Of a stretch of DNA of 64,000 bases, positions 1 to 64,000 are shown piece after piece. The stretch is from Bradyrhizobium manausense (GTDB taxonomy: Bacteria; Pseudomonadota; Alphaproteobacteria; Rhizobiales; Xanthobacteraceae). Positions within the stretch are counted from its first letter, which is position 1; every line of letters begins with the position of its first letter. The stretch lies in assembly GCF_018131105.1 (NCBI RefSeq), contig NZ_JAFCJI010000002.1:248001-312000 (forward strand). The letters run 5' to 3'. Below the pieces are notes generated by a model. It did not search any database and was not told the DNA's origin. It saw only the letters and a program-made list of their open reading frames with translations. Both the position numbers and the translations under genes were made by a program.

Positions 1-2
1 TC

Positions 3-299
3 CGGCAGCGCTGGGCCGAGACCGGCATCAGGATGTGGAATCCGCGTCTGCACGGCGCGGGCGAGGCGACGCTGAACATCCAGGGCAGCATCGGCCTGCT
101 GCCGCCCGAGGCCGGCGAGACCATGCCGCGCTACGACAAGCTCGAATTCAGGATGCTCGGCGGCCAGATCGTCTGCGAGGGCGTCATCGTCGAAGCGCCC
201 GTGCACGCGGGCCAGCGCAGCTTTACCAGGCTCGCCGAACCGCGCAGCCCCGATCGTTCCCGTGAGCCGGTGCGTGAACGCCGCGCCGCCCTCGCCTGA
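3..299 (+). CDS. C-terminal fragment of an unidentified protein
   Basis: An open frame runs in from the left edge and stops at 297-299, giving about 98 residues with the start outside the window. A Met codon at 33 is internal, because the frame is open back to base 3. The visible part has a moderately hydrophobic stretch (LNIQGSIGLLPPEAGE, later FRMLGGQIVCEGVIVEAP) and ends in a basic, disordered-looking tail rich in Arg and Pro. I do not recognise the family. It precedes a convergent transporter operon and is not obviously linked to it. Confidence 0.55.
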   Translation, partial: RQRWAETGIRMWNPRLHGAGEATLNIQGSIGLLPPEAGETMPRYDKLEFRMLGGQIVCEGVIVEAPVHAGQRSFTRLAEPRSPDRSREPVRERRAALA

Positions 300-364
300 T
301 CCCTTTTTCGGCTGCGATAACGCTCGCCATATGCTAGGCTGATGCCTTGGATATGGGAGTTCGC

Positions 365-643
365 ATGTCCGTAAAATTGCTGATCGTGATCGCCGCCCTC
401 TGCGTCTCGCAAGGCGCACTCGCCGCGTCCCACAAACGGCCGCGCCACGTGCACGCAGCACCGCCTGCCACCGATCCTGCGGCTCCCTACAAAGCCAACC
501 GGCTTTCCTCCTCGCGCGGCGAGACCGTCCTCGACACGCCCGGCCAGACCACCGTGCTGACGCGGCAGGTGCTCGACGACATGAAGGCGACGAGCCTCCG
601 CGATGCCATGCGCTCGACCGCCGGCGTAACGATCGGGCGCTAG
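365..643 (+). CDS. Exported TonB-receptor plug-only protein (92 aa)
   Basis: The start at 365 is chosen because GGGAG at 355-359 lies 5 bases upstream; an in-frame ATG at 347 has no such site. Residues 1-20 form a signal peptide ending ALA. Residues 53-92 read like the first part of a TonB-dependent receptor plug domain (ETVLDTPGQTTVLTRQVLDD, then SLRDAMRSTAGVTI). The protein ends with TAG right after the first plug strand, so the rest of the plug and the whole beta-barrel (normally some 600-700 residues) are absent. What follows is 143 bp of noncoding DNA, not a frameshifted barrel. It may be a gene remnant or a small periplasmic protein in its own right. Confidence 0.7.
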   Translation: MSVKLLIVIAALCVSQGALAASHKRPRHVHAAPPATDPAAPYKANRLSSSRGETVLDTPGQTTVLTRQVLDDMKATSLRDAMRSTAGVTIGR

Positions 644-673
644 AGCATCTCGCGACGCCTCATCCCGCAGCAT

Positions 674-688
674 CCAGCCTAGGGCTGG
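674..688 (+). terminator. Short hairpin downstream of plug-only gene
   Basis: CCAGCC (674-679), 3-base loop, GGCTGG (683-688): a perfect 6-bp stem 31 bp after the stop codon. There is no T-run, so termination is only suggested. Confidence 0.3.
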
Positions 689-726
689 TCGATCCGCGCG
701 GAGCCGCGGTCGGAACCGCAACAGCA

Positions 727-745
727 TCAGGGAGGACATCCCTGA
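727..745 (-). terminator. Hairpin downstream of the LivF-type gene
   Basis: TCAGGGA (727-733) pairs with TCCCTGA (739-745) across a 5-base loop, about 40 bp past the stop of the last gene of the minus-strand operon. It has no clear U-tract; an intrinsic terminator or mRNA 3'-end stabiliser is inferred. Confidence 0.35.
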
Positions 746-786
746 GAGGGCCCGCATGCGCGCTGGTGCTCTCGTGGCCTGAGCGT

Positions 787-1506
787 TCACACGGCGCAAT
801 AGCGCTCCTGGATGTCCTTGTCGGCAAGCAGTGCGGCGGCGCTGCTCTCGTGCACGACCTCGCCCTGGTCGATGATCACGGCGCGGTCGGCCAGCCGTAG
901 CGCCCATTCGACGTTCTGCTCGACCAGCAGCAGCGTCTTGCCCTCGTCTCGAAGCCGGCGGAACAGCACGCCCATCTCCTCGACCAGCACGGGCATGATA
1001 CCTTCCGAGGGTTCGTCGAGCAGGATCATCCTGGGATCGGCGATCAGCGCACGTGCGATCGCCAGCATCTGCTGCTCGCCGCCGGAGAGCGTCACGCCCT
1101 CCTGGTCGAGCCGCTCCTTCAGGCGCGGAAACGTCTCCGCGATCTCGTCGATCGCGGCGCGCTCGTCGAGCTCCCGCCCAGCCGCGACAAGGCCGAGCCG
1201 CAGATTCTCGCGCACGGTGAGGCCGGGAACGATGCGGCGCTCCTCGGGCACGTAGGCCAGACCGAGATGGAAGCGCTGATGGGCGCGCAGCGGCAGCAGC
1301 TCCTTGCCGGCGAACCGCACGCGGCCGGCCGCCTTGGGCATCAGGCCCATCATCGCCCGCAAGGTGGTGGTCTTGCCGGCGCCGTTGCGGCCAACCAAAG
1401 CGACCACCTCGCCCTCGTTCACGTGAAGGGAAATACCGTGAAGGATGTGGCTCGCGCCGTACCAGGCGTGGAGATCGTTGATGTCGAGCAGTGCGGTCTC
1501 AGCCAT
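787..1506 (-). CDS. LivF-type ABC transporter ATP-binding protein
   Basis: A 239-residue nucleotide-binding subunit of a branched-chain-amino-acid-type importer; it powers uptake on the cytoplasmic face. Walker A GRNGAGKT lies at about 39-46, signature LSGGE at 140-144 and Walker B ILLDEP at 161-166. The segment LAYVPEERRIVPGLTVRENL is typical of LivF. The start at 1506 (MAETALLDI) fits family length; the open frame extends further upstream but only into the preceding gene. It is the last gene of the eight-gene operon and overlaps the LivG-type gene by 8 bp. The substrate is not evident from the sequence; the linked molybdenum hydroxylase suggests an aromatic or heterocyclic acid rather than an amino acid (inference). 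Confidence 0.93.
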   Translation of the reverse strand: MAETALLDINDLHAWYGASHILHGISLHVNEGEVVALVGRNGAGKTTTLRAMMGLMPKAAGRVRFAGKELLPLRAHQRFHLGLAYVPEERRIVPGLTVRENLRLGLVAAGRELDERAAIDEIAETFPRLKERLDQEGVTLSGGEQQMLAIARALIADPRMILLDEPSEGIMPVLVEEMGVLFRRLRDEGKTLLLVEQNVEWALRLADRAVIIDQGEVVHESSAAALLADKDIQERYCAV

Positions 1507-2254
1507 AGCCTTCACTCTGTCCGAGATAGACCCGCCGGACCTCCGGATTGCTCCTGATCTCATCGGGCGCGCCGTCCGCCAGCAAACGACCGTGGTGCAG
1601 CACCACGACCCGCCTGGACAGGCCCAGCACCATCTTCATCTTGTGCTCGACCAGCAGCACGGTGCGCTTGTCGGCAAGCCGCTCCAGAAGCGCGACCATG
1701 TCCTTGGTCTCCTCAGGACCCATGCCGGCGGTCGGTTCATCCAGCAGCAGCAGTTCCGGCTCGGAAACCAGCGCAATTGCGATCTCCAGCGCGCGCTGCT
1801 GGCCGTGCGAGAGGAACTTTGCCAGTTCGCCGCGCTTCCCGAGCAGACCGACCGCGTCCAGCGCGGCATCGGCCTTCGCGGCAAGCTCCGGCATCCGCGT
1901 GCGGTTGCGCCAGATGTCATAGCTGACGGTCAGCGCCTGCGCAGCAACGCGCACGTTCTCGTGCACGCTGAGGTCAGGGAAGATGTTGGTGATCTGATAG
2001 GAGCGCGAAATGCCCTGATGCACGAAGCGGTGCTGCGGCAGGCCGTTCAACTCGAGTCCCCGGAAATGCAGTTTGCCCGAGGTCGGCGTCAGCGCACCGG
2101 AGAGGATGTTGAAGAAGGTGCTTTTACCCGCCCCGTTCGGCCCGATGATCGAGGTGAGCTGACCGGCTGCAAAGGACAGGCTGATGTCCTCGAGCGCCGT
2201 GAAGCCACCAAAGCGCTTGCCGATGCCCTCGGCACGAAGCAGCTCGCCGCTCAT
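1499..2254 (-). CDS. LivG-type ABC transporter ATP-binding protein
   Basis: A 251-residue ATPase subunit, partner of the adjacent LivF-type protein. Walker A GPNGAGKS is at about 38-45, followed by the LivG-like signature LSHGQ, Walker B LLLLDEP and the H-loop in LLVEHKMKMVL. The insertion between Walker A and signature (HQGISRSYQITNIFPDLSVHENV) is characteristic of the LivG subfamily. The start at 2254 overlaps the stop of the upstream permease by 4 bp (ATGA), indicating translational coupling. The C-terminus RRVYLG is also a typical LivG ending. Confidence 0.93.
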   Translation of the reverse strand: MSGELLRAEGIGKRFGGFTALEDISLSFAAGQLTSIIGPNGAGKSTFFNILSGALTPTSGKLHFRGLELNGLPQHRFVHQGISRSYQITNIFPDLSVHENVRVAAQALTVSYDIWRNRTRMPELAAKADAALDAVGLLGKRGELAKFLSHGQQRALEIAIALVSEPELLLLDEPTAGMGPEETKDMVALLERLADKRTVLLVEHKMKMVLGLSRRVVVLHHGRLLADGAPDEIRSNPEVRRVYLGQSEGYG

Positions 2255-3246
2255 GGCCGCGCCTTTCCGATGCGGAGTGCCTCGAGCAGCGTGCCCCAGA
2301 TTCCCTTGGGCAGGAACAGGACAAACAGCACGAAGATCGTACCGACAAAAATCTGCCAATGCGGCGTCCAGACCGAAATGACGTCTTCCAAAATCAGGAA
2401 TGTCGCCGCGCCGACGAACGGGCCGAAGAAGCTGCGGGCGCCGCCGAGCAGCACCATCATCACGATCATGCCCGAAGTCTGGTAGTGCAGGATGTCCAGC
2501 GGCACGATCGACAGATGCAACGCCAGCATGCAGCCGCCGAGCGAGGAGATCGCCCCGGACAGCATGAACACGACCAGCTTGCTGCGCTCGATATTGTAGC
2601 CGCAGGCCCGCGCCCGCTGCTCGTTCTCGCGGATCGCCTCGATCACTGCACCGAACGGCGAGTTCAGGATGCGCGACTGGACCCACATCGCCAGCGCCGC
2701 AAGCACCATCAGCACGTAATACTTGTTGACGGGATCGAGGAAGTTGATGGAGAGACCAAGCAGGTTGATGTGGTCGACGGTGAAGCCACGCAGACCGTTC
2801 TCACCACCGGTGAATGATGACGCCTGCAGCGCGAGGTAGTAGATGAGCTGCGCCAGTGCGAGCGTGACCATGGAAAAATAGATGCCGCGGGTCCGCGTCG
2901 AAATCACGCCGACCAGAGCTGCGAGCACGGCGCTGCAGAATACAGCAACGCCGATTGCGGCAAACCACGGCACGCCATAGCGGCCGATCGCGATACCCGT
3001 GATGTATGCGCCGCAACCGAAGAAGGCGGCGTGGCCGAACGACAACAGCCCGGTGTAGCCGAACAGCAGATTGTAGCCCATCACCACGACGCCGTAGATC
3101 AGGACGTTGACGGCCAGAGCCTTCGACGGCAGCAGCCACGGAAGCAACACCAGCACCGCAATGGAGAGCAGCACGCGCTGGTCGAACAGCCAGGCGAGCC
3201 GGCCGGACACCGCAGTGGCGGCAATGTTGGAGGACGACGACGTCAT
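2251..3246 (-). CDS. LivM-type branched-chain ABC permease
   Basis: A 331-residue inner-membrane permease with about nine hydrophobic segments. Family signs include NLLFGYTGLLSFGHAAFFG near the first third, and AIRENEQRARACGYN, the cytoplasmic coupling loop that contacts the ATPases. The start at 3246 overlaps the stop of the upstream LivH-type gene (ATGA), and the stop overlaps the LivG-type start by 4 bp. The N-terminus MTSSSS before the first membrane helix is unremarkable. It pairs with the LivH-type protein to form the translocation channel. Confidence 0.93.
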   Translation of the reverse strand: MTSSSSNIAATAVSGRLAWLFDQRVLLSIAVLVLLPWLLPSKALAVNVLIYGVVVMGYNLLFGYTGLLSFGHAAFFGCGAYITGIAIGRYGVPWFAAIGVAVFCSAVLAALVGVISTRTRGIYFSMVTLALAQLIYYLALQASSFTGGENGLRGFTVDHINLLGLSINFLDPVNKYYVLMVLAALAMWVQSRILNSPFGAVIEAIRENEQRARACGYNIERSKLVVFMLSGAISSLGGCMLALHLSIVPLDILHYQTSGMIVMMVLLGGARSFFGPFVGAATFLILEDVISVWTPHWQIFVGTIFVLFVLFLPKGIWGTLLEALRIGKARP

Positions 3247-4118
3247 GCAGTCCGCCCCTTCACGCCGAACAGGCCCTGCGGCCTGATGAGCAGCACCACG
3301 GCCATCAACGCGAACATCACGATAGTCGCCATTTCGGGCGCGAACAGGGCCACCATGCTGATGGAGATGCCGACCATGACGCCGGCGACGACAGCCCCGG
3401 CGATGGAGCCCAAGCCGCCGATCACGGTCACCACGAAGGCCTCCGCCAAAACCAGCGAACCCATCTCCGGATTGACGCTGCGCATCGGACCGGCGAGCAC
3501 GCCGCCAAGGGCCGCAAGCCCGACGCCGAGACCAAAGATCGCAAGCCAGACGCGGCCGATATCGACGCCGAGCACCTGCATGATGGTCGGATCGCGCGCG
3601 CCGGCGCGCACGATCAGGCCGATGCGGGTCTTCTCCAGCAGGAGCCAGAGTACCAACAACACCACGGCGACCAGTGCGATGACGAACAGGCGGTAGCGCG
3701 GGAAGAAGCCGACGCCCAAGTCGAGCACACCGATGAGCTGCGACGGAGTCGGAAACGGAATGCCGTCGCTGCCGAACACGATGCGCACGCCTTCGACCAG
3801 GATATAGCTGAGTCCGAAGGTCAGCAGCAGCGGATCGTCGATCGAGCGTCCGTAGAGCCTGCGGATGAGCACGAACTCGATCAGCATGCCGAAGGCACCC
3901 ATCAGGATGGGCGCCAGCAGCAATCCCCACCAGAAGCTTCCGGTGAGCGAGGCCAGATACAGCCCGGCATAGGCTCCGATCATGAACAGCGCGCCGTGGG
4001 CGAAGTTCACCACCCCGAGCATGCCGAACACGATGGTCAGCCCAAGCGCAGTGATGACCAGGACCGCCCCGAGGGCGATCCCGGACAGAAGCTGCATGAC
4101 GATCAGCGACAGGTCCAT
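3243..4118 (-). CDS. LivH-type branched-chain ABC permease
   Basis: A 291-residue permease with seven to eight hydrophobic helices. LivH hallmarks are GLTIVFGMLGVVNFAHGALFMIGAY early on, the coupling-loop region RAGARDPTIMQVLGVD and GGLGSIAGAVVAGV near the end. It starts 11 bp after the upstream binding-protein gene and overlaps the LivM-type gene by 4 bp. Together they form the two transmembrane subunits of the importer encoded with the molybdenum hydroxylase. Confidence 0.93.
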   Translation of the reverse strand: MDLSLIVMQLLSGIALGAVLVITALGLTIVFGMLGVVNFAHGALFMIGAYAGLYLASLTGSFWWGLLLAPILMGAFGMLIEFVLIRRLYGRSIDDPLLLTFGLSYILVEGVRIVFGSDGIPFPTPSQLIGVLDLGVGFFPRYRLFVIALVAVVLLVLWLLLEKTRIGLIVRAGARDPTIMQVLGVDIGRVWLAIFGLGVGLAALGGVLAGPMRSVNPEMGSLVLAEAFVVTVIGGLGSIAGAVVAGVMVGISISMVALFAPEMATIVMFALMAVVLLIRPQGLFGVKGRTA

Positions 4119-4129
4119 CGGCTAAGGCT

Positions 4130-5380
4130 TCAAGTCGCGTGGCCGAGTTCGCTGCAGCTGCGCAGCATGTTGTCCGAGCCTGCGTCGTTGGCGACGATCG
4201 CGAACAGATCGTTGTCATTGGCCATCGCAGACTTCTTCTTGGACTCGAGCACCAGGACTGACTGCACCGACTGGTGGTCGCATTTGCGGTAATGCTGCGG
4301 CCCCTTGGTCAGATCATATTGCAGCTTCTCCAGCGCATCGACGACCTTGTCGTTGTCGGTGCCGCCGGCGGCCTGCATGGCAAGCAGCAACGACCCCACA
4401 CCCGAATAGCCGTAGGCACCGTAATCGGTAGGGACAGCCCCACCATTGGCGGCCTTGAACGCCGCGTTGAAGCTTGCTGCCGTCTTGCTCTGCGTTTCCA
4501 AGCCCCAATAGTAGTTGGCGCCGCCGACGACGCCCTCGAACACATCGGGGCCGACCGCGACTCGCTGGTTGTGCAGGATCACGGGCACGATGATCTTCAT
4601 CTGCTGCTTGACGCCGAAATCCACCGCCTGCTTGATCGAATTGGCCTGGTCGCGGCCGAAATTGGAGATACAGAGCACGTCGGGCCGCATCGACATCAGG
4701 CGCGGCATGAACGTCGAGTAATCGGCAGCGCCCAGCGGATGCAGGATCTCGCCGACGTTCTCGGCGCCGATCGCCGCCTGTGCGCGCTTGAAGCCACGCA
4801 GCATCTCATGCCCATAGGCGTAGTCGGCAACGAGGTGTGCGACCTTCATGCCCTTCTTCAGGGTCATCTGCGCCACCGCCGCCGTAGTCATGTGCGGGTT
4901 GAGCGCCTCGTGGAAGGTATATTTGCTGAAATCCTTGGCCTCGTTGATGGTGTCGGACTGGCTGATCGAGACATAGATGACGCCGCGGGCGCGCGTGACC
5001 TCGTTGACCCCGAGCTGCACGGCACTGGAGAGCGCACCGACCACGGCATGGACCTTGTCCTTCTCGATCAGCTCGAGCGTGCGGGTCGCAGCCTCGCCGG
5101 CGTTGAGCTTGTCGTCGCGCACCAGCAGCTCGACCTTGCGACCGGCGATGCCGCCCTTGTCGTTGGCGAGCTTGACCGCGAGCTCGGCGCATTTGACCTG
5201 ATCGCGGGCCTCGGCGGCATAGGGGCCGGTCAAGGGCGTCGGGAAGCCGATACGAATGGTTTCATCGGCAGCCCGACCGAGCCTGGGCATGGCGAGCGTG
5301 GCGACACCGGCGGACATGCCGGCGAGCGCGGTGCGGCGGGAGATCTTCAGGCGCGTCTGGTTCGAACCGATGGTCTTCAT
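4130..5380 (-). CDS. LivK-type periplasmic binding protein, Tat-like signal
   Basis: A 416-residue periplasmic receptor of the type I fold. The N-terminus carries a twin-arginine-like signal (KISRRTALAG followed by a hydrophobic run to GRAAD). The mature part opens with IRIGFPTPLTGPYAAEA, typical of amide or branched-chain-type receptors. AAGGTDNDKVVDALEKLQYD near the C-terminus is a family motif. The start at 5380 follows a strong AGGAGG-type site. It lies 25 bp downstream of the Mo-subunit gene, so the receptor is inserted between the hydroxylase and permease genes of one operon. The C-terminal extension of about 20 residues after VLVLESKKKS is longer than I would expect. Confidence 0.92.
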   Translation of the reverse strand: MKTIGSNQTRLKISRRTALAGMSAGVATLAMPRLGRAADETIRIGFPTPLTGPYAAEARDQVKCAELAVKLANDKGGIAGRKVELLVRDDKLNAGEAATRTLELIEKDKVHAVVGALSSAVQLGVNEVTRARGVIYVSISQSDTINEAKDFSKYTFHEALNPHMTTAAVAQMTLKKGMKVAHLVADYAYGHEMLRGFKRAQAAIGAENVGEILHPLGAADYSTFMPRLMSMRPDVLCISNFGRDQANSIKQAVDFGVKQQMKIIVPVILHNQRVAVGPDVFEGVVGGANYYWGLETQSKTAASFNAAFKAANGGAVPTDYGAYGYSGVGSLLLAMQAAGGTDNDKVVDALEKLQYDLTKGPQHYRKCDHQSVQSVLVLESKKKSAMANDNDLFAIVANDAGSDNMLRSCSELGHAT

Positions 5381-5405
5381 GATGTCCTCCTCCTTGATGT
5401 TTTTT

Positions 5406-7781
5406 CTAGAATCGCTTCAGGGCCTTCAGAACAATTGTGGGCGTGATCGGGATCGAATTGATCGTCGCACCGAACGGCGCCAGCGCGTCGTTGACGGCGT
5501 TGAGCACGCAAGCGGAGGCTGCCGCCGTGCCGGCTTCGCCAACCCCCTTGGCGCCAAGCGCGGTGTCCGCGGTCGGCGTCTCGACATGCGCGATCTCGAT
5601 ATCGGGCATCTCCACCGACATCGGCACAAGATAATCGGCCAGCGAGCCGTTCATCAGCTGGCCGGTGTCGCCGTAGCGGCATTCCTCGAACAGCGCAGCG
5701 CCCAGACCCTGCACGACGCCGCCGCGAAGCTGCTCGTCCACCAGCATCGGATTGATGATGCGACCGCAATCCTCAACGACGTAATGCATCAACAGCTTGA
5801 TGAAGCCGGTCTCGACATCGACCTCCAGCACGCAGCCCTGAATGCCGTTGGTGAAGGCGAAGGGATAGCCCTGTGGCGCGAAATGGTGGCTGACGGTGAG
5901 CTGCGCCTGGGTGCCCGGAGGCAGCGTGTCCGAGCGGAAATACGCGATGCGCGCAATCTCGGAGATCGGCAGGCGCTGATTCCGCGTCGTCGCGTCGACC
6001 ACCTGGCCATCGATGATGTCGAGCGCCGACGGCTGCTCTTGCAGGATGAGCGCAGCGATCTCCAGGATGTTGCGCTTGAGGGCGCGCGTGGCCTGGAGCG
6101 CGGTCTCGCCACCGATGCCGGCGCCACGGCAAGCCCAGGTCGCGCCACCATGCGGTGTCACCTCGGTGTCGCCGGTCACGACCTTGACGTGCTCCTGCGC
6201 CACGCCGAGCTGATCGGCCACGATCTGGCTGATGATCGCCTCGGTCCCCTGCCCCTGCTCGGTGACCGAGATCATGCAGCGCACCTCGCCCGACGGCGTC
6301 AGGCTGAGAATCGCGCCGTCCTGCGAGGAGATGCGGGCGCCGCCGACGCCGTAGAAGGCCGGGCTCGGGTTGGTGATCTCGATGAAGGTCGCAATGCCGA
6401 TGCCGCGATAGACGCCGCGCTTGCGCAGATCGGCCTGCTCGGCCCGCAGCGCGTCGTAATTCATCATCTGATGCAAGCGTTTCAGACACACCTGATGCGA
6501 CAGCGCCTCGAAGCGGTAGCCGGTCGGCGAGGTCTGCGGATAAGCATCGTCGGCAATCACGTTCAGCGCGCGGATCGCGAAGGGATCGAGGCCAACCTTG
6601 CTTGCCGCCATGTCGACCAGCCGCTCGGTGACGGCGCAAGCGATGGGATGACCCACGGCGCGATATTGGCTGGTCTGAACCTTGTTCTGGAACAACACTT
6701 CCAGCGTCGCGCGATAGTTCTTGAACCGGTATGGACCGCCGATCAGGCGGATCACCTGGTTGCCTTCGACCACGCTGGTGCGCGGATAGGTCGAGAACGC
6801 GCCGATCGCGGTGAGATCCACAACGTCCATTGCCAGGATCTCGCCCTTGGCATCCAGCGCCATGCGGGCGCGGACACGGTGATCGCGGGCGTGGATGTCG
6901 GAGACAAAGGATTCGATGCGGTCAGCGACATATTTGACGGGACGACCAAGCAGGATCGAGAGGCCGACCACCGCCATGTCTTCGTGATAGACATGGAGCT
7001 TCATCCCGAAGGAGCCGCCGATATCGGTCGCGATGACGCGAACACGAGCCTCGGGTATGCCGTAGTGACGCGAATAGAGATCCTGGAACTGGTACGGCGT
7101 CTGCGTCGCGTGATGGACGGTGAGCATGCCCGCGGAGGGGTCGTAATCGGCGACGATCGCGCGCGGCTCCAGCGTCACGGCCGTATGACGCCCGAAAGAA
7201 AGCTCTTCCTCCACCACATGAGCCGCGTTCGCGAAGGCGTCGTCGACGGCGCCGCTGTCGAGCTGGCTGCGGAAGCAGACATTGTTGGCGGTACCGGGAT
7301 TGATCACCGGGCCGCCGGCCTGGCGCGCCGCGTCGATGTCCACGACCAGAGGAAGATCCTCGTAATCGACCTCGATCAATTCCAGCGCATCCTCTGCGAT
7401 CGCCCGGCTCTCGGCGACGACCGCAACGACCGCCTGCCCCGCCCAGACCACGCGGTCGAGCGGCAGCGGCAATTGCGGCGATGAGGTCATGCCCTTGAAA
7501 TGATCGAGCGTCCCGACCCAGGGCGTGCAGATCTCTGCCAGATCTGCTCCCGTCGCCACGAGATGCACGCCTTCGAGCGCGCGGGCCTCGCCGGTCTTGA
7601 TCACGACGATCCTGGCGTGCGCATGCGGGCTACGCAGGAAGGCGGCATGCAGCATGCGCGGCAGCTTGAGATCGCTGATGTAGCGCCCGCGGCCGGCCAA
7701 CAGCCGCTTGGCGTTCGGACGCGGGACCGAGCGGCCGATATAGGAGTTCGGACGGTCAAGCGAGGTCAGCGGTGCGCTCAT
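5406..7781 (-). CDS. Molybdenum hydroxylase large subunit (xanthine dehydrogenase/CoxL family)
   Basis: A 791-residue molybdopterin-binding catalytic subunit that hydroxylates its substrate with water-derived oxygen, passing electrons to the FeS and FAD subunits. Visible marks: RGRYISDL and FLRSPHAHARI near the N-terminus, TDIGGSFGMK, TEQGQGTEAIISQIVADQLG, and KGVGEAG near the C-terminus, whose Glu (about 749) is the family's catalytic base. The active-site loop reads SQYRAVGHP, not the AYRCSFR of true form I CO dehydrogenase, so this is not a CO oxidiser. The start overlaps the 2Fe-2S gene by 4 bp. The substrate is unknown; an N-heteroaromatic or aromatic compound brought in by the co-transcribed transporter is inferred. 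No Mo-cofactor maturation genes (coxDEF type) are adjacent. Confidence 0.93.
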   Translation of the reverse strand: MSAPLTSLDRPNSYIGRSVPRPNAKRLLAGRGRYISDLKLPRMLHAAFLRSPHAHARIVVIKTGEARALEGVHLVATGADLAEICTPWVGTLDHFKGMTSSPQLPLPLDRVVWAGQAVVAVVAESRAIAEDALELIEVDYEDLPLVVDIDAARQAGGPVINPGTANNVCFRSQLDSGAVDDAFANAAHVVEEELSFGRHTAVTLEPRAIVADYDPSAGMLTVHHATQTPYQFQDLYSRHYGIPEARVRVIATDIGGSFGMKLHVYHEDMAVVGLSILLGRPVKYVADRIESFVSDIHARDHRVRARMALDAKGEILAMDVVDLTAIGAFSTYPRTSVVEGNQVIRLIGGPYRFKNYRATLEVLFQNKVQTSQYRAVGHPIACAVTERLVDMAASKVGLDPFAIRALNVIADDAYPQTSPTGYRFEALSHQVCLKRLHQMMNYDALRAEQADLRKRGVYRGIGIATFIEITNPSPAFYGVGGARISSQDGAILSLTPSGEVRCMISVTEQGQGTEAIISQIVADQLGVAQEHVKVVTGDTEVTPHGGATWACRGAGIGGETALQATRALKRNILEIAALILQEQPSALDIIDGQVVDATTRNQRLPISEIARIAYFRSDTLPPGTQAQLTVSHHFAPQGYPFAFTNGIQGCVLEVDVETGFIKLLMHYVVEDCGRIINPMLVDEQLRGGVVQGLGAALFEECRYGDTGQLMNGSLADYLVPMSVEMPDIEIAHVETPTADTALGAKGVGEAGTAAASACVLNAVNDALAPFGATINSIPITPTIVLKALKRF

Positions 7782-8302
7782 GTTGCGCCTCCGCCGCCGC
7801 TTCGCGCTTTGGCAACTGCGTCGATCGCATCGACGATCGCCTCATAACCGGTACAGCGGCAGTAATTCCCCGACAGCGCGTCGCGGATCTGTTCGCGGCT
7901 CGGCTGCGCCAGCTGCGACAAGAGCTCCTGCGCATTGATGAGCATGCCCGGCGTACAGAAGCCGCACTGCAGCGCGTTGCGGCGGTGGAATTCAGCCTGG
8001 AGGTCGGCCATCACGCCGCTCTCGGTGAGGCCCTCAATGGTGTTGATCTCAGCGCCATCGGCCTGCACCGCGAACATGAGGCAGGAATGCACGGCGCGGC
8101 CGTCGAGCTGCACCAGACAGGCGCCGCAGGCCCCCATCTCGCAGCCGGCATGGGTGCCGGTCAGCTCGAGCTGATTGCGCAGGCAGTCGACCAGCGTCTC
8201 GCGCGGCGCGACCTCGCAGGCGACCTTGCGACCGTTGACGATCAGGCGAACCCGCACGGTCTCGTCGGCTTCATCCAGCAAGGCTTGGTCAAAGCCGCTC
8301 AT
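7778..8302 (-). CDS. Molybdenum hydroxylase 2Fe-2S subunit (CoxS family)
   Basis: A 174-residue iron-sulfur subunit carrying two 2Fe-2S clusters that relay electrons from the Mo centre to FAD. The plant-type ferredoxin cluster uses Cys54, Cys59, Cys62 and Cys74 (CEMGACGACL...HSC). The second cluster uses Cys113, Cys116, Cys148 and Cys150 (CGFCTPG...CRC). It overlaps both neighbours by 4 bp, so the three subunits are translated together. About 15 N-terminal residues before the beta-grasp domain are extra. It has no signal peptide; the enzyme is cytoplasmic. Confidence 0.95.
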   Translation of the reverse strand: MSGFDQALLDEADETVRVRLIVNGRKVACEVAPRETLVDCLRNQLELTGTHAGCEMGACGACLVQLDGRAVHSCLMFAVQADGAEINTIEGLTESGVMADLQAEFHRRNALQCGFCTPGMLINAQELLSQLAQPSREQIRDALSGNYCRCTGYEAIVDAIDAVAKARSGGGGAT

Positions 8303-9159
8303 GCCCCGTCCCTCAGACGTCCGAGCAGCCGCCCCAGCAGGACGCGGGCGAGATGCAGTCGCATCGCCGGCGGCACTTCGTCGCTCTCCGGCGGTGCGAG
8401 ATCGCCTTCGAGCGCGGCCTGCGCGGCAGCGATGCGCTCAGCGTCCAAATTCGAGCCGATCAGGGCGGCCTCTGCGCCCTTCACCCGCATCGGAATGTTG
8501 CCGACCGAGAAGAAGGAGATGCGGATCTCCTTGATGTGGTCGCCGATGCAGGTGGCAAGCATGCCGCAACCGACCAGCGCGTAGTCACCGCGCCTGCGCG
8601 CAAGCTCGTCGAACGCAAAGCGCTGTCCAGTCCTGAACAGGGGCACGTAGACCGCGGTGATCAGTTCGCCGGGCTGCAACGCGGTCTCGAACAGATCGAG
8701 GAAGAATTCGTCGGCCTTGACGCGCCGGATGCCCGCGGTGCCCACGATCTCGATTTCGGCATCGAGCGCCAGCGTCATCGCCGGGAATTCGGATGCGGGA
8801 TCGGCAAGCGCAACGCTGCCGCCGAACGTGCCGCGGTTGCGGATCGCGGGATGGGCGACAAAGGGCGCGGCGGCGTGGAGAAGCGGCGCGAACTCGGCGA
8901 TTAGGGGCTCGCTCAGCATCTCGCAATGCCGCGTCAGCGCTCCGATGCGCAAATAGCCGCCTTCCCGCCTGACGCCGCGCAGCTCGTCGATATGGGTGAT
9001 GTCGATCAGGAGCCGCGGCGCCTGCAGGCGCAGTGACAGCGCCGGCACCAGGCTCTGGCCGCCGGCGACGTAACGTGCGTCGTCGCCCACGCGCGCATGA
9101 GCGTCAAGCGCCTGGTCGATCGTGGCAGCACGAAAATAGCTGAAAGCCCTCGCCTTCAC
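8299..9159 (-). CDS. Molybdenum hydroxylase FAD subunit (CoxM family), GTG start
   Basis: A 286-residue FAD-binding subunit passing electrons from the FeS clusters to the acceptor. FAD pyrophosphate motifs are AGGQSL at 32-37 and TFGGSVALADPASE from 111. The GTG at 9159 is chosen because GAGGAAA lies 5 bases upstream; the frame is open further, but those extra 32 residues would cross the operator region and do not look like the family. It is the first gene of the eight-gene operon, so transcription starts in the gap shared with the divergent TetR gene. Its stop overlaps the CoxS start by 4 bp. Confidence 0.93.
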   Translation of the reverse strand: MKARAFSYFRAATIDQALDAHARVGDDARYVAGGQSLVPALSLRLQAPRLLIDITHIDELRGVRREGGYLRIGALTRHCEMLSEPLIAEFAPLLHAAAPFVAHPAIRNRGTFGGSVALADPASEFPAMTLALDAEIEIVGTAGIRRVKADEFFLDLFETALQPGELITAVYVPLFRTGQRFAFDELARRRGDYALVGCGMLATCIGDHIKEIRISFFSVGNIPMRVKGAEAALIGSNLDAERIAAAQAALEGDLAPPESDEVPPAMRLHLARVLLGRLLGRLRDGA

Positions 9160-9164
9160 CGCCG

Positions 9165-9171
9165 TTTCCTC
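9165..9171 (-). promoter_or_regulatory. Ribosome binding site deciding the GTG start of the FAD subunit
   Basis: On the minus strand GAGGAAA is followed by 5 bases and then GTG (9157-9159). This supports GTG over the upstream ATG at 9255. Confidence 0.7.
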
Positions 9172-9204
9172 GATATCCCTCGGCTCATCAGCCGGGACTC
9201 CAGA

Positions 9205-9226
9205 TTTGTAACCATCTGGTCTCAAA
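9205..9226. promoter_or_regulatory. Operator-like dyad 1, proximal to the hydroxylase operon
   Basis: TTTG-ta-ACCA-tc-TGGT-ct-CAAA: an interrupted 22-bp dyad in the divergent gap between the hydroxylase operon and the TetR gene. Half-site TGGTNACAAA is shared with the second dyad 54 bp away. The likely ligand is the adjacent TetR-family protein (inference). Confidence 0.6.
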
Positions 9227-9262
9227 ATCCTGACATGCCATCGGGGGACGGTCAACAGGAAA

Positions 9263-9276
9263 TGACCATTTGGTCA
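9263..9276. promoter_or_regulatory. Operator-like dyad 2, proximal to the TetR gene
   Basis: TGACCA-tt-TGGTCA is a perfect 14-bp dyad, followed by CAAA as in dyad 1. The centres of the two dyads are 54 bp apart, about five helical turns, so regulators bound at both would sit on the same face of the DNA. Confidence 0.65.
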
Positions 9277-9327
9277 CAAATGCATCTTTAGGCTAAGAAG
9301 GCGGAAGAGATCGCGATTCACGGCAAA

Positions 9328-10032
9328 ATGGCGAAAAAGACGCAGAAGACGGCGAAACGACCGCGGCGGCGGACCGAGACGCGTGAGACGGCCGGCCCGA
9401 AGCGCCGCAACATGCGTGCGGCCGACCGTGAGCGCGCGATCCTGGACGAGGCGATCCGCTTCTTTGCCGAGCGCGGCTTCGAGGGCCAGACCCGAGAGCT
9501 CGCCAAGCGCATGGGCATCACCCATTCGGCGATCTATCGCCACTTCCCGAGCAAGGAAGCGCTGATCGAGCGGGTCTATCAGGAGGTCTATCTCAGCCGC
9601 TGGTCGCCGGACTGGGGCCCGCTGATCCGTGATCGCTCACAGTCGCTGGAAACCCGGCTGACGCGCTTCTACCTCGGTTATGTCGAACGCGTGTTCGAGT
9701 ACAATTGGGTGCGGATCTTCGTTTCATCAGGCATGAAGTCGTTCGACATCACCGGCCGTTATCTCGACATCGTTCGCCGCGAGATCATCGAGCCGGCGGC
9801 AGCCGAGTTGCGCCACGAACTGAAATTGCCTGATGTGAAGGCGCAGCCGCTTGGTGAACGCGAGACGGAGTTGTTCTGGGGCCTGCACGGCCGCATCTTC
9901 TACCTCGCGATCCGCAAGTTCATCTACGGGACGCCGATCCCGTCCGACCTCGACGCGATCGTGCGTGACGCGGTTCTCTCCTTCATGGACGGCGCGAAGG
10001 CCACGATGCCGAAGCTGTTGGTGAGCGGCTGA
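9328..10032 (+). CDS. TetR/AcrR-family regulator of the hydroxylase-transporter operon
   Basis: A 234-residue one-component regulator. A basic N-terminal tail (about residues 1-30, rich in Lys and Arg) precedes a TetR helix-turn-helix at roughly 35-80, with ILDEAIRFFAERGFEGQ, then IT HSAIYRHFPSKEALI. The ligand domain contains several Trp and Tyr residues. The gene is divergent from the eight-gene operon and separated by two matching dyads. That arrangement is usual for a repressor released by the pathway substrate; repression itself is inferred. Confidence 0.9.
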   Translation: MAKKTQKTAKRPRRRTETRETAGPKRRNMRAADRERAILDEAIRFFAERGFEGQTRELAKRMGITHSAIYRHFPSKEALIERVYQEVYLSRWSPDWGPLIRDRSQSLETRLTRFYLGYVERVFEYNWVRIFVSSGMKSFDITGRYLDIVRREIIEPAAAELRHELKLPDVKAQPLGERETELFWGLHGRIFYLAIRKFIYGTPIPSDLDAIVRDAVLSFMDGAKATMPKLLVSG

Positions 10033-11703
10033 CTATTTCGCCAGGCTCGGCAGATCGAGCCCCTTATCGCGCGCGCAATCGATCGCGGTGTCGTAGCCCG
10101 CATCCGCATGGCGCATGACGCCGCTGGCGGGATCGTTCCAGAGCACGCGCTCGATCCGCCTGGCCGCCTCCGGCGTGCCGTCGGCAACAATCACCATGCC
10201 GGCGTGCTGGGAATAGCCGATGCCGACCCCGCCGCCATGATGCAGCGAGACCCAGGTCGCGCCGCTGGCGCAATTGAGCAGGGCATTGAGCAGCGGCCAG
10301 TCGGACACCGCGTCCGAGCCGTCCTTCATCGCCTCGGTCTCGCGGTTGGGACTTGCGACCGAACCGCTGTCGAGATGATCGCGACCGATCACGATCGGCG
10401 CCTTCAACTCGCCGCGTGCCACCATCTCGTTGAAGGCAAGACCGAGGCGATCGCGATCGCCGAGGCCGACCCAGCAAATGCGTGCCGGCAGGCCCTGGAA
10501 CTTGATGCGCTCTTTGGCCATGTCGAGCCAGTTATGCAGATGCTTGTCGTCGGGCATCAGTTCCTTGACCTTGGCGTCGGTCTTGAAAATGTCCTCGGGA
10601 TCGCCCGACAGTGCGGCCCAGCGGAACGGCCCGACGCCGCGGCAGAACAGCGGCCGGATATAGGCTGGCACGAAGCCGGGGAAATCGAAGGCGTTCTTCA
10701 GGCCCATGTCCTGCGCCATCTGGCGGATGTTGTTGCCATAGTCGAGCGTGGGAATGCCCTGCGCATGAAAATCCAGCATGGCCTGGACGTGCTCGACCAT
10801 CGACGTCTTCGAGGCACGCTCCACCCCCTTCGGATCGGAAGCGCGCTTGGCTTCCCAATCGGAAAGCGTCCAGCCCTTCGGCAAGTATCCGTTGATCGGA
10901 TCATGCGCGCTGGTCTGGTCGGTGACGATGTCGGGCTTGACGCCGCGGCGCACGAGCTCAGGGAAAATCTCCGCGGCATTGCCGAGCAGACCGACAGAGA
11001 CGGCCTTCTTCGTCCTTGCTGCCTCCGCCATGATCGCCAGCGCTTCATCGAGAGTTGTGGCCTGGCGATCGAGATAACCGGTCCGCAGGCGCATCTCGAT
11101 GCGACTCGGCTGGCACTCGACCGCGAGCATCGAAGCGCCGGCCATGGTCGCCGCCAGCGGCTGCGCGCCGCCCATGCCGCCGAGGCCGGCGGTGAGGATC
11201 CATTTGCCTGCAAGGCTGCCACCATAATGGCGGCGGCCCACCTCGACAAAGGTTTCGTAGGTGCCCTGCACGATGCCCTGGCTACCGATATAGATCCAGG
11301 AGCCCGCCGTCATCTGGCCGTACATCATCAGGCCCTGGCGATCGAGCTCGTTGAAATGATCGAGCGTCGCCCAATGCGGCACGATGTTGGAGTTCGCGAT
11401 CAGCACGCGCGGCGCATCGGCATGGGTGCGGAACACACCGACGGGCTTGCCGGACTGCACCAGCAGCGTCTGGTCGTTTTCGAGCTTGCGCAACGCATTC
11501 GTGATGCGGTCAAAGCTCTCCCAGTCGCGCGCGGCGCGGCCGATGCCGCCATACACGACGAGTTCGCTCGGGCGCTCCGCGACATCAGGGTCGAGATTGT
11601 TCATGAGCATGCGGAGCGGCGCTTCCGTCAGCCAGCTCTTGGCGCTGATGTCGCTGCCGCGGGGGGCGCGGATGGTGCGGTCATTGTCCAGTCGGCGGTT
11701 CAT
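10033..11703 (-). CDS. hutU: Urocanate hydratase
   Basis: A 556-residue cytoplasmic enzyme, the normal size for HutU. It converts urocanate to 4-imidazolone-5-propionate using tightly bound NAD as an electrophile. Recognisable stretches are [16 protein letters not shown], the NAD-binding [28 protein letters not shown], and [31 protein letters not shown] near the C-terminus. The start at 11703 (MNRRLDND) is preceded by AGAGG; the frame reaches further upstream into hutH only. It is the last gene of hutI-hutH-hutU, beginning 10 bp after hutH. Confidence 0.97.
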
Positions 11704-11713
11704 GAGGACCTCT

Positions 11714-13273
11714 TCAGACGAGTCTCGGAAACGGATTGGTTGAAAGCCCGGCGAGTGCTGCGGCCGGCAGTGCATCAGCTTCGATCAGCGCGGCGGCCTT
11801 GGCGAGATCGCCGGCCATGTAGCGATCCGCGCCGAGTGCGGGCACTTGCGCGCGCAGCGCCGCGATGACGGCAACCAGCGGCGCACTGGTCGCATGCGGC
11901 GCGCGCAACGTGATGCCTTGCGCGGCGACCAGGAGTTCGATGCCCAGAATCGCGGCGAGGTTGTCGGCCATATCGGACAGGCGCCGCGCGGCATGCGCGG
12001 CCATCGAGACATGGTCTTCCTGGTTGGCGCTGGTCGGCGTCGAGTCGATCGAGCAGGCCGCCGCACGCTGCTTGTTCTCGGCATAGAGCGCAGCCGCCGT
12101 CACCTCGGCGATCATGAAGCCGGAATTGATGCCGGGGTCCGGTGTCAGGAACGGCGGAAGACCGAAATTGAGCGCCGGGTCGACCAGCGTCGCGATGCGC
12201 CGCTCGCTGATCGCGCCAATCTCCGACAACGCAAGCGCGATCGTATCGGCGGCAAAGGCGACCGGCTCGGCGTGAAAATTGCCGCCGGAGACGATCTCGC
12301 CGGTCTCGACCAGCACGAGCGGATTGTCGGTGACGGCGTTGGCCTCGGTGATCAAGGTGCGCGCGGCCTGGGTGACGACGTCGAGCGCGGCGCCTGCGAC
12401 CTGCGGCTGGCAGCGCAGGCAATAGGGATCCTGCACGCGCTCGTCGCCTTCGAGATGCGACAGGCGGATATCGCTGCCGTCGAGCAGCGCGATTAGCGTT
12501 GCGCCCGCTGCGACCTGCCCGGGATGCCCGCGCAGCGCCTGGATTTCAGGACGGAACGGCGCCGTCGACGCCATCGCCGCATCCACCGACAGGGCGCCGG
12601 TGACGAGTGCCGCGCGTGCCAGGCGAAATGCGCGCAACACGCCGGCAATCGCATAGGCCGTCGAGAACTGCGTGCCGTTGATCAGCGCGAGGCCTTCCTT
12701 TGGACCGAGCGTCAGCGGCGCGAGGCCGGCCGCCGCCAGCGCGTTCGCTCCGGATACGGTTTTCCCATCGAGGATCGCTTGTCCCTCTCCGATCATCACG
12801 GCCGTCATGTGCGCGAGCGGTGCGAGATCGCCGGAGGCACCGACCGAGCCCTGTTGCGGCACCAGAGGATAGACGCCCCGCGCCAGCATCGCCTGCAATT
12901 GCTCGATCACCTCGCGGCGCACGCCGGAGGCGCCGCGGCCAAGCGAGACGATTTTCAGCGCCATCATCAGCCGCACGATTGGCTCGGGCGTGGCCGGGCC
13001 GACGCCGCAGCAATGCGAGACGATGAGATTGCGCTGGAGCAGAGCAGTCTGATCCGGCGGAATGCGCTTCGAGGCCAGCTTTCCGAAACCGGTGTTGATG
13101 CCATAGACCGGCGCGGCGGCCTGCGCGGCGTTTGCCACGATTTCGGCCGCCGCATTGACGCGCGGCCAAAACGACGGATCGAGCACAACTGGTGCGCCTT
13201 CGAGCACCCGCGCGAGATCATCAAGGCTCACCGTCCCCGGCCTGACGACGATCGCGGCGGCCTGCGCCGTCAC
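11714..13273 (-). CDS. hutH: Histidine ammonia-lyase, GTG start
   Basis: A 519-residue enzyme that deaminates L-histidine to urocanate, the first step of the pathway. The MIO prosthetic group forms from Ala-Ser-Gly at 146-148 ([15 protein letters not shown]). The catalytic-loop motif [10 protein letters not shown] is at 57-66 and the signature NQEDHVSM is near residue 415. The start is GTG at 13273, which overlaps the hutI stop by 4 bp; the open frame continues upstream over hutI but that translation is a shadow. The length agrees with HutH proteins of about 510 residues. Confidence 0.97.
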
Positions 13274-14484
13274 TGGCCCCTCCACACTCGCCGATGCAGC
13301 GGATTGAAGCCGATGCGATAGACCAACTCGGCAGGACGCTCGATGTCCCAGATCGCGAGGTCGCACCACTTTCCCGCTTCCAGCGTTCCTGAAACATCGA
13401 GAGCGCCGAGCGCGCGGGCGCCTTCGCGGGTGACGCCGGCGAGGCACTCGACGACGTTCATCCGGAACAGGGTCGCGCCCATATTCATCGCGAGCAGGAG
13501 CGAGGTCAGCGGCGAGCTACCAGGATTGCAGTCGGTCGCGAGCGCCATGGGAACGCCGTGCTTGCGGAACGCCTCGACTGGCGGCTTTTGCGTCTCGCGA
13601 ATAAAGTAGAAGGCGCCGGGCAGCAGCACCGCGACCGTTCCAGCCTTCGCCATTGCGGCGGCGCCGGCTTCGTCGGTGTGCTCGAGGTGATCGGCCGAGA
13701 GCGCGGAGAATTTTGCGGCGAGCGCGGCGCCACCGAGATTCGAGAGTTGATCGGCATGAAGCTTGACCCGCAAGCCCAGCTTCCTCGCAGTCTCGAACAC
13801 CCGCGCCGTCTGCTCTGCCGAGAACGCGATGCCCTCCATGAAGGCATCGACCGCATCGGCCAGGCCGGCTTTTGCGACCGCGGGCAACATCGCGTTGCAA
13901 ACGAGGTCGATGTAGCGATCCTTGTCACCATCGGCTTCCGCCGGCAACGCGTGCGCGCCTAGGAAGGAGGTGCGGATCGCAACTTTCCGCTGACGACCGA
14001 GGCTGCGCGCGGCAGAAAGCTGGCGCATCTCGGTCTCGGTATCGAGGCCATAGCCGGACTTGACCTCGACCGTGGTTGCGCCCTCGCCGATCAGCGCATC
14101 GAGCCGCGACAATGCGCTCGCGACCAGTTCGGCCTCGCTCGCCTTGCGCGTCGCGGCGACTGTCGAAACGATGCCACCACCGGCACGCGCGATTTCCTCG
14201 TAGCTCGCACCCTTCAGGCGCAGCTCGAATTCATGCGCGCGGTTGCCGCCATAGACGAGATGGGTGTGGCAGTCGACGAGCCCGGGTGTGATCCAGCGCC
14301 CTTCGCAATCGATCCGCTCGATGGCGTCGGCATGGTCGGGAAAGTCGGCCGCCGCGCCAGCATAGACGATGCGGCCGCCGCGCGCGGCGATCACGCCACG
14401 CTCGATCTCGCCGACGTCGGGACGGTCGGCCCGCATCGTGGCGAGCCGGGCGTTATGCCAGATCCGGTCGAAGCGCTCTGCCAT
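13270..14484 (-). CDS. hutI: Imidazolonepropionase
   Basis: A 404-residue metal-dependent amidohydrolase that opens imidazolone propionate to N-formimino-L-glutamate. The metal-binding [10 protein letters not shown] is at 71-80 (His73, His75), followed by [14 protein letters not shown], the second-metal-ligand region KLHADQLSN, and the late Asp in [12 protein letters not shown]. It is the first gene of the minus-strand hutIHU operon and lies 82 bp from the divergent hutF; the 20-bp palindrome at 14509-14528 sits in this gap. Confidence 0.97.
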
Positions 14485-14508
14485 GCGGGTACCCGTCGGA
14501 TGCTTGAC

Positions 14509-14528
14509 TTATATGTCTAGACATATAA
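14509..14528. promoter_or_regulatory. Perfect 20-bp palindrome between hutI and hutF, probable HutC operator
   Basis: TTATATGTCTAGACATATAA is identical to its reverse complement. It is the only strong dyad in the 82-bp gap between the two hut transcription units. TATAAT at 14524-14529 overlaps its right half and could be the -10 box toward hutF, so a bound repressor would block RNA polymerase. HutC proteins are GntR-family repressors of hut genes released by urocanate (known); binding here is inferred from position. Confidence 0.75.
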
Positions 14529-14566
14529 TCGTAAGGCGGTTCTGTCCAGCCGGCGTGTAATCAATC

Positions 14567-15925
14567 ATGACCCGACTGCATTTCGCCTCCGCGCTCCTGC
14601 CCTCGGGCTGGGCCAATGACGTGCAGGTGGTGATCACCGCCGGCGCGATCGCGGGGGTGACGCCTGATGTGGCGCCTGATACCGGCGACGAACGCCATGC
14701 CATTGCGCTTCCGGGACTGGCGAGCCTGCACAGCCACGCGTTTCAACGTGGCATGGCGGGGCTAGCCGAGCTACGCGGCGACTCGACCGACACGTTCTGG
14801 ACCTGGCGCGAGACGATGTATCGTTTTGCACTGGCGATGACGCCGGATGATGTCGCCGCCGTTGCGACGTTGCTGTATGTCGAGATGCTTGAGCAGGGCT
14901 TTACCCGCGTCGGCGAGTTCCATTATCTGCATCACGATCGCGACGGCTCGCATTACGCTGATCCCGCCGAGATGGCCGGACGCATTGCGCAGGCTGCCGA
15001 GGCCTCCAGCATTGGACTTACGCTGCTGCCGAGTTTTTATGCGCACGGTTCCTTCGGTGGCACGGCGCCACATGACGGCCAGCGCCGCTTCATCAACTCG
15101 GTCGACCAGTTCGCCGAGCTGATGGCGGCCTCGCGCAAGGCGATCGCAAACTTGCCCGGCGCCAATATCGGCATCGCGCCACACAGCCTGCGCGCGGTGG
15201 CGCCGGACGAACTGGCGGCGATCATTCCCCTCGCGGATGGTGGACCGGTGCACATCCATGCCGCTGAGCAGGTGAAAGAAGTCGAGGATTGCCTGGCCTG
15301 GTCGGGGCGGCGGCCGGTGCAATGGCTACTGGAGCACGCCCCCATCGACCGGCGTTGGTGCCTGATCCACGCGACGCACATGACGGAACAGGAAGTCATC
15401 GCATTCGCCGGGACCGGCGCGGTCGCGGGCCTCTGCCCTGTGACCGAAGCGAGCCTTGGCGACGGCATTTTTCCTGCGCGCGAATTCCTCGACGCCGGCG
15501 GCATGTTCGGCGTCGGTACCGATTCCAACGTGCTGGTCGGCATCACCGATGAACTGCGTCAACTCGAATACGGCCAGCGGCTGAAGCATCGCGCACGCAA
15601 CGTGCTGTCAGGTGGCGCCGGGCGTTCGACCGGGCGCACGCTGTTCGACGATGCCCTCGCGGGCGGCGCGCGGGCACTGGCGCAGCCGGCGGTCGGCCTC
15701 ACCCCGGGCGCGCGGGCCGACATCGTCACCCTCGACGCCGCGCATCCGTCGCTCGCGGGACGCCGCGGCGATCCAGTGATCGACGGCTGGATCTTTGCGG
15801 CAGGAAGCGGCGCGATCGATTGCGTCTGGGCCGGTGGCCACAAGGTCGTCGAAGGTGGCCGGCACAGGCTGCGCCAATCCGCGCGCGAGCGGTTCAACAC
15901 GGCGGTCGGGAGGCTCGTCGCATGA
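14567..15925 (+). CDS. hutF: Formimidoylglutamate deiminase
   Basis: A 452-residue amidohydrolase-superfamily enzyme that removes ammonia from N-formimino-L-glutamate to give N-formyl-L-glutamate. Metal ligands begin with SLHSHAFQRG (His55, His57), then the central HIHAAEQ, HATHM, and Asp in FGVGTDSN. Presence of HutF defines the five-step route, which needs an N-formylglutamate amidohydrolase (HutG) as the last step; no canonical hutG is seen here. The stop overlaps the hutC start by 4 bp. Confidence 0.95.
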   Translation: MTRLHFASALLPSGWANDVQVVITAGAIAGVTPDVAPDTGDERHAIALPGLASLHSHAFQRGMAGLAELRGDSTDTFWTWRETMYRFALAMTPDDVAAVATLLYVEMLEQGFTRVGEFHYLHHDRDGSHYADPAEMAGRIAQAAEASSIGLTLLPSFYAHGSFGGTAPHDGQRRFINSVDQFAELMAASRKAIANLPGANIGIAPHSLRAVAPDELAAIIPLADGGPVHIHAAEQVKEVEDCLAWSGRRPVQWLLEHAPIDRRWCLIHATHMTEQEVIAFAGTGAVAGLCPVTEASLGDGIFPAREFLDAGGMFGVGTDSNVLVGITDELRQLEYGQRLKHRARNVLSGGAGRSTGRTLFDDALAGGARALAQPAVGLTPGARADIVTLDAAHPSLAGRRGDPVIDGWIFAAGSGAIDCVWAGGHKVVEGGRHRLRQSARERFNTAVGRLVA

Positions 15926-16650
15926 GCCTCGCCACCGACGCGTCTGACAAGCCGACGCTCTACAAGCGCATCCGCGCCGATATCGAAAAGCGCATCCTGA
16001 CCGGCGAATGGCCGCCGGGTCATCGCATTCCGTTCGAGCACGAGCTGGTCGCGCGCTACGGCTGTTCGCGCATGACGGTGAACAAGGCGCTGTCGGAGCT
16101 GGCGCAGGCCGACCTCATCGAGAGGCGGCGGCGCGCTGGCTCCTTCGTCCGCCGGCCGCAGCATCTGTCTGCCGTGCTCAAGATCGCTGACATCCGCGCC
16201 GAGATCACCGCGCTTGGGCGCGCTTACAGCTACGAGTTGATCGGGCGCAAGCTACGCGCCGCAACCGCGGTCGACCGCGAGCGCCTCGGGGTCAAGAAAG
16301 CCGGCAAGGTCGTCGCAATCACCTGCCGACACAGCGCTGACAAGGTGCCCTTCGCCGTCGAGGACAGGTTGATTGATCTGTCATCCGTGCCGGATGCGGC
16401 GACCGCGGATTTCTCGCGCGAGCCGCCAGGCTCCTGGCTGCTTCATCATGTCCCATGGACAGAAGCCGAGCATACGATCAGCGCCATTGTCGCGGATGAT
16501 CGCACGGCGGAGGCGCTCGACATCGCCGCCGGCGCGCCCTGCCTCGTGATCGACCGCTACACCTGGCGCAGCGCGCGCACGATCACCGCGGTGCGCCTGC
16601 TTTATCCCGGTGATTCTCACCGCCTTGTCGCGCGATTCAAGGGAGGCTGA
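15922..16650 (+). CDS. hutC: GntR-family histidine-utilisation repressor
   Basis: A 242-residue regulator. The N-terminal winged helix (about 10-80) includes LYKRIRADIEKRIL, then GYGCSRMTVNKALSELAQ-type recognition helices ending RRRRAGSFVRRP. The C-terminal UTRA effector domain (about 95-235) is the kind that binds urocanate in HutC proteins. ATG at 15922 overlaps the hutF stop (ATGA). It is expected to act on the palindrome at 14509-14528, controlling both hut units and its own synthesis. Confidence 0.93.
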   Translation: MSLATDASDKPTLYKRIRADIEKRILTGEWPPGHRIPFEHELVARYGCSRMTVNKALSELAQADLIERRRRAGSFVRRPQHLSAVLKIADIRAEITALGRAYSYELIGRKLRAATAVDRERLGVKKAGKVVAITCRHSADKVPFAVEDRLIDLSSVPDAATADFSREPPGSWLLHHVPWTEAEHTISAIVADDRTAEALDIAAGAPCLVIDRYTWRSARTITAVRLLYPGDSHRLVARFKGG

Positions 16651-16690
16651 GAGAACGATGTCGGTACAAATCGTGCAACGCTTCGGGCAA

Positions 16691-16706
16691 CGGTCTGCAT
16701 AGACCG
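16691..16706. promoter_or_regulatory. 16-bp inverted repeat upstream of the hut-linked transporter
   Basis: CGGTCT-gcat-AGACCG in the 104-bp gap between hutC and the binding-protein gene. It shares GTCT...AGAC with the larger hut palindrome but with wider spacing, so it may be a second regulator site or just an mRNA hairpin. Confidence 0.35.
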
Positions 16707-16754
16707 ACAGAGATCAACAGGACGTCAATCCATCTGGGCAAGAGGACGACAATC

Positions 16755-17699
16755 ATGCGTAGTTCGACAATTTTTGCGACCATCATTGCAGTTGCAGCCG
16801 CCACTCCCGTGCTCGCCGACGACGTCAAGGTCGGCGTCGGCATCTCCGGATGGACCGGTTTCGCGCCGCTGACGCTGGCGAAGGAAGCCGGCATCTTCAA
16901 GAAGAACGGTCTCGACGTCACCATCAAGAAGATCCCGCAGAAGGACCGCCACCTCGCGATCGCCTCCGGCGACGTCCAGTGTGCAGCCACCACGGTCGAG
17001 ACCTGGATCTCCTGGAACGCCAATGGCGTCGCAACCAAGCAGATCTTCCAGCTCGACAAGAGCTTCGGCGCCGACGGCATGGCCGTGCGCAACGACGTCG
17101 CCTCGATCAAGGAGCTGAAGGGCAAGACCGTCGCGGCTTCCGCGCCCGGCACCTCGCCCTATTTCGCGCTGGCCTGGATGCTGAAGAAGAACGGGCTCAC
17201 GGTGAAGGACGTCACCGTCGTGAACCTCGAGCCGGCAGCCGCCGCACAGGCCTTTGTCTCCGGCCAGAACGATGCCGCGATGACCTATGAACCATACCTG
17301 TCGACGGTGCGCGCTGCGCCCGACAAGGGCAAGATCATCGCGACCACGCTGGACTATCCGATCGTGATGGACACGTTCGGCTGCACGCCGAAGTTCCTGA
17401 GCGAGAACCCGAAGGCGGCGCAGGCACTGGCCAACAGCTATTTCGAGGCGCTCGACATGATCGCGAAGGACCAGGCCAAGTCATATGAGATCATGGGCGC
17501 CGACGTGAAGCAGACCGGCGAGCAGTTCGGCAACTCGGCAAAGTATCTGCGCTGGCAGGACAAGGCCGCGAACCAGAAGTTCTTCGCCGGCGACTTCCTC
17601 GCCTTCAACAAGGACGCGACCGAGCTCCTGCTTGAGATCGGCATCATCAAGGCTGCGCCGAAGGTCGAGGACCTGTTCGACGCGAGCTTCATCAAGTAG
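16755..17699 (+). CDS. NitT/TauT-type ABC periplasmic binding protein linked to hut
   Basis: A 314-residue receptor with a signal peptide (residues 1-21, ending VLA-DD) and the SsuA/NMT1-type fold: WTGFAPLTLAKEAGIFKKNGLDV near the N-terminus, LKGKTVAASAPGTSPYF in the middle. It begins 104 bp after hutC, with a 16-bp inverted repeat in the gap. It is followed by its permease and ATPase, then an M20 amidohydrolase. Import of histidine, urocanate or a related amide is inferred only from context. Confidence 0.9.
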   Translation: MRSSTIFATIIAVAAATPVLADDVKVGVGISGWTGFAPLTLAKEAGIFKKNGLDVTIKKIPQKDRHLAIASGDVQCAATTVETWISWNANGVATKQIFQLDKSFGADGMAVRNDVASIKELKGKTVAASAPGTSPYFALAWMLKKNGLTVKDVTVVNLEPAAAAQAFVSGQNDAAMTYEPYLSTVRAAPDKGKIIATTLDYPIVMDTFGCTPKFLSENPKAAQALANSYFEALDMIAKDQAKSYEIMGADVKQTGEQFGNSAKYLRWQDKAANQKFFAGDFLAFNKDATELLLEIGIIKAAPKVEDLFDASFIK

Positions 17700-17741
17700 G
17701 CCCCGACAATTGCTGGTCCCGCCGCACGGCGGGGCCAGCAC

Positions 17742-18542
17742 TTGATCGACCATTCGGATAGACAGTTGATGCGTCCCCTGGATTCCGTGACATCGAAGCA
17801 GCGCGTGGCCTACGGCCTTGCGTTCTTTGTGCTGTTCGTCGCCCTCTGGTCCTGGGCAACCTTTGGCGGCCATGTGTCGAAGACCTTTCTCGCCAGCCCG
17901 CTGACCATGGTGCAGGAAGGTTATGACCTGCTGACGAAGCAGGGCTTCGTCTACGATATCGGCATGACGATCTGGCGGGTCGTCGGCGGCTTTGCGCTCG
18001 CCGCAATCATCGCGGTGCCGCTCGGCGTGCTGATGGGTGCCTACAAGCCGATCGAGGCATTCCTCGAACCTTTCGTCTCCTTTGCGCGCTATCTGCCGGC
18101 CTCCGCCTTCATTCCGCTGCTGATCCTCTGGGCCGGCATCGGCGAGTTGCAGAAGCTGCTGGTGATCTTCATCGGCTCGGTATTCCAGGTCATCCTGATG
18201 ATCGCCGTGACCGTCGGCGCGACACGACGCGATCTGGTGGAAGCCGCCTATACGCTCGGGGCCAGCGACCGCGGCATCATCCGCCGGGTGCTCTTGCCCT
18301 CTTCTGCGCCTGAGATCGCCGAGATCCTGCGACTGGTGCTGGGCTGGGCTTGGACTTACGTCATCGTCGCCGAGCTGATCGGCTCATCCTCCGGCATCGG
18401 GCACATGATCACCGACAGCCAGGCACTGCTCAACACCGGCCAGATCATCTTCGGCATCATCGTGATCGGGTTGATCGGCCTGCTCTCGGACTTCATGTTC
18501 AAGGCCTTCAACGCCTGGCTGTTCCCGTGGAGGCTGGCATGA
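17742..18542 (+). CDS. NitT/TauT-type ABC permease linked to hut
   Basis: A 266-residue inner-membrane permease with about six hydrophobic helices. The EAA-type coupling loop is EAAYTLGASDRGIIRRVLLPSSAPEI. An alternative start at 17769 (MRPLDSV) would remove nine hydrophilic residues; neither has a strong ribosome site. The stop overlaps the ATPase start by 4 bp. It belongs to the transporter between hutC and the M20 amidohydrolase. Confidence 0.92.
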   Translation: MIDHSDRQLMRPLDSVTSKQRVAYGLAFFVLFVALWSWATFGGHVSKTFLASPLTMVQEGYDLLTKQGFVYDIGMTIWRVVGGFALAAIIAVPLGVLMGAYKPIEAFLEPFVSFARYLPASAFIPLLILWAGIGELQKLLVIFIGSVFQVILMIAVTVGATRRDLVEAAYTLGASDRGIIRRVLLPSSAPEIAEILRLVLGWAWTYVIVAELIGSSSGIGHMITDSQALLNTGQIIFGIIVIGLIGLLSDFMFKAFNAWLFPWRLA

Positions 18543-19324
18543 CCACGCTCAAAATTGAACAGGTCTCGCGAACCTTCCCGGCGCGCCACGACAATGCGCC
18601 GACCAAAGCGCTGGAGCCGACCGACCTCACCATCGGCAACAACGACTTCGTCACCATCCTCGGCCCTTCAGGCTGCGGCAAGTCCACGCTGCTGCGCATC
18701 GTGGCCGGCCTCGACCGTCCGACCAGCGGGCGCGTCACCCTCGACGGACGGGAGGTCACCGGCCCCGGCGCCGATCGCGGCATGGTGTTCCAGTCCTACA
18801 CGTTGTTTCCCTGGCTGACCGTACGCGAGAACATCGCGTTCGGCCTGCGCGAGCGCGGCGTGCCGGAGGCGGAGCGCAACAAGGTCGCCGACGCCTTCAT
18901 CCGCCGGGTCGGACTTGCCGGCTTCGAGAACCACTGGCCAAAGCAGCTTTCCGGCGGCATGCAGCAGCGCACGGCGATTGCGCGCGCGCTTGCCAACGAT
19001 CCAAAGATCCTGTTGCTCGACGAGCCCTTCGGTGCGCTCGACAACCAGACCCGCGCCCTGATGCAGGAAATGCTGCTGGGCATCTGGGAACGCGACCAGA
19101 AGACCGTGCTGTTCGTCACCCACGACATCGAGGAGGCGATCTTCCTCGGCAGCCGCGTCATCGTCATGAGCGCCCGTCCCGGCCGCATCAAGGCCGAGAT
19201 CGCCGTGGACCTGCCGCATCCGCGCTCCTACAAGATCAAGACCACGCCCGAATTCGTCCAGTTGAAGGAACGGCTGGTCGAGGAGATCCGCACCGAGGCG
19301 CTGAAGGTTGCCGAACATGCCTGA
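18539..19324 (+). CDS. NitT/TauT-type ABC ATP-binding protein linked to hut
   Basis: A 261-residue ATPase subunit. Walker A GPSGCGKST, Q-loop MVFQSYTLFPWLTVREN, signature LSGGMQQR, Walker B ILLLDEPFGALD and H-loop FVTHDIEEAIFL all look intact and match the nitrate/taurine subfamily. The start at 18539 is fixed by the 4-bp overlap with the permease. Its end overlaps the next gene by 8 bp, so the M20 enzyme is in the same transcript. Confidence 0.94.
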   Translation: MTTLKIEQVSRTFPARHDNAPTKALEPTDLTIGNNDFVTILGPSGCGKSTLLRIVAGLDRPTSGRVTLDGREVTGPGADRGMVFQSYTLFPWLTVRENIAFGLRERGVPEAERNKVADAFIRRVGLAGFENHWPKQLSGGMQQRTAIARALANDPKILLLDEPFGALDNQTRALMQEMLLGIWERDQKTVLFVTHDIEEAIFLGSRVIVMSARPGRIKAEIAVDLPHPRSYKIKTTPEFVQLKERLVEEIRTEALKVAEHA

Positions 19325-20549
19325 CACCAAGCTGCACGCCGATGGCGCGCGCGTCCTCGCCGATCTCAATGCGCTGCGTACGCTGGGCACCTACAAGACC
19401 GGCGTGCACAAGCCGACTTTCTCCGAGCCGCACAGGCAGTCACTGGACTGGCTGGTGCAGAAGCTGCCCGAGGCCGGCCTCACCGGCGCGATCGACGGCA
19501 TCGGCAACATCCTCGGCACCTGCGCCAAGCCTGGACCAAAGCTGCTGGCGGGCTCGCACCTGGAAAGCCAGAATTACGCCGGCTGGCTCGATGGCCCGCT
19601 CGGCGTCATCTATGCGCTCGAGGCGGCGCGCGTGCTCAATGGCGATCCGTCCGTGAAGGGCGCAGTCGAAGTTGCCGCATGGTGCGACGAGGAAGGCCAT
19701 TTCGGCAGCTTCCTCGGCTCGCGCTCCTATGTCGGACAGGTGACCGAGGCCGAGATCGACGCGGCGCGCGACCGCACCAGCGGTCGCACCATGCGCGATG
19801 CGCTCGCCGACATGAGGCTCGCCGGACGGTCACGCATCACGGCCGAACCGGGACGGCACATCGGCTATCTCGAAGCGCATATCGAGCAGGGCGACACGCT
19901 CGAGAGCGGCAAGCTCGCGATCGGCGTCGTCACCTCCATCGTCGGCATCTGGCAATACCGCATCAGTTTCACCGGCGAGCAGAACCACGCCGGCACCACC
20001 CGCATGGCCGTACGCAAGGACGCGGGCCTCGCGCTCGCAAAGTTCTGCGTGGCGATCAACGAGCGCTTCCCGGCCTCGTCCGGACCGCGCACGGTCTGGA
20101 CCACCGGCCGCATCACGCTCGATCCGGGCGCGCCGAGCATCATTCCCGGCGGCGCCGAAATGCTGTTCCAGATCCGCGACGACAACCCGGCCGTGATCGC
20201 GCGGCTGGAGGAGTTGCTGCAGACGATGGCGGCTGAGGCCACCGCGAAGGGCACCTGCACCGTCGCCGTGGAGAAAATCCGCACCGGCGCGCCCGCCATG
20301 ATGAACCCGGGCATCCAGGACGCGATCGAGGCCGCGAGCAAGATGCTCGCCGATGGACGATCGCTGCGTATGCCGAGCGGTGCCGGTCATGACGCCCAGA
20401 TGCTCGCGACCATCATGCCCGCGGGCATGCTGTTCGTGCCCTCGATCGGCGGCGTCAGCCATCACTGGACCGAGAACACCGCCGACGCCGATATCATCAC
20501 GGGGGCACAGGTGTTTGTCGACTCCTGCCGGCGGATTCTTGCGGGCTAA
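19317..20549 (+). CDS. M20-family amidohydrolase (carbamoylase/allantoate-amidohydrolase type)
   Basis: A 410-residue metal-dependent amidase of the hydantoinase/carbamoylase branch. Seen in order: the metal motif GSHLESQNYAGWLDG (the usual Asp of HxD is Glu here), DEEGHFGSFLGSRSY, HIEQGDTLE, the dimerisation segment EQNHAGTTRMAVRKDA, and SGAGHDAQML with SHHWTENT near the C-terminus. Such enzymes cleave N-carbamoyl or similar amide bonds. It is last in the hutFC-transporter unit, overlaps the ATPase by 8 bp, and converges on the next operon with a 7-bp gap. It could take the place of HutG and release glutamate from N-formylglutamate (inference), or act on the imported compound. Confidence 0.88.
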   Translation: MPDTKLHADGARVLADLNALRTLGTYKTGVHKPTFSEPHRQSLDWLVQKLPEAGLTGAIDGIGNILGTCAKPGPKLLAGSHLESQNYAGWLDGPLGVIYALEAARVLNGDPSVKGAVEVAAWCDEEGHFGSFLGSRSYVGQVTEAEIDAARDRTSGRTMRDALADMRLAGRSRITAEPGRHIGYLEAHIEQGDTLESGKLAIGVVTSIVGIWQYRISFTGEQNHAGTTRMAVRKDAGLALAKFCVAINERFPASSGPRTVWTTGRITLDPGAPSIIPGGAEMLFQIRDDNPAVIARLEELLQTMAAEATAKGTCTVAVEKIRTGAPAMMNPGIQDAIEAASKMLADGRSLRMPSGAGHDAQMLATIMPAGMLFVPSIGGVSHHWTENTADADIITGAQVFVDSCRRILAG

Positions 20550-20556
20550 CGCCTGG

Positions 20557-21432
20557 CTACTCCGCCAGATTGTGCTGCTGCCAGCGCAGCAGGTAGGCCT
20601 GCAATCGCCAGATCAGTGATGACAGCGCAACGCCGACCAGCATCAGCACGACAACCGCGACCATCATACCGGACGCCTCCGCTCGCGCCTCCGACTCGAT
20701 GATCAGTCGCCCGATTCCTCGCTCCGCGCCAATGAACTCGCCGACGATCACCCCAATCAGAGCAAAGGAAATCGCAGGCGTCAGCGAGGCGAAGACCCAG
20801 GCCATGGTCGAGGGGACGACCACGGTTCGCGTGATCTGCCACTCGCTGGCGCCGAGCAGCCTCGCCGCATTGACAAAGCCCTCGTCGATCGAGCGCGCCC
20901 CTTCGAACGTGTTGAAGAAGACGAGGAAGACAACCACGATCCACGAAGTCACGATCTTCGAGGTATCGCCGATGCCGAAGGCCAGCACGATGATCGGCGC
21001 CAGCGCGATGCGGGGAATCGAATTCACCGCCGTGATAAACGGTTGGAAAATGGCGCTCAGCCGATCCGAACGGCCGAGTACCAGGCCGGCGACAAAGCCG
21101 CTGCTGACGCCGGTCACGAAGCCGAAGAAGGTGTTCTTCAGGGTGACGGCGGTCGCGATCCAGAGATTGTTCTCGGATCGCGCCATGCAGCGGCTGAATT
21201 CGCCATTGAACCAGCCGTTGAATACGCCGAGCTTCGACTTGAGGCAGCTCAGGATCAGCAAGTGCTCGAAGATCTCCGAAGGCTTGGAAATGAAGTAGGG
21301 GTCGAGCAGATCCGGCACCAGCCAGGGAAGGCGGCCATGCAGGTCGTATCCCCACTGCCAGATCGACAGGAAGCAGATGCAGATCAGCATTTGCCACGCA
21401 AACGTCCTGCCGGGGCTGCGTGCGCGTCTCAT
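20557..21432 (-). CDS. NitT/TauT-type ABC permease of the leuCDB operon
   Basis: A 291-residue permease with about six membrane helices. The coupling loop is EGFVNAARLLGASEWQITRTVVVPSTMAWVF. A periplasmic loop of unusual length separates the first helices (about residues 25-95, with SCLKSKLGVFNGWFNGEFSRCM). Its start overlaps the ATPase stop by 4 bp. It is the last gene of the six-gene unit that begins with leuC. Confidence 0.92.
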   Translation of the reverse strand: MRRARSPGRTFAWQMLICICFLSIWQWGYDLHGRLPWLVPDLLDPYFISKPSEIFEHLLILSCLKSKLGVFNGWFNGEFSRCMARSENNLWIATAVTLKNTFFGFVTGVSSGFVAGLVLGRSDRLSAIFQPFITAVNSIPRIALAPIIVLAFGIGDTSKIVTSWIVVVFLVFFNTFEGARSIDEGFVNAARLLGASEWQITRTVVVPSTMAWVFASLTPAISFALIGVIVGEFIGAERGIGRLIIESEARAEASGMMVAVVVLMLVGVALSSLIWRLQAYLLRWQQHNLAE

Positions 21433-22262
21433 GGCTTGCGGCCCTTGATGAATTCCTCACCGAGCGAGTGCCAGATCAGCTGGAACAGCTCGGCATAGCG
21501 CGGCGTCTCCCGGATTTTCACCGCGTTGCGCGGGCGAGCGAAATCCACTTCAAAACTCTCCTTGATCCGGCCGGGCCGCGCGGAGAACAAAATGATCCGA
21601 TCCGCCAGCGTCAGCGCCTCGCCGAGATCGTGGGTTACGAACAGCACGGTCTGCTGCTCGCGCTCCCAGATGCGCAGCAGCACATCATGCATGTCGATCT
21701 TGGTGTGGGTGTCGAGCGCACCGAACGGCTCGTCCATCAGCAGAACCTGCGGTTCGATCACCAGCGTCCGCATCAAGGCTGCGCGCTGGCGCATGCCGCC
21801 GGACAAGGCCGACGGATAGGCGTTGCCGAAGTCCTGCAGTCCGGCCTGCTTCAGGCAGGCATTGATCCGCTCCTTTCGCTCTGCTGGCGGAACGCCCGCA
21901 AGCTGCAGACCGTAACCGATGTTGTCGGCCACGGTGCGCCAGGGAAACAGAGTGTCGCGCTGGAACACATAGCCGACGTCGGGCGTCGCCTTTCCGTGAA
22001 TGACTGGCCTTCCATCGATCAGGATCTCCCCGCTGGTCGGCTTGAGCAGCGTCGCGATCATGTTGAGAACAGTGCTCTTGCCCGACCCTGATGGACCCAG
22101 CAGAGCAACGAACTCGCCGCGCCGAACCTGAAACGACACGTCACGCACCGCCTCGATGGCCGCGCCTGCCAACTGGAAGGTCTTGCTCAGGCCGCGCACG
22201 TCGATGCGTTGCGTCTCCGCCGACGCAACGAACTCCGGCGCATGCATGGCTTGCACCGTCAA
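21429..22262 (-). CDS. NitT/TauT-type ABC ATP-binding protein of the leuCDB operon
   Basis: A 277-residue ATPase. Walker A GPSGSGKST, Q-loop VFQRDTLFPWRTVADN, signature LSGGMRQR, Walker B VLLMDEPFGALD and H-loop FVTHDLGEALTLA are all standard. The N-terminus extends about 20 residues before the first strand. It overlaps both the receptor and the permease by 4 bp. With them it makes an importer whose genes are inseparable from the leuCDB paralogues. Confidence 0.94.
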   Translation of the reverse strand: MTVQAMHAPEFVASAETQRIDVRGLSKTFQLAGAAIEAVRDVSFQVRRGEFVALLGPSGSGKSTVLNMIATLLKPTSGEILIDGRPVIHGKATPDVGYVFQRDTLFPWRTVADNIGYGLQLAGVPPAERKERINACLKQAGLQDFGNAYPSALSGGMRQRAALMRTLVIEPQVLLMDEPFGALDTHTKIDMHDVLLRIWEREQQTVLFVTHDLGEALTLADRIILFSARPGRIKESFEVDFARPRNAVKIRETPRYAELFQLIWHSLGEEFIKGRKP

Positions 22263-23311
22263 GCTGGATAGGCCTTGCGGGCCGCTTCGATGAAGCTGGT
22301 GTTGATGACGTCAGCCATCGCGAGTGGCTTGATGCCGGTCATTTCACGAAACCAGACCTTCTCACCGCGCGCCCAGCTGGCCGCATCGACGACGCAGTTG
22401 TAATCGGTGACCTTCTTCATGACCCCGATGTCGAGAAGGTTCGCATCGCGCGACGTGCTTCCGACATATGGCTCGATCGCATCATAGATCTCTTCGGGCG
22501 AGTGTCCCTTGATCCACTGGGTCGCGCGCCACAGCGCCGTGACGAACGCCTGCATCTTGGGCGGATCCTTGTCGATGGTCGCTTGCAACGTGAAATGAGA
22601 CGTCACCGGCACCTTGCCACCGATATACTTGGCCCAGATCGCCTCGTCCGTGCCGTCGAACAACAGCGCACCCCAACCCTGTTCGACCGAGTCCTTCAGA
22701 ATTGACGGCGAGTTGATGAGAACGTCGACCTGTTTCGTCTTTAACGTGCCCATCATGGTGTCGACGTTACCTGTGCCGATCCAGGTGACCTTGTCGTCCA
22801 GTCCCATGGTTTCCATATAGTAGGAAGCCCAGACGTGGTTGGTGCCGCCCAGCGACGATACCGAGACGATCGGCTTGCGCCCGTCGGGCCGCTTCCACTT
22901 CGCCAGCGCCTCAATGGTGGTGATGCCCTGGTCGAACAGATCCTTGCGGATGATGAAGATCGCGGCATTGCTGCGAGTATCGACCGGCATCAAGACCCGC
23001 GCGCTGCGGCCATGATTGGTTAGCTGCATCGGATGGGTGATGTCGCCGATGCCGATGTCACCTTGGGACGAGGCGATGATCTCGCGCGTCTTCACGCCGC
23101 TGCCGCCCTGGATCAGCTTGCAGTCGAGGCCTGCGTCCTTGAAGAACCCGGCCCGGTCGGCGATGAACTGGGATTGGTAGATCGGAATGGCCACTGGATA
23201 GATCACGCGGCCCTGCGGGGTATCCGCCCGTGCCCGCCCTGCCGCTATGGTGGCACCTGCGCCGGCGACGATGGTTAGCGCAGACCGTCTGGTGATCACT
23301 GTTTTCATCAC
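22259..23311 (-). CDS. NitT/TauT-type ABC receptor of the leuCDB operon, Tat-like signal
   Basis: A 350-residue periplasmic receptor with a twin-arginine-like start (TRRSALTIVAGAGATIAAG, cleavage near ARA-D). The fold markers are IYQSQFIADRAGFFKDAGLDC and the aromatic-poor binding region GDIGIGDITHPMQLTNHG. Its start overlaps the leuB stop by 4 bp. The neighbours suggest that it binds a branched or hydroxy-dicarboxylic acid processed by the isopropylmalate-type enzymes (inference). Confidence 0.9.
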   Translation of the reverse strand: MMKTVITRRSALTIVAGAGATIAAGRARADTPQGRVIYPVAIPIYQSQFIADRAGFFKDAGLDCKLIQGGSGVKTREIIASSQGDIGIGDITHPMQLTNHGRSARVLMPVDTRSNAAIFIIRKDLFDQGITTIEALAKWKRPDGRKPIVSVSSLGGTNHVWASYYMETMGLDDKVTWIGTGNVDTMMGTLKTKQVDVLINSPSILKDSVEQGWGALLFDGTDEAIWAKYIGGKVPVTSHFTLQATIDKDPPKMQAFVTALWRATQWIKGHSPEEIYDAIEPYVGSTSRDANLLDIGVMKKVTDYNCVVDAASWARGEKVWFREMTGIKPLAMADVINTSFIEAARKAYPA

Positions 23312-24447
23312 GCGTGCTCCCTCTCCTTGCCTGCCACTTTCTCGAGCGCGTTCAGCACCGCATCGCCCATCTCCTGGGTCGAAAGCCTTCTTGCGCCGGC
23401 TTCGGCGATGTCGGCCGTTCGTGCGCCAGCGGTCAGGGCCGCAGCCACGGCCTGCTCCAGCAGCGCCGCATCATCGGGCCGATTGAGTGTCATGCGCAAC
23501 ATCATTGCGACGCTGAGGATGGAGCCAAGCGGATTGGCAACACCTTTGCCCGCAATGTCGGGCGCGCTGCCATGGACCGGTTCATAGAGTGCCTTGCGGC
23601 GCCCCAGCCGGTCCGGCGGTCCGAGCGAGGCCGACGGCAGCATGCCGAGCGAGCCCGACGCCATCGCAGCGCAATCGGAGAGTATGTCGCCGAAGATATT
23701 GCAGGTCACCATGACATCGAATTGCGCGGGCGCCCGCACGATCTGCATGGCGGCATTGTCGACGTAGAGGTGCGTCAGCTCCACATCGGAGAATTCCGCC
23801 TCGTGCAGCGCGGTCACCTCCTCGCGCCACAGCACGCTGGTTTCCAGCACGTTGGCCTTGTCGACCGAGCAGACCCGCCCCTTGCGCGTCCGTGCCAGCT
23901 CGAACGCGGTTCGCGCCACGCGGCGGACCTGGTTGGTCGTGTATTGCTGGGTGTTGAAGCCGCGGCGCTGGCCGTCCGGCAGCGCTTCGATTCCGCGCGG
24001 CTCGCCGAAATAGATGCCGCTGGTGAGTTCGCGAATGATGATGAAGTCGACATCTTTCAGCACCGAAGCCTTGAGCGGTGCGGAATCCGCCAGCGCCGGA
24101 TTGGCGACGATGGGCCTCAGATTCGCATAGAGGTCGTACTTGCTGCGCAGCGACAGCAGACTTCCCGCCTTGCGCGCCGCCGGAGGAACTTCCGTGGTTT
24201 CGGGGCCGCCCGTCGCCCCCCAGAGGATCGCGTCGGCCTCCTCCATCGCCTCGACGGTATCCTCCGGCAGCACCTTGCCTGTCGCCAGATACGGGATGAG
24301 ACCGTATTGCGCTTCGCGCAACGCCACGGGAACGCCGCGCCGGGCCGCAAACCATTTGAGAACGCGATGCGACTGGTCGGTCACCTCAGGGCCGATACCC
24401 TCGCCGCCAACCACGGCGACCTTGATCATGTTCGAAAGCGTGTTCAT
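23308..24447 (-). CDS. leuB: 3-isopropylmalate dehydrogenase paralogue
   Basis: About 379 residues; NAD-dependent oxidative decarboxylation of 3-isopropylmalate or a related 2-hydroxy-3-alkyl diacid. Family marks: AVVGGEGIGPEV, substrate arginines in SLRSKYDLYANLRP and FIIIRELTSGIYFGEPRG, the catalytic Tyr/Lys regions (TTNQVRR...SVDKANVL), metal-binding Asps in FDVMVTCNIFGDILSD, and the NAD loop VHGSAPDIAGKGVANPLG. Starts at 24447 or 24429 are both possible. The gene sits between leuD and a transporter receptor, so it is probably a catabolic copy, with the housekeeping leuB elsewhere (inference). Confidence 0.9.
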   Translation of the reverse strand: MNTLSNMIKVAVVGGEGIGPEVTDQSHRVLKWFAARRGVPVALREAQYGLIPYLATGKVLPEDTVEAMEEADAILWGATGGPETTEVPPAARKAGSLLSLRSKYDLYANLRPIVANPALADSAPLKASVLKDVDFIIIRELTSGIYFGEPRGIEALPDGQRRGFNTQQYTTNQVRRVARTAFELARTRKGRVCSVDKANVLETSVLWREEVTALHEAEFSDVELTHLYVDNAAMQIVRAPAQFDVMVTCNIFGDILSDCAAMASGSLGMLPSASLGPPDRLGRRKALYEPVHGSAPDIAGKGVANPLGSILSVAMMLRMTLNRPDDAALLEQAVAAALTAGARTADIAEAGARRLSTQEMGDAVLNALEKVAGKEREHA

Positions 24448-24466
24448 GCCTGATGTGTCCTGCCGA

Positions 24467-25093
24467 TTATTCTGCAAAGTGAATCCACGGCCGCGCAGTG
24501 CGGTCGGATGCCTGGAATGCGCGGATCGCCTCGTCGCGCCGCAGCGTCAGCGAAATCTCATCTAAGCCTTCGAGCAGGCCCGCGCGCCGGCGCGGATCGA
24601 TCTCGAAGCTGTGCCGGACACCCGATGGCGAGGTGACCGTCTGCTCCTCAAGATCGACACCGAGACGTCCCGCGCCCTGGCTCGCTTCGATCTCCGCGGC
24701 GAGGCTGTCGATGGTCGTCTTATCCAGCACCACCGGCAGGATGCCGTTCTGGAAACAGTTGGCGAAGAAGATGTCGCCGAAGCCGGATCCAATGAGGGCG
24801 CGGATGCCCATCTCCTGCAGCGCCCACACGGCCGCCTCGCGCGACGAACCGCAACCGAAATTGGGCCCGGTCACCAGGATTTGCGCCGCGCGGTAAGGCT
24901 CGCGGTTGAGGATGAACGCGGGATTGTCCGAACCGTCGGGCTGATAGCGCAGCGACCCGAACGCCCATTTGCCGAGACTGCCGCGGACGGAATTTCCGAT
25001 CATGCGGTTGATGCTGATGATGACATCCGTATCGACATTCGTGCGCATGATCGGCGCGGCGATCGCGGACAGCTTGGTGAAGGGTTGCGGCAT
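24467..25093 (-). CDS. leuD: 3-isopropylmalate dehydratase small subunit paralogue
   Basis: A 208-residue small (swivel) subunit that pairs with LeuC to isomerise 2-isopropylmalate to 3-isopropylmalate. The substrate-binding motif is FGCGSSREAAVWALQEMGIRALI, followed by FANCFQNGILPV. MRTNVDTDVIISINRMI near the N-terminus is a standard family stretch. Translation begins directly after the leuC stop, and leuB starts 20 bp further on. Normal size for the family. Confidence 0.93.
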   Translation of the reverse strand: MPQPFTKLSAIAAPIMRTNVDTDVIISINRMIGNSVRGSLGKWAFGSLRYQPDGSDNPAFILNREPYRAAQILVTGPNFGCGSSREAAVWALQEMGIRALIGSGFGDIFFANCFQNGILPVVLDKTTIDSLAAEIEASQGAGRLGVDLEEQTVTSPSGVRHSFEIDPRRRAGLLEGLDEISLTLRRDEAIRAFQASDRTARPWIHFAE

Positions 25094-26518
25094 CTAGCGC
25101 TCCATCGTCCGGACGTCGGCGATGGCGCCTGACACCGCTGCGGCGACGGCCATCGCCGGGCTTGCCAGATGGGTACGGGCGCGCGGCCCTTGCCGACCGA
25201 TGAAATTGCGGTTCGACGTCGATACCGAGCGCTGGCCGGGCGGCACGGTCTCGCCGTTGGCAGCAAGGCACATCGAGCATCCGGGCTCGCGCCATTCGAA
25301 ACCCGCCTCGGTGAAGATCCTGTCGAGCCCTTCGGCCACGGCATCGCGCTTGACGGTCTCCGAACCCGGCACGACCCAGGCCCGCACGCCCGGCGCGACC
25401 TTCCGGCCGCGCGCGACCTCGGCTGCGGCGCGCAGATCGCTGAGACGGCTGTTGGTGCAGGAGCCGATGAAGACCCAGTCCACCGGCGTGCCGGCAATCG
25501 GCGCCCCCGGCTTCAGACCCATGTAGTCGAGCGCGATCTCGATCGCACCGCGGCGGGCCGGATCGGCGATGTCCTGGGGGTCCGGGATGCGGCCATCGAC
25601 GCCGAGGACATGCTCCGGACTGGTGCCCCAGGTGATCTGCGGGATGATGGTTCCGACGTCGATGGTGACCTCGCGATCGAACACGGCGTCGCTGTCGCTT
25701 CGTAGCGTCCGCCACGCCGCGACCGCCCGCGCCCACATCTCACCCTTCGGCGCATAGGGACGGCCGCGGATGTAATCGAACGTTTTGTCATCAGGCGCGA
25801 TCAGTCCCATTTTGGCGCCGAGCTCGACCGACAGATTGCAGATGGTGAGCCGCCCTTCGATCGGCATGTCCCTGATCGCACTGCCGGCATATTCGACGGC
25901 ATAGCCGGTGCCGCCGGCGGCGCCGACATGGCCGATCAAGGTGAGGATGAGATCCTTCGCCGTGACGCCGAACGGCACCTTGCCGTCGAAATTGACACGC
26001 ATGGTTTTCGGCCGACGCTGGATGATGGTCTGGGTCGCCAGCACATGCGCGAGCTCGCTGGAGCCGATACCGAAGGCGAGCGCGCCGAGCCCGCCATGGG
26101 TGCAGGTATGGCTGTCACCGCAGACGATCAGGCAGCCGGGCAGGCTGAGACCGAGCTCCGGCCCGATGACATGGACAATGCCCTGCCCCGGCTGGTCGAG
26201 GTCGAACAGCTGGATGCCGCTGGCGGAAGTCTCGGTCCGCAACGCCGCCAGCAGCTCCCATCCGGTCTTGATCGTGCCGGCCCGCCCGGACGCCGTCGAA
26301 ATCGCATGATCGGGCGTTGCGAAGGTCAGCTCGGGATTGTGGACCGGGATGTTGCGGTTCTTGAGGTCGATCAGGCCGCGCGAGCCGCCGAGGTCATGCA
26401 GCAAATGCCGATCGACATGAAGGAGATCGGTGTCATCACTGACCTGCGCGATGACATGCTGGTCCCAGATTTTGGCCAGCAGCGTACGACCGTGCATATC
26501 CACGATCCGTCCTCCCAT
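25094..26518 (-). CDS. leuC: 3-isopropylmalate dehydratase large subunit paralogue
   Basis: A 474-residue aconitase-superfamily subunit. The 4Fe-4S cluster ligands are visible as Cys in FIGSCTNSRLSDL and the pair CSMC in REPGCSMCLAANGE. Active-site stretches CGDSHTCTHGGLGALAFGIGSSE and STSNRNFIGRQG are present. It is first in the leuCDB-transporter operon. A LysR gene lies 153 bp upstream in the same direction and probably controls it. The order leuC-leuD-leuB-receptor-ATPase-permease differs from ordinary leucine biosynthesis loci. Confidence 0.93.
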   Translation of the reverse strand: MGGRIVDMHGRTLLAKIWDQHVIAQVSDDTDLLHVDRHLLHDLGGSRGLIDLKNRNIPVHNPELTFATPDHAISTASGRAGTIKTGWELLAALRTETSASGIQLFDLDQPGQGIVHVIGPELGLSLPGCLIVCGDSHTCTHGGLGALAFGIGSSELAHVLATQTIIQRRPKTMRVNFDGKVPFGVTAKDLILTLIGHVGAAGGTGYAVEYAGSAIRDMPIEGRLTICNLSVELGAKMGLIAPDDKTFDYIRGRPYAPKGEMWARAVAAWRTLRSDSDAVFDREVTIDVGTIIPQITWGTSPEHVLGVDGRIPDPQDIADPARRGAIEIALDYMGLKPGAPIAGTPVDWVFIGSCTNSRLSDLRAAAEVARGRKVAPGVRAWVVPGSETVKRDAVAEGLDRIFTEAGFEWREPGCSMCLAANGETVPPGQRSVSTSNRNFIGRQGPRARTHLASPAMAVAAAVSGAIADVRTMER

Positions 26519-26629
26519 GTTCCGGCATCTGACGTGCCGTATGGCTGCCGATCATGCCGACCGACAACGATGTTGAGACGAACGATAGAAGAGCGTTCCG
26601 CAAATGTGCAGTGACGGTTGGGCAGGGGT

Positions 26630-26650
26630 GCCATCGCGGCCGGCGATGGC
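26630..26650 (-). terminator. Hairpin between the LysR gene and leuC
   Basis: GCCATCGC (26630-26637) pairs with GCGATGGC (26643-26650) over a 5-base loop, 21 bp after the LysR stop. There is no U-run. It may separate the LysR transcript from the leuC operon. Confidence 0.3.
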
Positions 26651-26671
26651 TGGCCGTCTGCGCCGGCGATG

Positions 26672-27625
26672 TCAGCCCCGACTGCGGACGACCGTCAGCC
26701 TGTCGGAGGCACTGCTCACGGTGACACGCGTCTCGTCCTCGGCCCGCAAATGGTCCACCAGCAGTTTCGTGACCGGCGGCAGCGACTTGTAATCACGCAC
26801 GCCCATCACAAGCTCGCGGCGCGCCCAAGACTCGTCGAGCGGGATGGTGACGAGACTGTCGACGCCGTAGCGGCCGCGAACGATCTCGAGCGGCACGATG
26901 CCGACTCCCATCCTGGCATCGATGACGCGGAACAACGCATCGAAACTGCTGACGCGGATGCGCACCTTGAGATGCTGCCCGAGCGCCGCGGCCGCCCTGA
27001 CGCACAGCGTTTCGATCGAGCTGCCCTTCTCCAGGCTGACGAAGTCGAAATCCACCAGTTCGCGGAAGCGAACGCTGCTGCGGCCGGCCAGCGGATGATC
27101 GCGCGTGACCAGCGCGACCAGATTGTCGCTGCGATACGACAGCAGCTCCAGGTCCTGACCGTCGATGTTGCCGCCGAAAATGCCGATGTCGGCGCGGTTC
27201 TCCATCACCGCACGCACGATCGCGGGGCTGAGGTCCTCCTCGATGTCGATGTGGACCAGCGGATGCTGCTCGAGGAACAGGCTGAGTTCATCCGCCAGCG
27301 CTTCGAGGATCGCGGACTTGTTGGCACAGACCCTGATTAGACCGCGTTTGCCCTGCCGATATCCCGTCAACTCACTCTCGAGGCTGCTGAGATTTCCCAG
27401 GATGATGCGAGCATGTTCGAGCAGGGCGAATCCGGCCGGCGTCGGCTCGATCCCCTTGGAATGGCGATGCAACAGCTCGACCTGGAAACGATCCTCGATA
27501 TCGGAGATGCGTCGGCTGACCGCGGACGCGGCAATGTTCTTCTTCTCCGCCGCCTTCGCAATACTCTGCTCCTCGACGATCGCCACGAACAGCTGCAGCG
27601 TCAGGAGATCGATTTTAGCCGTCAT
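26672..27625 (-). CDS. LysR-family regulator upstream of leuCDB-transporter operon
   Basis: A 317-residue activator-type regulator. The N-terminal helix-turn-helix (about 5-65) reads DLLTLQLFVAIVEEQSIAKAAEKKNIAASAVSRRISDIE. The effector domain carries VDFDFVSLEKGSSIETLC and RIRVSSFDALFRVIDARMGVGIVP. The start at 27625 (MTAKIDLL) fits the family; the extra upstream residues do not. It lies in tandem with, not divergent from, the leuC operon. A branched hydroxy-acid effector is likely but unproven. Confidence 0.92.
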   Translation of the reverse strand: MTAKIDLLTLQLFVAIVEEQSIAKAAEKKNIAASAVSRRISDIEDRFQVELLHRHSKGIEPTPAGFALLEHARIILGNLSSLESELTGYRQGKRGLIRVCANKSAILEALADELSLFLEQHPLVHIDIEEDLSPAIVRAVMENRADIGIFGGNIDGQDLELLSYRSDNLVALVTRDHPLAGRSSVRFRELVDFDFVSLEKGSSIETLCVRAAAALGQHLKVRIRVSSFDALFRVIDARMGVGIVPLEIVRGRYGVDSLVTIPLDESWARRELVMGVRDYKSLPPVTKLLVDHLRAEDETRVTVSSASDRLTVVRSRG

Positions 27626-27866
27626 CCGCCAGACCCTCGACACAAGCGTCGCAATGGCCAGTCTAGCCCTCAAATTTGCAGGAGGAAGTAAGCGGCGCGA
27701 CTTATTTCGCACGCCTGTGCGCTACCGAGAACCCTTCTCGATGCGCACGCTCTCAGTGGCGACATTTAGCTCGCAGAAGCTCCGGTGCTGAAGCTCGAAG
27801 CAAGAACAAAGCTGTAAACGGCGTTGCTTCTTCCGCCTGATCAAACCACCAAGTGCTTGACTTATA

Positions 27867-27942
<76 letters not shown>

Positions 27943-28050
27943 GAAAGGCGGTCAATGCCTTGCGAGGCCGGTCGTTTAGCAAAGCGATCCGGGTCTGGCA
28001 AGCGATGTGACGCATGTTTTCCAAGGTTCTTCCACAGCCCCTGAAATGCG

Positions 28051-28077
28051 AAAAGCCGCCGGATTCCAGCGGCTTCT
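28051..28077 (-). terminator. Intrinsic terminator of the Spy-like gene
   Basis: On the minus strand AAGCCGC-T-GG, loop AAT, CC-G-GCGGCTT forms a 10-bp stem (one T-G wobble) running into TTTT. It lies about 33 bp beyond the stop at 28110. Confidence 0.7.
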
Positions 28078-28109
28078 CCAGGGCTGATATCCGGGGAATC
28101 CCGGTGCGC

Positions 28110-28706
28110 TCAAAGACGCCCTTCCCGATCAGGGCCACTATCGCGGTCACCGCCGCGGAAGTGGTCCATGCCATGCTCCATCATGCGGTCCATGCCGTGC
28201 TCTCTGAAGTGGCGGCGCGGGCCATCCTCACCGCCGCCGAACGGGCCGCGGTGACGGGTCAGCAGGGCCAGACGGCGCTTCTGGCCGTCGTCGAGGGTCT
28301 TGTAGAGCGGATCGGCGGCGTCGGCGATCTTCTTCAGGGCCGCGGAGGTTGCGCCCATGTCGTCGGCACGCTGGCGCAGGCGGGCGACCGGATCGTCCGG
28401 CCTGTCGGCGTCCTTGTTCGCGTCGCCGGGACCTGCGTTCATCCGCGCATTGGCGCGGTCGATCCGCAGCTTGGCGAGGTCGCGCACCGCGGCCTCGACC
28501 TGCGGCCACAGCTTCTCCTGATCGGCATTGAGCTTCAGCCCGGCATGGACCGCGGCGATCCGCGCGTCGACGAAGGCAGCGCGGTCTTCGGGGTTCATGC
28601 GGGTGTGGCGGAAGTGCTCCATCCACGGGTGATGATAATGGGCGTAGACCGCGCCCGAGCCGGCGATGCTGAGCACGGCGATGGCGGCGATGGTGAACTT
28701 CCTCAT
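28110..28706 (-). CDS. Spy/CpxP (LTXXQ)-family periplasmic protein
   Basis: A 198-residue exported protein. The signal peptide is residues 1-22 (ending VYA-H). The helical core has the LTXXQ-like motif as LNADQEKLW within DARIAAVHAGLKLNADQEKLWPQVE, and a second half LYKTLDDGQKRRLALLTRHRG. The tail is rich in His, Asp, Met and Gly (REHGMDRMMEHGMDHFRGG), a possible metal-binding segment. A strong GAGGAGG-type site precedes the ATG. Spy/CpxP proteins act as periplasmic chaperones or envelope-stress sensors (known for the family). It is a single gene with its own terminator. Confidence 0.85.
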   Translation of the reverse strand: MRKFTIAAIAVLSIAGSGAVYAHYHHPWMEHFRHTRMNPEDRAAFVDARIAAVHAGLKLNADQEKLWPQVEAAVRDLAKLRIDRANARMNAGPGDANKDADRPDDPVARLRQRADDMGATSAALKKIADAADPLYKTLDDGQKRRLALLTRHRGPFGGGEDGPRRHFREHGMDRMMEHGMDHFRGGDRDSGPDREGRL

Positions 28707-28847
28707 AAGAACCTCCTCTGGAAGGATGTCCTGAAGATGGGCGCCCCCAAGCCGGGGCGCAACTTACAACTTGGACAGAGAGAGCGCTCTAACCAAGATG
28801 TAACGCCGCTGAACGTCTGTTCAGGTGTATCCGGAAATCATTCGCAA

Positions 28848-28884
28848 CAAAAAAGAGCTTCCGTGCAGGCCGCACGGAAGCTCT
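28848..28884 (-). terminator. Intrinsic terminator of the DctP-type gene
   Basis: AGAGCTTCCGTGC (28854-28866) pairs perfectly with GCACGGAAGCTCT (28872-28884), a 13-bp stem with a 5-base loop. On the minus strand the stem runs into TTTTTTGTTG. One of the clearest terminators in the window. Confidence 0.85.
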
Positions 28885-28904
28885 TCATTCAGATCGGGTT
28901 CAGC

Positions 28905-29906
28905 CTAGTTCGTCGTGCTCTTGGCTTCCTTCTGGAATTCGTCGATCAGTGGCTGGCCGACGCGGCTCGCCGCGTCCTTGTAGACCGGCTCCATCGCCTT
29001 GCGCATCGCTGCGTCCTGCTCCGGCGTGAGCTTGATGATCTCGCTCTTGCCGCTCTTCTTGATCTCGGCGAGCGCGTCGTCGTTCTCCTTCTGCGACTGC
29101 GCGTTGTTGAAGTCGGTCGCTTCCTTCATCGCCTTCGAGAGCTCGTCGCGGATGTCGGCCGGCAGACCGTCCCAGAACTTCTTGTTCACGATCACGACGT
29201 AGCCGATGTAACCGTGATTGGTCTCGGTGATGTACTTCTGCACCTCGTGCATCTTCTGGGTATAGATGTTCGACCAGGTGTTCTCCTGTCCGTCGACCAC
29301 GCCGGTCTGGAGCGCCTGATAGACTTCCGAGAACGCCATCACCTGCGGCAGCGAGCCGAGCGCCTTGAACTGCGCCTGCAGCACGCGCGAGGACTGGATG
29401 CGGAACTTGACGCCCTGGTAGTCCGCCGGCGTGATGAGCTTCTTGTTGGCGCTCATCTGCTTGAAGCCGTTGTCCCAATAGGCAAGGCCGGTGATGCCCT
29501 TCGGCTCGAGCAGCTTGAGCAGCCGCGCGCCGAGCGGACCTTCCGTCACCTTCCGCAGTGTCTTCAGGTCGGGAAGGATGTAGGGCAGATCGAACACCTC
29601 GAACTCGCGGATGCCGAGCGGGCCGAATTTCGAGTTGGACGGCGCCAGCATCTGCACGCTGCCGAGCTGCAGCGCCTCGAGCTCTTCCTTGTCCTTGTAC
29701 AGCGTCGAGTTCGGATAGACCTCGATCTTGACCTTGCCGCCGGTGTACTTCTCGGCGAGTTCCTTGAATTTCTCGGACGCCTTGCCCTTCGGCGTGTCAG
29801 TCGCGACGACGTGGCTGAATTTGATGATGATCGGGTCGGCGCTGGCGGGGCCGGCAAGGCCCAAAGCCAGTGCCGCGACGGATGCCGCGATCGCGAAGGT
29901 GCGCAT
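28905..29906 (-). CDS. DctP-type TRAP transporter receptor, orphan
   Basis: A 333-residue periplasmic C4-dicarboxylate-type receptor with a signal peptide (residues 1-23, ASA-D). Family marks are IIIKFSHVVATDTPKGKASEKFKEL, the substrate-carboxylate arginine region GVKFRIQSSRVLQAQFKALG, and VDGQENTWSNIYTQKMHEVQKYI. The start at 29906 follows a GGGAGAG site. TRAP systems need DctQ and DctM membrane proteins; neither is adjacent, and a terminator follows immediately, so the receptor must use a membrane component encoded elsewhere. Confidence 0.93.
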   Translation of the reverse strand: MRTFAIAASVAALALGLAGPASADPIIIKFSHVVATDTPKGKASEKFKELAEKYTGGKVKIEVYPNSTLYKDKEELEALQLGSVQMLAPSNSKFGPLGIREFEVFDLPYILPDLKTLRKVTEGPLGARLLKLLEPKGITGLAYWDNGFKQMSANKKLITPADYQGVKFRIQSSRVLQAQFKALGSLPQVMAFSEVYQALQTGVVDGQENTWSNIYTQKMHEVQKYITETNHGYIGYVVIVNKKFWDGLPADIRDELSKAMKEATDFNNAQSQKENDDALAEIKKSGKSEIIKLTPEQDAAMRKAMEPVYKDAASRVGQPLIDEFQKEAKSTTN

Positions 29907-30029
29907 AATCTCTCCCTGTTGTTTTTGGGCCGCCCAGCGCGTGGACGGCCGTTCCTCATGCCGGGCCTTCAATACAGGCCGGCGCCGACGCGTGCTATTG
30001 GCTGTTCGCAGGGCAGGTATCTCTTTGGC

Positions 30030-30074
30030 TGTCATTCCGGGTTCGGCTCTCTTTCGAGCCGCCCCGGAATGACA
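30030..30074. repeat. REP-like palindromic repeat between leuA and dctP
   Basis: TGTCATTCCGGG (30030-30041) pairs with CCCGGAATGACA (30063-30074). Inside, CGGCTC (30044-30049) pairs with GAGCCG (30056-30061). The result is an 18-bp interrupted stem in 45 bp. The GTCATTCCGGG core resembles dispersed palindromes of bradyrhizobial genomes (from general knowledge). It lies directly after leuA and may also stabilise or end its mRNA. Confidence 0.55.
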
Positions 30075-30085
30075 AGCTTCGCTTG

Positions 30086-30088
<3 letters not shown>
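30070..30088 (-). terminator. Hairpin containing the leuA stop codon
   Basis: TGACAAGC-GAA-GCTTGTCA on the minus strand: a perfect 8-bp stem whose first three bases are the leuA TGA. It is followed directly by the larger palindrome at 30030-30074. Confidence 0.4.
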
Positions 30089-31648
<1,560 letters not shown>

Positions 31649-31685
31649 TGCAAATTTCCTTTTGAGCTTTTGCGCCGTCAGTCTG

Positions 31686-31763
31686 CTGGGCGCTTGAGGT
31701 GTCCGGTGATCTCGACCAACCCCTGAGCGCCCAGGCGCGTGGCGCCCAGCCGGCCCTCAGGGG
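31686..31763 (-). promoter_or_regulatory. Candidate leuA attenuator region
   Basis: On the minus strand CTGGGCGC occurs twice (31742-31749 and 31727-31734) and its complement GCGCCCAG once (31686-31693), so either copy can pair with the third element. CCCCTGAG (31756-31763, overlapping the leader stop) also pairs with CTCAGGGG (31720-31727), enclosing both copies. Mutually exclusive hairpins after a leucine-rich leader are the classic arrangement for attenuation. No strong U-run follows, so control could act at translation or by Rho. Confidence 0.55.
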
Positions 31764-31876
31764 CAAGTAAGAAGAAGGCCGCCAATAAGGAGGGTGGGCA
31801 GCAGCGCAGCCGGGATCGTGGCGGCGGCCAGAGCCACCTCCCCCGAAATCCCATCAATTTGGCCGCGAATCAGCAT
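31757..31876 (-). CDS. leuA leader peptide (39 aa, 9 Leu)
   Basis: ATG at 31876, TGA at 31757-31759. Nine of 39 residues are leucine and seven of them fall in the last 15 (ALLPTLLIGGLLLTCP), just before the stop. Codons there include CTG, CTC and CTT. The stop overlaps the first arm of the CCCCTGAG stem. An AAAGGG site lies about 9 bases upstream. Stalling at these codons when charged tRNA-Leu is scarce would favour one hairpin over the other; mechanism inferred from the arrangement. Confidence 0.65.
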   Translation of the reverse strand: MLIRGQIDGISGEVALAAATIPAALLPTLLIGGLLLTCP

Positions 31877-32291
31877 TGCCAGACCCTTTGAGCCCCAAAT
31901 CCTCGGTCAAAACCGTTGACGGTTGGTTGCCGGGAGGCTCAGTGCGTCGTTTCTAGACGAGAAATGGCAGCAACTGCAACGCCAAAAGATGGTCAGCATA
32001 GGTGACCTACCATGGACCCAAAGGAGAGCGAGATGCAGCCGCCTTCTCGGCATCGTCCCGACGAAAGCCAAGACCCGCGGTCCGTCGATTTGATGCCCGT
32101 CCCAGCCGACCGGTCTTTGGCAAATCGGCATTCGCCTGGACCAGAATGGACGTCATATGCCGTAAATCCGAATTTCGGCGAAGCGAAATAATTTGACGTA
32201 GAGGAATTGACCCAGCGCTGGCGTGTTTTGCCCGTCAGGCAACGCAAGCAATGATGGCGGTTGAATTCTGCATGATGCGCAGCGACGCCGC
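31877..32291. other. Gap upstream of the leuA leader
   Basis: 415 bp without a convincing gene. The part nearest the leader should hold the leuA promoter; TTGACC occurs on the minus strand close to 31907, but I cannot fix a matching -10. I see no strong repeat in the rest. Confidence 0.4.
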
Positions 32292-32615
32292 TTACCCCGC
32301 CCGACGGAGGCGGGCCCTGTTCTCCCAGCGATCCAGCATCTGGCCGAGCTCGCTGGTGGCCGGCACCGGCGCCGTCATTTGATTGACGACAGTCACCTCG
32401 TTGGTGTTGGCAGGCGGCTGCGCGTTGAGCCAGTCCGGCTGCACGTAGCCGCGCCAGCGGCGGGCCTTCGCACGGCGTTGGCGGGACATCAGATCGCGCA
32501 GGACATAACCCGACGCAAACGCAATCGCGAGCAAGATGATCAGTACAGCGACACCCACAACAAACTCCGGCCTTTCGCCCCTGATCGTTTTGCGAAGCAT
32601 CACACGCGAGGTCAA
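32292..32615 (-). CDS. Small single-pass membrane protein of unknown function
   Basis: 107 residues. A membrane helix covers about residues 18-38 (FVVGVAVLIILLAIAFASGYVL), followed by a basic stretch (RDLMSRQRRAKARRWRG) and a polar C-terminal part ending DRWENRARLRRAG. Positive charge after the helix places the long tail in the cytoplasm. An alternative start at 32600 (MLRKTIRG) is possible. I do not recognise a family. The composition fits a real rhizobial hypothetical protein better than a shadow frame. Confidence 0.6.
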   Translation of the reverse strand: MTSRVMLRKTIRGERPEFVVGVAVLIILLAIAFASGYVLRDLMSRQRRAKARRWRGYVQPDWLNAQPPANTNEVTVVNQMTAPVPATSELGQMLDRWENRARLRRAG

Positions 32616-32833
32616 GGCTTGACATGAACGAAGCAGGCTTCGGCGGACTCCGCGGACAAACGAATTGTCGCGTTGCCAACAAGCGGCCGCAATGCAGCCG
32701 TCTTTCAGCCCACGCGCGACAGCTTATCGCGCAGAGGATGCGTACCTAACTCTCGCAACCGACAGCGGTCCGGACTAGTCTTCCGCTGCTCGGCCGGATC
32801 AACCGGCCAGCCGAAAAAACCGGGAGGACGCGA

Positions 32834-34033
32834 ATGACACGCCAACAGCAGCGTGAGGATGTTGCGCTTTCACGCCGGACGCTGGTGCAGGGCCTTGCGC
32901 TCGGCGCCGCTGCCACGATGGCCGGAACGGGCACCGCGCTGGCCCAGACCGGACCTGCCGCCCCGCCAACGACGATCACCACACCGCCGCGCGACTTCGG
33001 TCCGCACGGCGCACCGACCACCTATTTCTGGGACCCCGATGTGATCGCGGTCGATCCCACCTTCAACGATCTGGCGCAACCCAACACCGCGATCAAGCGG
33101 CTCTTCACCGGCGTGCTCTGGGCCGAAGGCCCGGCGTGGAGCGCGCAAGGCCGCTATCTGTTGTGGAGCGACATTCCCAACAACAGGCAGATGCGCTGGA
33201 GCGAGGACGACGGCCGCGTCAGTGTGTTCCGCACGCCTTCCAACAACTCCAACGGCAACTCGTTCGACTTCCAGGGCCGCCAGCTCTCCTGCGAGCACCT
33301 GACGCGGCGGGTGACGCGCTACGAGCATGACGGCACCGCCACCGTGCTGTGCGACAATTTCAATGGCAAGAAGCTGAACTCGCCGAACGACGTCGTCGCC
33401 CATCCCGACGGCAGCTATTGGTTCACCGATCCGCCCTATGGCGGTCAGCTCTATGAGGGCGAACCCGACTCGGGTGGCAAGCTCAATCCCAGAATCGGGC
33501 AGCCGGCCGACTTCATGCCGAAGAAGCGTGAGCTGCCGACCAATTGCTATCGCATCGATCCCAGCGGCCGCGTCGATCTCGTCGTCAGCGAGGAGCAGGT
33601 GCCGGATCCCAATGGCCTCTGCTTCTCGCCCGATTTCGAGAAACTCTATGTCGTCTCGACCGGCAAGGGACCGGGCGACACCGGTCCCGGCGGCAAGGGT
33701 GAGATTTTTGTGTTCGATGTCGGCAGCGACAACAAGCTGTCAAATCAGAAGAACTTCTCCGATTGCGTGATCGACGGCGTCAAGTGCGGGCCGGACGGCG
33801 TGCGCTGCGACGTCAACGGCAACGTCTGGGCCTCCAGCAATGCCGGCCGCGCCGTTGGTTATAACGGCGTGACGGTGTGGTCGCCGGAAGGCAAATTGCT
33901 CGGCCGCATCCGCCTGCCCGAGGTCTGCGGCAACGTCTGCTTCGGTGGACCCAAGCGCAACCGCCTGTTCATGGCCGCGAGCCAATCGCTCTACGCGGTC
34001 TTCACGGCGACGCAAGGTGCAGCGCCGGGCTAA
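32834..34033 (+). CDS. Tat-exported SMP-30/gluconolactonase-family protein
   Basis: 399 residues. A Tat signal (ALSRRTLVQGLALGAAA) is followed by a Pro-rich linker and a six-bladed propeller. Metal-site stretches of SMP-30 lactonases are visible: GVLWAEGPAW (Glu), KKLNSPNDVVAHPDGSYWFTDPPYG (Asn) and DPNGLCFSPD (Asn/Asp). It would hydrolyse a sugar lactone or similar ester in the periplasm. The C-terminal motif EVCGNVCFGGPKRNRLFM is shared almost exactly with the cytoplasmic paralogue at 42738-43640. It stands alone, flanked by a terminator-like hairpin. Confidence 0.9.
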   Translation: MTRQQQREDVALSRRTLVQGLALGAAATMAGTGTALAQTGPAAPPTTITTPPRDFGPHGAPTTYFWDPDVIAVDPTFNDLAQPNTAIKRLFTGVLWAEGPAWSAQGRYLLWSDIPNNRQMRWSEDDGRVSVFRTPSNNSNGNSFDFQGRQLSCEHLTRRVTRYEHDGTATVLCDNFNGKKLNSPNDVVAHPDGSYWFTDPPYGGQLYEGEPDSGGKLNPRIGQPADFMPKKRELPTNCYRIDPSGRVDLVVSEEQVPDPNGLCFSPDFEKLYVVSTGKGPGDTGPGGKGEIFVFDVGSDNKLSNQKNFSDCVIDGVKCGPDGVRCDVNGNVWASSNAGRAVGYNGVTVWSPEGKLLGRIRLPEVCGNVCFGGPKRNRLFMAASQSLYAVFTATQGAAPG

Positions 34034-34057
34034 AGCAGCTCGTGAGCTGAATTGCGA

Positions 34058-34088
34058 CGAGGCGCCGGCGTGCCCCGCCGGCGCCTCG
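34058..34088 (+). terminator. Strong hairpin after the exported SMP-30 gene
   Basis: CGAGGCGCCGGCG (34058-34070) pairs with CGCCGGCGCCTCG (34076-34088): 13-bp GC-rich stem, 5-base loop, followed by ATGTTTGG. The T-run is short, but position and stem suggest termination. Confidence 0.6.
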
Positions 34089-34167
34089 ATGTTTGGACAA
34101 CCGCACCGATGCGCGAACATCGAGGCAAGAGAGGTGACTCCCGAACAAGGCCCGTGATAATTGAGCC

Positions 34168-35286
34168 ATGGCAGACAAAATTCGCGTCGTTGTTCTCTAT
34201 GGCGGCAGGTCCGGTGAGCACGAGGTCTCGCTGAAATCAGCCGCCTCGGTGCTCAGGCATCTTGACCGAGCGCGCTTCGAGGTGATCCCGGTTTCGATCG
34301 ACAAGACCGGCCGGTGGCAGTGGAACGATCTTGCCGGGATCGATCCGGCACAGGTGTCTTTACCGATCCTGCCCGATGCGCCCGAGATACGGCTCGCCAG
34401 AGGCGCGGATGGACGCGGCGTTCTCATGCCGATTTCCGAAGGCGCGGGCGGGCCTGTCGCAATCGACGTTATCTTTCCCGTCATGCACGGCCCCCTGTGC
34501 GAGGACGGCACCGTGCAGGGCCTGCTGGAACTGGCCGACGTCGCCTATGTCGGGTCTGGCGTTCTCGCCTCCGCGGTCAGCATGGACAAGGACGTCGCCA
34601 AGCGGCTCGCTGAATTCGCCGGCGTCCCGGTCGCGCCCTATCGCGTGCTCACGCGCAAGGCCTTCGCCGCAGACCGCGCCTCCGCTCTCGCCAGGGCGGC
34701 CGAGGGTCTCAATCTCCCGGTGTTCGTCAAGCCGTGCAACATGGGCTCCAGTGTCGGCATCCACAAGGTGAAGACATGGGAGGCGCTCGGCCCGGCGCTC
34801 GACGATGCGTTTCGCTACGATCTCAAGGTGCTGGTCGAACAGGGCATCGACGCCCGCGAGATCGAGGTCGCCGTGCTCGAGGGCGAGACGTTGTTTGCCA
34901 GCGTCGCCAGCGAGCTCAATCCCAACGCCCATCACGAATTCTATTCCTACGAGGCCAAATATCTCGATCCTGATGGCGCACGCGTCGATCTTCCGGCCAA
35001 ATTGGATGCGACCCAGATGGCGCGCGTGCGCGCGCTCGCGGTGCGGGTGTTCGCAGCCCTCGAATGCAGCGACCTCGCGCGCGTCGATTTCTTCCTCGAT
35101 CGGCAATCCGGCGAGTTCTGCTTCAACGAGATCAACACCCTGCCCGGCTTCACGTCGATCAGCATGTATCCGAAGATGATGGAAGCCTCCGGCGTACCGT
35201 ATGGAGAGCTGCTGACGCGGCTCGTCCATCTGGCGCTGGCCCGCTACCAGCAGCGTCATGCCCTGGAACGCGGCTACTCGAGCTAG
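34168..35286 (+). CDS. ddl: D-alanine--D-alanine ligase
   Basis: A 372-residue ATP-grasp enzyme making the D-Ala-D-Ala dipeptide for peptidoglycan. VVVLYGGRSGEHEVSLKSAASV opens the N-terminal domain, then FPVMHGPLCEDGTVQGLLELADVAYVGSGVLASAVSMDK. The ATP-grasp part has PVFVKPCNMGSSVGIHKV, and metal and D-Ala binding residues are in CSDLARVDFFLD and CFNEINTLPGFTSISMYPKMMEASG. It is of the DdlA-like long type and lies outside any mur/fts cluster, so it may be a second copy. Confidence 0.95.
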   Translation: MADKIRVVVLYGGRSGEHEVSLKSAASVLRHLDRARFEVIPVSIDKTGRWQWNDLAGIDPAQVSLPILPDAPEIRLARGADGRGVLMPISEGAGGPVAIDVIFPVMHGPLCEDGTVQGLLELADVAYVGSGVLASAVSMDKDVAKRLAEFAGVPVAPYRVLTRKAFAADRASALARAAEGLNLPVFVKPCNMGSSVGIHKVKTWEALGPALDDAFRYDLKVLVEQGIDAREIEVAVLEGETLFASVASELNPNAHHEFYSYEAKYLDPDGARVDLPAKLDATQMARVRALAVRVFAALECSDLARVDFFLDRQSGEFCFNEINTLPGFTSISMYPKMMEASGVPYGELLTRLVHLALARYQQRHALERGYSS

Positions 35287-35322
35287 ATTGTCTCCGCAAC
35301 GATAAGCTCTGAAGGACAAGCC

Positions 35323-36426
35323 ATGCGCGTTGTAATCTGCGGCGGCGGCGTGATCGGGGCCTGTACCGCTTACTTCCTGCGCCGGCTTGGCGTCGATGTC
35401 GTCATCATCGAGCGAACCGACGTTGCGGCCGCGGCCTCCGGCAAGGCCGGCGGCTTCCTGGCACGCGACTGGTGCGCGGCCACACCGCTCGATGCATTGG
35501 CGCGGCGCAGTTTTGCACTTCACGCGCAATTGCCCAGGGAGATCGCGGGCGATTGGGGCCACCGTCCGATGAGCGCCTATAGCGGCTATGTCGCTCCCGA
35601 TGGCGATCCGCGCCGGAATACGCCGTCCGCACGCGACTGGCTCAGTGACGGCGTCGTCATCACGCAACGCATCGGCACGACCGGGACGACCGCGATCGTT
35701 CATCCGCAAAAGTTCACGTCGGCGATGATGAACGCAGCAATCGCGCAAGGCGCCGAGCTTCGCCTTGGCCGCGTCACCGGCATCGTCCGCGATGCGGACG
35801 GGACGCGCGCGAAGGGCGTCGAGATTGAGGGCGGCATCATCGAGGCTGATGCCGTCGTGATCGCGATGGGGCCATGGTCGTTGCTCGCGGCGCAATGGAT
35901 GAGCCTGCCCGCTGTCTATGGCCAGCGCAGCCCGAGCATCGTCTACGATATCGGCCCCAACGTGCCGGCCGACGCGTTGTTCCTGGAGTGCGAAACCGAC
36001 GGCAGCGCGGTCTCGATCGAGGTGTTTCCACGCGCTGACGGCAGCACGCATGTCACTGCCCTCTCGGATATCGCGCCGCTTCCGCTCGACCCGGCAGCGG
36101 TCACGCCGGAGCGTGACGCGATCACGCGCCTGCAAGCCATGTCCGAACGGCTGTCGCCGCTGTTCCGCCCGGAAAAGATCATCGCGCAACAGGCCTGCTT
36201 CCGTCCCGTGACCGAAGACGGCCTGCCGTTGATCGGTGCGGTGCCGCAGAGCGAGGCGCTCTATGTCGCGACCGGACATAATGTATGGGGCATCCTGAAT
36301 GCGCCGGCGACCGGCGAGGCCATGGCGCAGCTGATCGCAGAAGGCGGAACGCGCGACGTGAACCTCGCTCCATTCGGCCCGGGCCGGCTTGAGCCGCTCG
36401 ATCCGTCGCTGCTGCAAGCGCGCTGA
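35323..36426 (+). CDS. FAD-dependent oxidoreductase (DAO family)
   Basis: 367 residues. The N-terminal dinucleotide fold is VVICGGGVIGACTAYFLRRLGVDVVIIER, with the family's second motif AAAASGKAGGFLARDW. The later FAD-contact segment is ATGHNVWGILNAPATGEAMAQLI. Enzymes of this family oxidise amines, amino acids or glycine derivatives; the substrate is not evident. The gene begins 36 bp after ddl in the same direction, so co-transcription is possible though functionally unexplained. Confidence 0.88.
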   Translation: MRVVICGGGVIGACTAYFLRRLGVDVVIIERTDVAAAASGKAGGFLARDWCAATPLDALARRSFALHAQLPREIAGDWGHRPMSAYSGYVAPDGDPRRNTPSARDWLSDGVVITQRIGTTGTTAIVHPQKFTSAMMNAAIAQGAELRLGRVTGIVRDADGTRAKGVEIEGGIIEADAVVIAMGPWSLLAAQWMSLPAVYGQRSPSIVYDIGPNVPADALFLECETDGSAVSIEVFPRADGSTHVTALSDIAPLPLDPAAVTPERDAITRLQAMSERLSPLFRPEKIIAQQACFRPVTEDGLPLIGAVPQSEALYVATGHNVWGILNAPATGEAMAQLIAEGGTRDVNLAPFGPGRLEPLDPSLLQAR

Positions 36427-36575
36427 GCCTGCTCGATGGCAGCCGGGCACCTGCGATACACTCGCATGCCCGCCGACGAAATCTGCATGCCTGAGTGCGG
36501 AATACCCGTTCGCCAGCCGGATATTTGCGCAGCTAGACTTTAGTCCCCAACGTACAATCCTGAATACAGTTTTAC

Positions 36576-36603
36576 TTGCCGAGGATTCTCTCGCCGCTAT
36601 AGT
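36576..36603 (+). promoter_or_regulatory. Candidate sigma-70-type promoter of the second Liv-type cluster
   Basis: TTGCCG (36576-36581), 16-base spacer, TATAGT (36598-36603), ending 46 bp before the binding-protein ATG. Good agreement with the housekeeping consensus; no operator-like dyad was noticed around it. Confidence 0.45.
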
Positions 36604-36649
36604 CCGCCCCCAATAGCTCAAAGAAGCTTGGTTCAAGGGAGAGAACAAC

Positions 36650-37894
36650 ATGGATAAAGCACTCACTAGTGCATTGCGAAGTGCGTTTGGTGCGGCCGCG
36701 GCGGGCGCATTATTGGCAGCCTCAAGCCCGGCCTTTGCGGCCGATCCGATCAAGATCGGCGTCATTGCCGAAGCGCAGGCGATTGCCGGCGCATCGATCC
36801 CGCAGGCCGCGCAACTCGCTGCCGACGAGATCAACGCCAAAGGCGGCGTCGACGGCCGCAAGATCGAGATCATCGGCTACGACAATCACTCCTCCTCGGC
36901 AGATTCAGTGCGTGCCTTCCAGCGCGCGGTGAACGAGGACAAGGTCAACATGGTCATTGCCAGCTACATCAGCGAAGTGGTGCTGGCGCTGGAGCCGTGG
37001 GCGGCGCGCCTGAAGACGCCGTTCGTCACGCCGGGTGCGGCCTCGAACGAGATCAGCAAGAGCGTCCACGCCGACTACGAGAAGAACAAATACACCTTCC
37101 ACGGCTATCTGACCTCGGCGGCACTGGCGCTATCGGTCTGCGACGGCGCCAAGGATCTCCTCGTCGACAAGCTGCATATGAAGACGGCCGTCATCATGAG
37201 CGAGGACGCCGCCTGGACCAAGCCGCTCGACGTCGGCTACGAGGAGTGCCTGGCCAAGATCGGGCTGAAGGTGCTCGACCACATCCGCTTCTCGCCTGAT
37301 ACCACTGACTTCACCCCGATCTTCAACAAGATCGAAGGCTCGAAGCCCGACGTGATCATCACCGGTATCTCCCATGTCGGCGTGCAGCCGACGGTGCAGT
37401 GGAAGAACCAGCAGGTGCCGATCCCGATGTTCGGGATCTCGTCGCAGGCCACCAACGAGACCTTCGCCAAGGACACCAACCAGGCGGCCGAAGGCGTGCT
37501 CTACCAGGGCGTCTCCGGTCCCGGCGTCGCGGTGACGCCGAAGTCGGTGCCGTTCGCGGAAAACTTCAAGAAGAAGTACGGCAATTATCCGTCCTATGCC
37601 GGCTACACCGCCTATGACGAGGTCTATTACATCGCCGATGCGGTGAAGCGGGCCGGCTCGACCGATGCCGACAAGCTGGTCGATGCGCTGGAAAAGACCG
37701 ACTGGGAAGGCACGATCGGCCGCGTCCAGTTCTACGGCAAGGACGATCCGTTCACGCACTCGATCAAGTACGGCAAGGGCCTGATCACCGGGCTGATGCT
37801 GCAATGGCAGGACGGCAAGCAGAGCGCGGTCTGGCCCAAGGACGTCGCCAAGGTCGACATCAAGTTCCCGAGCTTCATCAAGCTCAGCAACTAG
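36650..37894 (+). CDS. Liv-type ABC receptor A
   Basis: A 414-residue periplasmic receptor with a signal peptide (about 1-30, AFA-ADP). The type I fold is shown by IKIGVIAEAQAIAGASIPQAAQLAADEINAKGGVDGRKIEII, FVTPGAASNEIS and GYTAYDEVYYIADAVKRAGSTDADKLVDALEKTDWEGTIG. It is strongly similar to the receptor at 41322-42560 over most of its length. A GGGAGAG ribosome site and a promoter-like sequence lie upstream. A hairpin follows, so the receptor may be made in excess over the membrane subunits. Confidence 0.93.
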   Translation: MDKALTSALRSAFGAAAAGALLAASSPAFAADPIKIGVIAEAQAIAGASIPQAAQLAADEINAKGGVDGRKIEIIGYDNHSSSADSVRAFQRAVNEDKVNMVIASYISEVVLALEPWAARLKTPFVTPGAASNEISKSVHADYEKNKYTFHGYLTSAALALSVCDGAKDLLVDKLHMKTAVIMSEDAAWTKPLDVGYEECLAKIGLKVLDHIRFSPDTTDFTPIFNKIEGSKPDVIITGISHVGVQPTVQWKNQQVPIPMFGISSQATNETFAKDTNQAAEGVLYQGVSGPGVAVTPKSVPFAENFKKKYGNYPSYAGYTAYDEVYYIADAVKRAGSTDADKLVDALEKTDWEGTIGRVQFYGKDDPFTHSIKYGKGLITGLMLQWQDGKQSAVWPKDVAKVDIKFPSFIKLSN

Positions 37895-37904
37895 GACAGG
37901 AAAT

Positions 37905-37929
37905 GCTCCCGGGACCACCTCCCGGGAGC
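37905..37929 (+). terminator. Hairpin between receptor A and its permease
   Basis: GCTCCCGGGA (37905-37914) pairs with TCCCGGGAGC (37920-37929), 5-base loop. It may stabilise or partially end the receptor transcript, a common device for raising the receptor:permease ratio. Confidence 0.5.
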
Positions 37930-37997
37930 TTCCACTTGCGGCGCTCCGCAGCAACTTCCCTCAAAGCGGCAGCTGACTGCCACGCGGCCATCAATCA

Positions 37998-38873
37998 ATG
38001 CGAGCTTTCCAGATTCTGATCGATGGCTTTGCCATCAGCGCTCTCTACGCACTCGGCGCCACCGGTTTCACGTTGATCTTCGGCGTCTCCGGCGTGCTCA
38101 ATCTCTCCCACGGTGCCATCATGGTGGCGGCGGCGGTGGCGGCCTGGGCCGCGGCCAGCATCCTCGGCGTCGGTACCTATGCCGGTGCGCTGATCGGGGT
38201 CGGCGTTGCCCTGCTCACGGCGTTCGCCACTTACTTTGCGGTGGTGAAGCCCATTCAGGACTCCCGGCGCATCCCGAATGAGGAGAAGGAGATCTTCGTC
38301 CTCACGGGCACGCTGCTCTGGGGCATCATGATCCAGGAGCTGATCGCCTATTTCTTCACCAACAACGCCAAGACGGTGCTGCCGATCGTCGAGGGCGTGG
38401 TGGAGATCCTCGGCGTTCGCACGCCGAGAAACGAGATCTTCACCGCGATCGTGTGCTGCCTCGTGATCGGACTGCTGTGGCTGCTGGTGAACCGCACCCG
38501 CACCGGCAAGGCGGTGCTGGCGGCCTCGATGAACCCGCGCGGCGTCACCCTGCTCGGACTCGAGCTCACCAACATCTACATCGTGGTATGGGCGATCTAC
38601 GGCATTCTGGCCGGCATTGCCGGCGTGCTGCTCGGCATGTTCCTCGGCGTCAGCTCCTACAGCGTGGGACCGCTGACCGCGAGCGCGTTCTCGATCGTGG
38701 TGCTCGGCGGCCTCGGCAGCGTCTCCGGCTCGCTGATCGCCGCTTTCGTGGTCGGCTATCTCGAAACGCTGACGGCCTATCTGGTCTCGCCGGCCTACCG
38801 CACCATTCCGGCGCTGCTGCTGCTCGTGTTCGTGATGTACATCCGGCCCCAGGGCCTTCTGGGGAGGCGCTGA
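37998..38873 (+). CDS. LivH-type permease of the double-receptor transporter
   Basis: A 291-residue membrane protein with about eight hydrophobic helices. GFTLIFGVSGVLNLSHGAIMVAAAVAAW is the LivH hallmark; the coupling loop is VLAASMNPRGVTLLGLELTNIY, and VVLGGLGSVSGSLIAAFVVGYLET lies near the end. A cytoplasmic loop of about 45 residues (PIQDSRRIPNEEKEIFV) is longer than in the first Liv cluster. The next gene starts one base after the stop. Confidence 0.93.
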   Translation: MRAFQILIDGFAISALYALGATGFTLIFGVSGVLNLSHGAIMVAAAVAAWAAASILGVGTYAGALIGVGVALLTAFATYFAVVKPIQDSRRIPNEEKEIFVLTGTLLWGIMIQELIAYFFTNNAKTVLPIVEGVVEILGVRTPRNEIFTAIVCCLVIGLLWLLVNRTRTGKAVLAASMNPRGVTLLGLELTNIYIVVWAIYGILAGIAGVLLGMFLGVSSYSVGPLTASAFSIVVLGGLGSVSGSLIAAFVVGYLETLTAYLVSPAYRTIPALLLLVFVMYIRPQGLLGRR

Positions 38874-38874
38874 G

Positions 38875-39801
38875 ATGGCGAGCTTCTTTACCTCGCGCCT
38901 GTTCTTCGTCTCGCTGGCGCTCGTCGTCATCGCAGCCACGCTGCCGCTCTATGTCTCCGGCTATGTGCTCGGGCTTCTCACCGTCGCGTTCTATTTCGGC
39001 GTGTTCGCGATGGCCTGGGACTTGCTGTTCGGCTTCGCCGGCGAAGTCAATTTCGGCCCGACCTTCCTGATCGGTGTCGGCGCCTATACCGCCGGCATTC
39101 TCAATGCCCAGTTCGGCTGGTCGGTCTATCTCTGCATCGTGCTGGGCGCGCTCGCCTCCGTCGTCGCCGGCCTGGTGCTGGCGCTGCCGGCACTACGCGT
39201 GCGCGGGCCGTATTTCGGCCTGACCACGCTGGTCGCGGTCCTGATGCTGCAGAATTTCGTCGTCGTGTTCGCCGATCTCACCGGCGGCGAGATCGGCCTC
39301 ACCATCCCCGACGTCATCACCATCAATGCCGGAGCGAACTACTGGATCGCGCTCGGTTTCATGACGATCTCGGCGGCGATCCTCTACGGCCTGTCGCAAT
39401 CGCCTGTTGGTCTCGTGCTGCAAGCAAGCGGCCAGGATCCGGTGCAGGCCGGCGCGCTCGGCTTCAACATCGTCAAGCACAAGCTCGCCGCCTTCATCGT
39501 CAGCGCGTTCTTCTCGGGGCTATCAGGCGCGCTGCTGGTGTTCTATTTCGGCACCGCCTCGGTCGGCACCGTCGTCGACGTCGCGGTCGGCGTCAACGTG
39601 ATCGTCTCGGCCGTGCTCGGTGGCCGGCGCACCGTGCTCGGCGCAGCGCTCGGCGCGATCTTCCTGATCGTCGCCGGCGAATTCCTGCGCCCGACCGGCG
39701 AGCTTGCGACCTTCATCGTCTCGGCGGTGGCTCTCCTCGTCGTTCTGTTCTTCCCCGGCGGCTTCCTCGGAGCGGCCCTCTCGCGCGAGGCTCGCTCGTA
39801 A
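38875..39801 (+). CDS. LivM-type permease of the double-receptor transporter
   Basis: A 308-residue permease with about nine hydrophobic helices. WDLLFGFAGEVNFGPTFLIGVGAYTAGI replaces the usual LSFGHA with VNFGPT. Coupling-loop region LQASGQDPVQAGALGFNIVKHKLAAFIVSA and C-terminal FLRPTGELATFIVSAVALLVVLFFPGG fit LivM. The stop shares one base with the following start (TAATG), so translation is coupled to the double ATPase. Confidence 0.92.
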   Translation: MASFFTSRLFFVSLALVVIAATLPLYVSGYVLGLLTVAFYFGVFAMAWDLLFGFAGEVNFGPTFLIGVGAYTAGILNAQFGWSVYLCIVLGALASVVAGLVLALPALRVRGPYFGLTTLVAVLMLQNFVVVFADLTGGEIGLTIPDVITINAGANYWIALGFMTISAAILYGLSQSPVGLVLQASGQDPVQAGALGFNIVKHKLAAFIVSAFFSGLSGALLVFYFGTASVGTVVDVAVGVNVIVSAVLGGRRTVLGAALGAIFLIVAGEFLRPTGELATFIVSAVALLVVLFFPGGFLGAALSREARS

Positions 39802-41282
39802 TGGATCAGAAGCTTTCAAATCGGCCCGTGCTCGAAGTGCGCGGCCTGACCAAACGCTTCGGTGGATTGACGGCGGTGAAGAACCTCGGCTTCGAGGTCA
39901 ACAGCGGCGAGATCTTTGGCCTGATCGGGCCCAACGGCTCGGGCAAATCCACCGCGATGAAGAGCGTGATGGGCATCGAGCGCCCGACCGCAGGCGACGT
40001 GATCTTCGAGGGCGAGAATGTCGCCGGCCTGCCCGCGCACAAGATTGCGCGCAAGGGCTTTGGCATGGTGTTCCAGCACTCGCGGCCCCTGAACCGGCAG
40101 ACGGTGCTCGAGAACATCATGGTGGCGCTGTTGCCGGACAGCCTGTTCATGCTGTTTCCGGACAAGGCGCTGGTCGAGCGCGCGAAATGGATCGCCGACC
40201 GCGTCGGCCTGGGCTCCGTGATGAACCGCCGCCCGCCGACGCTGCCCTTCGCCGATTTGCGAAGGCTCGAGCTCGCAAAAGCCATCGCGCGCGATCCCAA
40301 GGTGGTGCTGGTCGACGAGCCCTTCGCCGGCCTGACCCGCGCCGAGGTCGACGTGTTCTCCGACCTGATCCGCAGCTTCCGCGACGAAGGCCGCGCGGTG
40401 ATGCTTGTCGACCACAACGTCAAGAGCGTCGCGGCACTGGTCGACCGCGTGCTGGCGATGTATCTCGGCGAAGAGATCGTCACCGGCAAGGCCGAGGACG
40501 TGATGAAGAACGAGACCGTGCGGCGGGTCTATCTCGGCGGCGCGCTCGAGACCCATGCGCGGCCCGAGACCAGCTTCAAGGACAAGGTGCCGCTGCTCCA
40601 GGTCGAGAATGTCAGCGTCCATTACGGCAAGGCGCAGGCGCTTGAGAACGTCTCGATCCACATCCACGAGGGCGAGTTCGTCTCGATCGTCGGCCTCAAC
40701 GGCGCCGGCAAGACCACGCTGTTCAACACCATCTCCGGCTTCTTGCCCTATAGCGGCGAGATCATCCGCGGCGGCGAAAAGCTGCGCGGCACCAGCCCGG
40801 CCAAGATCGCGCGCAGCGGCCTCGTCCAATGCCCGGAATCGCGCGAGCTGTTCGGCGAGATGAGTGTGCGGGAGAACCTCGATCTCGGCGGACAACATCT
40901 CGATGACGACAAGCGCGCCGCGCAGCTCGCCTGGCTGTTCGAGCTGTTCCCGATCCTGAAAGAACGCCAGGGTCAGCTGGCACAGACGCTCTCCGGCGGC
41001 GAGCAGCAGATGCTCGCGATCGGTCGCGCGCTGATGATGCAGCCCCAGATCCTGATCCTTGACGAGCCGACGCTCGGGCTTGCCCCCGTCATCCTAGAGC
41101 TGTTGTCCAAGGCGCTGGAGAGGATGCGGCAGACCACGTCGATCACGGTGTTGCTCGGCGAGCAGAACGTGACCTTCGCGCTGCCGCACGCCGACCGCGT
41201 CTATGTGCTGGAGCACGCAAGAATCGTCTGGGAGGGCGATCCCGGCCGCTTCGCCGCGGAAGCCGGCGCCGATTTTCTCTAA
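39801..41282 (+). CDS. Fused LivG-LivF double ATP-binding protein with one degenerate signature
   Basis: 493 residues holding two nucleotide-binding domains that are normally separate proteins. NBD1 (about 1-250, LivG-like): Walker A GPNGSGKS at 43-50, Walker B VVLVDEP at about 168-174, H-loop DHNV at 204-207. Its signature, normally LSxGQ, reads LPFAD at 148-152, losing the key Ser and Gly. NBD2 (about 262-493, LivF-like): Walker A GLNGAGKT at 298-305, intact LSGGE at 397-401, Walker B LILDEP. In a folded pair NBD1 Walker A would face the good signature, and NBD2 Walker A the degenerate one, giving one active and one weak ATP site (inference from known ABC geometry). Confidence 0.93.
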   Translation: MDQKLSNRPVLEVRGLTKRFGGLTAVKNLGFEVNSGEIFGLIGPNGSGKSTAMKSVMGIERPTAGDVIFEGENVAGLPAHKIARKGFGMVFQHSRPLNRQTVLENIMVALLPDSLFMLFPDKALVERAKWIADRVGLGSVMNRRPPTLPFADLRRLELAKAIARDPKVVLVDEPFAGLTRAEVDVFSDLIRSFRDEGRAVMLVDHNVKSVAALVDRVLAMYLGEEIVTGKAEDVMKNETVRRVYLGGALETHARPETSFKDKVPLLQVENVSVHYGKAQALENVSIHIHEGEFVSIVGLNGAGKTTLFNTISGFLPYSGEIIRGGEKLRGTSPAKIARSGLVQCPESRELFGEMSVRENLDLGGQHLDDDKRAAQLAWLFELFPILKERQGQLAQTLSGGEQQMLAIGRALMMQPQILILDEPTLGLAPVILELLSKALERMRQTTSITVLLGEQNVTFALPHADRVYVLEHARIVWEGDPGRFAAEAGADFL

Positions 41283-41321
41283 GTCGCGCATCAACAACAG
41301 AAAAACGAAAGGGAAACGACC

Positions 41322-42560
41322 ATGCGATCATCGACGGTTCTGGGCTCTGCCCTCCTCACCTCCGCGCTGGCGTTGTGCCTCGCCGCCCCTGCCTACGCGC
41401 AGTCGAACGATCCGATCAAGATCGGCGTCATCGCCGAGGTGCAGTCGATCGCGGGTGCAGCGACGCCCGGCGGCGCGCAGATCGCCGCAGACGAGATCAA
41501 CGCCAAGGGCGGCATCCTCGGCCGCAAGATCGAGATCGTCACCTATGACAACAAGAGCTCCTCGGCTGACTCGGTGCGCGCGTTCCAGCGCGCCGTGAGC
41601 GAGGACAAGGTCTCCGCGGTGATCGCGAGCTACATTTCCGAGGTCGTGCTGGCGCTCGAGCCGTGGGCTGCGCGGCTGAAGATGCCGCTGATCACCCCCG
41701 GCGCCGCTTCGAACGAGATCACCAAGGCGATCCACAATGACTACGAGAAGAACAAGTACACTTTCCACGGCTATCTGACGTCAGCCTCGCAAGCGCAACT
41801 CGTCTGCGACGCCGCCAAGGACCTGCTCGTCGACAAGATGCACATGAAGACCGTCGCGATCATGAGCGAGGACGCCGCCTGGACCAAGCCGCTCGACGTC
41901 GGCTACGAGGCCTGCCTGCCCAAGGCGGGCTTGAAGGTCGTCGAGCATGTGCGCTTCTCGCCCGATACCACCGACTTCACGCCGATCTTCAACAACATGG
42001 AAGCCAAGAAGCCTGACGTGATCGTCACCGGCATCTCGCATGTCGGCGTGCAGCCGACGGTGCAGTGGAAGAACCAGCAGGTGCCGATCCCGATGTTCGG
42101 CATCAGCGCGCAGGCGCTGAGCCCGACCTTCTGGAAGGACACCAATGGCGCTGCCGACGGCGTGCCGTCGCTGGCGGTTGCGACGCCTGACGTTGCGGTT
42201 ACGTCGAAGACAAAACCGTTCGCGGCGGCCTTCAAGGCCAAGTTCGGCACGCCGCCCGCCTATACCGGCTACACCGCCTATGACGAGGTCTACATCATCA
42301 CCGACGCGATCAAGCGCGCCGGCTCGACCGATCCGGACAAGATGGTCGCGGAGATGGAGAAGACCGACTTCGAGGGCACGATCGGCCAGATCAAGTTCTA
42401 CGGCAAGGACGACGAGTTCACCCACGGCATCAAGTCCGGCCCCGGCGCGGTCACCGGCCTCGTCTTCCAGTGGCAGGACCAGAAGCAGGTCGTGGTCTGG
42501 CCGGAAAAGATCGCGGAAGGCAAGCTGAAGTTTCCGAACTTCGTGAAGCTGTCGCAGTAA
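41322..42560 (+). CDS. Liv-type ABC receptor B
   Basis: A 412-residue periplasmic receptor with a signal peptide (1-25, AYA-Q). It shares long identical stretches with receptor A, for example ADEINAKGG, SEDAAWTKPLDVGYE and ITSGISHVGVQPT-type regions. It differs near residues 265-300 (TNGAADGVPSLAVATPDVAVTSKTKPF), which could alter ligand choice. It starts 39 bp after the double ATPase, behind a GAAAGGGAAA site. Two receptors bracketing one set of membrane parts suggests a duplication with related substrates. Confidence 0.93.
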   Translation: MRSSTVLGSALLTSALALCLAAPAYAQSNDPIKIGVIAEVQSIAGAATPGGAQIAADEINAKGGILGRKIEIVTYDNKSSSADSVRAFQRAVSEDKVSAVIASYISEVVLALEPWAARLKMPLITPGAASNEITKAIHNDYEKNKYTFHGYLTSASQAQLVCDAAKDLLVDKMHMKTVAIMSEDAAWTKPLDVGYEACLPKAGLKVVEHVRFSPDTTDFTPIFNNMEAKKPDVIVTGISHVGVQPTVQWKNQQVPIPMFGISAQALSPTFWKDTNGAADGVPSLAVATPDVAVTSKTKPFAAAFKAKFGTPPAYTGYTAYDEVYIITDAIKRAGSTDPDKMVAEMEKTDFEGTIGQIKFYGKDDEFTHGIKSGPGAVTGLVFQWQDQKQVVVWPEKIAEGKLKFPNFVKLSQ

Positions 42561-42588
42561 ATATTGGAAGGGCGGCTCCGCAAACGCG

Positions 42589-42615
42589 CAATGCCCGGGC
42601 ATGGCCCGGGCATTG
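42589..42615 (+). terminator. Terminator hairpin after receptor B
   Basis: CAATGCCCGGGC (42589-42600), loop ATG, GCCCGGGCATTG (42604-42615): perfect 12-bp stem 28 bp past the stop, followed by TCGTTCTT. Confidence 0.65.
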
Positions 42616-42737
42616 TCGTTCTTGCGTACGCGCTTGACGCACCCTTGGAGTGAAGCACCTTGCAAATTCGGCAGGGTCGATCACAGTAAGGCCGCACGCA
42701 GGCAGCCTAAGAATCTGCGGCTCATCAAGGAGGACGC

Positions 42738-43640
42738 ATGCTCCCCTATGTCGCCCACGACCCCCGCTTCGATCGACTGGTCTTCGGCCATGTCAATCTC
42801 GAGAAGCTCACCAATGGCGATTGTCGCTGGGCCGAGGGCCCCGCCTACTTTCCAGCCGGGCGCTACCTGATCTGGTCCGACATTCCGAACAACCGGATGA
42901 TGCGGTTCGACGAGACCGACGGATCGGTGTCGGTATTCCGCTCGCCGAGCTTCAACTCCAACGGCAACACCACCGATCGCCAGGGCCGGCTGGTCAGTTG
43001 CGAGCATTTCATGCGGCGCGTCACCCGGACCGAGCACGATGGCTCGACCACCGTGCTGGCAGATGCGTTCGAGGGCCACCGGCTGAATTCGCCCAACGAC
43101 GTCGTGGTCAAATCGGACAATTCGATCTGGTTCTCCGATCCGACCTACGGCATCGACAGCGATTATGAAGGGCAGCAAAGCCCGTCCGAGATCGGCGCCT
43201 CCAACGTCTACAGGATCGACGGCAGCTCCGGTGCCATCACGCGCGTGGTGTCCGACCGGGTGCAGCCGAACGGGTTGGCCTTCTCGCCGGACGAGAGCCG
43301 GCTCTATGTCGCCGACACCGGTGCGACGCATGTCCGCGGGTTGCCGCCGACGATCTGGTCCTATGACGTTCGGGGACAGACGGTCGGGGAAGCCTCATTG
43401 TTCTCGACCTGCCCGGACGGGCTCTATGACGGCTTCCGTGTCGACCTCCATGGCAACATCTGGACGTCGGCGGGCCGCAGCGTGTTCTGCTACGCGCCGG
43501 ACGGCGCCCATATCGGCACGATTCCGATCGGCGAGATCGTCGCCAATGTCTGTTTCGGCGGCCCGCGCCGCAACCGCCTCTACATTTGCGGCCAGACGTC
43601 GCTGTACTCGATCTATCTCAACACGCGGGCGGCGGTTTAA
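42738..43640 (+). CDS. Cytoplasmic SMP-30/gluconolactonase-family protein
   Basis: A 300-residue propeller protein with no signal peptide. Motifs match the exported paralogue at 32834-34033: CRWAEGPAYFPAGRYLIWSDIPNNRMMR, HRLNSPNDVVVKSDNSIWFSDPTYG, PNGLAFSPDESRLYVADTG, and NVCFGGPRRNRLYI at the end. It probably hydrolyses a sugar lactone in the cytoplasm. It converges on the CUT2 sugar transporter with an 8-bp gap, a neighbourhood that fits sugar-acid metabolism. An AAGGAGG site precedes the ATG. Confidence 0.9.
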   Translation: MLPYVAHDPRFDRLVFGHVNLEKLTNGDCRWAEGPAYFPAGRYLIWSDIPNNRMMRFDETDGSVSVFRSPSFNSNGNTTDRQGRLVSCEHFMRRVTRTEHDGSTTVLADAFEGHRLNSPNDVVVKSDNSIWFSDPTYGIDSDYEGQQSPSEIGASNVYRIDGSSGAITRVVSDRVQPNGLAFSPDESRLYVADTGATHVRGLPPTIWSYDVRGQTVGEASLFSTCPDGLYDGFRVDLHGNIWTSAGRSVFCYAPDGAHIGTIPIGEIVANVCFGGPRRNRLYICGQTSLYSIYLNTRAAV

Positions 43641-43648
43641 AACAGCGG

Positions 43649-44608
43649 TCAGCTCGTGACACGTTCACCGCGGCCGTAGACCAGCAGCATGAAGATGATG
43701 ACGAGGCCGTAGATCACCTGGCGGCCGGCCTCGGGCATGTCCATGATCGACAGCACGCTGTTGAGCAGCACGATCAGCACGACGCCGATCAGCGTGCCGA
43801 GATAGCGGCCGCGGCCGCCGAGAATGTTGGTGCCGCCGATCACGACCGCCGCGATCGACGGCAGCAGATAGGCATCGCCCATGCCCTGATAGGCCTTGGT
43901 GGAGTAGCCGGCGAGCAGGACGCCGGCGAGCGCAGCGGCGAGACCGCAGAGCACGAAGCAGACCACGGTGATGCGGCGGGTGTCGACGCCGGCGAGATAG
44001 GCGGCCGCCTCCTTGTTGCCGATGGCATAGACGTAACGTCCGAGTGCCGTGCGCTGGAGGATAATCGTGACGAGCACCGACACGGCGGCCCAGACGAACA
44101 GGGCGTTGGGGATGCCGAACGTGCGATCGCCGGCAAGCATTCGCATCAAATCGGTGGCGGCGGTCTGCGGGGCGTAGCCGCCGGTATGCGCGACCATCAG
44201 GCCGCGCATCACCGCGTTGACGCCGAGGGTGAAGATCATCGAGGGCACGCGCAGATAAGCGACCCCGATGCCGTTGATGAGACCGACCAGCAGGCCAACG
44301 CCGAGCCCGACCGGAATGGCGAGCGGCCCGCCGATCGACGTCGCCATCATGGCCGCCGCGGCGAGCGTCCACGGCACCGACAGGTCGATCTGGGCGATCA
44401 GGATCACCATCATCATCCCGGCAGCCACGATGCCGAGGAACGCTCCGATCTGGAGCTGCTGCAACAGATAGGTCGGCGACAGCAGCGGCGCACTGCCGAA
44501 GCGGGCGAAAGTGTAGACCGTGCCGGCGATGAGGATGACGAGGATGAACAACGCCGCGATCAGGATCGGACGGTCGTCGCGGGAGAGTCCGAGGGACGCG
44601 GTCGTCAT
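43649..44608 (-). CDS. CUT2-family sugar ABC permease 2
   Basis: A 319-residue RbsC-type permease with about nine hydrophobic helices. Typical segments are VPSMIFTLGVNAVMRGL, YVYAIGNKEAAAYLAGVDTRRITVVCFVLCGL, and LLPSIAAVVIGGTNILGGRGRYLGTLIGVVL. It overlaps the preceding permease by 4 bp and is the last gene of the transporter unit. Two different RbsC-like subunits imply a heterodimeric channel. Confidence 0.92.
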   Translation of the reverse strand: MTTASLGLSRDDRPILIAALFILVILIAGTVYTFARFGSAPLLSPTYLLQQLQIGAFLGIVAAGMMMVILIAQIDLSVPWTLAAAAMMATSIGGPLAIPVGLGVGLLVGLINGIGVAYLRVPSMIFTLGVNAVMRGLMVAHTGGYAPQTAATDLMRMLAGDRTFGIPNALFVWAAVSVLVTIILQRTALGRYVYAIGNKEAAAYLAGVDTRRITVVCFVLCGLAAALAGVLLAGYSTKAYQGMGDAYLLPSIAAVVIGGTNILGGRGRYLGTLIGVVLIVLLNSVLSIMDMPEAGRQVIYGLVIIFMLLVYGRGERVTS

Positions 44609-45709
44609 CGAAACAACTCCAGCGTATTCTTGACGCGCAGGACGCCGAGCGCGCCGATGCTGACCGCCCCCAGCAGGATCAGCCCCTCGAACAGCGGCTG
44701 CAGCAGCGGCGCGATGTCGAAGATGCGGAAGAAGAACGAGATGACGCGCAGCACCATGGCGCCGAAGATGGAGCCGATCGCGCTGCCGGTTCCGCCGAGC
44801 AGCGAGGTCCCGCCGATGACGACCGAAGCGATCGAGTTGAGCGTATAGGCGCCGGCCTGCGGGATGTCGGCATTGCCTGACGATGTCTGGATGGCCAGGA
44901 AAAGTCCGCCACAGCCGGCGAAGAAGCCGGCGAGCGTGAAGGCCGCGATCTTGGCGCGGTCAATCGGAAGGCCGGACATGTAGGCGGCGCCCTCAGCCGA
45001 GCCCACCGCATAGACGGCGCGGCCCAGCACGGAGCGGCGGAACGGCACCCAGACCAATAGCGCGATCAGCACAAGGAGCACGAAGGGCACCGGGATCCAG
45101 GCCACCGGCGCGAACCAGCTCGCGGCGCCGTCGTCGAAGATATGAACGGTCGAAGCAAAATCTCCGAGCGAGTTGGTCAGCGCCCAGTTGAGATCCTCGT
45201 CGATCTTGCCGCCCGGCGTCGGCCGCAGGAACAGCGCGATGCCGATATAGACCGCGCCGGTCGCGAGCGTCGCGATGATCGGCTGGATCCGTCCATAAAC
45301 GACGACGCAGCCGTTGATGAACCCGGCTAGCGCGCCGGTCGCGAGGCACACGACGATCCCGAGCAGGATGCCGCTCACCCCGCCGGGAAAGGTGCCGAGG
45401 CCGATATGCAGGCCGAATATCTCGAGGTGCAACGGAGTGCCGCCCGCCACGCCCGTGAGCAGATAGCTGGCAAAACAACCCACCATGGTCATGACGGCGC
45501 CCACGGAAAGATCGAGCCCCGAGGCCAGCACCGGCACGGTCTGGGCCATCGCCAGCATGGCCAGCGCAAAGATCTCATCGCCGTTCTGCACCAGAACCGC
45601 GGACGAGAAGCCCTTGGGGTGGGCGAGATTGTAGAGCAGGTAGAGGATGGTGAACAACAGGACGGCGGTGACGATGCCGATGTTCTGGCGAACCCTGATG
45701 GCGATATCA

Positions 45710-45717
<8 letters not shown>
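44605..45717 (-). CDS. CUT2-family sugar ABC permease 1
   Basis: About 370 residues from the start at 45717 (MLDDIAIR); 45735 is an alternative. RbsC-type motifs are AVGSAEGAAYMSGLPIDRAKIAAFTLAGFFAG and YTLNSIASVVIGGTSLLGGTGSAIGSIFGA. It is longer than permease 2 because of an extracytoplasmic loop (about 150-200, with TPGGKIDEDLNWALTNSLGDF). It overlaps the ATPase stop by 8 bp and the second permease by 4 bp. Confidence 0.91.
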
Positions 45718-47257
<1,540 letters not shown>

Positions 47258-47321
47258 GGCGCGGCTCACGCAGCCGCGGCCCGGCGAAGGCCGGGCCGCA
47301 ACCGTGACATCTCCAGTGCTC

Positions 47322-48452
47322 TCACTGGGTGTTCTTTTCGCTCTGCGACATGATCTCCGGCGCCGTGAAGTTGACGCCACAGGGCGTGAACTGGTTCGGC
47401 GCGAAGAAGTTTGCGTTGAGGTCCGGCCAGTAATTGGTGCCGGGCTTCAGATCCTTGTAGGTCGCAACCGGAATCGGGATCGAGATCAGCTGCGGCATGA
47501 TGTTGCCTTGCAACGCCGAGATCGCCGCCTTGGTGGCGATGGCGACCAGCGCCGGGGACTGGCCGTAGGACATGCCCTTGAGCCCGTCCTTGGCGTGATC
47601 GGCGATCTGCTTGCGGTATTCGTTCTCGCCCTCGCCCGACATCGGCACGAAGGGGTGCTTCGCCGCCATCATGGCCTGAACGGTGCCGTCGGAGCCGCCT
47701 TGCGTGAACACGCCATCGAAATGGCCGTGCACGGCAAGCGCGTCCGCCGTCACCTTCTGCGAGGTGCCGGTGTCCCAATTGCCGACCACTTCGGTGATCT
47801 TGAAGCTGTTGCCCGCTCCTTCCATCACCTCGCGGAAGCCGAGATGGCGGTCACGGTCGACCGAATTGCCCGGCAGGCCGCGGACCTCGAGGATGTCGCC
47901 GCTCTTCTTGCCGCTTTCATCGATGATCCACTTCGCCGACATGCGGCCCATTTCCTTCTGGTCCTCGTTGACCATCATCACCTTGTCGGTGTCGAGGACG
48001 TTGTCGAAGGGCACCACGACCACGTTGTTCTTGTCGGCGAGGCGGATGATGCGGTCGAAGCCGTCAGGGGCCACCGCGATGGTGACGATGGCGTCAAAGC
48101 CCTGGTTGATGAAGTCCTCCATCGCGCCGAGTTGCGCTGCAACATCGGTACCGGTCGAGACGACCTTGAACTCCTTGATATTCTCCTTGATGCCCGGCTG
48201 CGCGGCGAAGGCCTTTGCCGTCTTCACCATCTGGATGCGCCAGGTGTTGCCGACGAAGCCGTTGACGAGGGCGATCTTGTAGGGGCCGGGCTTCTTGTCC
48301 CACTGGAAGAACTTGGTTTGGGACGACCAGGGCTTGAAGCAGGCGGGATCGGCGCCCGGACCGGATACGACCTTGGGCCCTGCGAGGGCGCTGACCGAGG
48401 ACAGCAACAGGCCAACGCAAGCGAGCCCCGTAAAACGAAGCGTCCACACCAT
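47322..48452 (-). CDS. CUT2-family sugar-binding periplasmic protein
   Basis: 376 residues, longer than ribose receptors (about 300). Signal peptide 1-24 (ALA-G). A Cys-containing N-terminal extension (PGADPACFKPWSSQTKFFQWDKKPG) precedes the type I fold YKIALVNGFVGNTWRIQMVKTAKAF; MSAKWI and VTQGGSDGTVQAMM-type stretches follow. The start at 48452 has AGGAG at 48460-48464. First gene of the transporter unit; an intergenic gap of 64 bp separates it from the ATPase. Confidence 0.92.
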   Translation of the reverse strand: MVWTLRFTGLACVGLLLSSVSALAGPKVVSGPGADPACFKPWSSQTKFFQWDKKPGPYKIALVNGFVGNTWRIQMVKTAKAFAAQPGIKENIKEFKVVSTGTDVAAQLGAMEDFINQGFDAIVTIAVAPDGFDRIIRLADKNNVVVVPFDNVLDTDKVMMVNEDQKEMGRMSAKWIIDESGKKSGDILEVRGLPGNSVDRDRHLGFREVMEGAGNSFKITEVVGNWDTGTSQKVTADALAVHGHFDGVFTQGGSDGTVQAMMAAKHPFVPMSGEGENEYRKQIADHAKDGLKGMSYGQSPALVAIATKAAISALQGNIMPQLISIPIPVATYKDLKPGTNYWPDLNANFFAPNQFTPCGVNFTAPEIMSQSEKNTQ

Positions 48453-48903
48453 ATCACTTCTCCTGAGCTTTTGTGTTCCACCCTTAAAGCGGCGCATGGC
48501 CGAGCCGGGAATTGAGCTTCCCGTGCAATTCACCGAGCTAGGATGGCACGCAACCTCCGATGCGCACAAGCCGAATGCCGGTCACGGGCGCTGCCGCGCT
48601 GCGAACACGAGGAGCAAAACCATCACAATTGCGGGAGACGATCCGGCGTCGCGCCGAAGCTGAAAACACACGCATGACAAGCGGATGTTCGGCCGGCCCG
48701 ATGCGTCGCGGTTGAATGATCGCCAACCAAGGGACAGCGCAGCGCAAAAGAATGATACTCAGGGAAAAATGCTGACGCGATCATGATCGGCTGCGTGCCC
48801 GAATGGCCTGGTGCGGCGCATGTTGACTTTCGTGCACGCCCTCCAAATACTCGCCAAAAAATAAGAGACCAGTCGCAAACGACTGACCGGAGGGAGGGAT
48901 AGG
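48453..48903. other. Divergent promoter region between sugar transporter and orphan receptor
   Basis: 451 bp with no convincing gene. TTGACT near 48823 could be a -35 box toward the plus-strand receptor, but no good -10 follows. CAGTCG-caaa-CGACTG at 48870-48885 is a small hairpin just before the receptor's GGAGGGAGGG ribosome site (48889-48898). Confidence 0.4.
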
Positions 48904-50214
48904 ATGCCGACTTCACGCAGGCAGCTGCTGAAGGGTACGGCGGCTGCCGCCGCCACACTCAGCCTCGATTGGACCCGGGCCCAGGCGCAAGCCGAGAACT
49001 TGCGCATCGGCCTGATCTACGATCTCACCGGACCGTTCGCCGCGGGCGGCTCGGTCGCCTCCTCGATCGGCGCGCAGACCGCCATCGATCTCGTCAACGA
49101 GAAGGGCGGCATCGGCGGCAAGACCAAGATCGTGTCCGTCCCCGCCGACTCCCAGAGCAAGGCCGACGTCGCCATCAACGAGGCCGAGCGCCTGATCAGC
49201 CAGGAAAAGATCGACATCATCAACGGTGTCTATTCCAGCGCGCATGCCGTGCCGATGGCGGCGAAGGTCGAGCAGCAGAAGAAGATCCTCTGGATCACGA
49301 CCGCGGTGTCGACCGCCGTGTTCAAGGACAAGAACCTGCAATATGTGTTTCGCGCGCAGATCCACTCCGACCAGTACGGCCAGGCCTTTGCCGGTTTCAT
49401 GAGCGAGCACGCCAAGGCCAAGCTTGGAATGGAGCCAAAGGACGTCAAGATCGCGCTGATCCACGAGGATGGACCTTATGGTGTCGGCGTCGCGGCGGCG
49501 GACGAAGCTTATGCCAAGGAAGCCGGTCTTCAGATCGTGCTGAAGGAAGGCTATTCGGCATCGGCTCCCGATCTTTCGGTGCTCGTCACCAAGCTCAAGC
49601 GCGCCAAAGCCGACGTGATCTCGCATGCCGGTTACAACCCCGACATCACCCTGCTGCTGCGACAGGCGCGCGAGAGCGGGCTGCGCTTCAAGATGCTGTT
49701 TGGTAACGGCGCCGGCTACAGCCAGCTCGACAAGCTGCGGGCGACTTTCGGCACCGACATCGACAATTTCTGCAACATCGATCCGGTACCGGCACAGTTG
49801 CTCGATCCGTCGAAGCTTGCGCCCGGCATGGGCGACCTGATCAAGACCATGGTCACGCGCTACCAGGCCAAGACCGGTGCCACCGACGTGCCGCCGCACT
49901 GCTCGATGGGTTTCAACCAGACCTGGGTGCTGCTCAACAACGTGCTGCCGGTGGCCAAGGAGAAGTACGGCAGCTTCGAACCGGAGGCGATCCGCAAGGC
50001 CGCGCTCGACGTCGACATCCCACCCGGCGGCACCATCCAGGGCTACGGCGTGAAATTCTTCCCGCCTGGCACGCCGCTCTCCGGCCAGAACGAGCGCTCG
50101 ACGCCGGTGGTGATGCAGAACTCGGGCGAGCATATCTCCGTGGTGTGGCCGACGAACATCCGGACGCAGGACCCGGTATTCCCATTGCCGAAGGGGTCGA
50201 CCTACGGCACCTAG
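48904..50214 (+). CDS. Liv-type ABC receptor, orphan, Tat-like signal
   Basis: A 436-residue periplasmic receptor. The signal is twin-arginine-like (TSRRQLLKGTAAAAATLSL). The fold markers are LRIGLIYDLTGPFAAGGSVASSIGAQTAIDLVNEKGGIGG, and VYSSAHAVPMAAKVEQQKKILWITTAVSTAVF is typical of amide/urea-type receptors. The C-terminal part (GGTIQGYGVKFFPPGTPLSGQNERSTPVVMQ) is distinct from the other receptors in the window. No permease or ATPase follows; a hairpin closes the gene. It must work with a transporter encoded elsewhere. Confidence 0.92.
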   Translation: MPTSRRQLLKGTAAAAATLSLDWTRAQAQAENLRIGLIYDLTGPFAAGGSVASSIGAQTAIDLVNEKGGIGGKTKIVSVPADSQSKADVAINEAERLISQEKIDIINGVYSSAHAVPMAAKVEQQKKILWITTAVSTAVFKDKNLQYVFRAQIHSDQYGQAFAGFMSEHAKAKLGMEPKDVKIALIHEDGPYGVGVAAADEAYAKEAGLQIVLKEGYSASAPDLSVLVTKLKRAKADVISHAGYNPDITLLLRQARESGLRFKMLFGNGAGYSQLDKLRATFGTDIDNFCNIDPVPAQLLDPSKLAPGMGDLIKTMVTRYQAKTGATDVPPHCSMGFNQTWVLLNNVLPVAKEKYGSFEPEAIRKAALDVDIPPGGTIQGYGVKFFPPGTPLSGQNERSTPVVMQNSGEHISVVWPTNIRTQDPVFPLPKGSTYGT

Positions 50215-50585
50215 CGAGCTGACATCAGGCTGACACGCAACGCATCCTCTCTCCTCGCGAGAGAGGACGGTCGCCCGCGGCGGTGTGCTTGGCGCGGACG
50301 CCAGACCCCATTGCTCGTCGCGTTGCAACTGAAGTCAATTGCATCCAGTGGTGATCATTTTCGCGCTGTAGTTGGATTTTCGACCAGCGGGCAACTCATG
50401 CTGGTTGCGACACATAGTCCTTTTGAAACAAAAGCTTCCCAAAGTGTGAACTGGATAACTAGCGGCCGCTTCGTTTCGTACGTACAAGCCTATCAGCCAA
50501 TCGCGCTTGGCCTTGGCATAGACGGCAAACCGGCTCGCATTTCGAAGCCGTCCAGCGCGGATCAGAATTCAGAACGCGAATTCCA
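50215..50585. other. Gap after the orphan receptor
   Basis: 371 bp, visibly lower in GC than its neighbours from about 50320. Apart from the hairpin at 50245-50267 I see no gene. The AT-richer part probably contains the promoter of the small ORFs at 50586 and 50833. Confidence 0.4.
50245..50267 (+). terminator. Terminator hairpin after the orphan receptor
   Basis: TCCTCTCTC (50245-50253) pairs with GAGAGAGGA (50259-50267), 5-base loop, 31 bp past the stop. No T-run. Confidence 0.45.
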
Positions 50586-50600
50586 ATGATGGGGGTGACA

Positions 50601-50780
50601 ATGCCCGCCATATTCGAATTGCTCTACAAGGAATTCTGCCGTGCCCGCCTTGCCGAGATGCGCAAGCAGCTTCTGCTCACGGGTAAACATCCCAACCATT
50701 TTCTGCCGGACGACGATCCCGCCGCCCCGGATGGGGTCGACCCGCAACACGAAGCCGAATTGAAGCGCACGCGGGAATAA
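50601..50780 (+). CDS. Small soluble protein of unknown function
   Basis: 59 residues from the ATG at 50601 (MPAIFELL); an in-frame ATG at 50586 would add five. GGGGG precedes 50601 by a few bases, favouring it. The sequence has an amphipathic N-terminal half rich in Leu, Arg and Lys (YKEFCRARLAEMRKQLLL), then an acidic Pro-rich tail (PDDDPAAPDGVDP). I recall short bradyrhizobial proteins of this shape but no function. It may share a transcript with the 28-residue ORF 52 bp downstream. Confidence 0.6.
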   Translation: MPAIFELLYKEFCRARLAEMRKQLLLTGKHPNHFLPDDDPAAPDGVDPQHEAELKRTRE

Positions 50781-50832
50781 TGACGTCGCGGCAACAATAT
50801 TTTCAAAGGTAGTCCAATCTCAGGAGGCAACA

Positions 50833-50919
50833 TTGAATACGCCCGAATTCTATGCTGCGTCGATTGCCTGCCTGTCTTGCCTGACCATCGTCGTGATGAT
50901 GGCCGTCGGAGCGTGGTAG
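50833..50919 (+). CDS. 28-residue membrane peptide with TTG start
   Basis: A perfect AGGAGG (50822-50827) stands 5 bases before TTG at 50833, and the frame closes with TAG at 50917-50919. The product begins MNTPEFYAASIACLSCLT and continues IVVMMAVGAW: one hydrophobic helix over about residues 8-27, two Cys and an aromatic end. The strong ribosome site and clean hydrophobic profile are the main support. Function unknown. Confidence 0.55.
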   Translation: MNTPEFYAASIACLSCLTIVVMMAVGAW

Positions 50920-50930
50920 GGCTTTGCACT

Positions 50931-51080
50931 TCCCTTCTCCCTTGTGGGAGAGGGTGCTTGCCGCGCGGCGGCGAGACGGGTGAGGGGTTGTCTCCGCGAG
51001 CACATCTCTCGATTTGAATTCGCAGATGGATACCCCTCATCCGGCGCTTCGCGCCACCTTCTCCCACAAGGAGACAAGGA
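50931..51080. repeat. Composite intergenic repeat with inverted ends
   Basis: Left end CTTGTGGGAGAGGGTG (50941-50956) matches the reverse complement of the right end (51055-51070) except for one base (CTTGTGGGAGAAGGTG). Flanking CTTCTCC/CTTGTCTCC extend the similarity. The interior holds GGCGGCGAGACGGGTGAGGGG and CCTCATCCGGCGCTTCGCGCC, which pair in part. Repeats of this make-up are common between rhizobial genes (general knowledge). It has no coding sequence. Confidence 0.6.
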
Positions 51081-51104
51081 TTGCAGCGAGCCAGCAGTGT
51101 CGCC

Positions 51105-52274
51105 CTACAATACCACCCTGCGCCCCTCTTCCGCCGCCCAGTAGCCGGCGTAGTTGACCTTGATCGTCTCGTAGGCCAGCGCGAGGTCCGATAGCGGTTG
51201 CCGGCCCGTGGCGGCGCACTCCATGAAATCCTGGATTTCCTGGAGATAACCACGCGTCCATTCTTCCTCGAGACAGACATATTGCCAGCCGGTTTTGCGG
51301 TCGACCTTCTCGGTGATGTAGACGTTCGCGAGTTTCTCCTCGTTCGTCTGATAGCTCATCAGATGATTGTTCGGGGTGATGTTGGCGAACAGTGAGCCGC
51401 CTGACGTGTAGGTCTCGATCAGATTACGCACGCCGCCCATGATCATGTCGCCGGAGAACACGCTGGCCTTGGTGCCGTCGGAGAAGGTCGCCGTCAGCGT
51501 GCCCCAATCCTCGACATCAACAGGATTGGCCTTGATGTAGCTGCGCTCTTCCGGCTTGAGGCTTGCGGTGACATTGCCGACATCGCCGGTCACGCTGGCA
51601 ACATTGATTTTCTCCCCTCGCGCGCGCGCCTCGACCTGCTTGAGATAGAGCACGGCCGAAAGCGGATGACAGCCCATCCGGATCAGCGAGCCGCCGCCAG
51701 TCATCGCCCATTGCGCGGCATGCGCCGCATGCGAGCCGGAATGGCTCTCCTCACCCTTCATGAACAGAATCTTGTCTTTCGTCGCCTTGAGGATCTCGGC
51801 GGTCTTGGTCACCGCCGGCGCGTAGATCCAGTCCTCGGCATACATGAAGAGTTTTCCGGTTCGCTCGATCGCGGCACGGGTCCGGTCCATCTCCTCGATG
51901 AGGCGCTCATACATCAGCGCCTTCGGCACGTGCTTGCCGATCGGCCGCTTGTCGCCGTCCCGACCAAAATAGCCGGCAAAGGGCTTTTCGCAGATGACGT
52001 GCTTGCCGGCCTGCATGCTGGCGACGATCATCTCGGCGTGAAGATTGGGCGGCGTGCAGATGTCGACGACATCGATCTCGGCGTCGGCGATCAGCTCCGC
52101 AAAGCTGCGATAGACGCGCGGGACGTTGTGACGGGCGGCAAACTCGACGACGTGATCGCCGCGCGCGGCGACCGCCGTCACCTCGACATCCACGCCATAG
52201 ACCCGCCGGAACGCATACATATGCAGCTCCGACACGAAGCCGCAGCCGACGAGTCCAACCCTGATCCTGGCCAT
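51105..52274 (-). CDS. Gfo/Idh/MocA-family oxidoreductase
   Basis: A 389-residue NAD(P)-dependent dehydrogenase. The nucleotide fold is IRVGLVGCGFVSELHMYAF; the catalytic Lys lies in HVICEKPFAGYFGRDGDKRPIG, where the usual EKP is followed by an inserted loop of about 15 residues. The substrate-domain stretch GGGSLIRMGCHPLSAVLYL holds the usual GxxxDxGxH-type His. Members act on inositols or sugars and their derivatives; the substrate is unknown. It stands alone; the sugar transporter is some 3 kb away on the same strand. Confidence 0.9.
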   Translation of the reverse strand: MARIRVGLVGCGFVSELHMYAFRRVYGVDVEVTAVAARGDHVVEFAARHNVPRVYRSFAELIADAEIDVVDICTPPNLHAEMIVASMQAGKHVICEKPFAGYFGRDGDKRPIGKHVPKALMYERLIEEMDRTRAAIERTGKLFMYAEDWIYAPAVTKTAEILKATKDKILFMKGEESHSGSHAAHAAQWAMTGGGSLIRMGCHPLSAVLYLKQVEARARGEKINVASVTGDVGNVTASLKPEERSYIKANPVDVEDWGTLTATFSDGTKASVFSGDMIMGGVRNLIETYTSGGSLFANITPNNHLMSYQTNEEKLANVYITEKVDRKTGWQYVCLEEEWTRGYLQEIQDFMECAATGRQPLSDLALAYETIKVNYAGYWAAEEGRRVVL

Positions 52275-52318
52275 AGTGCCCCCTTGCTTTTGGGCGGCAC
52301 TATAGCCCGAAGGCGAAG

Positions 52319-52633
52319 CTATTCCACCGAGACCCGCACCACGCCCGCGCTCATCATGCCGAGTGCCCGGGCGGCAGGCACAGAGAGATCGACGATGCGG
52401 CCGCGGATGAAGGGACCGCGATCATTGACGCGGCATTGGATGGTGCGTCCGCTATAGGACACTCTCAGCACGCTGCCGAACGGGCGCGTCCGGTGCGCAC
52501 AGGTCAGTTCGCCGCCTCTGCCGGCCTTCCCATATCCATAATATGAGGCAAGTCCGCTTTCAGCGTGGGCGACGGAAAATGCAGAAAGCGACAAAGTGGT
52601 CAGACAAAACAAGAGTGTCGGCTGCGCTCGCAC
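52319..52633 (-). CDS. Minimal RlpA-like double-psi beta-barrel protein, GTG start
   Basis: 104 residues from GTG at 52633, preceded by GGGGAG. Signal peptide 1-24 (AHA-E). The rest is a bare DPBB domain: GLASYYGYGKAGRGGELTCAHRTRPFGSVLRVS, then CRVNDRGPFIRGRIVDLSVPAARALGM. The conserved Asp of VNDRGPF is present. The SPOR domain and the lipobox found in septal RlpA proteins are missing, so it is a stand-alone barrel, perhaps a small lytic transglycosylase or glycan-binding protein in the periplasm. Confidence 0.85.
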   Translation of the reverse strand: MRAQPTLLFCLTTLSLSAFSVAHAESGLASYYGYGKAGRGGELTCAHRTRPFGSVLRVSYSGRTIQCRVNDRGPFIRGRIVDLSVPAARALGMMSAGVVRVSVE

Positions 52634-52698
52634 GGCACCACTCCCCGGTTGGCCCTGCCCGGCGCTGCAACGTCGTCTGGTTCCAGAAGGTTCCACAA

Positions 52699-52724
52699 CA
52701 CTGCCGGGGCGATGCCCGGCAGTG
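52699..52724 (-). terminator. Hairpin between the CmcJ-family and RlpA-like genes
   Basis: CACTGCCGGG (52699-52708) pairs with CCCGGCAGTG (52715-52724), 6-base loop, just after the stop of the minus-strand gene at 52738. Confidence 0.5.
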
Positions 52725-52737
52725 CCATCACACATTG

Positions 52738-53583
52738 TTACTGTTTGTGAAAGACCAGGGCCCGAACCTCAATACTCTCGCGAGGTGGAGCGTCGACCGG
52801 TGTGGTTGGATCGACGAAGGCGGTGTGCGGCCCGAAGCGCGTGCGGCCATCGGTTGCCGAGTCGTAGCATTTGAGCAGCAGCGCCTCGTCCACCGTCATC
52901 TCCGGAAAATAGAACCAGCGATGATCCGGATTGTATTTCACGGAATAGGTCTCGCCGCGGCGATTGGGATAGATCAGATCCGAAGCGACGAGATCCTCGG
53001 GCGCGACAGTCGTGCCATCGGCCATCGCGAGCGGTGAATCGCGCAACGGACCACGGATCGGCCGCCAGTGATTGATCACCTGCACGCGGCCCTTGAGCAA
53101 CTCTTCGGCCTCGTCAGGCAGATGCTCACGCACCCGGTTGGCGCCGGAGACGGCGGTCTGGTCGACATGGACGCGCGTTGCGGGCTGGCGCGGACCACCA
53201 TCGCGAATGTCAGGAGCGCCTTCGACGCGCTTGCGCACGGTGTGATCGAAGATGACAACCCGGTCGGCCTTCAGCGTCGCGCGAAGAAACGCCTCGACGG
53301 CGGGATAGTAGACGGTGCGGATTTCCTCGTCGTTGTAAAAATCCTTGACCTGGTTGGGGTGGCGCACGAGCGCGAAGCCTTCGCGATCCAGCGAGAAATT
53401 TTCAGTGATCAGGCGCGCATCGAAGATGGGGACCCGATGCGGCTCCGGCAGCGACGTGCTCTTGGGTTCGCCCGGCGGCGGATCGAAAGCGTAGGTTCGT
53501 GGCTTGCCGGAAACAGGCGCGAGGTAGTTGAGTTCGGCGGTAACGAAGGGAAGCGATTCGATTTTTGTTTCTTGCAGGCCCAT
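52738..53583 (-). CDS. CmcJ/NvfI-family oxidoreductase-like protein
   Basis: 281 residues from the ATG at 53583 (MGLQETKI). Family features visible are VVIFDHTVRKR, the His-containing RVHVDQTAVSGANRV (about residues 137-151), INHWRPIRGPLRDSPLAMADG, and WFYFPEMTVDEALLLKCYDS. The group includes the cephamycin protein CmcJ and fungal AsaB-like enzymes, which are related to 2-oxoglutarate oxygenases (family knowledge). The substrate is unknown. The open frame extends 54 codons upstream, but that part does not look like the family. Confidence 0.82.
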   Translation of the reverse strand: MGLQETKIESLPFVTAELNYLAPVSGKPRTYAFDPPPGEPKSTSLPEPHRVPIFDARLITENFSLDREGFALVRHPNQVKDFYNDEEIRTVYYPAVEAFLRATLKADRVVIFDHTVRKRVEGAPDIRDGGPRQPATRVHVDQTAVSGANRVREHLPDEAEELLKGRVQVINHWRPIRGPLRDSPLAMADGTTVAPEDLVASDLIYPNRRGETYSVKYNPDHRWFYFPEMTVDEALLLKCYDSATDGRTRFGPHTAFVDPTTPVDAPPRESIEVRALVFHKQ

Positions 53584-53944
53584 GGCCGGTCTCCCGATGT
53601 GGTCGTCCGAATGATTTTTGACGACGTGCAGCGGGCCGCAAGGGAGCTGATGCAAATAGCAATGAAGGTATTGTCTCAGGCTCGGAACGCAGAAGGAATG
53701 TTTCGAAGAAGCCGGTTGAGTTGAAATGTGCCTCGCACACTTCACGGGTGCTTGAAAGCCCTGTGAGATCTCGTGTCCCGGACGCAGAGCATCACGCAGT
53801 GATGCGCTGCTGGGCCGGGCTCCGCCCGATCAAAAACTATATATGCGGCACAAGTCGCGGCTCCGCGGAGCAGGACAATGCGCTGCACCGCTGACCGTGT
53901 GGCTGTCGCTCTATCTGTTGCGAGCGCCGTTCAGGCCTGAGCGA
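53584..53944. other. Gap between the CmcJ-family gene and the Gly/Tyr-rich gene
   Basis: 361 bp, no convincing gene. It contains the palindrome at 53784-53810 and, further left, the promoter area of the minus-strand gene at 53583. Confidence 0.4.
53784..53810. repeat. Intergenic palindrome
   Basis: GCAG-A-GCATCAC, loop GCA, GTGATGC-G-CTGC: an 11-bp stem with one mismatch. The surrounding GTGTCCCGGACGC and GGGCCGGGC look like the borders of a dispersed rhizobial palindromic repeat. It could also serve as a bidirectional terminator. Confidence 0.45.
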
Positions 53945-54379
53945 TCACCAATAATGACGGTAGTAGGGACGATAATAAGCCCGGGGCCGGTAGTAGCCAT
54001 AGCGATAACCGTAATACGGGCGATAGGGCCGATAGTATCGCGGATAGGCCGGCCCGTAACCGTAGCCATAATAGGCCGGCGCATAACCATAGCCGTAGCC
54101 CGGATAGCCATAGCCGCCACCATAATAAGGTCCGCCGCCATATCCGTAACCGTATGGCGCGGCGGCGATGGCGCTGCCGATGATTGCGCCGGCCGCAAGG
54201 CCGCCGAAACCCCAGCCCCAACCACGGCCGCGCCAATAGACCTGCGTGACATCATCGCCGGCCGCGGCCTTCATGGTCGCGACATTGGTCGGCATCGGTG
54301 CGGCTGAGGCCTGCCCGATTTGGCCGGCCATGACCCCGACCGTCATTGAGCAGGCAATTGCCATTTTCCAGATACTCAT
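53945..54379 (-). CDS. Exported Gly/Tyr-rich protein
   Basis: 144 residues from 54379, with GGGAG upstream. Signal peptide about 1-26 (ASA-AP). A short polar segment is followed by GWGWGFGGLAAGAIIGSAIAAAPYG, a glycine-zipper-like hydrophobic stretch. The last 69 residues hold 29 tyrosines in GY, YY and RPYY units with many Arg, ending YYRHYW. The layout suggests a surface or outer-membrane-associated, self-associating protein; no enzyme motif is seen. Bradyrhizobia encode several proteins of this style (recall, not checked). Confidence 0.8.
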   Translation of the reverse strand: MSIWKMAIACSMTVGVMAGQIGQASAAPMPTNVATMKAAAGDDVTQVYWRGRGWGWGFGGLAAGAIIGSAIAAAPYGYGYGGGPYYGGGYGYPGYGYGYAPAYYGYGYGPAYPRYYRPYRPYYGYRYGYYRPRAYYRPYYRHYW

Positions 54380-54692
54380 CGTCTCACTCCCTGTCTGACG
54401 TTTCGTTCGGAAAAGCATCGCCAGCCATGATCTTGCATCCTGGCGCCAAGTCAAAGCCCCGAATTTCGCGTGCAGCGCACAAGACGGCCGCACATGCCTC
54501 AATTATGACCGGCCGACGACGACGCTGAAGGGGGTATCACGCCGCGGCAAAGCGTTAAGCTTCCGACGCGTCGCAACCAACAAGCACCTTCCCGATTTAC
54601 CATTCGTACCGTTACTATCGGTTGCAATCGTGCGCGGCCGGGAGGCTCTTCGCGAAGGCCTGAGCTTGCGCCAGTCGAGTGGGAGGATGACC
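54380..54692. other. Divergent upstream region of glgC
   Basis: 313 bp between the Gly/Tyr-rich gene and glgC. It should hold promoters for both. No operator-like dyad was found. The glgC ribosome site GGGAGG is at 54681-54686. Confidence 0.4.
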
Positions 54693-55955
54693 ATGAGTGC
54701 CGCCGGAAATGAGCCGCTTGCCCGCCAGGCGTTGGCATTTGTCCTGGCCGGCGGTCGCGGCAGCCGGCTGCTGGAATTGACCGACCGGCGCGCCAAGCCC
54801 GCGGTCTATTTCGGCGGCAAATCCCGCATCATCGATTTCGCGTTGTCCAACGCGGTGAACTCCGGCATCCGCCGTATCGCGGTCGCCACCCAGTACAAGG
54901 CGCACAGCCTGATCCGGCATCTGCAGATGGGCTGGAATTTCTTCCGTCCCGAACGTAACGAGAGTTTCGACATCCTGCCTGCAAGCCAGCGTGTCTCCGA
55001 GAACATGTGGTATGTCGGCACGGCGGACGCCATCTACCAGAACATCGACATCATCGAGTCGCACAATGCGCGCTTCATCGTGGTGCTGGCCGGCGATCAC
55101 ATCTACAAGATGGATTACGAGGTGATGCTGCGGCAGCACGTCGACAGCGGCGCCGACGTCACGGTCGGCTGTCTCGAAATGCCGCGTGCGGAATCCTCCG
55201 GTTTCGGCATCATGCATATCGACGAGAACGGCTGGATCCAGCAGTTCCTCGAGAAGCCCAAGGATCCGCCGCCGATGCCGGGCAAGCCTGACGTCTCGCT
55301 CGCCAGCATGGGCATCTATGTCTTCAATTCGAAATTCCTGTTCGACGAGCTCAAGCGCGACGCCGAGGACCCGAACTCGAACCACGATTTCGGCAAGGAC
55401 ATCATCCCGTATATCGTCAAGAACGGCCGTGCCATCGCGCACCAGTTCTCGACCTCCTGCGTGCGCTCGGGCAGCGACCCCCGCGCCTATTGGCGCGATG
55501 CCGGCACAGTCGATGCGTATTGGGCCGCCAATATCGACCTCACCGACGTGGTGCCGGAGCTCGATCTGTTCGACCGTGCATGGCCGATCTGGTCCTATGC
55601 GGAGATCACGCCGCCCGCCAAGTTCGTCCACGACGAGGAGAGCAGGCGCGGCCAGGCGGTGAGCTCGCTGGTCTCGGGCGGCTGCATCATCTCCGGTGCG
55701 TCGCTGCGCCGCTCGCTGCTGTTCACCGGCGTGCGCATCAACTCCTATGCCAATGTCGAGAACGCCGTGATCATGCCTTACGTCAGTGTCGGCCGCGGCG
55801 CGCGGCTGAAGAACGTCGTGATCGACCGCGGCGTGGAGATTCCGGAAGGACTCGTCATCGGCGAGGATCCGGAATTTGACGCCAAACGCTTCCGCACAAC
55901 CGAACAGGGCATCTCGCTCGTCACCCAGCCGATGATCGACAGGCTCAATACATGA
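54693..55955 (+). CDS. glgC: Glucose-1-phosphate adenylyltransferase
   Basis: A 420-residue enzyme making ADP-glucose from glucose-1-phosphate and ATP, the regulated step of glycogen synthesis. The nucleotide loop is [28 protein letters not shown]; the catalytic Asp is in [14 protein letters not shown], and the substrate-contact loop is [10 protein letters not shown] left-handed beta-helix forms the C-terminus ([25 protein letters not shown]). ATG at 54693 is preferred over 54687 because GGGAGG at 54681-54686 directly abuts the earlier one. The stop overlaps glgA by 4 bp. Confidence 0.97.
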
Positions 55956-57403
55956 CGCCTGTACGCGTCCTCGCGGTCGCTTCTGAAGTCTATCCCATCA
56001 TCAAGACCGGCGGCCTCGCGGACGTCGCCGGCGCGTTGCCGATTGCGCTGAAGGCGCACGGCGTCGAGATGCGCACCTTGATGCCGGGCTATCCTGATGT
56101 GATGCGGCTGCTCTCGGGCGCGGATGAGATCCGGCGCTGGCCGGATTATTTCGGCGGCCCGGGCCGGTTGCTCGCCGGCTCATACGACGGGCTCGATCTG
56201 TTCGTGCTCGACGTGCCGCATCTCTATGCGCGGCCGGGCAACCCATACGTCACAGCCGAGGGCGTCGACTGGCCCGACAACGGCGTGCGCTTCGCAGCGC
56301 TGTCGCGCGTCGCGGCTGATATCGGCCACGGTCTCGCCCGAGCCTTCGTTCCTGATGTGGTGCATGCCCATGACTGGCAAGCCGGGCTCGCGCCGGCCTA
56401 TCTGCACTATGACGGCGGGCCGCGGCCGGGCACGGTGATGACCATTCACAACATGGCCTATCAGGGCAAGTTCGACCGCGATCTGGCAAGAACGATCGGC
56501 CTGCCCCGGGATGCCTCGTTCGACGTCCACGGCCTCGAATATTTCGGCGGCATCAGTTTCCTGAAAGCCGGCCTGCAACTCGCCGATCGCATCACCACGG
56601 TGTCGCCGACCTATGCACATGAGATCCAGAGCGACGAAGGCGGCATGGGGCTTGGCGGCCTGCTGCGCGAGCGCTCCAGCGTGCTGAGTGGTATCCTCAA
56701 CGGCATCGACACCGAGGTCTGGAATCCGCAAACTGATGCGCATATCGCCTATCGCTTCGGCGCGCAGGACCTGACGTTCCGGTCCGCGAACAAGGCGGTG
56801 CTTCAGCAGCAATTCAATCTCGATTCCTCCGACGAAGCGCCGCTGCTCGGCGTCATCAGCCGGCTGTCCTGGCAGAAGGGCCTCGACCTCCTGCTCGAGG
56901 CCATCCCGACGATCCTGGAAGAAGGCATGCAGCTCGCGCTGCTCGGCAGCGGCGACCGCGATCTCCAGGATCGTTATCAGGCCGCCGCGCGCGCCAACCC
57001 CGGGCGCATCGGGGTCTTGATCGGCTACGACGAGATTCTCGCGCATCTGATCCAGGCCGGCTCCGATGCGCTGCTCGTGCCCTCGCGGTTCGAGCCGTGC
57101 GGGCTGACCCAGCTCTGCGCGCTGCGCTACGGCGCAGTCCCCATCGTCTCCCGCGTCGGCGGCCTCGAAGACACCATCGTCGACATCGACGAAACCGGAC
57201 GTGACGCCACCGGCTTCAAATTCGGTCCGGTGACGGCAGACGCCTTCGCCGGAACGCTGCGGAAAGCCAATGCAGCCTTTCACAACAAGGCAACCTGGCG
57301 GCGGCTGCAATTGAGCGGCCTTGCGACCGACGTGTCCTGGCGCAACCGCGCCGGCGAGTATGCCGCGCTCTATCGCAGCCTGACGGCGTCCCGGCGTAGC
57401 TGA
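55952..57403 (+). CDS. glgA: Glycogen synthase (ADP-glucose)
   Basis: A 483-residue GT5 glycosyltransferase that extends alpha-1,4-glucan from ADP-glucose. The N-terminal ADP-glucose motif is KTGGLADV (18-25). [14 protein letters not shown] and [11 protein letters not shown] follow, and the C-terminal catalytic stretch is [28 protein letters not shown]. It overlaps glgC (ATGA), giving a compact glgCA unit. Branching and debranching genes (glgB, glgX) and phosphorylase are not in the window. Confidence 0.97.
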
Positions 57404-57480
57404 CGTTTCTTCGCCTCTCTCCGTATGCGGCAGAGCGGTCGCATATGGATTTCATGAAGATTGTCTGCGGGTTTGCTAGG

Positions 57481-57502
57481 CCTCTCCCGCTTACGGGAGA
57501 GG
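57481..57502 (+). terminator. Terminator hairpin after glgA
   Basis: CCTCTCCCG (57481-57489), loop CTTA, CGGGAGAGG (57494-57502): perfect 9-bp stem between the convergent glgA and dioxygenase genes; it could serve both directions. Confidence 0.5.
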
Positions 57503-57516
57503 AGAAGGAAGAGTCA

Positions 57517-58311
57517 TCATCCAAACATATACGACGCCATCGCGACATTTGCGACCTCGTCGACGAAGACACGCTTGCCGACGTCGCTGCCGGCGGCGCC
57601 GGCCGCCACCATCAGCGGCAGCAGATGGTCCTCGCGGGGATGGGCGAGACGGGCGCTCGGCGCATTCTCCCAGTCGACCAGCATCGCGTTGCGGCGCGCA
57701 ACATCCGGATTGCCGATCGCCTCGTTCAGATAGGCCTCGAAATCATACGAGACGGGCTTGGACTCGGCGCGTCCAAACCCGCGCATGTTGTGATAGGTGA
57801 GCCCGCTGCCGACGATCAGAACGCCTTCGTCGCGGAGCGAGGCGATCGCCTGCCCGACCTTGATGTGCTCGGCCGCATCATAGCTCGACTTCAGCGACAG
57901 CAGCACGATCGGCATGTCGGCGTTCGGATACATCAGGCCGAGCGGCACGAAGGTGCCGTGGTCAAACCCCTGATTGGGATCTTCCCGGCAATCGAGACCT
58001 ACATGCTTGAGCAGCGCCCTCACCTCCGCGGCCAACTCGGGCTGGCCCGGCGCCGGGTACGTGATGTGATAGGTATGCTCGGGGAAACCGTAATAGTCGT
58101 ACACCATCGGCGGATGCGCCGAGGTCGACACGGTGAAGGCGTCGGCTTCCCAATGGCCGGTGATGACCAGCACCGCCTTCGGTCTTTCAGGGAGAAGTTG
58201 CGGCAGCCGGCCGAACTCCGCGGCGGTCTTGGCATATTGCACCCGCCGGTCCTCCATGAAGGGCCAGGGGCCGCCGCCATGGGACAGGAACAGGGTCGGA
58301 AATCGCGTCAT
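57517..58311 (-). CDS. DODA-type extradiol dioxygenase (LigB family)
   Basis: A 264-residue class III extradiol dioxygenase-fold protein. Metal-ligand positions visible are His11 (FLSHGGGP), His53 (ITGHWE) and His118 (GFDHGTFVPL), with the catalytic-type His174 in GLTYHNMRGF. The pattern matches the 4,5-DOPA dioxygenase-like branch, which uses zinc or iron and cleaves small catechols (family knowledge). No partner genes for aromatic ring degradation are adjacent. It ends with VANVAMASYMFG, also a family trait. Confidence 0.9.
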   Translation of the reverse strand: MTRFPTLFLSHGGGPWPFMEDRRVQYAKTAAEFGRLPQLLPERPKAVLVITGHWEADAFTVSTSAHPPMVYDYYGFPEHTYHITYPAPGQPELAAEVRALLKHVGLDCREDPNQGFDHGTFVPLGLMYPNADMPIVLLSLKSSYDAAEHIKVGQAIASLRDEGVLIVGSGLTYHNMRGFGRAESKPVSYDFEAYLNEAIGNPDVARRNAMLVDWENAPSARLAHPREDHLLPLMVAAGAAGSDVGKRVFVDEVANVAMASYMFG

Positions 58312-58471
58312 GTGTGTCGGCTCGTTTCAAAGTCAGCATGCGCGGGTTAAACGCCCGCGCGATCGGCGGCGAGCATAGGCAAACCGGTATGGTTAGCAAG
58401 TCGTTAACGATTTACCTCCCACACTCCCGCCGTGGTCGAAGGAATCGGCCAGAAGACGAGCGAGACGTGAG

Positions 58472-58651
58472 ATGAAGAAGTTTGCGCTGGGGGACGTCGT
58501 CAACAGTGACAAGGGCCGCCGCGGCGTCGTCCGTGCCGCCTACCGGTCGAAGGAAGGCCAGCAGTTCTATGCCGTCGAGAAGGACGGCGTGATGGACTAC
58601 CTCGAGGAAGACCGGCTGAGCCCGGCGCCGCGCGTCGAGCTCGCGGCCTAA
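58472..58651 (+). CDS. Small soluble protein of unknown function (59 aa)
   Basis: An ATG at 58472 opens a 59-codon frame closed by TAA. The sequence is MKKFALGDVVNSDKGRRGVV in its first 20 residues, later QQFYAVEKDGVMDYLEEDRL. It looks like one compact SH3-like or KOW-like barrel, with alternating hydrophobics and conserved-looking Gly turns. It is divergent from the dioxygenase and converges on the esterase gene 8 bp away. Function unknown. Confidence 0.7.
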   Translation: MKKFALGDVVNSDKGRRGVVRAAYRSKEGQQFYAVEKDGVMDYLEEDRLSPAPRVELAA

Positions 58652-58658
58652 GTCCACT

Positions 58659-60131
58659 TCATTTCTTGTTCTCGCGTGCGACCCGGTCGAGACGCTCGGA
58701 CCAGGGATCGTCGCCGCTCGCGATGTGATCGTTTGCGATCAGCAGCAGATGATCGCGATCCGCGGCCGCATCCCATCGCGGCAGCTCGGCGCCGTTGGGA
58801 TCGCCGCTCTTCGCGAAATTGATCCAGTAGGACCGCATGCGGTTTGCGACCTCGCGATCACGTCGCGAGAAGATTCCCGCACCGGGAACGCCCTCCACAC
58901 CGAAGATGAACTGCAACTCGCGCCCGTGGCCCGCGTCGGGATTGCCGCGCCGGGCTTCCGGCACATAGGCGAAGCGATAGCGGAACGTGGGTGCCCCGGT
59001 TGCGGCATGAAGCCGGGCAAGCATCCGCACCGGCTCGGAGAAGACCTTGTCGGTGTAGAAGCTCGCTGCAAGGTCCGATGGTTTGGCGGCATTCGGATAG
59101 AGCTTGCGCAGCTCGTCGGAACTCTCGGTGGAGGACGACAGCGCGTCCTTGACCTCCAGCTCGCTGTCGAAGCGGGTCTCGTCGTCATTCGAGCCGATGA
59201 TCAGGGGAATGCGGCTCTCGTGTCCTGCCGCAAACCCCGCGGCGATGTCTTCCGTCACCAGGTGTCCATCCATCGTCGGCGTAAAGCTGCGCGGCGATTT
59301 CTCCAGCAGGCGCTTTTCAGCGGCAAGCAGACGCGCCGGCGTGACGGCGCGCAAATCCGCCGCCTGCCCGAGCGCGGCTGCAAACTGCTGGCCTGTTGCA
59401 ACGGCCTCCTGCGACGACGGCAGGCGAGCACGGCCGGGCACCGATTGCAGAATGGCCTTCTGAAAGAGATCGCGCGATCGGGGACACAGCATCAGCAGCG
59501 CGATCGATGTCGCACCGGCACCATTGCCGAACAGCGTGACGTTGTTCGCATCGCCGCCGAAGGCAGCGATGTTGTCGTGCACCCAGCGCAGTGCCGTGAT
59601 CTGGTCCATCAAGCCGAAATTGCCGGAGCCGCTGTCCGACAGCGCCGGATGCGTGAGCCAGCCGAGCGCGCCGAGACGATAGTTCACGGTGACGACGATG
59701 AGGTCGGCCTGCGCAAACCTTGCGCCGTTGAACAGCGGATCATTGGCGGTGCCGGTGACGAAACCGCCGCCATGAAAGAACACCATCACCGGCAGCGGCC
59801 CGTCGACGCCGAAGGGACGAAACACGTTGAGCGTGAGGCAATCCTCGCGCGCGGCCGGCAGCAACGGCTGGAGACAGGGCGCGGCATAGTCGTAGGCCAT
59901 GCTCATCTCCGAGCTCTCGGGCAAGGCCTGCGGCGGACGCCAGCGCAGGCCGCCGACCGGGGGCGCTGCATAAGCGAGGCCCTTGAACGACGCCACCTCG
60001 CCCTCGACGGCGCCGAGCATCTGGCCTTCGCGCGTCAATGCAAACGGAAACTGACCGACCGCCTGCGCGACGGCAGGACCGGCGCAGCAGAGAAATGAAG
60101 AGGCCACAACGAGCGTCAACAGCCGCCGCAT
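58659..60131 (-). CDS. Type B carboxylesterase-family protein lacking the nucleophile serine
   Basis: A 490-residue secreted alpha/beta-hydrolase with a signal peptide (1-22, AVA-Q). The oxyanion-hole motif FFHGGGF is at about 118-124, and the family's EDCLTLNVFRP is at 96-106. The elbow normally GESAG reads GNGAG at 202-206, so the nucleophile position is Gly204 (codon GGT at 59520-59522). The other triad members look present: Glu318 in GSNDDET and His402 in GHGREL. The reading frame is intact. The protein is probably not a normal serine esterase; a binding or regulatory role, or altered chemistry, is possible. Confidence 0.9.
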   Translation of the reverse strand: MRRLLTLVVASSFLCCAGPAVAQAVGQFPFALTREGQMLGAVEGEVASFKGLAYAAPPVGGLRWRPPQALPESSEMSMAYDYAAPCLQPLLPAAREDCLTLNVFRPFGVDGPLPVMVFFHGGGFVTGTANDPLFNGARFAQADLIVVTVNYRLGALGWLTHPALSDSGSGNFGLMDQITALRWVHDNIAAFGGDANNVTLFGNGAGATSIALLMLCPRSRDLFQKAILQSVPGRARLPSSQEAVATGQQFAAALGQAADLRAVTPARLLAAEKRLLEKSPRSFTPTMDGHLVTEDIAAGFAAGHESRIPLIIGSNDDETRFDSELEVKDALSSSTESSDELRKLYPNAAKPSDLAASFYTDKVFSEPVRMLARLHAATGAPTFRYRFAYVPEARRGNPDAGHGRELQFIFGVEGVPGAGIFSRRDREVANRMRSYWINFAKSGDPNGAELPRWDAAADRDHLLLIANDHIASGDDPWSERLDRVARENKK

Positions 60132-60206
60132 CTTGGAGTCTCGAGGTGCGGAAAGGTTTCCCGGCAGGTTACGTCTGCGGCTCGCTGGGAGGCAAGGTCT
60201 GCGGTG

Positions 60207-60416
60207 CTAGCCGCCTTTGGCAATGATCTCCGCGAGCGCACGCCGCGCGATGATGCCGAGCTCGCCGAGGGTGGAGTGGCCGGATTCCGCCGCCTCGATC
60301 AGGCGCTCGGCAATGAACCTGCGGCTGTCATGATCGCCGCCATGCGGCAATTGGCGGCACGTCTCCTCCAGGACGACGTCCATGTTGGCTTTGGTTCGCT
60401 CACTCAACTCTGTCAT
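60207..60416 (-). CDS. Small helical protein of unknown function (69 aa)
   Basis: 69 residues from 60416. The sequence is helical and charged (LSERTKANMDVVLEETCRQL, then FIAERLIEAAESGHSTLGEL and IIARRALAEIIAKGG). No signal peptide or motif. It stands between the serine-less esterase and the BVMO fusion, on the same strand as the former but 75 bp upstream of it. Short proteins of this kind are frequent in bradyrhizobia; function unknown. Confidence 0.65.
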   Translation of the reverse strand: MTELSERTKANMDVVLEETCRQLPHGGDHDSRRFIAERLIEAAESGHSTLGELGIIARRALAEIIAKGG

Positions 60417-60650
60417 GACGCCTGGTCGGTCGGTACGCGTGGCTAGTAACCGCAAGCATACACAGACGGAACGTCCATGATTAGACCGGGCAATCACGGC
60501 CATTGTGCATCGCGATGCGTGCATTGAAGCAGGGTTCGCGCCACCACGATGATGCCGCAAAGCGACTACCGAAGATTGCACTTGCTCTGATGACAAGCCG
60601 AGCCTGCAGCGCTAGCCTGCCGGCAAAACAAAATACACGGGAGGAATACC

Positions 60651-63341
60651 ATGCCTGACGCAATGGTCGCCGCACGTGAGTCTAAGGCGGCGAGTGGATC
60701 GGCCCAACAGGTCGATGTCGCCGTGGTCGGCGCCGGATTTGCCGGCCTCTATCTGCTCCACCGCCTGCGCAAGGCCGGCCTCTCGGCCGTCGGTCTCGAG
60801 GAAGCCGGCGATGTCGGCGGCACCTGGTACTGGAACCGCTATCCCGGCGCGCGCTGCGATATCCAGACCATCGACTACAGCTACACATTCGATCCGGAAC
60901 TCGACAAGCTCTGGACCTGGTCGGAGAAATACGCGGCCCAGCCGGAGATCCTGCGTTACCTCGGCTTCGTCGCGGATCGCTACGATCTGCGCCGCGACAT
61001 CCGCTTCAAGACCAAGGTCACCGAAGCCAAATGGGACGAGCAGGCCGAGCGCTGGCAGCTCACCACCGACAACGGCGCGCCTGTTTCATGCCGCCATTAC
61101 ATCATGGCCACCGGCTGCCTCTCCGCGCCAAAGCCGCCGGAGATCGACGGCGTCAAGGATTTCAAGGGCAAGATCTATTTCACCGGACGCTGGCCGCATG
61201 ACGGCGTCAATCTCGCCGGCAAACGCGTCGCCGTGATCGGCACGGGCTCGTCGGCGATCCAGTCGATTCCGCTGATCGCCGAGCAGGCCGCGCATCTGAC
61301 CGTGTTCCAGCGTACGCCGAATTTTGCGCTGCCTGCGCATAACGGCCCCTCGCCGGCCGATCGCAGGGACCTGTTCCAGAGCGATCGCGCGGCCTATCGC
61401 GAGCAGGCGCGGCAGTCGATGACCGGCGTGCCCTATCCGCAGCAGACCGTCGTGAGCTGGCAGCTCAGCGATGCCGAGCGTCGTGAGCGGTTCGAACGCG
61501 CCTGGGCCGCCGGCGACCTCGTCCACATCCTGAGCCAGCTCTGGACTGACCAGGGCAACGAGCTCGACGGCAACAAGATCGTCCAGGACCTGATCCGCGA
61601 AAAAATCTCGGCGGCGGTGAAGGATCCGGAGACGGCGGCGGCGCTGATGCCCCACGACCATCCCTTCGGCGCCAAGCGGCCCTGCCTCGATACCAACTAT
61701 TACGCGACCTACAACCGGCCGAACGTCACGCTGGTCAATCTGCGCCAGGAGCCGATCAAGGCGATCACCGCGGGCGGCATCACCACCGGCAAGCGCAACG
61801 TCGATGTCGACGTCATCGTTTTTGCGACCGGATTCGACGCCATGACCGGCGCGATCCGCGCCGTGCATCCGATCACCGGGCGCGGCGGCAAGTCGCTCAC
61901 CGATGTCTGGGCGCAGGGGCCGCAGAGCTATCTCGGGCTCACGGTCGAGGGCTTCCCGAACTTCTTCATGATCACGGGACCCGGCAGCCCGTCGGTGCTG
62001 TCGAACATGGCGGTCTCGATTGAACAGCATGTCGACTGGGTGGTGGATCGCATTGCGGCGCTGCGCGATGCCGGCTTCACCACGATCGAGCCGACCGAGA
62101 CGGCGCAAGCCGGCTGGAACAGGCACATGGCCGACTGCTCGATGCTGACCCTGCACCGGCTCGCCAACACCTGGTACACGGGCGCCAACGTGCCCGGCAA
62201 GGTGCAGGGCCTGATGCCCTATACCGGCGGTGTCGGCCCCTATCGCAGCATCTGCGATGAGGTCACCAGCCGCGGCATGCTCGGCTTCAAGCTCACCGGC
62301 CCCAACGTCGCCGCGCAATGCAATGACGGCGAGGTGGTGAAGCTGCAGCCGGACGTACGGCTGGTGCTGAACCTGTTGGCGTCGCTGAACCTGCCGCCGA
62401 TCGAGTCGATGGGCGCCGCCGGTGCGTGTGCCTTCGTCAACGAGTTCAACAAGGGTCGCCCGGCGGGACGGCCGATCGGCGAGATCGTCGACGGCACCCT
62501 GCCCGGCGCCGACGGCCCGTTGCCGTATCGCGTCTACAAGCCGGCGACGCCGGGACCGCATCAGGCCGTGGTCTATTTCCACGGCGGCGGCTGGGTGCTC
62601 GGCGACGAGCAGTCGGACGAGCCGTTCTGCCGCGACATGGTGCGGCGAACCGGCATGATGTTCGTCAGCGTCGGCTATCGCCACGCGCCGGAGCATCGCT
62701 TCCCGACGGCGGCGGAGGATGGCTATGCGGCGACACGCTGGATCTCGGCGCATCTGGCCGAGCTCGGCGGCATCCAGGGCCCGGTGCTGGTCGCGGGCTG
62801 GAGTGCCGGCGGCAACATCGCCGCCGTGACCTGCCAGCTCGCGCGCGATCGCGGCGGGCCCGAGATATCAGGCCAGTTGCTGGTATGCCCGGTGACCGAC
62901 TGCACCTTCGATCGACCGTCCTACAACGACAATGCGACCGGCTACTTCCTGACCCGCTCGCTGATGTACTGGTTCTGGGACCTCTATTGCTCGCCTGCCG
63001 ACCGCACCGATCCGCGCGTCTCGCCACTGCGCGGCAAGGTCTCTGGCCTGCCGCCGGCCTTCGTGGTCACCTGCGAGTTCGATCCGCTGCGCGACGAGGG
63101 CATCGCCTACGCCGAGGCGATGGCGGCCGCCGGCGTTCCGGTCGAGCAGCTCAAGGCGCACGGCCATTTCCACTCGTCCTTTGCGATGGTCGACGTGGTG
63201 ATCACAGGCGTCCAGGGCCGGGTGCAGATGGCGGAAGCCCTGCGGCGCTTCGCCGGGCTTCCGCCGGAGGTCAGCCGCGGCGACGAGACCAGCCACGGCC
63301 ATGCGAGCCCAGGGCACAAGATCGCGGCAGCCGCGAGTTGA
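60651..63341 (+). CDS. Baeyer-Villiger-type monooxygenase fused to HSL-type esterase
   Basis: 896 residues. N-terminal part (about 20-560): FAD motif VVGAGFAGLYLLHRL (26-40), DVGGTWYWNRYPGARCD, the NADPH motif VIGTGSSAIQ (195-204) and FATGFD (391-396). The BVMO fingerprint FxGxxxHTxxW reads F171-K-G-K-I-Y-F177-T-G-R-W181, with Phe in place of the His (codon 61179-61181). C-terminal part (about 600-870): HGGG 644-647, GWSAG with Ser718, Asp811 and His841, a complete hormone-sensitive-lipase-type triad. One chain could turn a ketone into an ester and then hydrolyse it. GGAGG precedes the ATG. Substrate unknown; cytoplasmic. Confidence 0.93.
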   Translation: MPDAMVAARESKAASGSAQQVDVAVVGAGFAGLYLLHRLRKAGLSAVGLEEAGDVGGTWYWNRYPGARCDIQTIDYSYTFDPELDKLWTWSEKYAAQPEILRYLGFVADRYDLRRDIRFKTKVTEAKWDEQAERWQLTTDNGAPVSCRHYIMATGCLSAPKPPEIDGVKDFKGKIYFTGRWPHDGVNLAGKRVAVIGTGSSAIQSIPLIAEQAAHLTVFQRTPNFALPAHNGPSPADRRDLFQSDRAAYREQARQSMTGVPYPQQTVVSWQLSDAERRERFERAWAAGDLVHILSQLWTDQGNELDGNKIVQDLIREKISAAVKDPETAAALMPHDHPFGAKRPCLDTNYYATYNRPNVTLVNLRQEPIKAITAGGITTGKRNVDVDVIVFATGFDAMTGAIRAVHPITGRGGKSLTDVWAQGPQSYLGLTVEGFPNFFMITGPGSPSVLSNMAVSIEQHVDWVVDRIAALRDAGFTTIEPTETAQAGWNRHMADCSMLTLHRLANTWYTGANVPGKVQGLMPYTGGVGPYRSICDEVTSRGMLGFKLTGPNVAAQCNDGEVVKLQPDVRLVLNLLASLNLPPIESMGAAGACAFVNEFNKGRPAGRPIGEIVDGTLPGADGPLPYRVYKPATPGPHQAVVYFHGGGWVLGDEQSDEPFCRDMVRRTGMMFVSVGYRHAPEHRFPTAAEDGYAATRWISAHLAELGGIQGPVLVAGWSAGGNIAAVTCQLARDRGGPEISGQLLVCPVTDCTFDRPSYNDNATGYFLTRSLMYWFWDLYCSPADRTDPRVSPLRGKVSGLPPAFVVTCEFDPLRDEGIAYAEAMAAAGVPVEQLKAHGHFHSSFAMVDVVITGVQGRVQMAEALRRFAGLPPEVSRGDETSHGHASPGHKIAAAAS

Positions 63342-63346
63342 GAACG

Positions 63347-63382
63347 ACGCGGCGGCCGGGAACCTTTTCCCCGCCGCCGCGT
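63347..63382 (+). terminator. Terminator hairpin after the BVMO-esterase gene
   Basis: ACGCGGCGGC (63347-63356) pairs with GCCGCCGCGT (63373-63382), and inside GGGAA (63358-63362) pairs with TTCCC (63367-63371). Begins 5 bp past the stop and is followed by TGTCG; a strong stem without a long T-run. Confidence 0.6.
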
Positions 63383-63464
63383 TGTCGAGGCGGCGTTGAG
63401 ATGAGTCATGAGCCCTGGCACGCAGGCCTTGCGTGTTGGGGTTCTTTTTGCGTGAGGCGGGGCA

Positions 63465-63737
63465 ATGGCGGATGTATCTTCGGTTTCAAAGGTCGATTTC
63501 AGCGCGATCGCGGTGCTGCAAAAATGGCCTTCACTCGCAAATCAGCGCCGGTTGGACCGCGAGCCCTATCAAGTGAGCGAGGGCACGCTTGACGCCTGCA
63601 TCTCGGCGTTCATGGCGAAGCCCGCACCGTCCAGGCATCTCTATGAAATCCGCACGGGGGCGCAACCGCCGCTGGTCACCGGCATTCTCTCGCCCGAGCA
63701 CGTCATCGAGCTGTCGCGCTTGAGAGAATTTCTCTGA
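63465..63737 (+). CDS. Small soluble protein of unknown function (90 aa)
   Basis: 90 residues from 63465; a GAGGCGGGG site lies just upstream. The sequence VDFSAIAVLQKWPSLANQRR and, later, APSRHLYEIRTGAQPPLVTG and LSPEHVIELSRLREFL give a mixed alpha/beta profile with no signal peptide or known motif. It resembles short rhizobial hypothetical proteins; function unknown. It follows the BVMO gene on the same strand after a hairpin, so it is probably a separate unit. Confidence 0.7.
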   Translation: MADVSSVSKVDFSAIAVLQKWPSLANQRRLDREPYQVSEGTLDACISAFMAKPAPSRHLYEIRTGAQPPLVTGILSPEHVIELSRLREFL

Positions 63738-63856
63738 CTGTAGGCGAACACCGCCGCACGACGAACGTCTGATGCGCTTGCCGTGATCGGGGCTGGAACC
63801 TTCTTCCGGTTTTTCCCGTTAACAGGGATCGGAAAGCCAATGCGTGAGTGTCTGAG

Positions 63857-64000
63857 ATGCTTGAAGCTGGCGTGCCATCCCCGGTCGTGCCCTATGGTGC
63901 AGACCAAACCCTATTCGTGGTGATCGATCGCCTCGGCGAGACAACCGAGATCCGCGTCGAGCGAAGCGATCTGGATACGGCGATCAGCGAACTCGTCGCC
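63857..64000 (+). CDS. N-terminal fragment of a small unknown protein
   Basis: ATG at 63857 opens a frame that runs off the right edge after 48 codons. It begins MLEAGVPSPVVPYGADQTLF and continues as alternating hydrophobic and charged residues (VVIDRLGETTEIRVERSDLD). I recall bradyrhizobial hypothetical proteins with this N-terminus but no function. The frame remains open, and codon use is like that of its neighbours. Confidence 0.55.
   Translation, partial: MLEAGVPSPVVPYGADQTLFVVIDRLGETTEIRVERSDLDTAISELVA

Follow-up and report, generated by a model that had tools for sequence, protein, structure and literature searches.

Among the described systems closest to the locus reported here, BVMOAf1 of Aspergillus fumigatus is a protein of 905 amino acids with a His173Gln replacement in the fingerprint of Baeyer-Villiger monooxygenases (BVMOs), and its BVMO domain, fused to PTDH, was active on a bicyclic ketone and on sulfides; according to the excerpts available from that report, the full-length construct yielded no soluble protein and the C-terminal domain was cut off for the assays (PMC3762062). 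The pair BpfC/BpfD combines a BVMO with a separate alpha/beta hydrolase, and its conversion of a ketone into an acid and a phenol has been shown biochemically, as stated in the excerpted text (PMC12724174). Artificial BVMO fusions are the subject of a review (PMC7814890, likewise in excerpt). A description of a natural BVMO-esterase fusion was not found in the literature searched, which lay mostly outside subscription journals, and the excerpt of PMC9141793 names none.

Such a fusion is encoded in the window analysed here, a stretch of 64,000 nucleotides from Bradyrhizobium manausense to whose numbering the coordinates below refer. The open reading frame (60651-63341, forward strand, as are all features of the gene) starts with ATG and translates into 896 amino acids, and a GGAGG that is likely its ribosome-binding site lies 6 bases 5' of the ATG (60640-60644). 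The first-pass annotation, made from the sequence alone, had proposed that a BVMO-like half and a complete HSL-type esterase share one chain, and Pfam domains, structural relatives, motifs and orthologues bear this out. The BVMO-like half (residues 19-549, 60705-62297), delimited by matches to solved BVMOs, the PAMO alignment and a fold match, contains Pyr_redox/FMO-like Pfam domains and has STMO 4ap3 (566 bits) and PAMO 1w4x (555 bits) as its best solved relatives. The esterase half (residues 563-866, 62337-63248) was placed by Abhydrolase_3 (PF07859, 246 bits, residues 640-842), by its best solved relative Est8 4ypv (259 bits) and by a fold match. Between the two lies a linker (residues 550-562, 62298-62336) with a CNDG stretch, delimited by comparison within the clade described below.

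As in other type I BVMOs, two GxGxx[G/A] Rossmann motifs are present in the N half (GAGFAG, residues 27-32, 60729-60746; GTGSSA, residues 197-202, 61239-61256), together with a first fingerprint, GGTWYWNRYPGARCD (residues 56-70, 60816-60860), that follows the pattern [A/G]GxWxxxx[F/Y]P[G/M]xxxD as given in the excerpt of PMC4498894. The second fingerprint, FKGKIYFTGRWP (residues 171-182, 61161-61196), departs from the strict form FxGxxxHxxxW[P/D] in having Phe for His, while its remaining positions fit: phmmer pairs F177 (codon TTC, 61179-61181) with PAMO His173, and the replacement noted in the first-pass annotation is thereby confirmed. In the alignment, D70, the last residue of the first fingerprint, corresponds to PAMO D66, R221-T222 (61311-61316) to R217-T218, K342-R343 (61674-61679) to K336 and R337, and W508 to W501, so that the active-site Arg and Asp are present as R343 and D70. 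We take Asp66 and Arg337 to be active-site residues tied to Baeyer-Villiger catalysis, Lys336 as well as Arg337 to have functional roles, and Arg217-Thr218 to bind the NADPH phosphate; R337K and D66A mutants of PAMO are named in PDB titles. The predicted fold is that of PAMO and CHMO. With the equivalents of Arg217 and Thr218 kept, the alignment gives no sign of the changed coenzyme handling that had been considered. By kinship, the N half is a BVMO of the STMO/PAMO group and a predicted enzyme, although it fails the strict fingerprint; since the BVMOAf1 domain is active without His, that strict form is, by analogy, no sure test of a type I BVMO.

The C half carries the HGGG oxyanion motif of HSL-type esterases (HGGGW, residues 644-648, 62580-62594), a nucleophile elbow GWSAG (residues 716-720, 62796-62810) with S718 and, as aligned with Est8, the triad residues D811 (63081-63083) and H841 (63171-63173) within an Abhydrolase_3 fold. 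For HSL-type esterases, also called family IV, a strict GDSAG elbow is a criterion, from which GWSAG deviates while keeping the general GxSAG form; NCBIfam includes GTSAG, GESAG and GCSAG esterase subfamilies. Most other esterases of the compared set have GDSAG, as against GWSAG in the fusion clade.

A sequencing error or a lone pseudogene, the former having been raised beforehand for positions 61179-61181, is ruled out by the codon TTC in 9/9 orthologues compared and by recurrence across the genus. Because of these nine codons and the recurrence of the fusion in a further 125 of the 146 genomes from the genus, with identities of 79-96%, neither chance nor sequencing error explains the Phe177 fusion. 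Both halves are under purifying selection: in nine comparisons, dN/dS ranged from 0.08 to 0.19 in the BVMO half and from 0.10 to 0.26 in the esterase half. Of the same-genus copies looked at, two (L103 and L104) have an intact BVMO half and a broken or cut esterase half, for which an assembly error is possible.

Counting genomes with a best E of 0, the fusion was present in 126 of the 146 genus genomes, in five of them as partial matches; relatives with 92-93% identity come from Bradyrhizobium agreste (L219) and B. japonicum (L235). Wider genome searches detected the full-length fusion in 7/7 same-genus genomes (one with two copies) and 1/142 others of the family (149 genomes), at E 1e-150 only in the 9 same-genus genomes of the order (297 genomes), and in the 10 same-genus genomes of the phylum (398 genomes), where at E 1e-195 there were 9 other genomes among those listed, 3 of them with another fusion. 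In the phylum of Mycobacterium intermedium (L240; 396 genomes), a full-length relative occurs in 6, the L240 genome itself included. For most genomes in all these searches, scoring was confined to the top 2-6 candidates, and weaker fusions may therefore have escaped. The viral contigs searched for the fusion gave no match.

The phylogeny supports the earlier suggestion of a distinct subfamily. With the fingerprint columns omitted, the fusions with a GWSAG elbow form a clade with UFBoot/SH-aLRT of 100/99 (10 of 73 rows) in a tree whose bootstrap had not fully settled, from which two same-genus copies were excluded and in which 29 His rows were hand-picked, and with SH-aLRT 99 (12 of 149 rows) in a larger tree that excludes 9 of 158 representatives with short flanks. 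This BVMO clade is matched by a single GWSAG clade in the esterase tree (support 100, 9 rows), and the two halves have therefore descended together. By record label, members come from Bradyrhizobium, Mycobacterium intermedium (L240), Pseudonocardia lacus (L199) and MAGs of Alphaproteobacteria (L176), Burkholderiaceae (L205), Chromatiales (L181), Gammaproteobacteria (L183) and Actinomycetota (L173), so that the clade spans at least two phyla, Pseudomonadota and Actinomycetota. L215 belongs to it as well, under a label, Bifidobacterium breve, that looks unreliable; MAG contigs labelled Devosia equisanguinis (L233) and Klebsiella pneumoniae (L239) also carry such BVMOs, under species labels that look doubtful too. 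The row nearest to the clade, L184 (support 95, or 90/98 in the 73-row tree), has Gln in an unfused BVMO whose gene is closely followed by an esterase gene, and this esterase does not lie near the fused ones in the esterase tree.

The phylogeny and tabulation of the fingerprint residue that the first-pass annotation had proposed gave the fused BVMOs of the present type a clade of their own with no His in 51 of 51 distinct members (48 Phe; Tyr, Ser and Val once each), and the worry that all relatives might have His is thus dispelled. Phe as a trait of a single genus is ruled out by members from elsewhere, in which the residue is Phe, Tyr, Ser or Val. For a broader view, 221 distinct BVMO domains, each covering no fewer than 420 profile positions, were reduced to 158 representatives at 85% identity. 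Of 17 fused representatives, 16 are without His (F 9, V 2, and I, Q, R, S and Y once each) and one has it, and 132 of 141 unfused ones have His (the other nine: R 4, Q 2, S 2, F 1), counts that have to be read knowing that the genome-contig query was built from His-less members and that related rows are not independent. Among fusions that turned up once the pattern had been noticed, 9/9 were without His, namely L248 (same genus, F), L256 (T), L258 (V), L259 (I), L274 (Y), L275 (V), L276 (S), L277 (V) and L278 (F), of which L275 resembles L215 and is perhaps not independent, and the unfused BVMOs met later (L257, L261, L268, L269, L272, L273) had His in 6/6.

Side-by-side genes for an unfused BVMO and an HSL-type esterase occur in 24/158 representatives, and 20 of these 24 keep His, so that the notion that an esterase neighbour goes with His loss is unsupported for unfused pairs; 52 of the 114 representatives called unlinked have less than 1.6 kb of flank on the shorter side, where neighbours may be missed. 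That all fusions are without His is ruled out by fusions of Neobacillus, Mesobacillus and Paenibacillus (L226, L227 and L232), which keep it. Topology tests, weakened by the fact that the groups were named after the trees had been seen, rejected a single origin of all fusions (AU p 0.0022) and of all His loss (p 0.0014) and did not reject both domain orders as one clade (p 0.113), and parsimony required 8-9 changes of the His state and 4 of fusion. The link between fusion and His loss is a pattern and is not proven, because the independent-pairs test had 3 pairs on supported branches, or 4 on all, which are too few independent events to reach significance; when linkage to an esterase, whether by fusion or by adjacency, was set against His loss, the same test likewise gave no significance (9 and 16 pairs).

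Equivalents of PAMO Asp66, Arg217, Arg337 and Trp501 are found in 12/12 clade representatives and 13/13 other His-less ones, and that of Lys336 in 12/12 and 11/13 (Arg in 2). W128 is present in 12/12 clade representatives vs 6/133 His types, and can be dismissed as a general compensator for the lost His given its presence in just 2/13 other His-less representatives. Where PAMO has E68, the fusion has Q72; this position is Glu in 123/133 His types, 2/12 of the fusion clade and 9/13 other His-less representatives, and is perhaps coupled with the fingerprint His.

Other arrangements of the same two domains were encountered. Reversed fusions, with the esterase ahead of the BVMO-like domain and Val, Ile or Gln in the fingerprint, are present in L136, L146, L147, L148, L151, L166, L167, L258 and L259, although L136, L146, L151 and L166 either overlap or are closely related. 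In the 73-row tree this reversed type (V, I, Q) forms one clade (100/98), and its esterases fall into a 9-row group (support 82) together with those of several esterase-first gene pairs. The His-keeping Bacillales type lies apart in the tree, and so does a second, distant Bradyrhizobium fusion with an Arg fingerprint and a GESAG elbow (L091 7746-10424, L092 5955-8633, L108 8019-10496); the latter is surrounded by aromatic-degradation genes in L091 (HpaB, LigB, Rieske oxygenase) and by muconate genes on plasmid pCB82_1 (L108). Another distant fusion, L256, has a 906-aa frame, GESAG and a Thr fingerprint. In Marinibacterium anthonyi (L112, 3941-6488), an unfused BVMO with a Phe fingerprint is one base from an esterase gene, and the pair adjoins genes annotated as nitrophenol monooxygenase and flavin reductase. 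On a plasmid of the haloarchaeon Natronorubrum aibiense (L111, 3908-7262), the gene for a BVMO that keeps His and that for an HSL-type esterase follow the same order, about 0.7 kb apart.

Gene context at the 24 loci compared gave no pointer to the substrate. Divergent to the fusion lies a type-B carboxylesterase gene (COesterase, PF00135; 58659-60131, reverse strand), of which a relative was found upstream in 5/24 fusion or near-fusion loci, the window's own included; it was the sole shared neighbour identified in a comparison that is weak, as antisense frames displaced real genes in the gene choice. A gene for a LigB-type ring-opening dioxygenase (PF02900) lies at 57517-58311, also on the reverse strand.

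An AlphaFold2 model built from a 54-row alignment (pLDDT 90.1, pTM 0.88) matched PAMO 2ylw in VIA-align over residues 16-549 (Z 48.9, rmsd 1.9, 526 residues) and Est8 4ypv over residues 561-869 (Z 47.2, rmsd 1.6, 309 residues). The arrangement of the two domains is predicted with confidence, because pTM is 0.88 while PAMO alone covers the query with a TM of 0.57. In 12 clade representatives, the linker between the domain matches has 15-17 residues, with CNDG in 9/12, and in the light of the model a channelling of the ester between the halves is plausible.

From our point of view, the protein is probably a naturally fused two-step enzyme that turns a ketone into an alcohol or phenol plus an acid and does not need the fingerprint His. 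The N half, with FAD and NADPH, would insert oxygen next to the ketone carbonyl and the C half, as an HSL-type esterase, would hydrolyse the resulting ester, for a net conversion of ketone into alcohol (or phenol) and carboxylic acid; we infer both reactions, their sequence and the working of the domains as one unit. The fold and motifs of both halves, their purifying selection and common descent, the side-by-side BVMO and esterase genes elsewhere and the BpfC/BpfD precedent speak for this reading. The precedent of BVMOAf1 suggests that the fusion works without the His, which would have been lost before the clade members split, most likely to Phe and later to Tyr, Ser or Val. Against this two-step reading count the two same-genus copies with a broken esterase half and the fact that we know of no activity for any clade member. 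His mutants of CHMO and HAPMO, moreover, had reduced efficiency or were inactive, as the excerpts of PMC3762062 report, and this harm would equally speak for a different role, in which the His-less half would serve chiefly as an S- or N-oxygenase or as a slow NADPH oxidase, the esterase would have unrelated esters as substrates and the fusion would only secure equal amounts. With Gln in place of His, BVMOAf1 accepts thioanisole and benzyl ethyl sulfide, both with excellent selectivity, and does not oxidise cyclohexanone or phenylacetone, which would fit this role, but it also oxidises a bicyclic ketone (PMC3762062, in excerpt), and the equivalents of Asp66 and Arg337 are kept in 25/25 His-less representatives, while fusion to an HSL-type esterase took place in either order and in more than one event. 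We regard such a role as unlikely; the N- or S-oxygenase considered in the first-pass annotation finds no sign in the alignment, in which the equivalents of Asp66, Lys336 and Arg337 are kept. Loss of the His by drift, in an oxygenase half that is weakened or dead and rides on a useful esterase, could explain why the position varies (F, Y, S, V) within the clade. The BVMO half, however, shows roughly the same low dN/dS as the esterase half and retains its other motifs, which is unexpected for a dead domain and makes drift very improbable.

It is a real possibility, though one to which we give less than even chances, that both halves act without direct hand-over of the ester, the fusion serving co-expression and the His loss being unrelated. 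The His kept in 20/24 adjacent unfused pairs and in the Bacillales fusions, and the independent-pairs tests without significance, would agree with this, whereas the short clade linker and the single confident domain arrangement of the predicted model argue for hand-over. As the two-step reading needs both reactions and not the hand-over, the two overlap and the likelihoods given here do not sum to one. One could further speculate, with considerable doubt, that joining to an esterase repeatedly frees the oxygenase from the His, the esterase, held by its short linker, taking over the conformational gating attributed to the His and the ester being passed within a locked unit. Such gating would explain the His loss in several fusion lineages and both domain orders and, if true, would mean that the role of the hallmark His lies in domain motion and not in chemistry.

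Returning to the two-step reading, the clade offers ready-made one-protein candidates for ketone-cleaving cascades as well as natural variants at a fingerprint position of debated role. In one published survey, BVMO sequences were curated by the His fingerprint (PMC4498894), and another study accepted only His or Gln at this position (PMC3762062), both as excerpted; the GWSAG fusion clade would therefore fall out of such sets, and searches demanding the His would miss these fusions.

Overall, the N half has its fold in common with the type I BVMOs PAMO 1w4x and STMO 4ap3 (46-50% identity) and shares with them both Rossmann motifs, the first fingerprint and the equivalents of Asp66, Lys336, Arg337 and Arg217, whereas these enzymes have the fingerprint His and no esterase domain, and the fusion has an esterase and no His. 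With HSL-type Est8 4ypv, the C half has in common the fold (43% identity), HGGG and the Ser-Asp-His triad; it differs from esterases such as Est8, which have GDSAG, in its GWSAG elbow and its position C-terminal to a BVMO-like domain. BVMOAf1 is alike in combining, in one chain, a BVMO lacking the fingerprint His with a large C-terminal domain, but, according to the excerpted report, it is fungal, has Gln and ends in a putative polynucleotide synthase (PMC3762062). BpfC/BpfD, finally, resembles the proposed route from ketone over ester to acid and phenol, yet, as described in the excerpt, consists of two proteins, of which BpfC has the His fingerprint, with a known substrate (PMC12724174).
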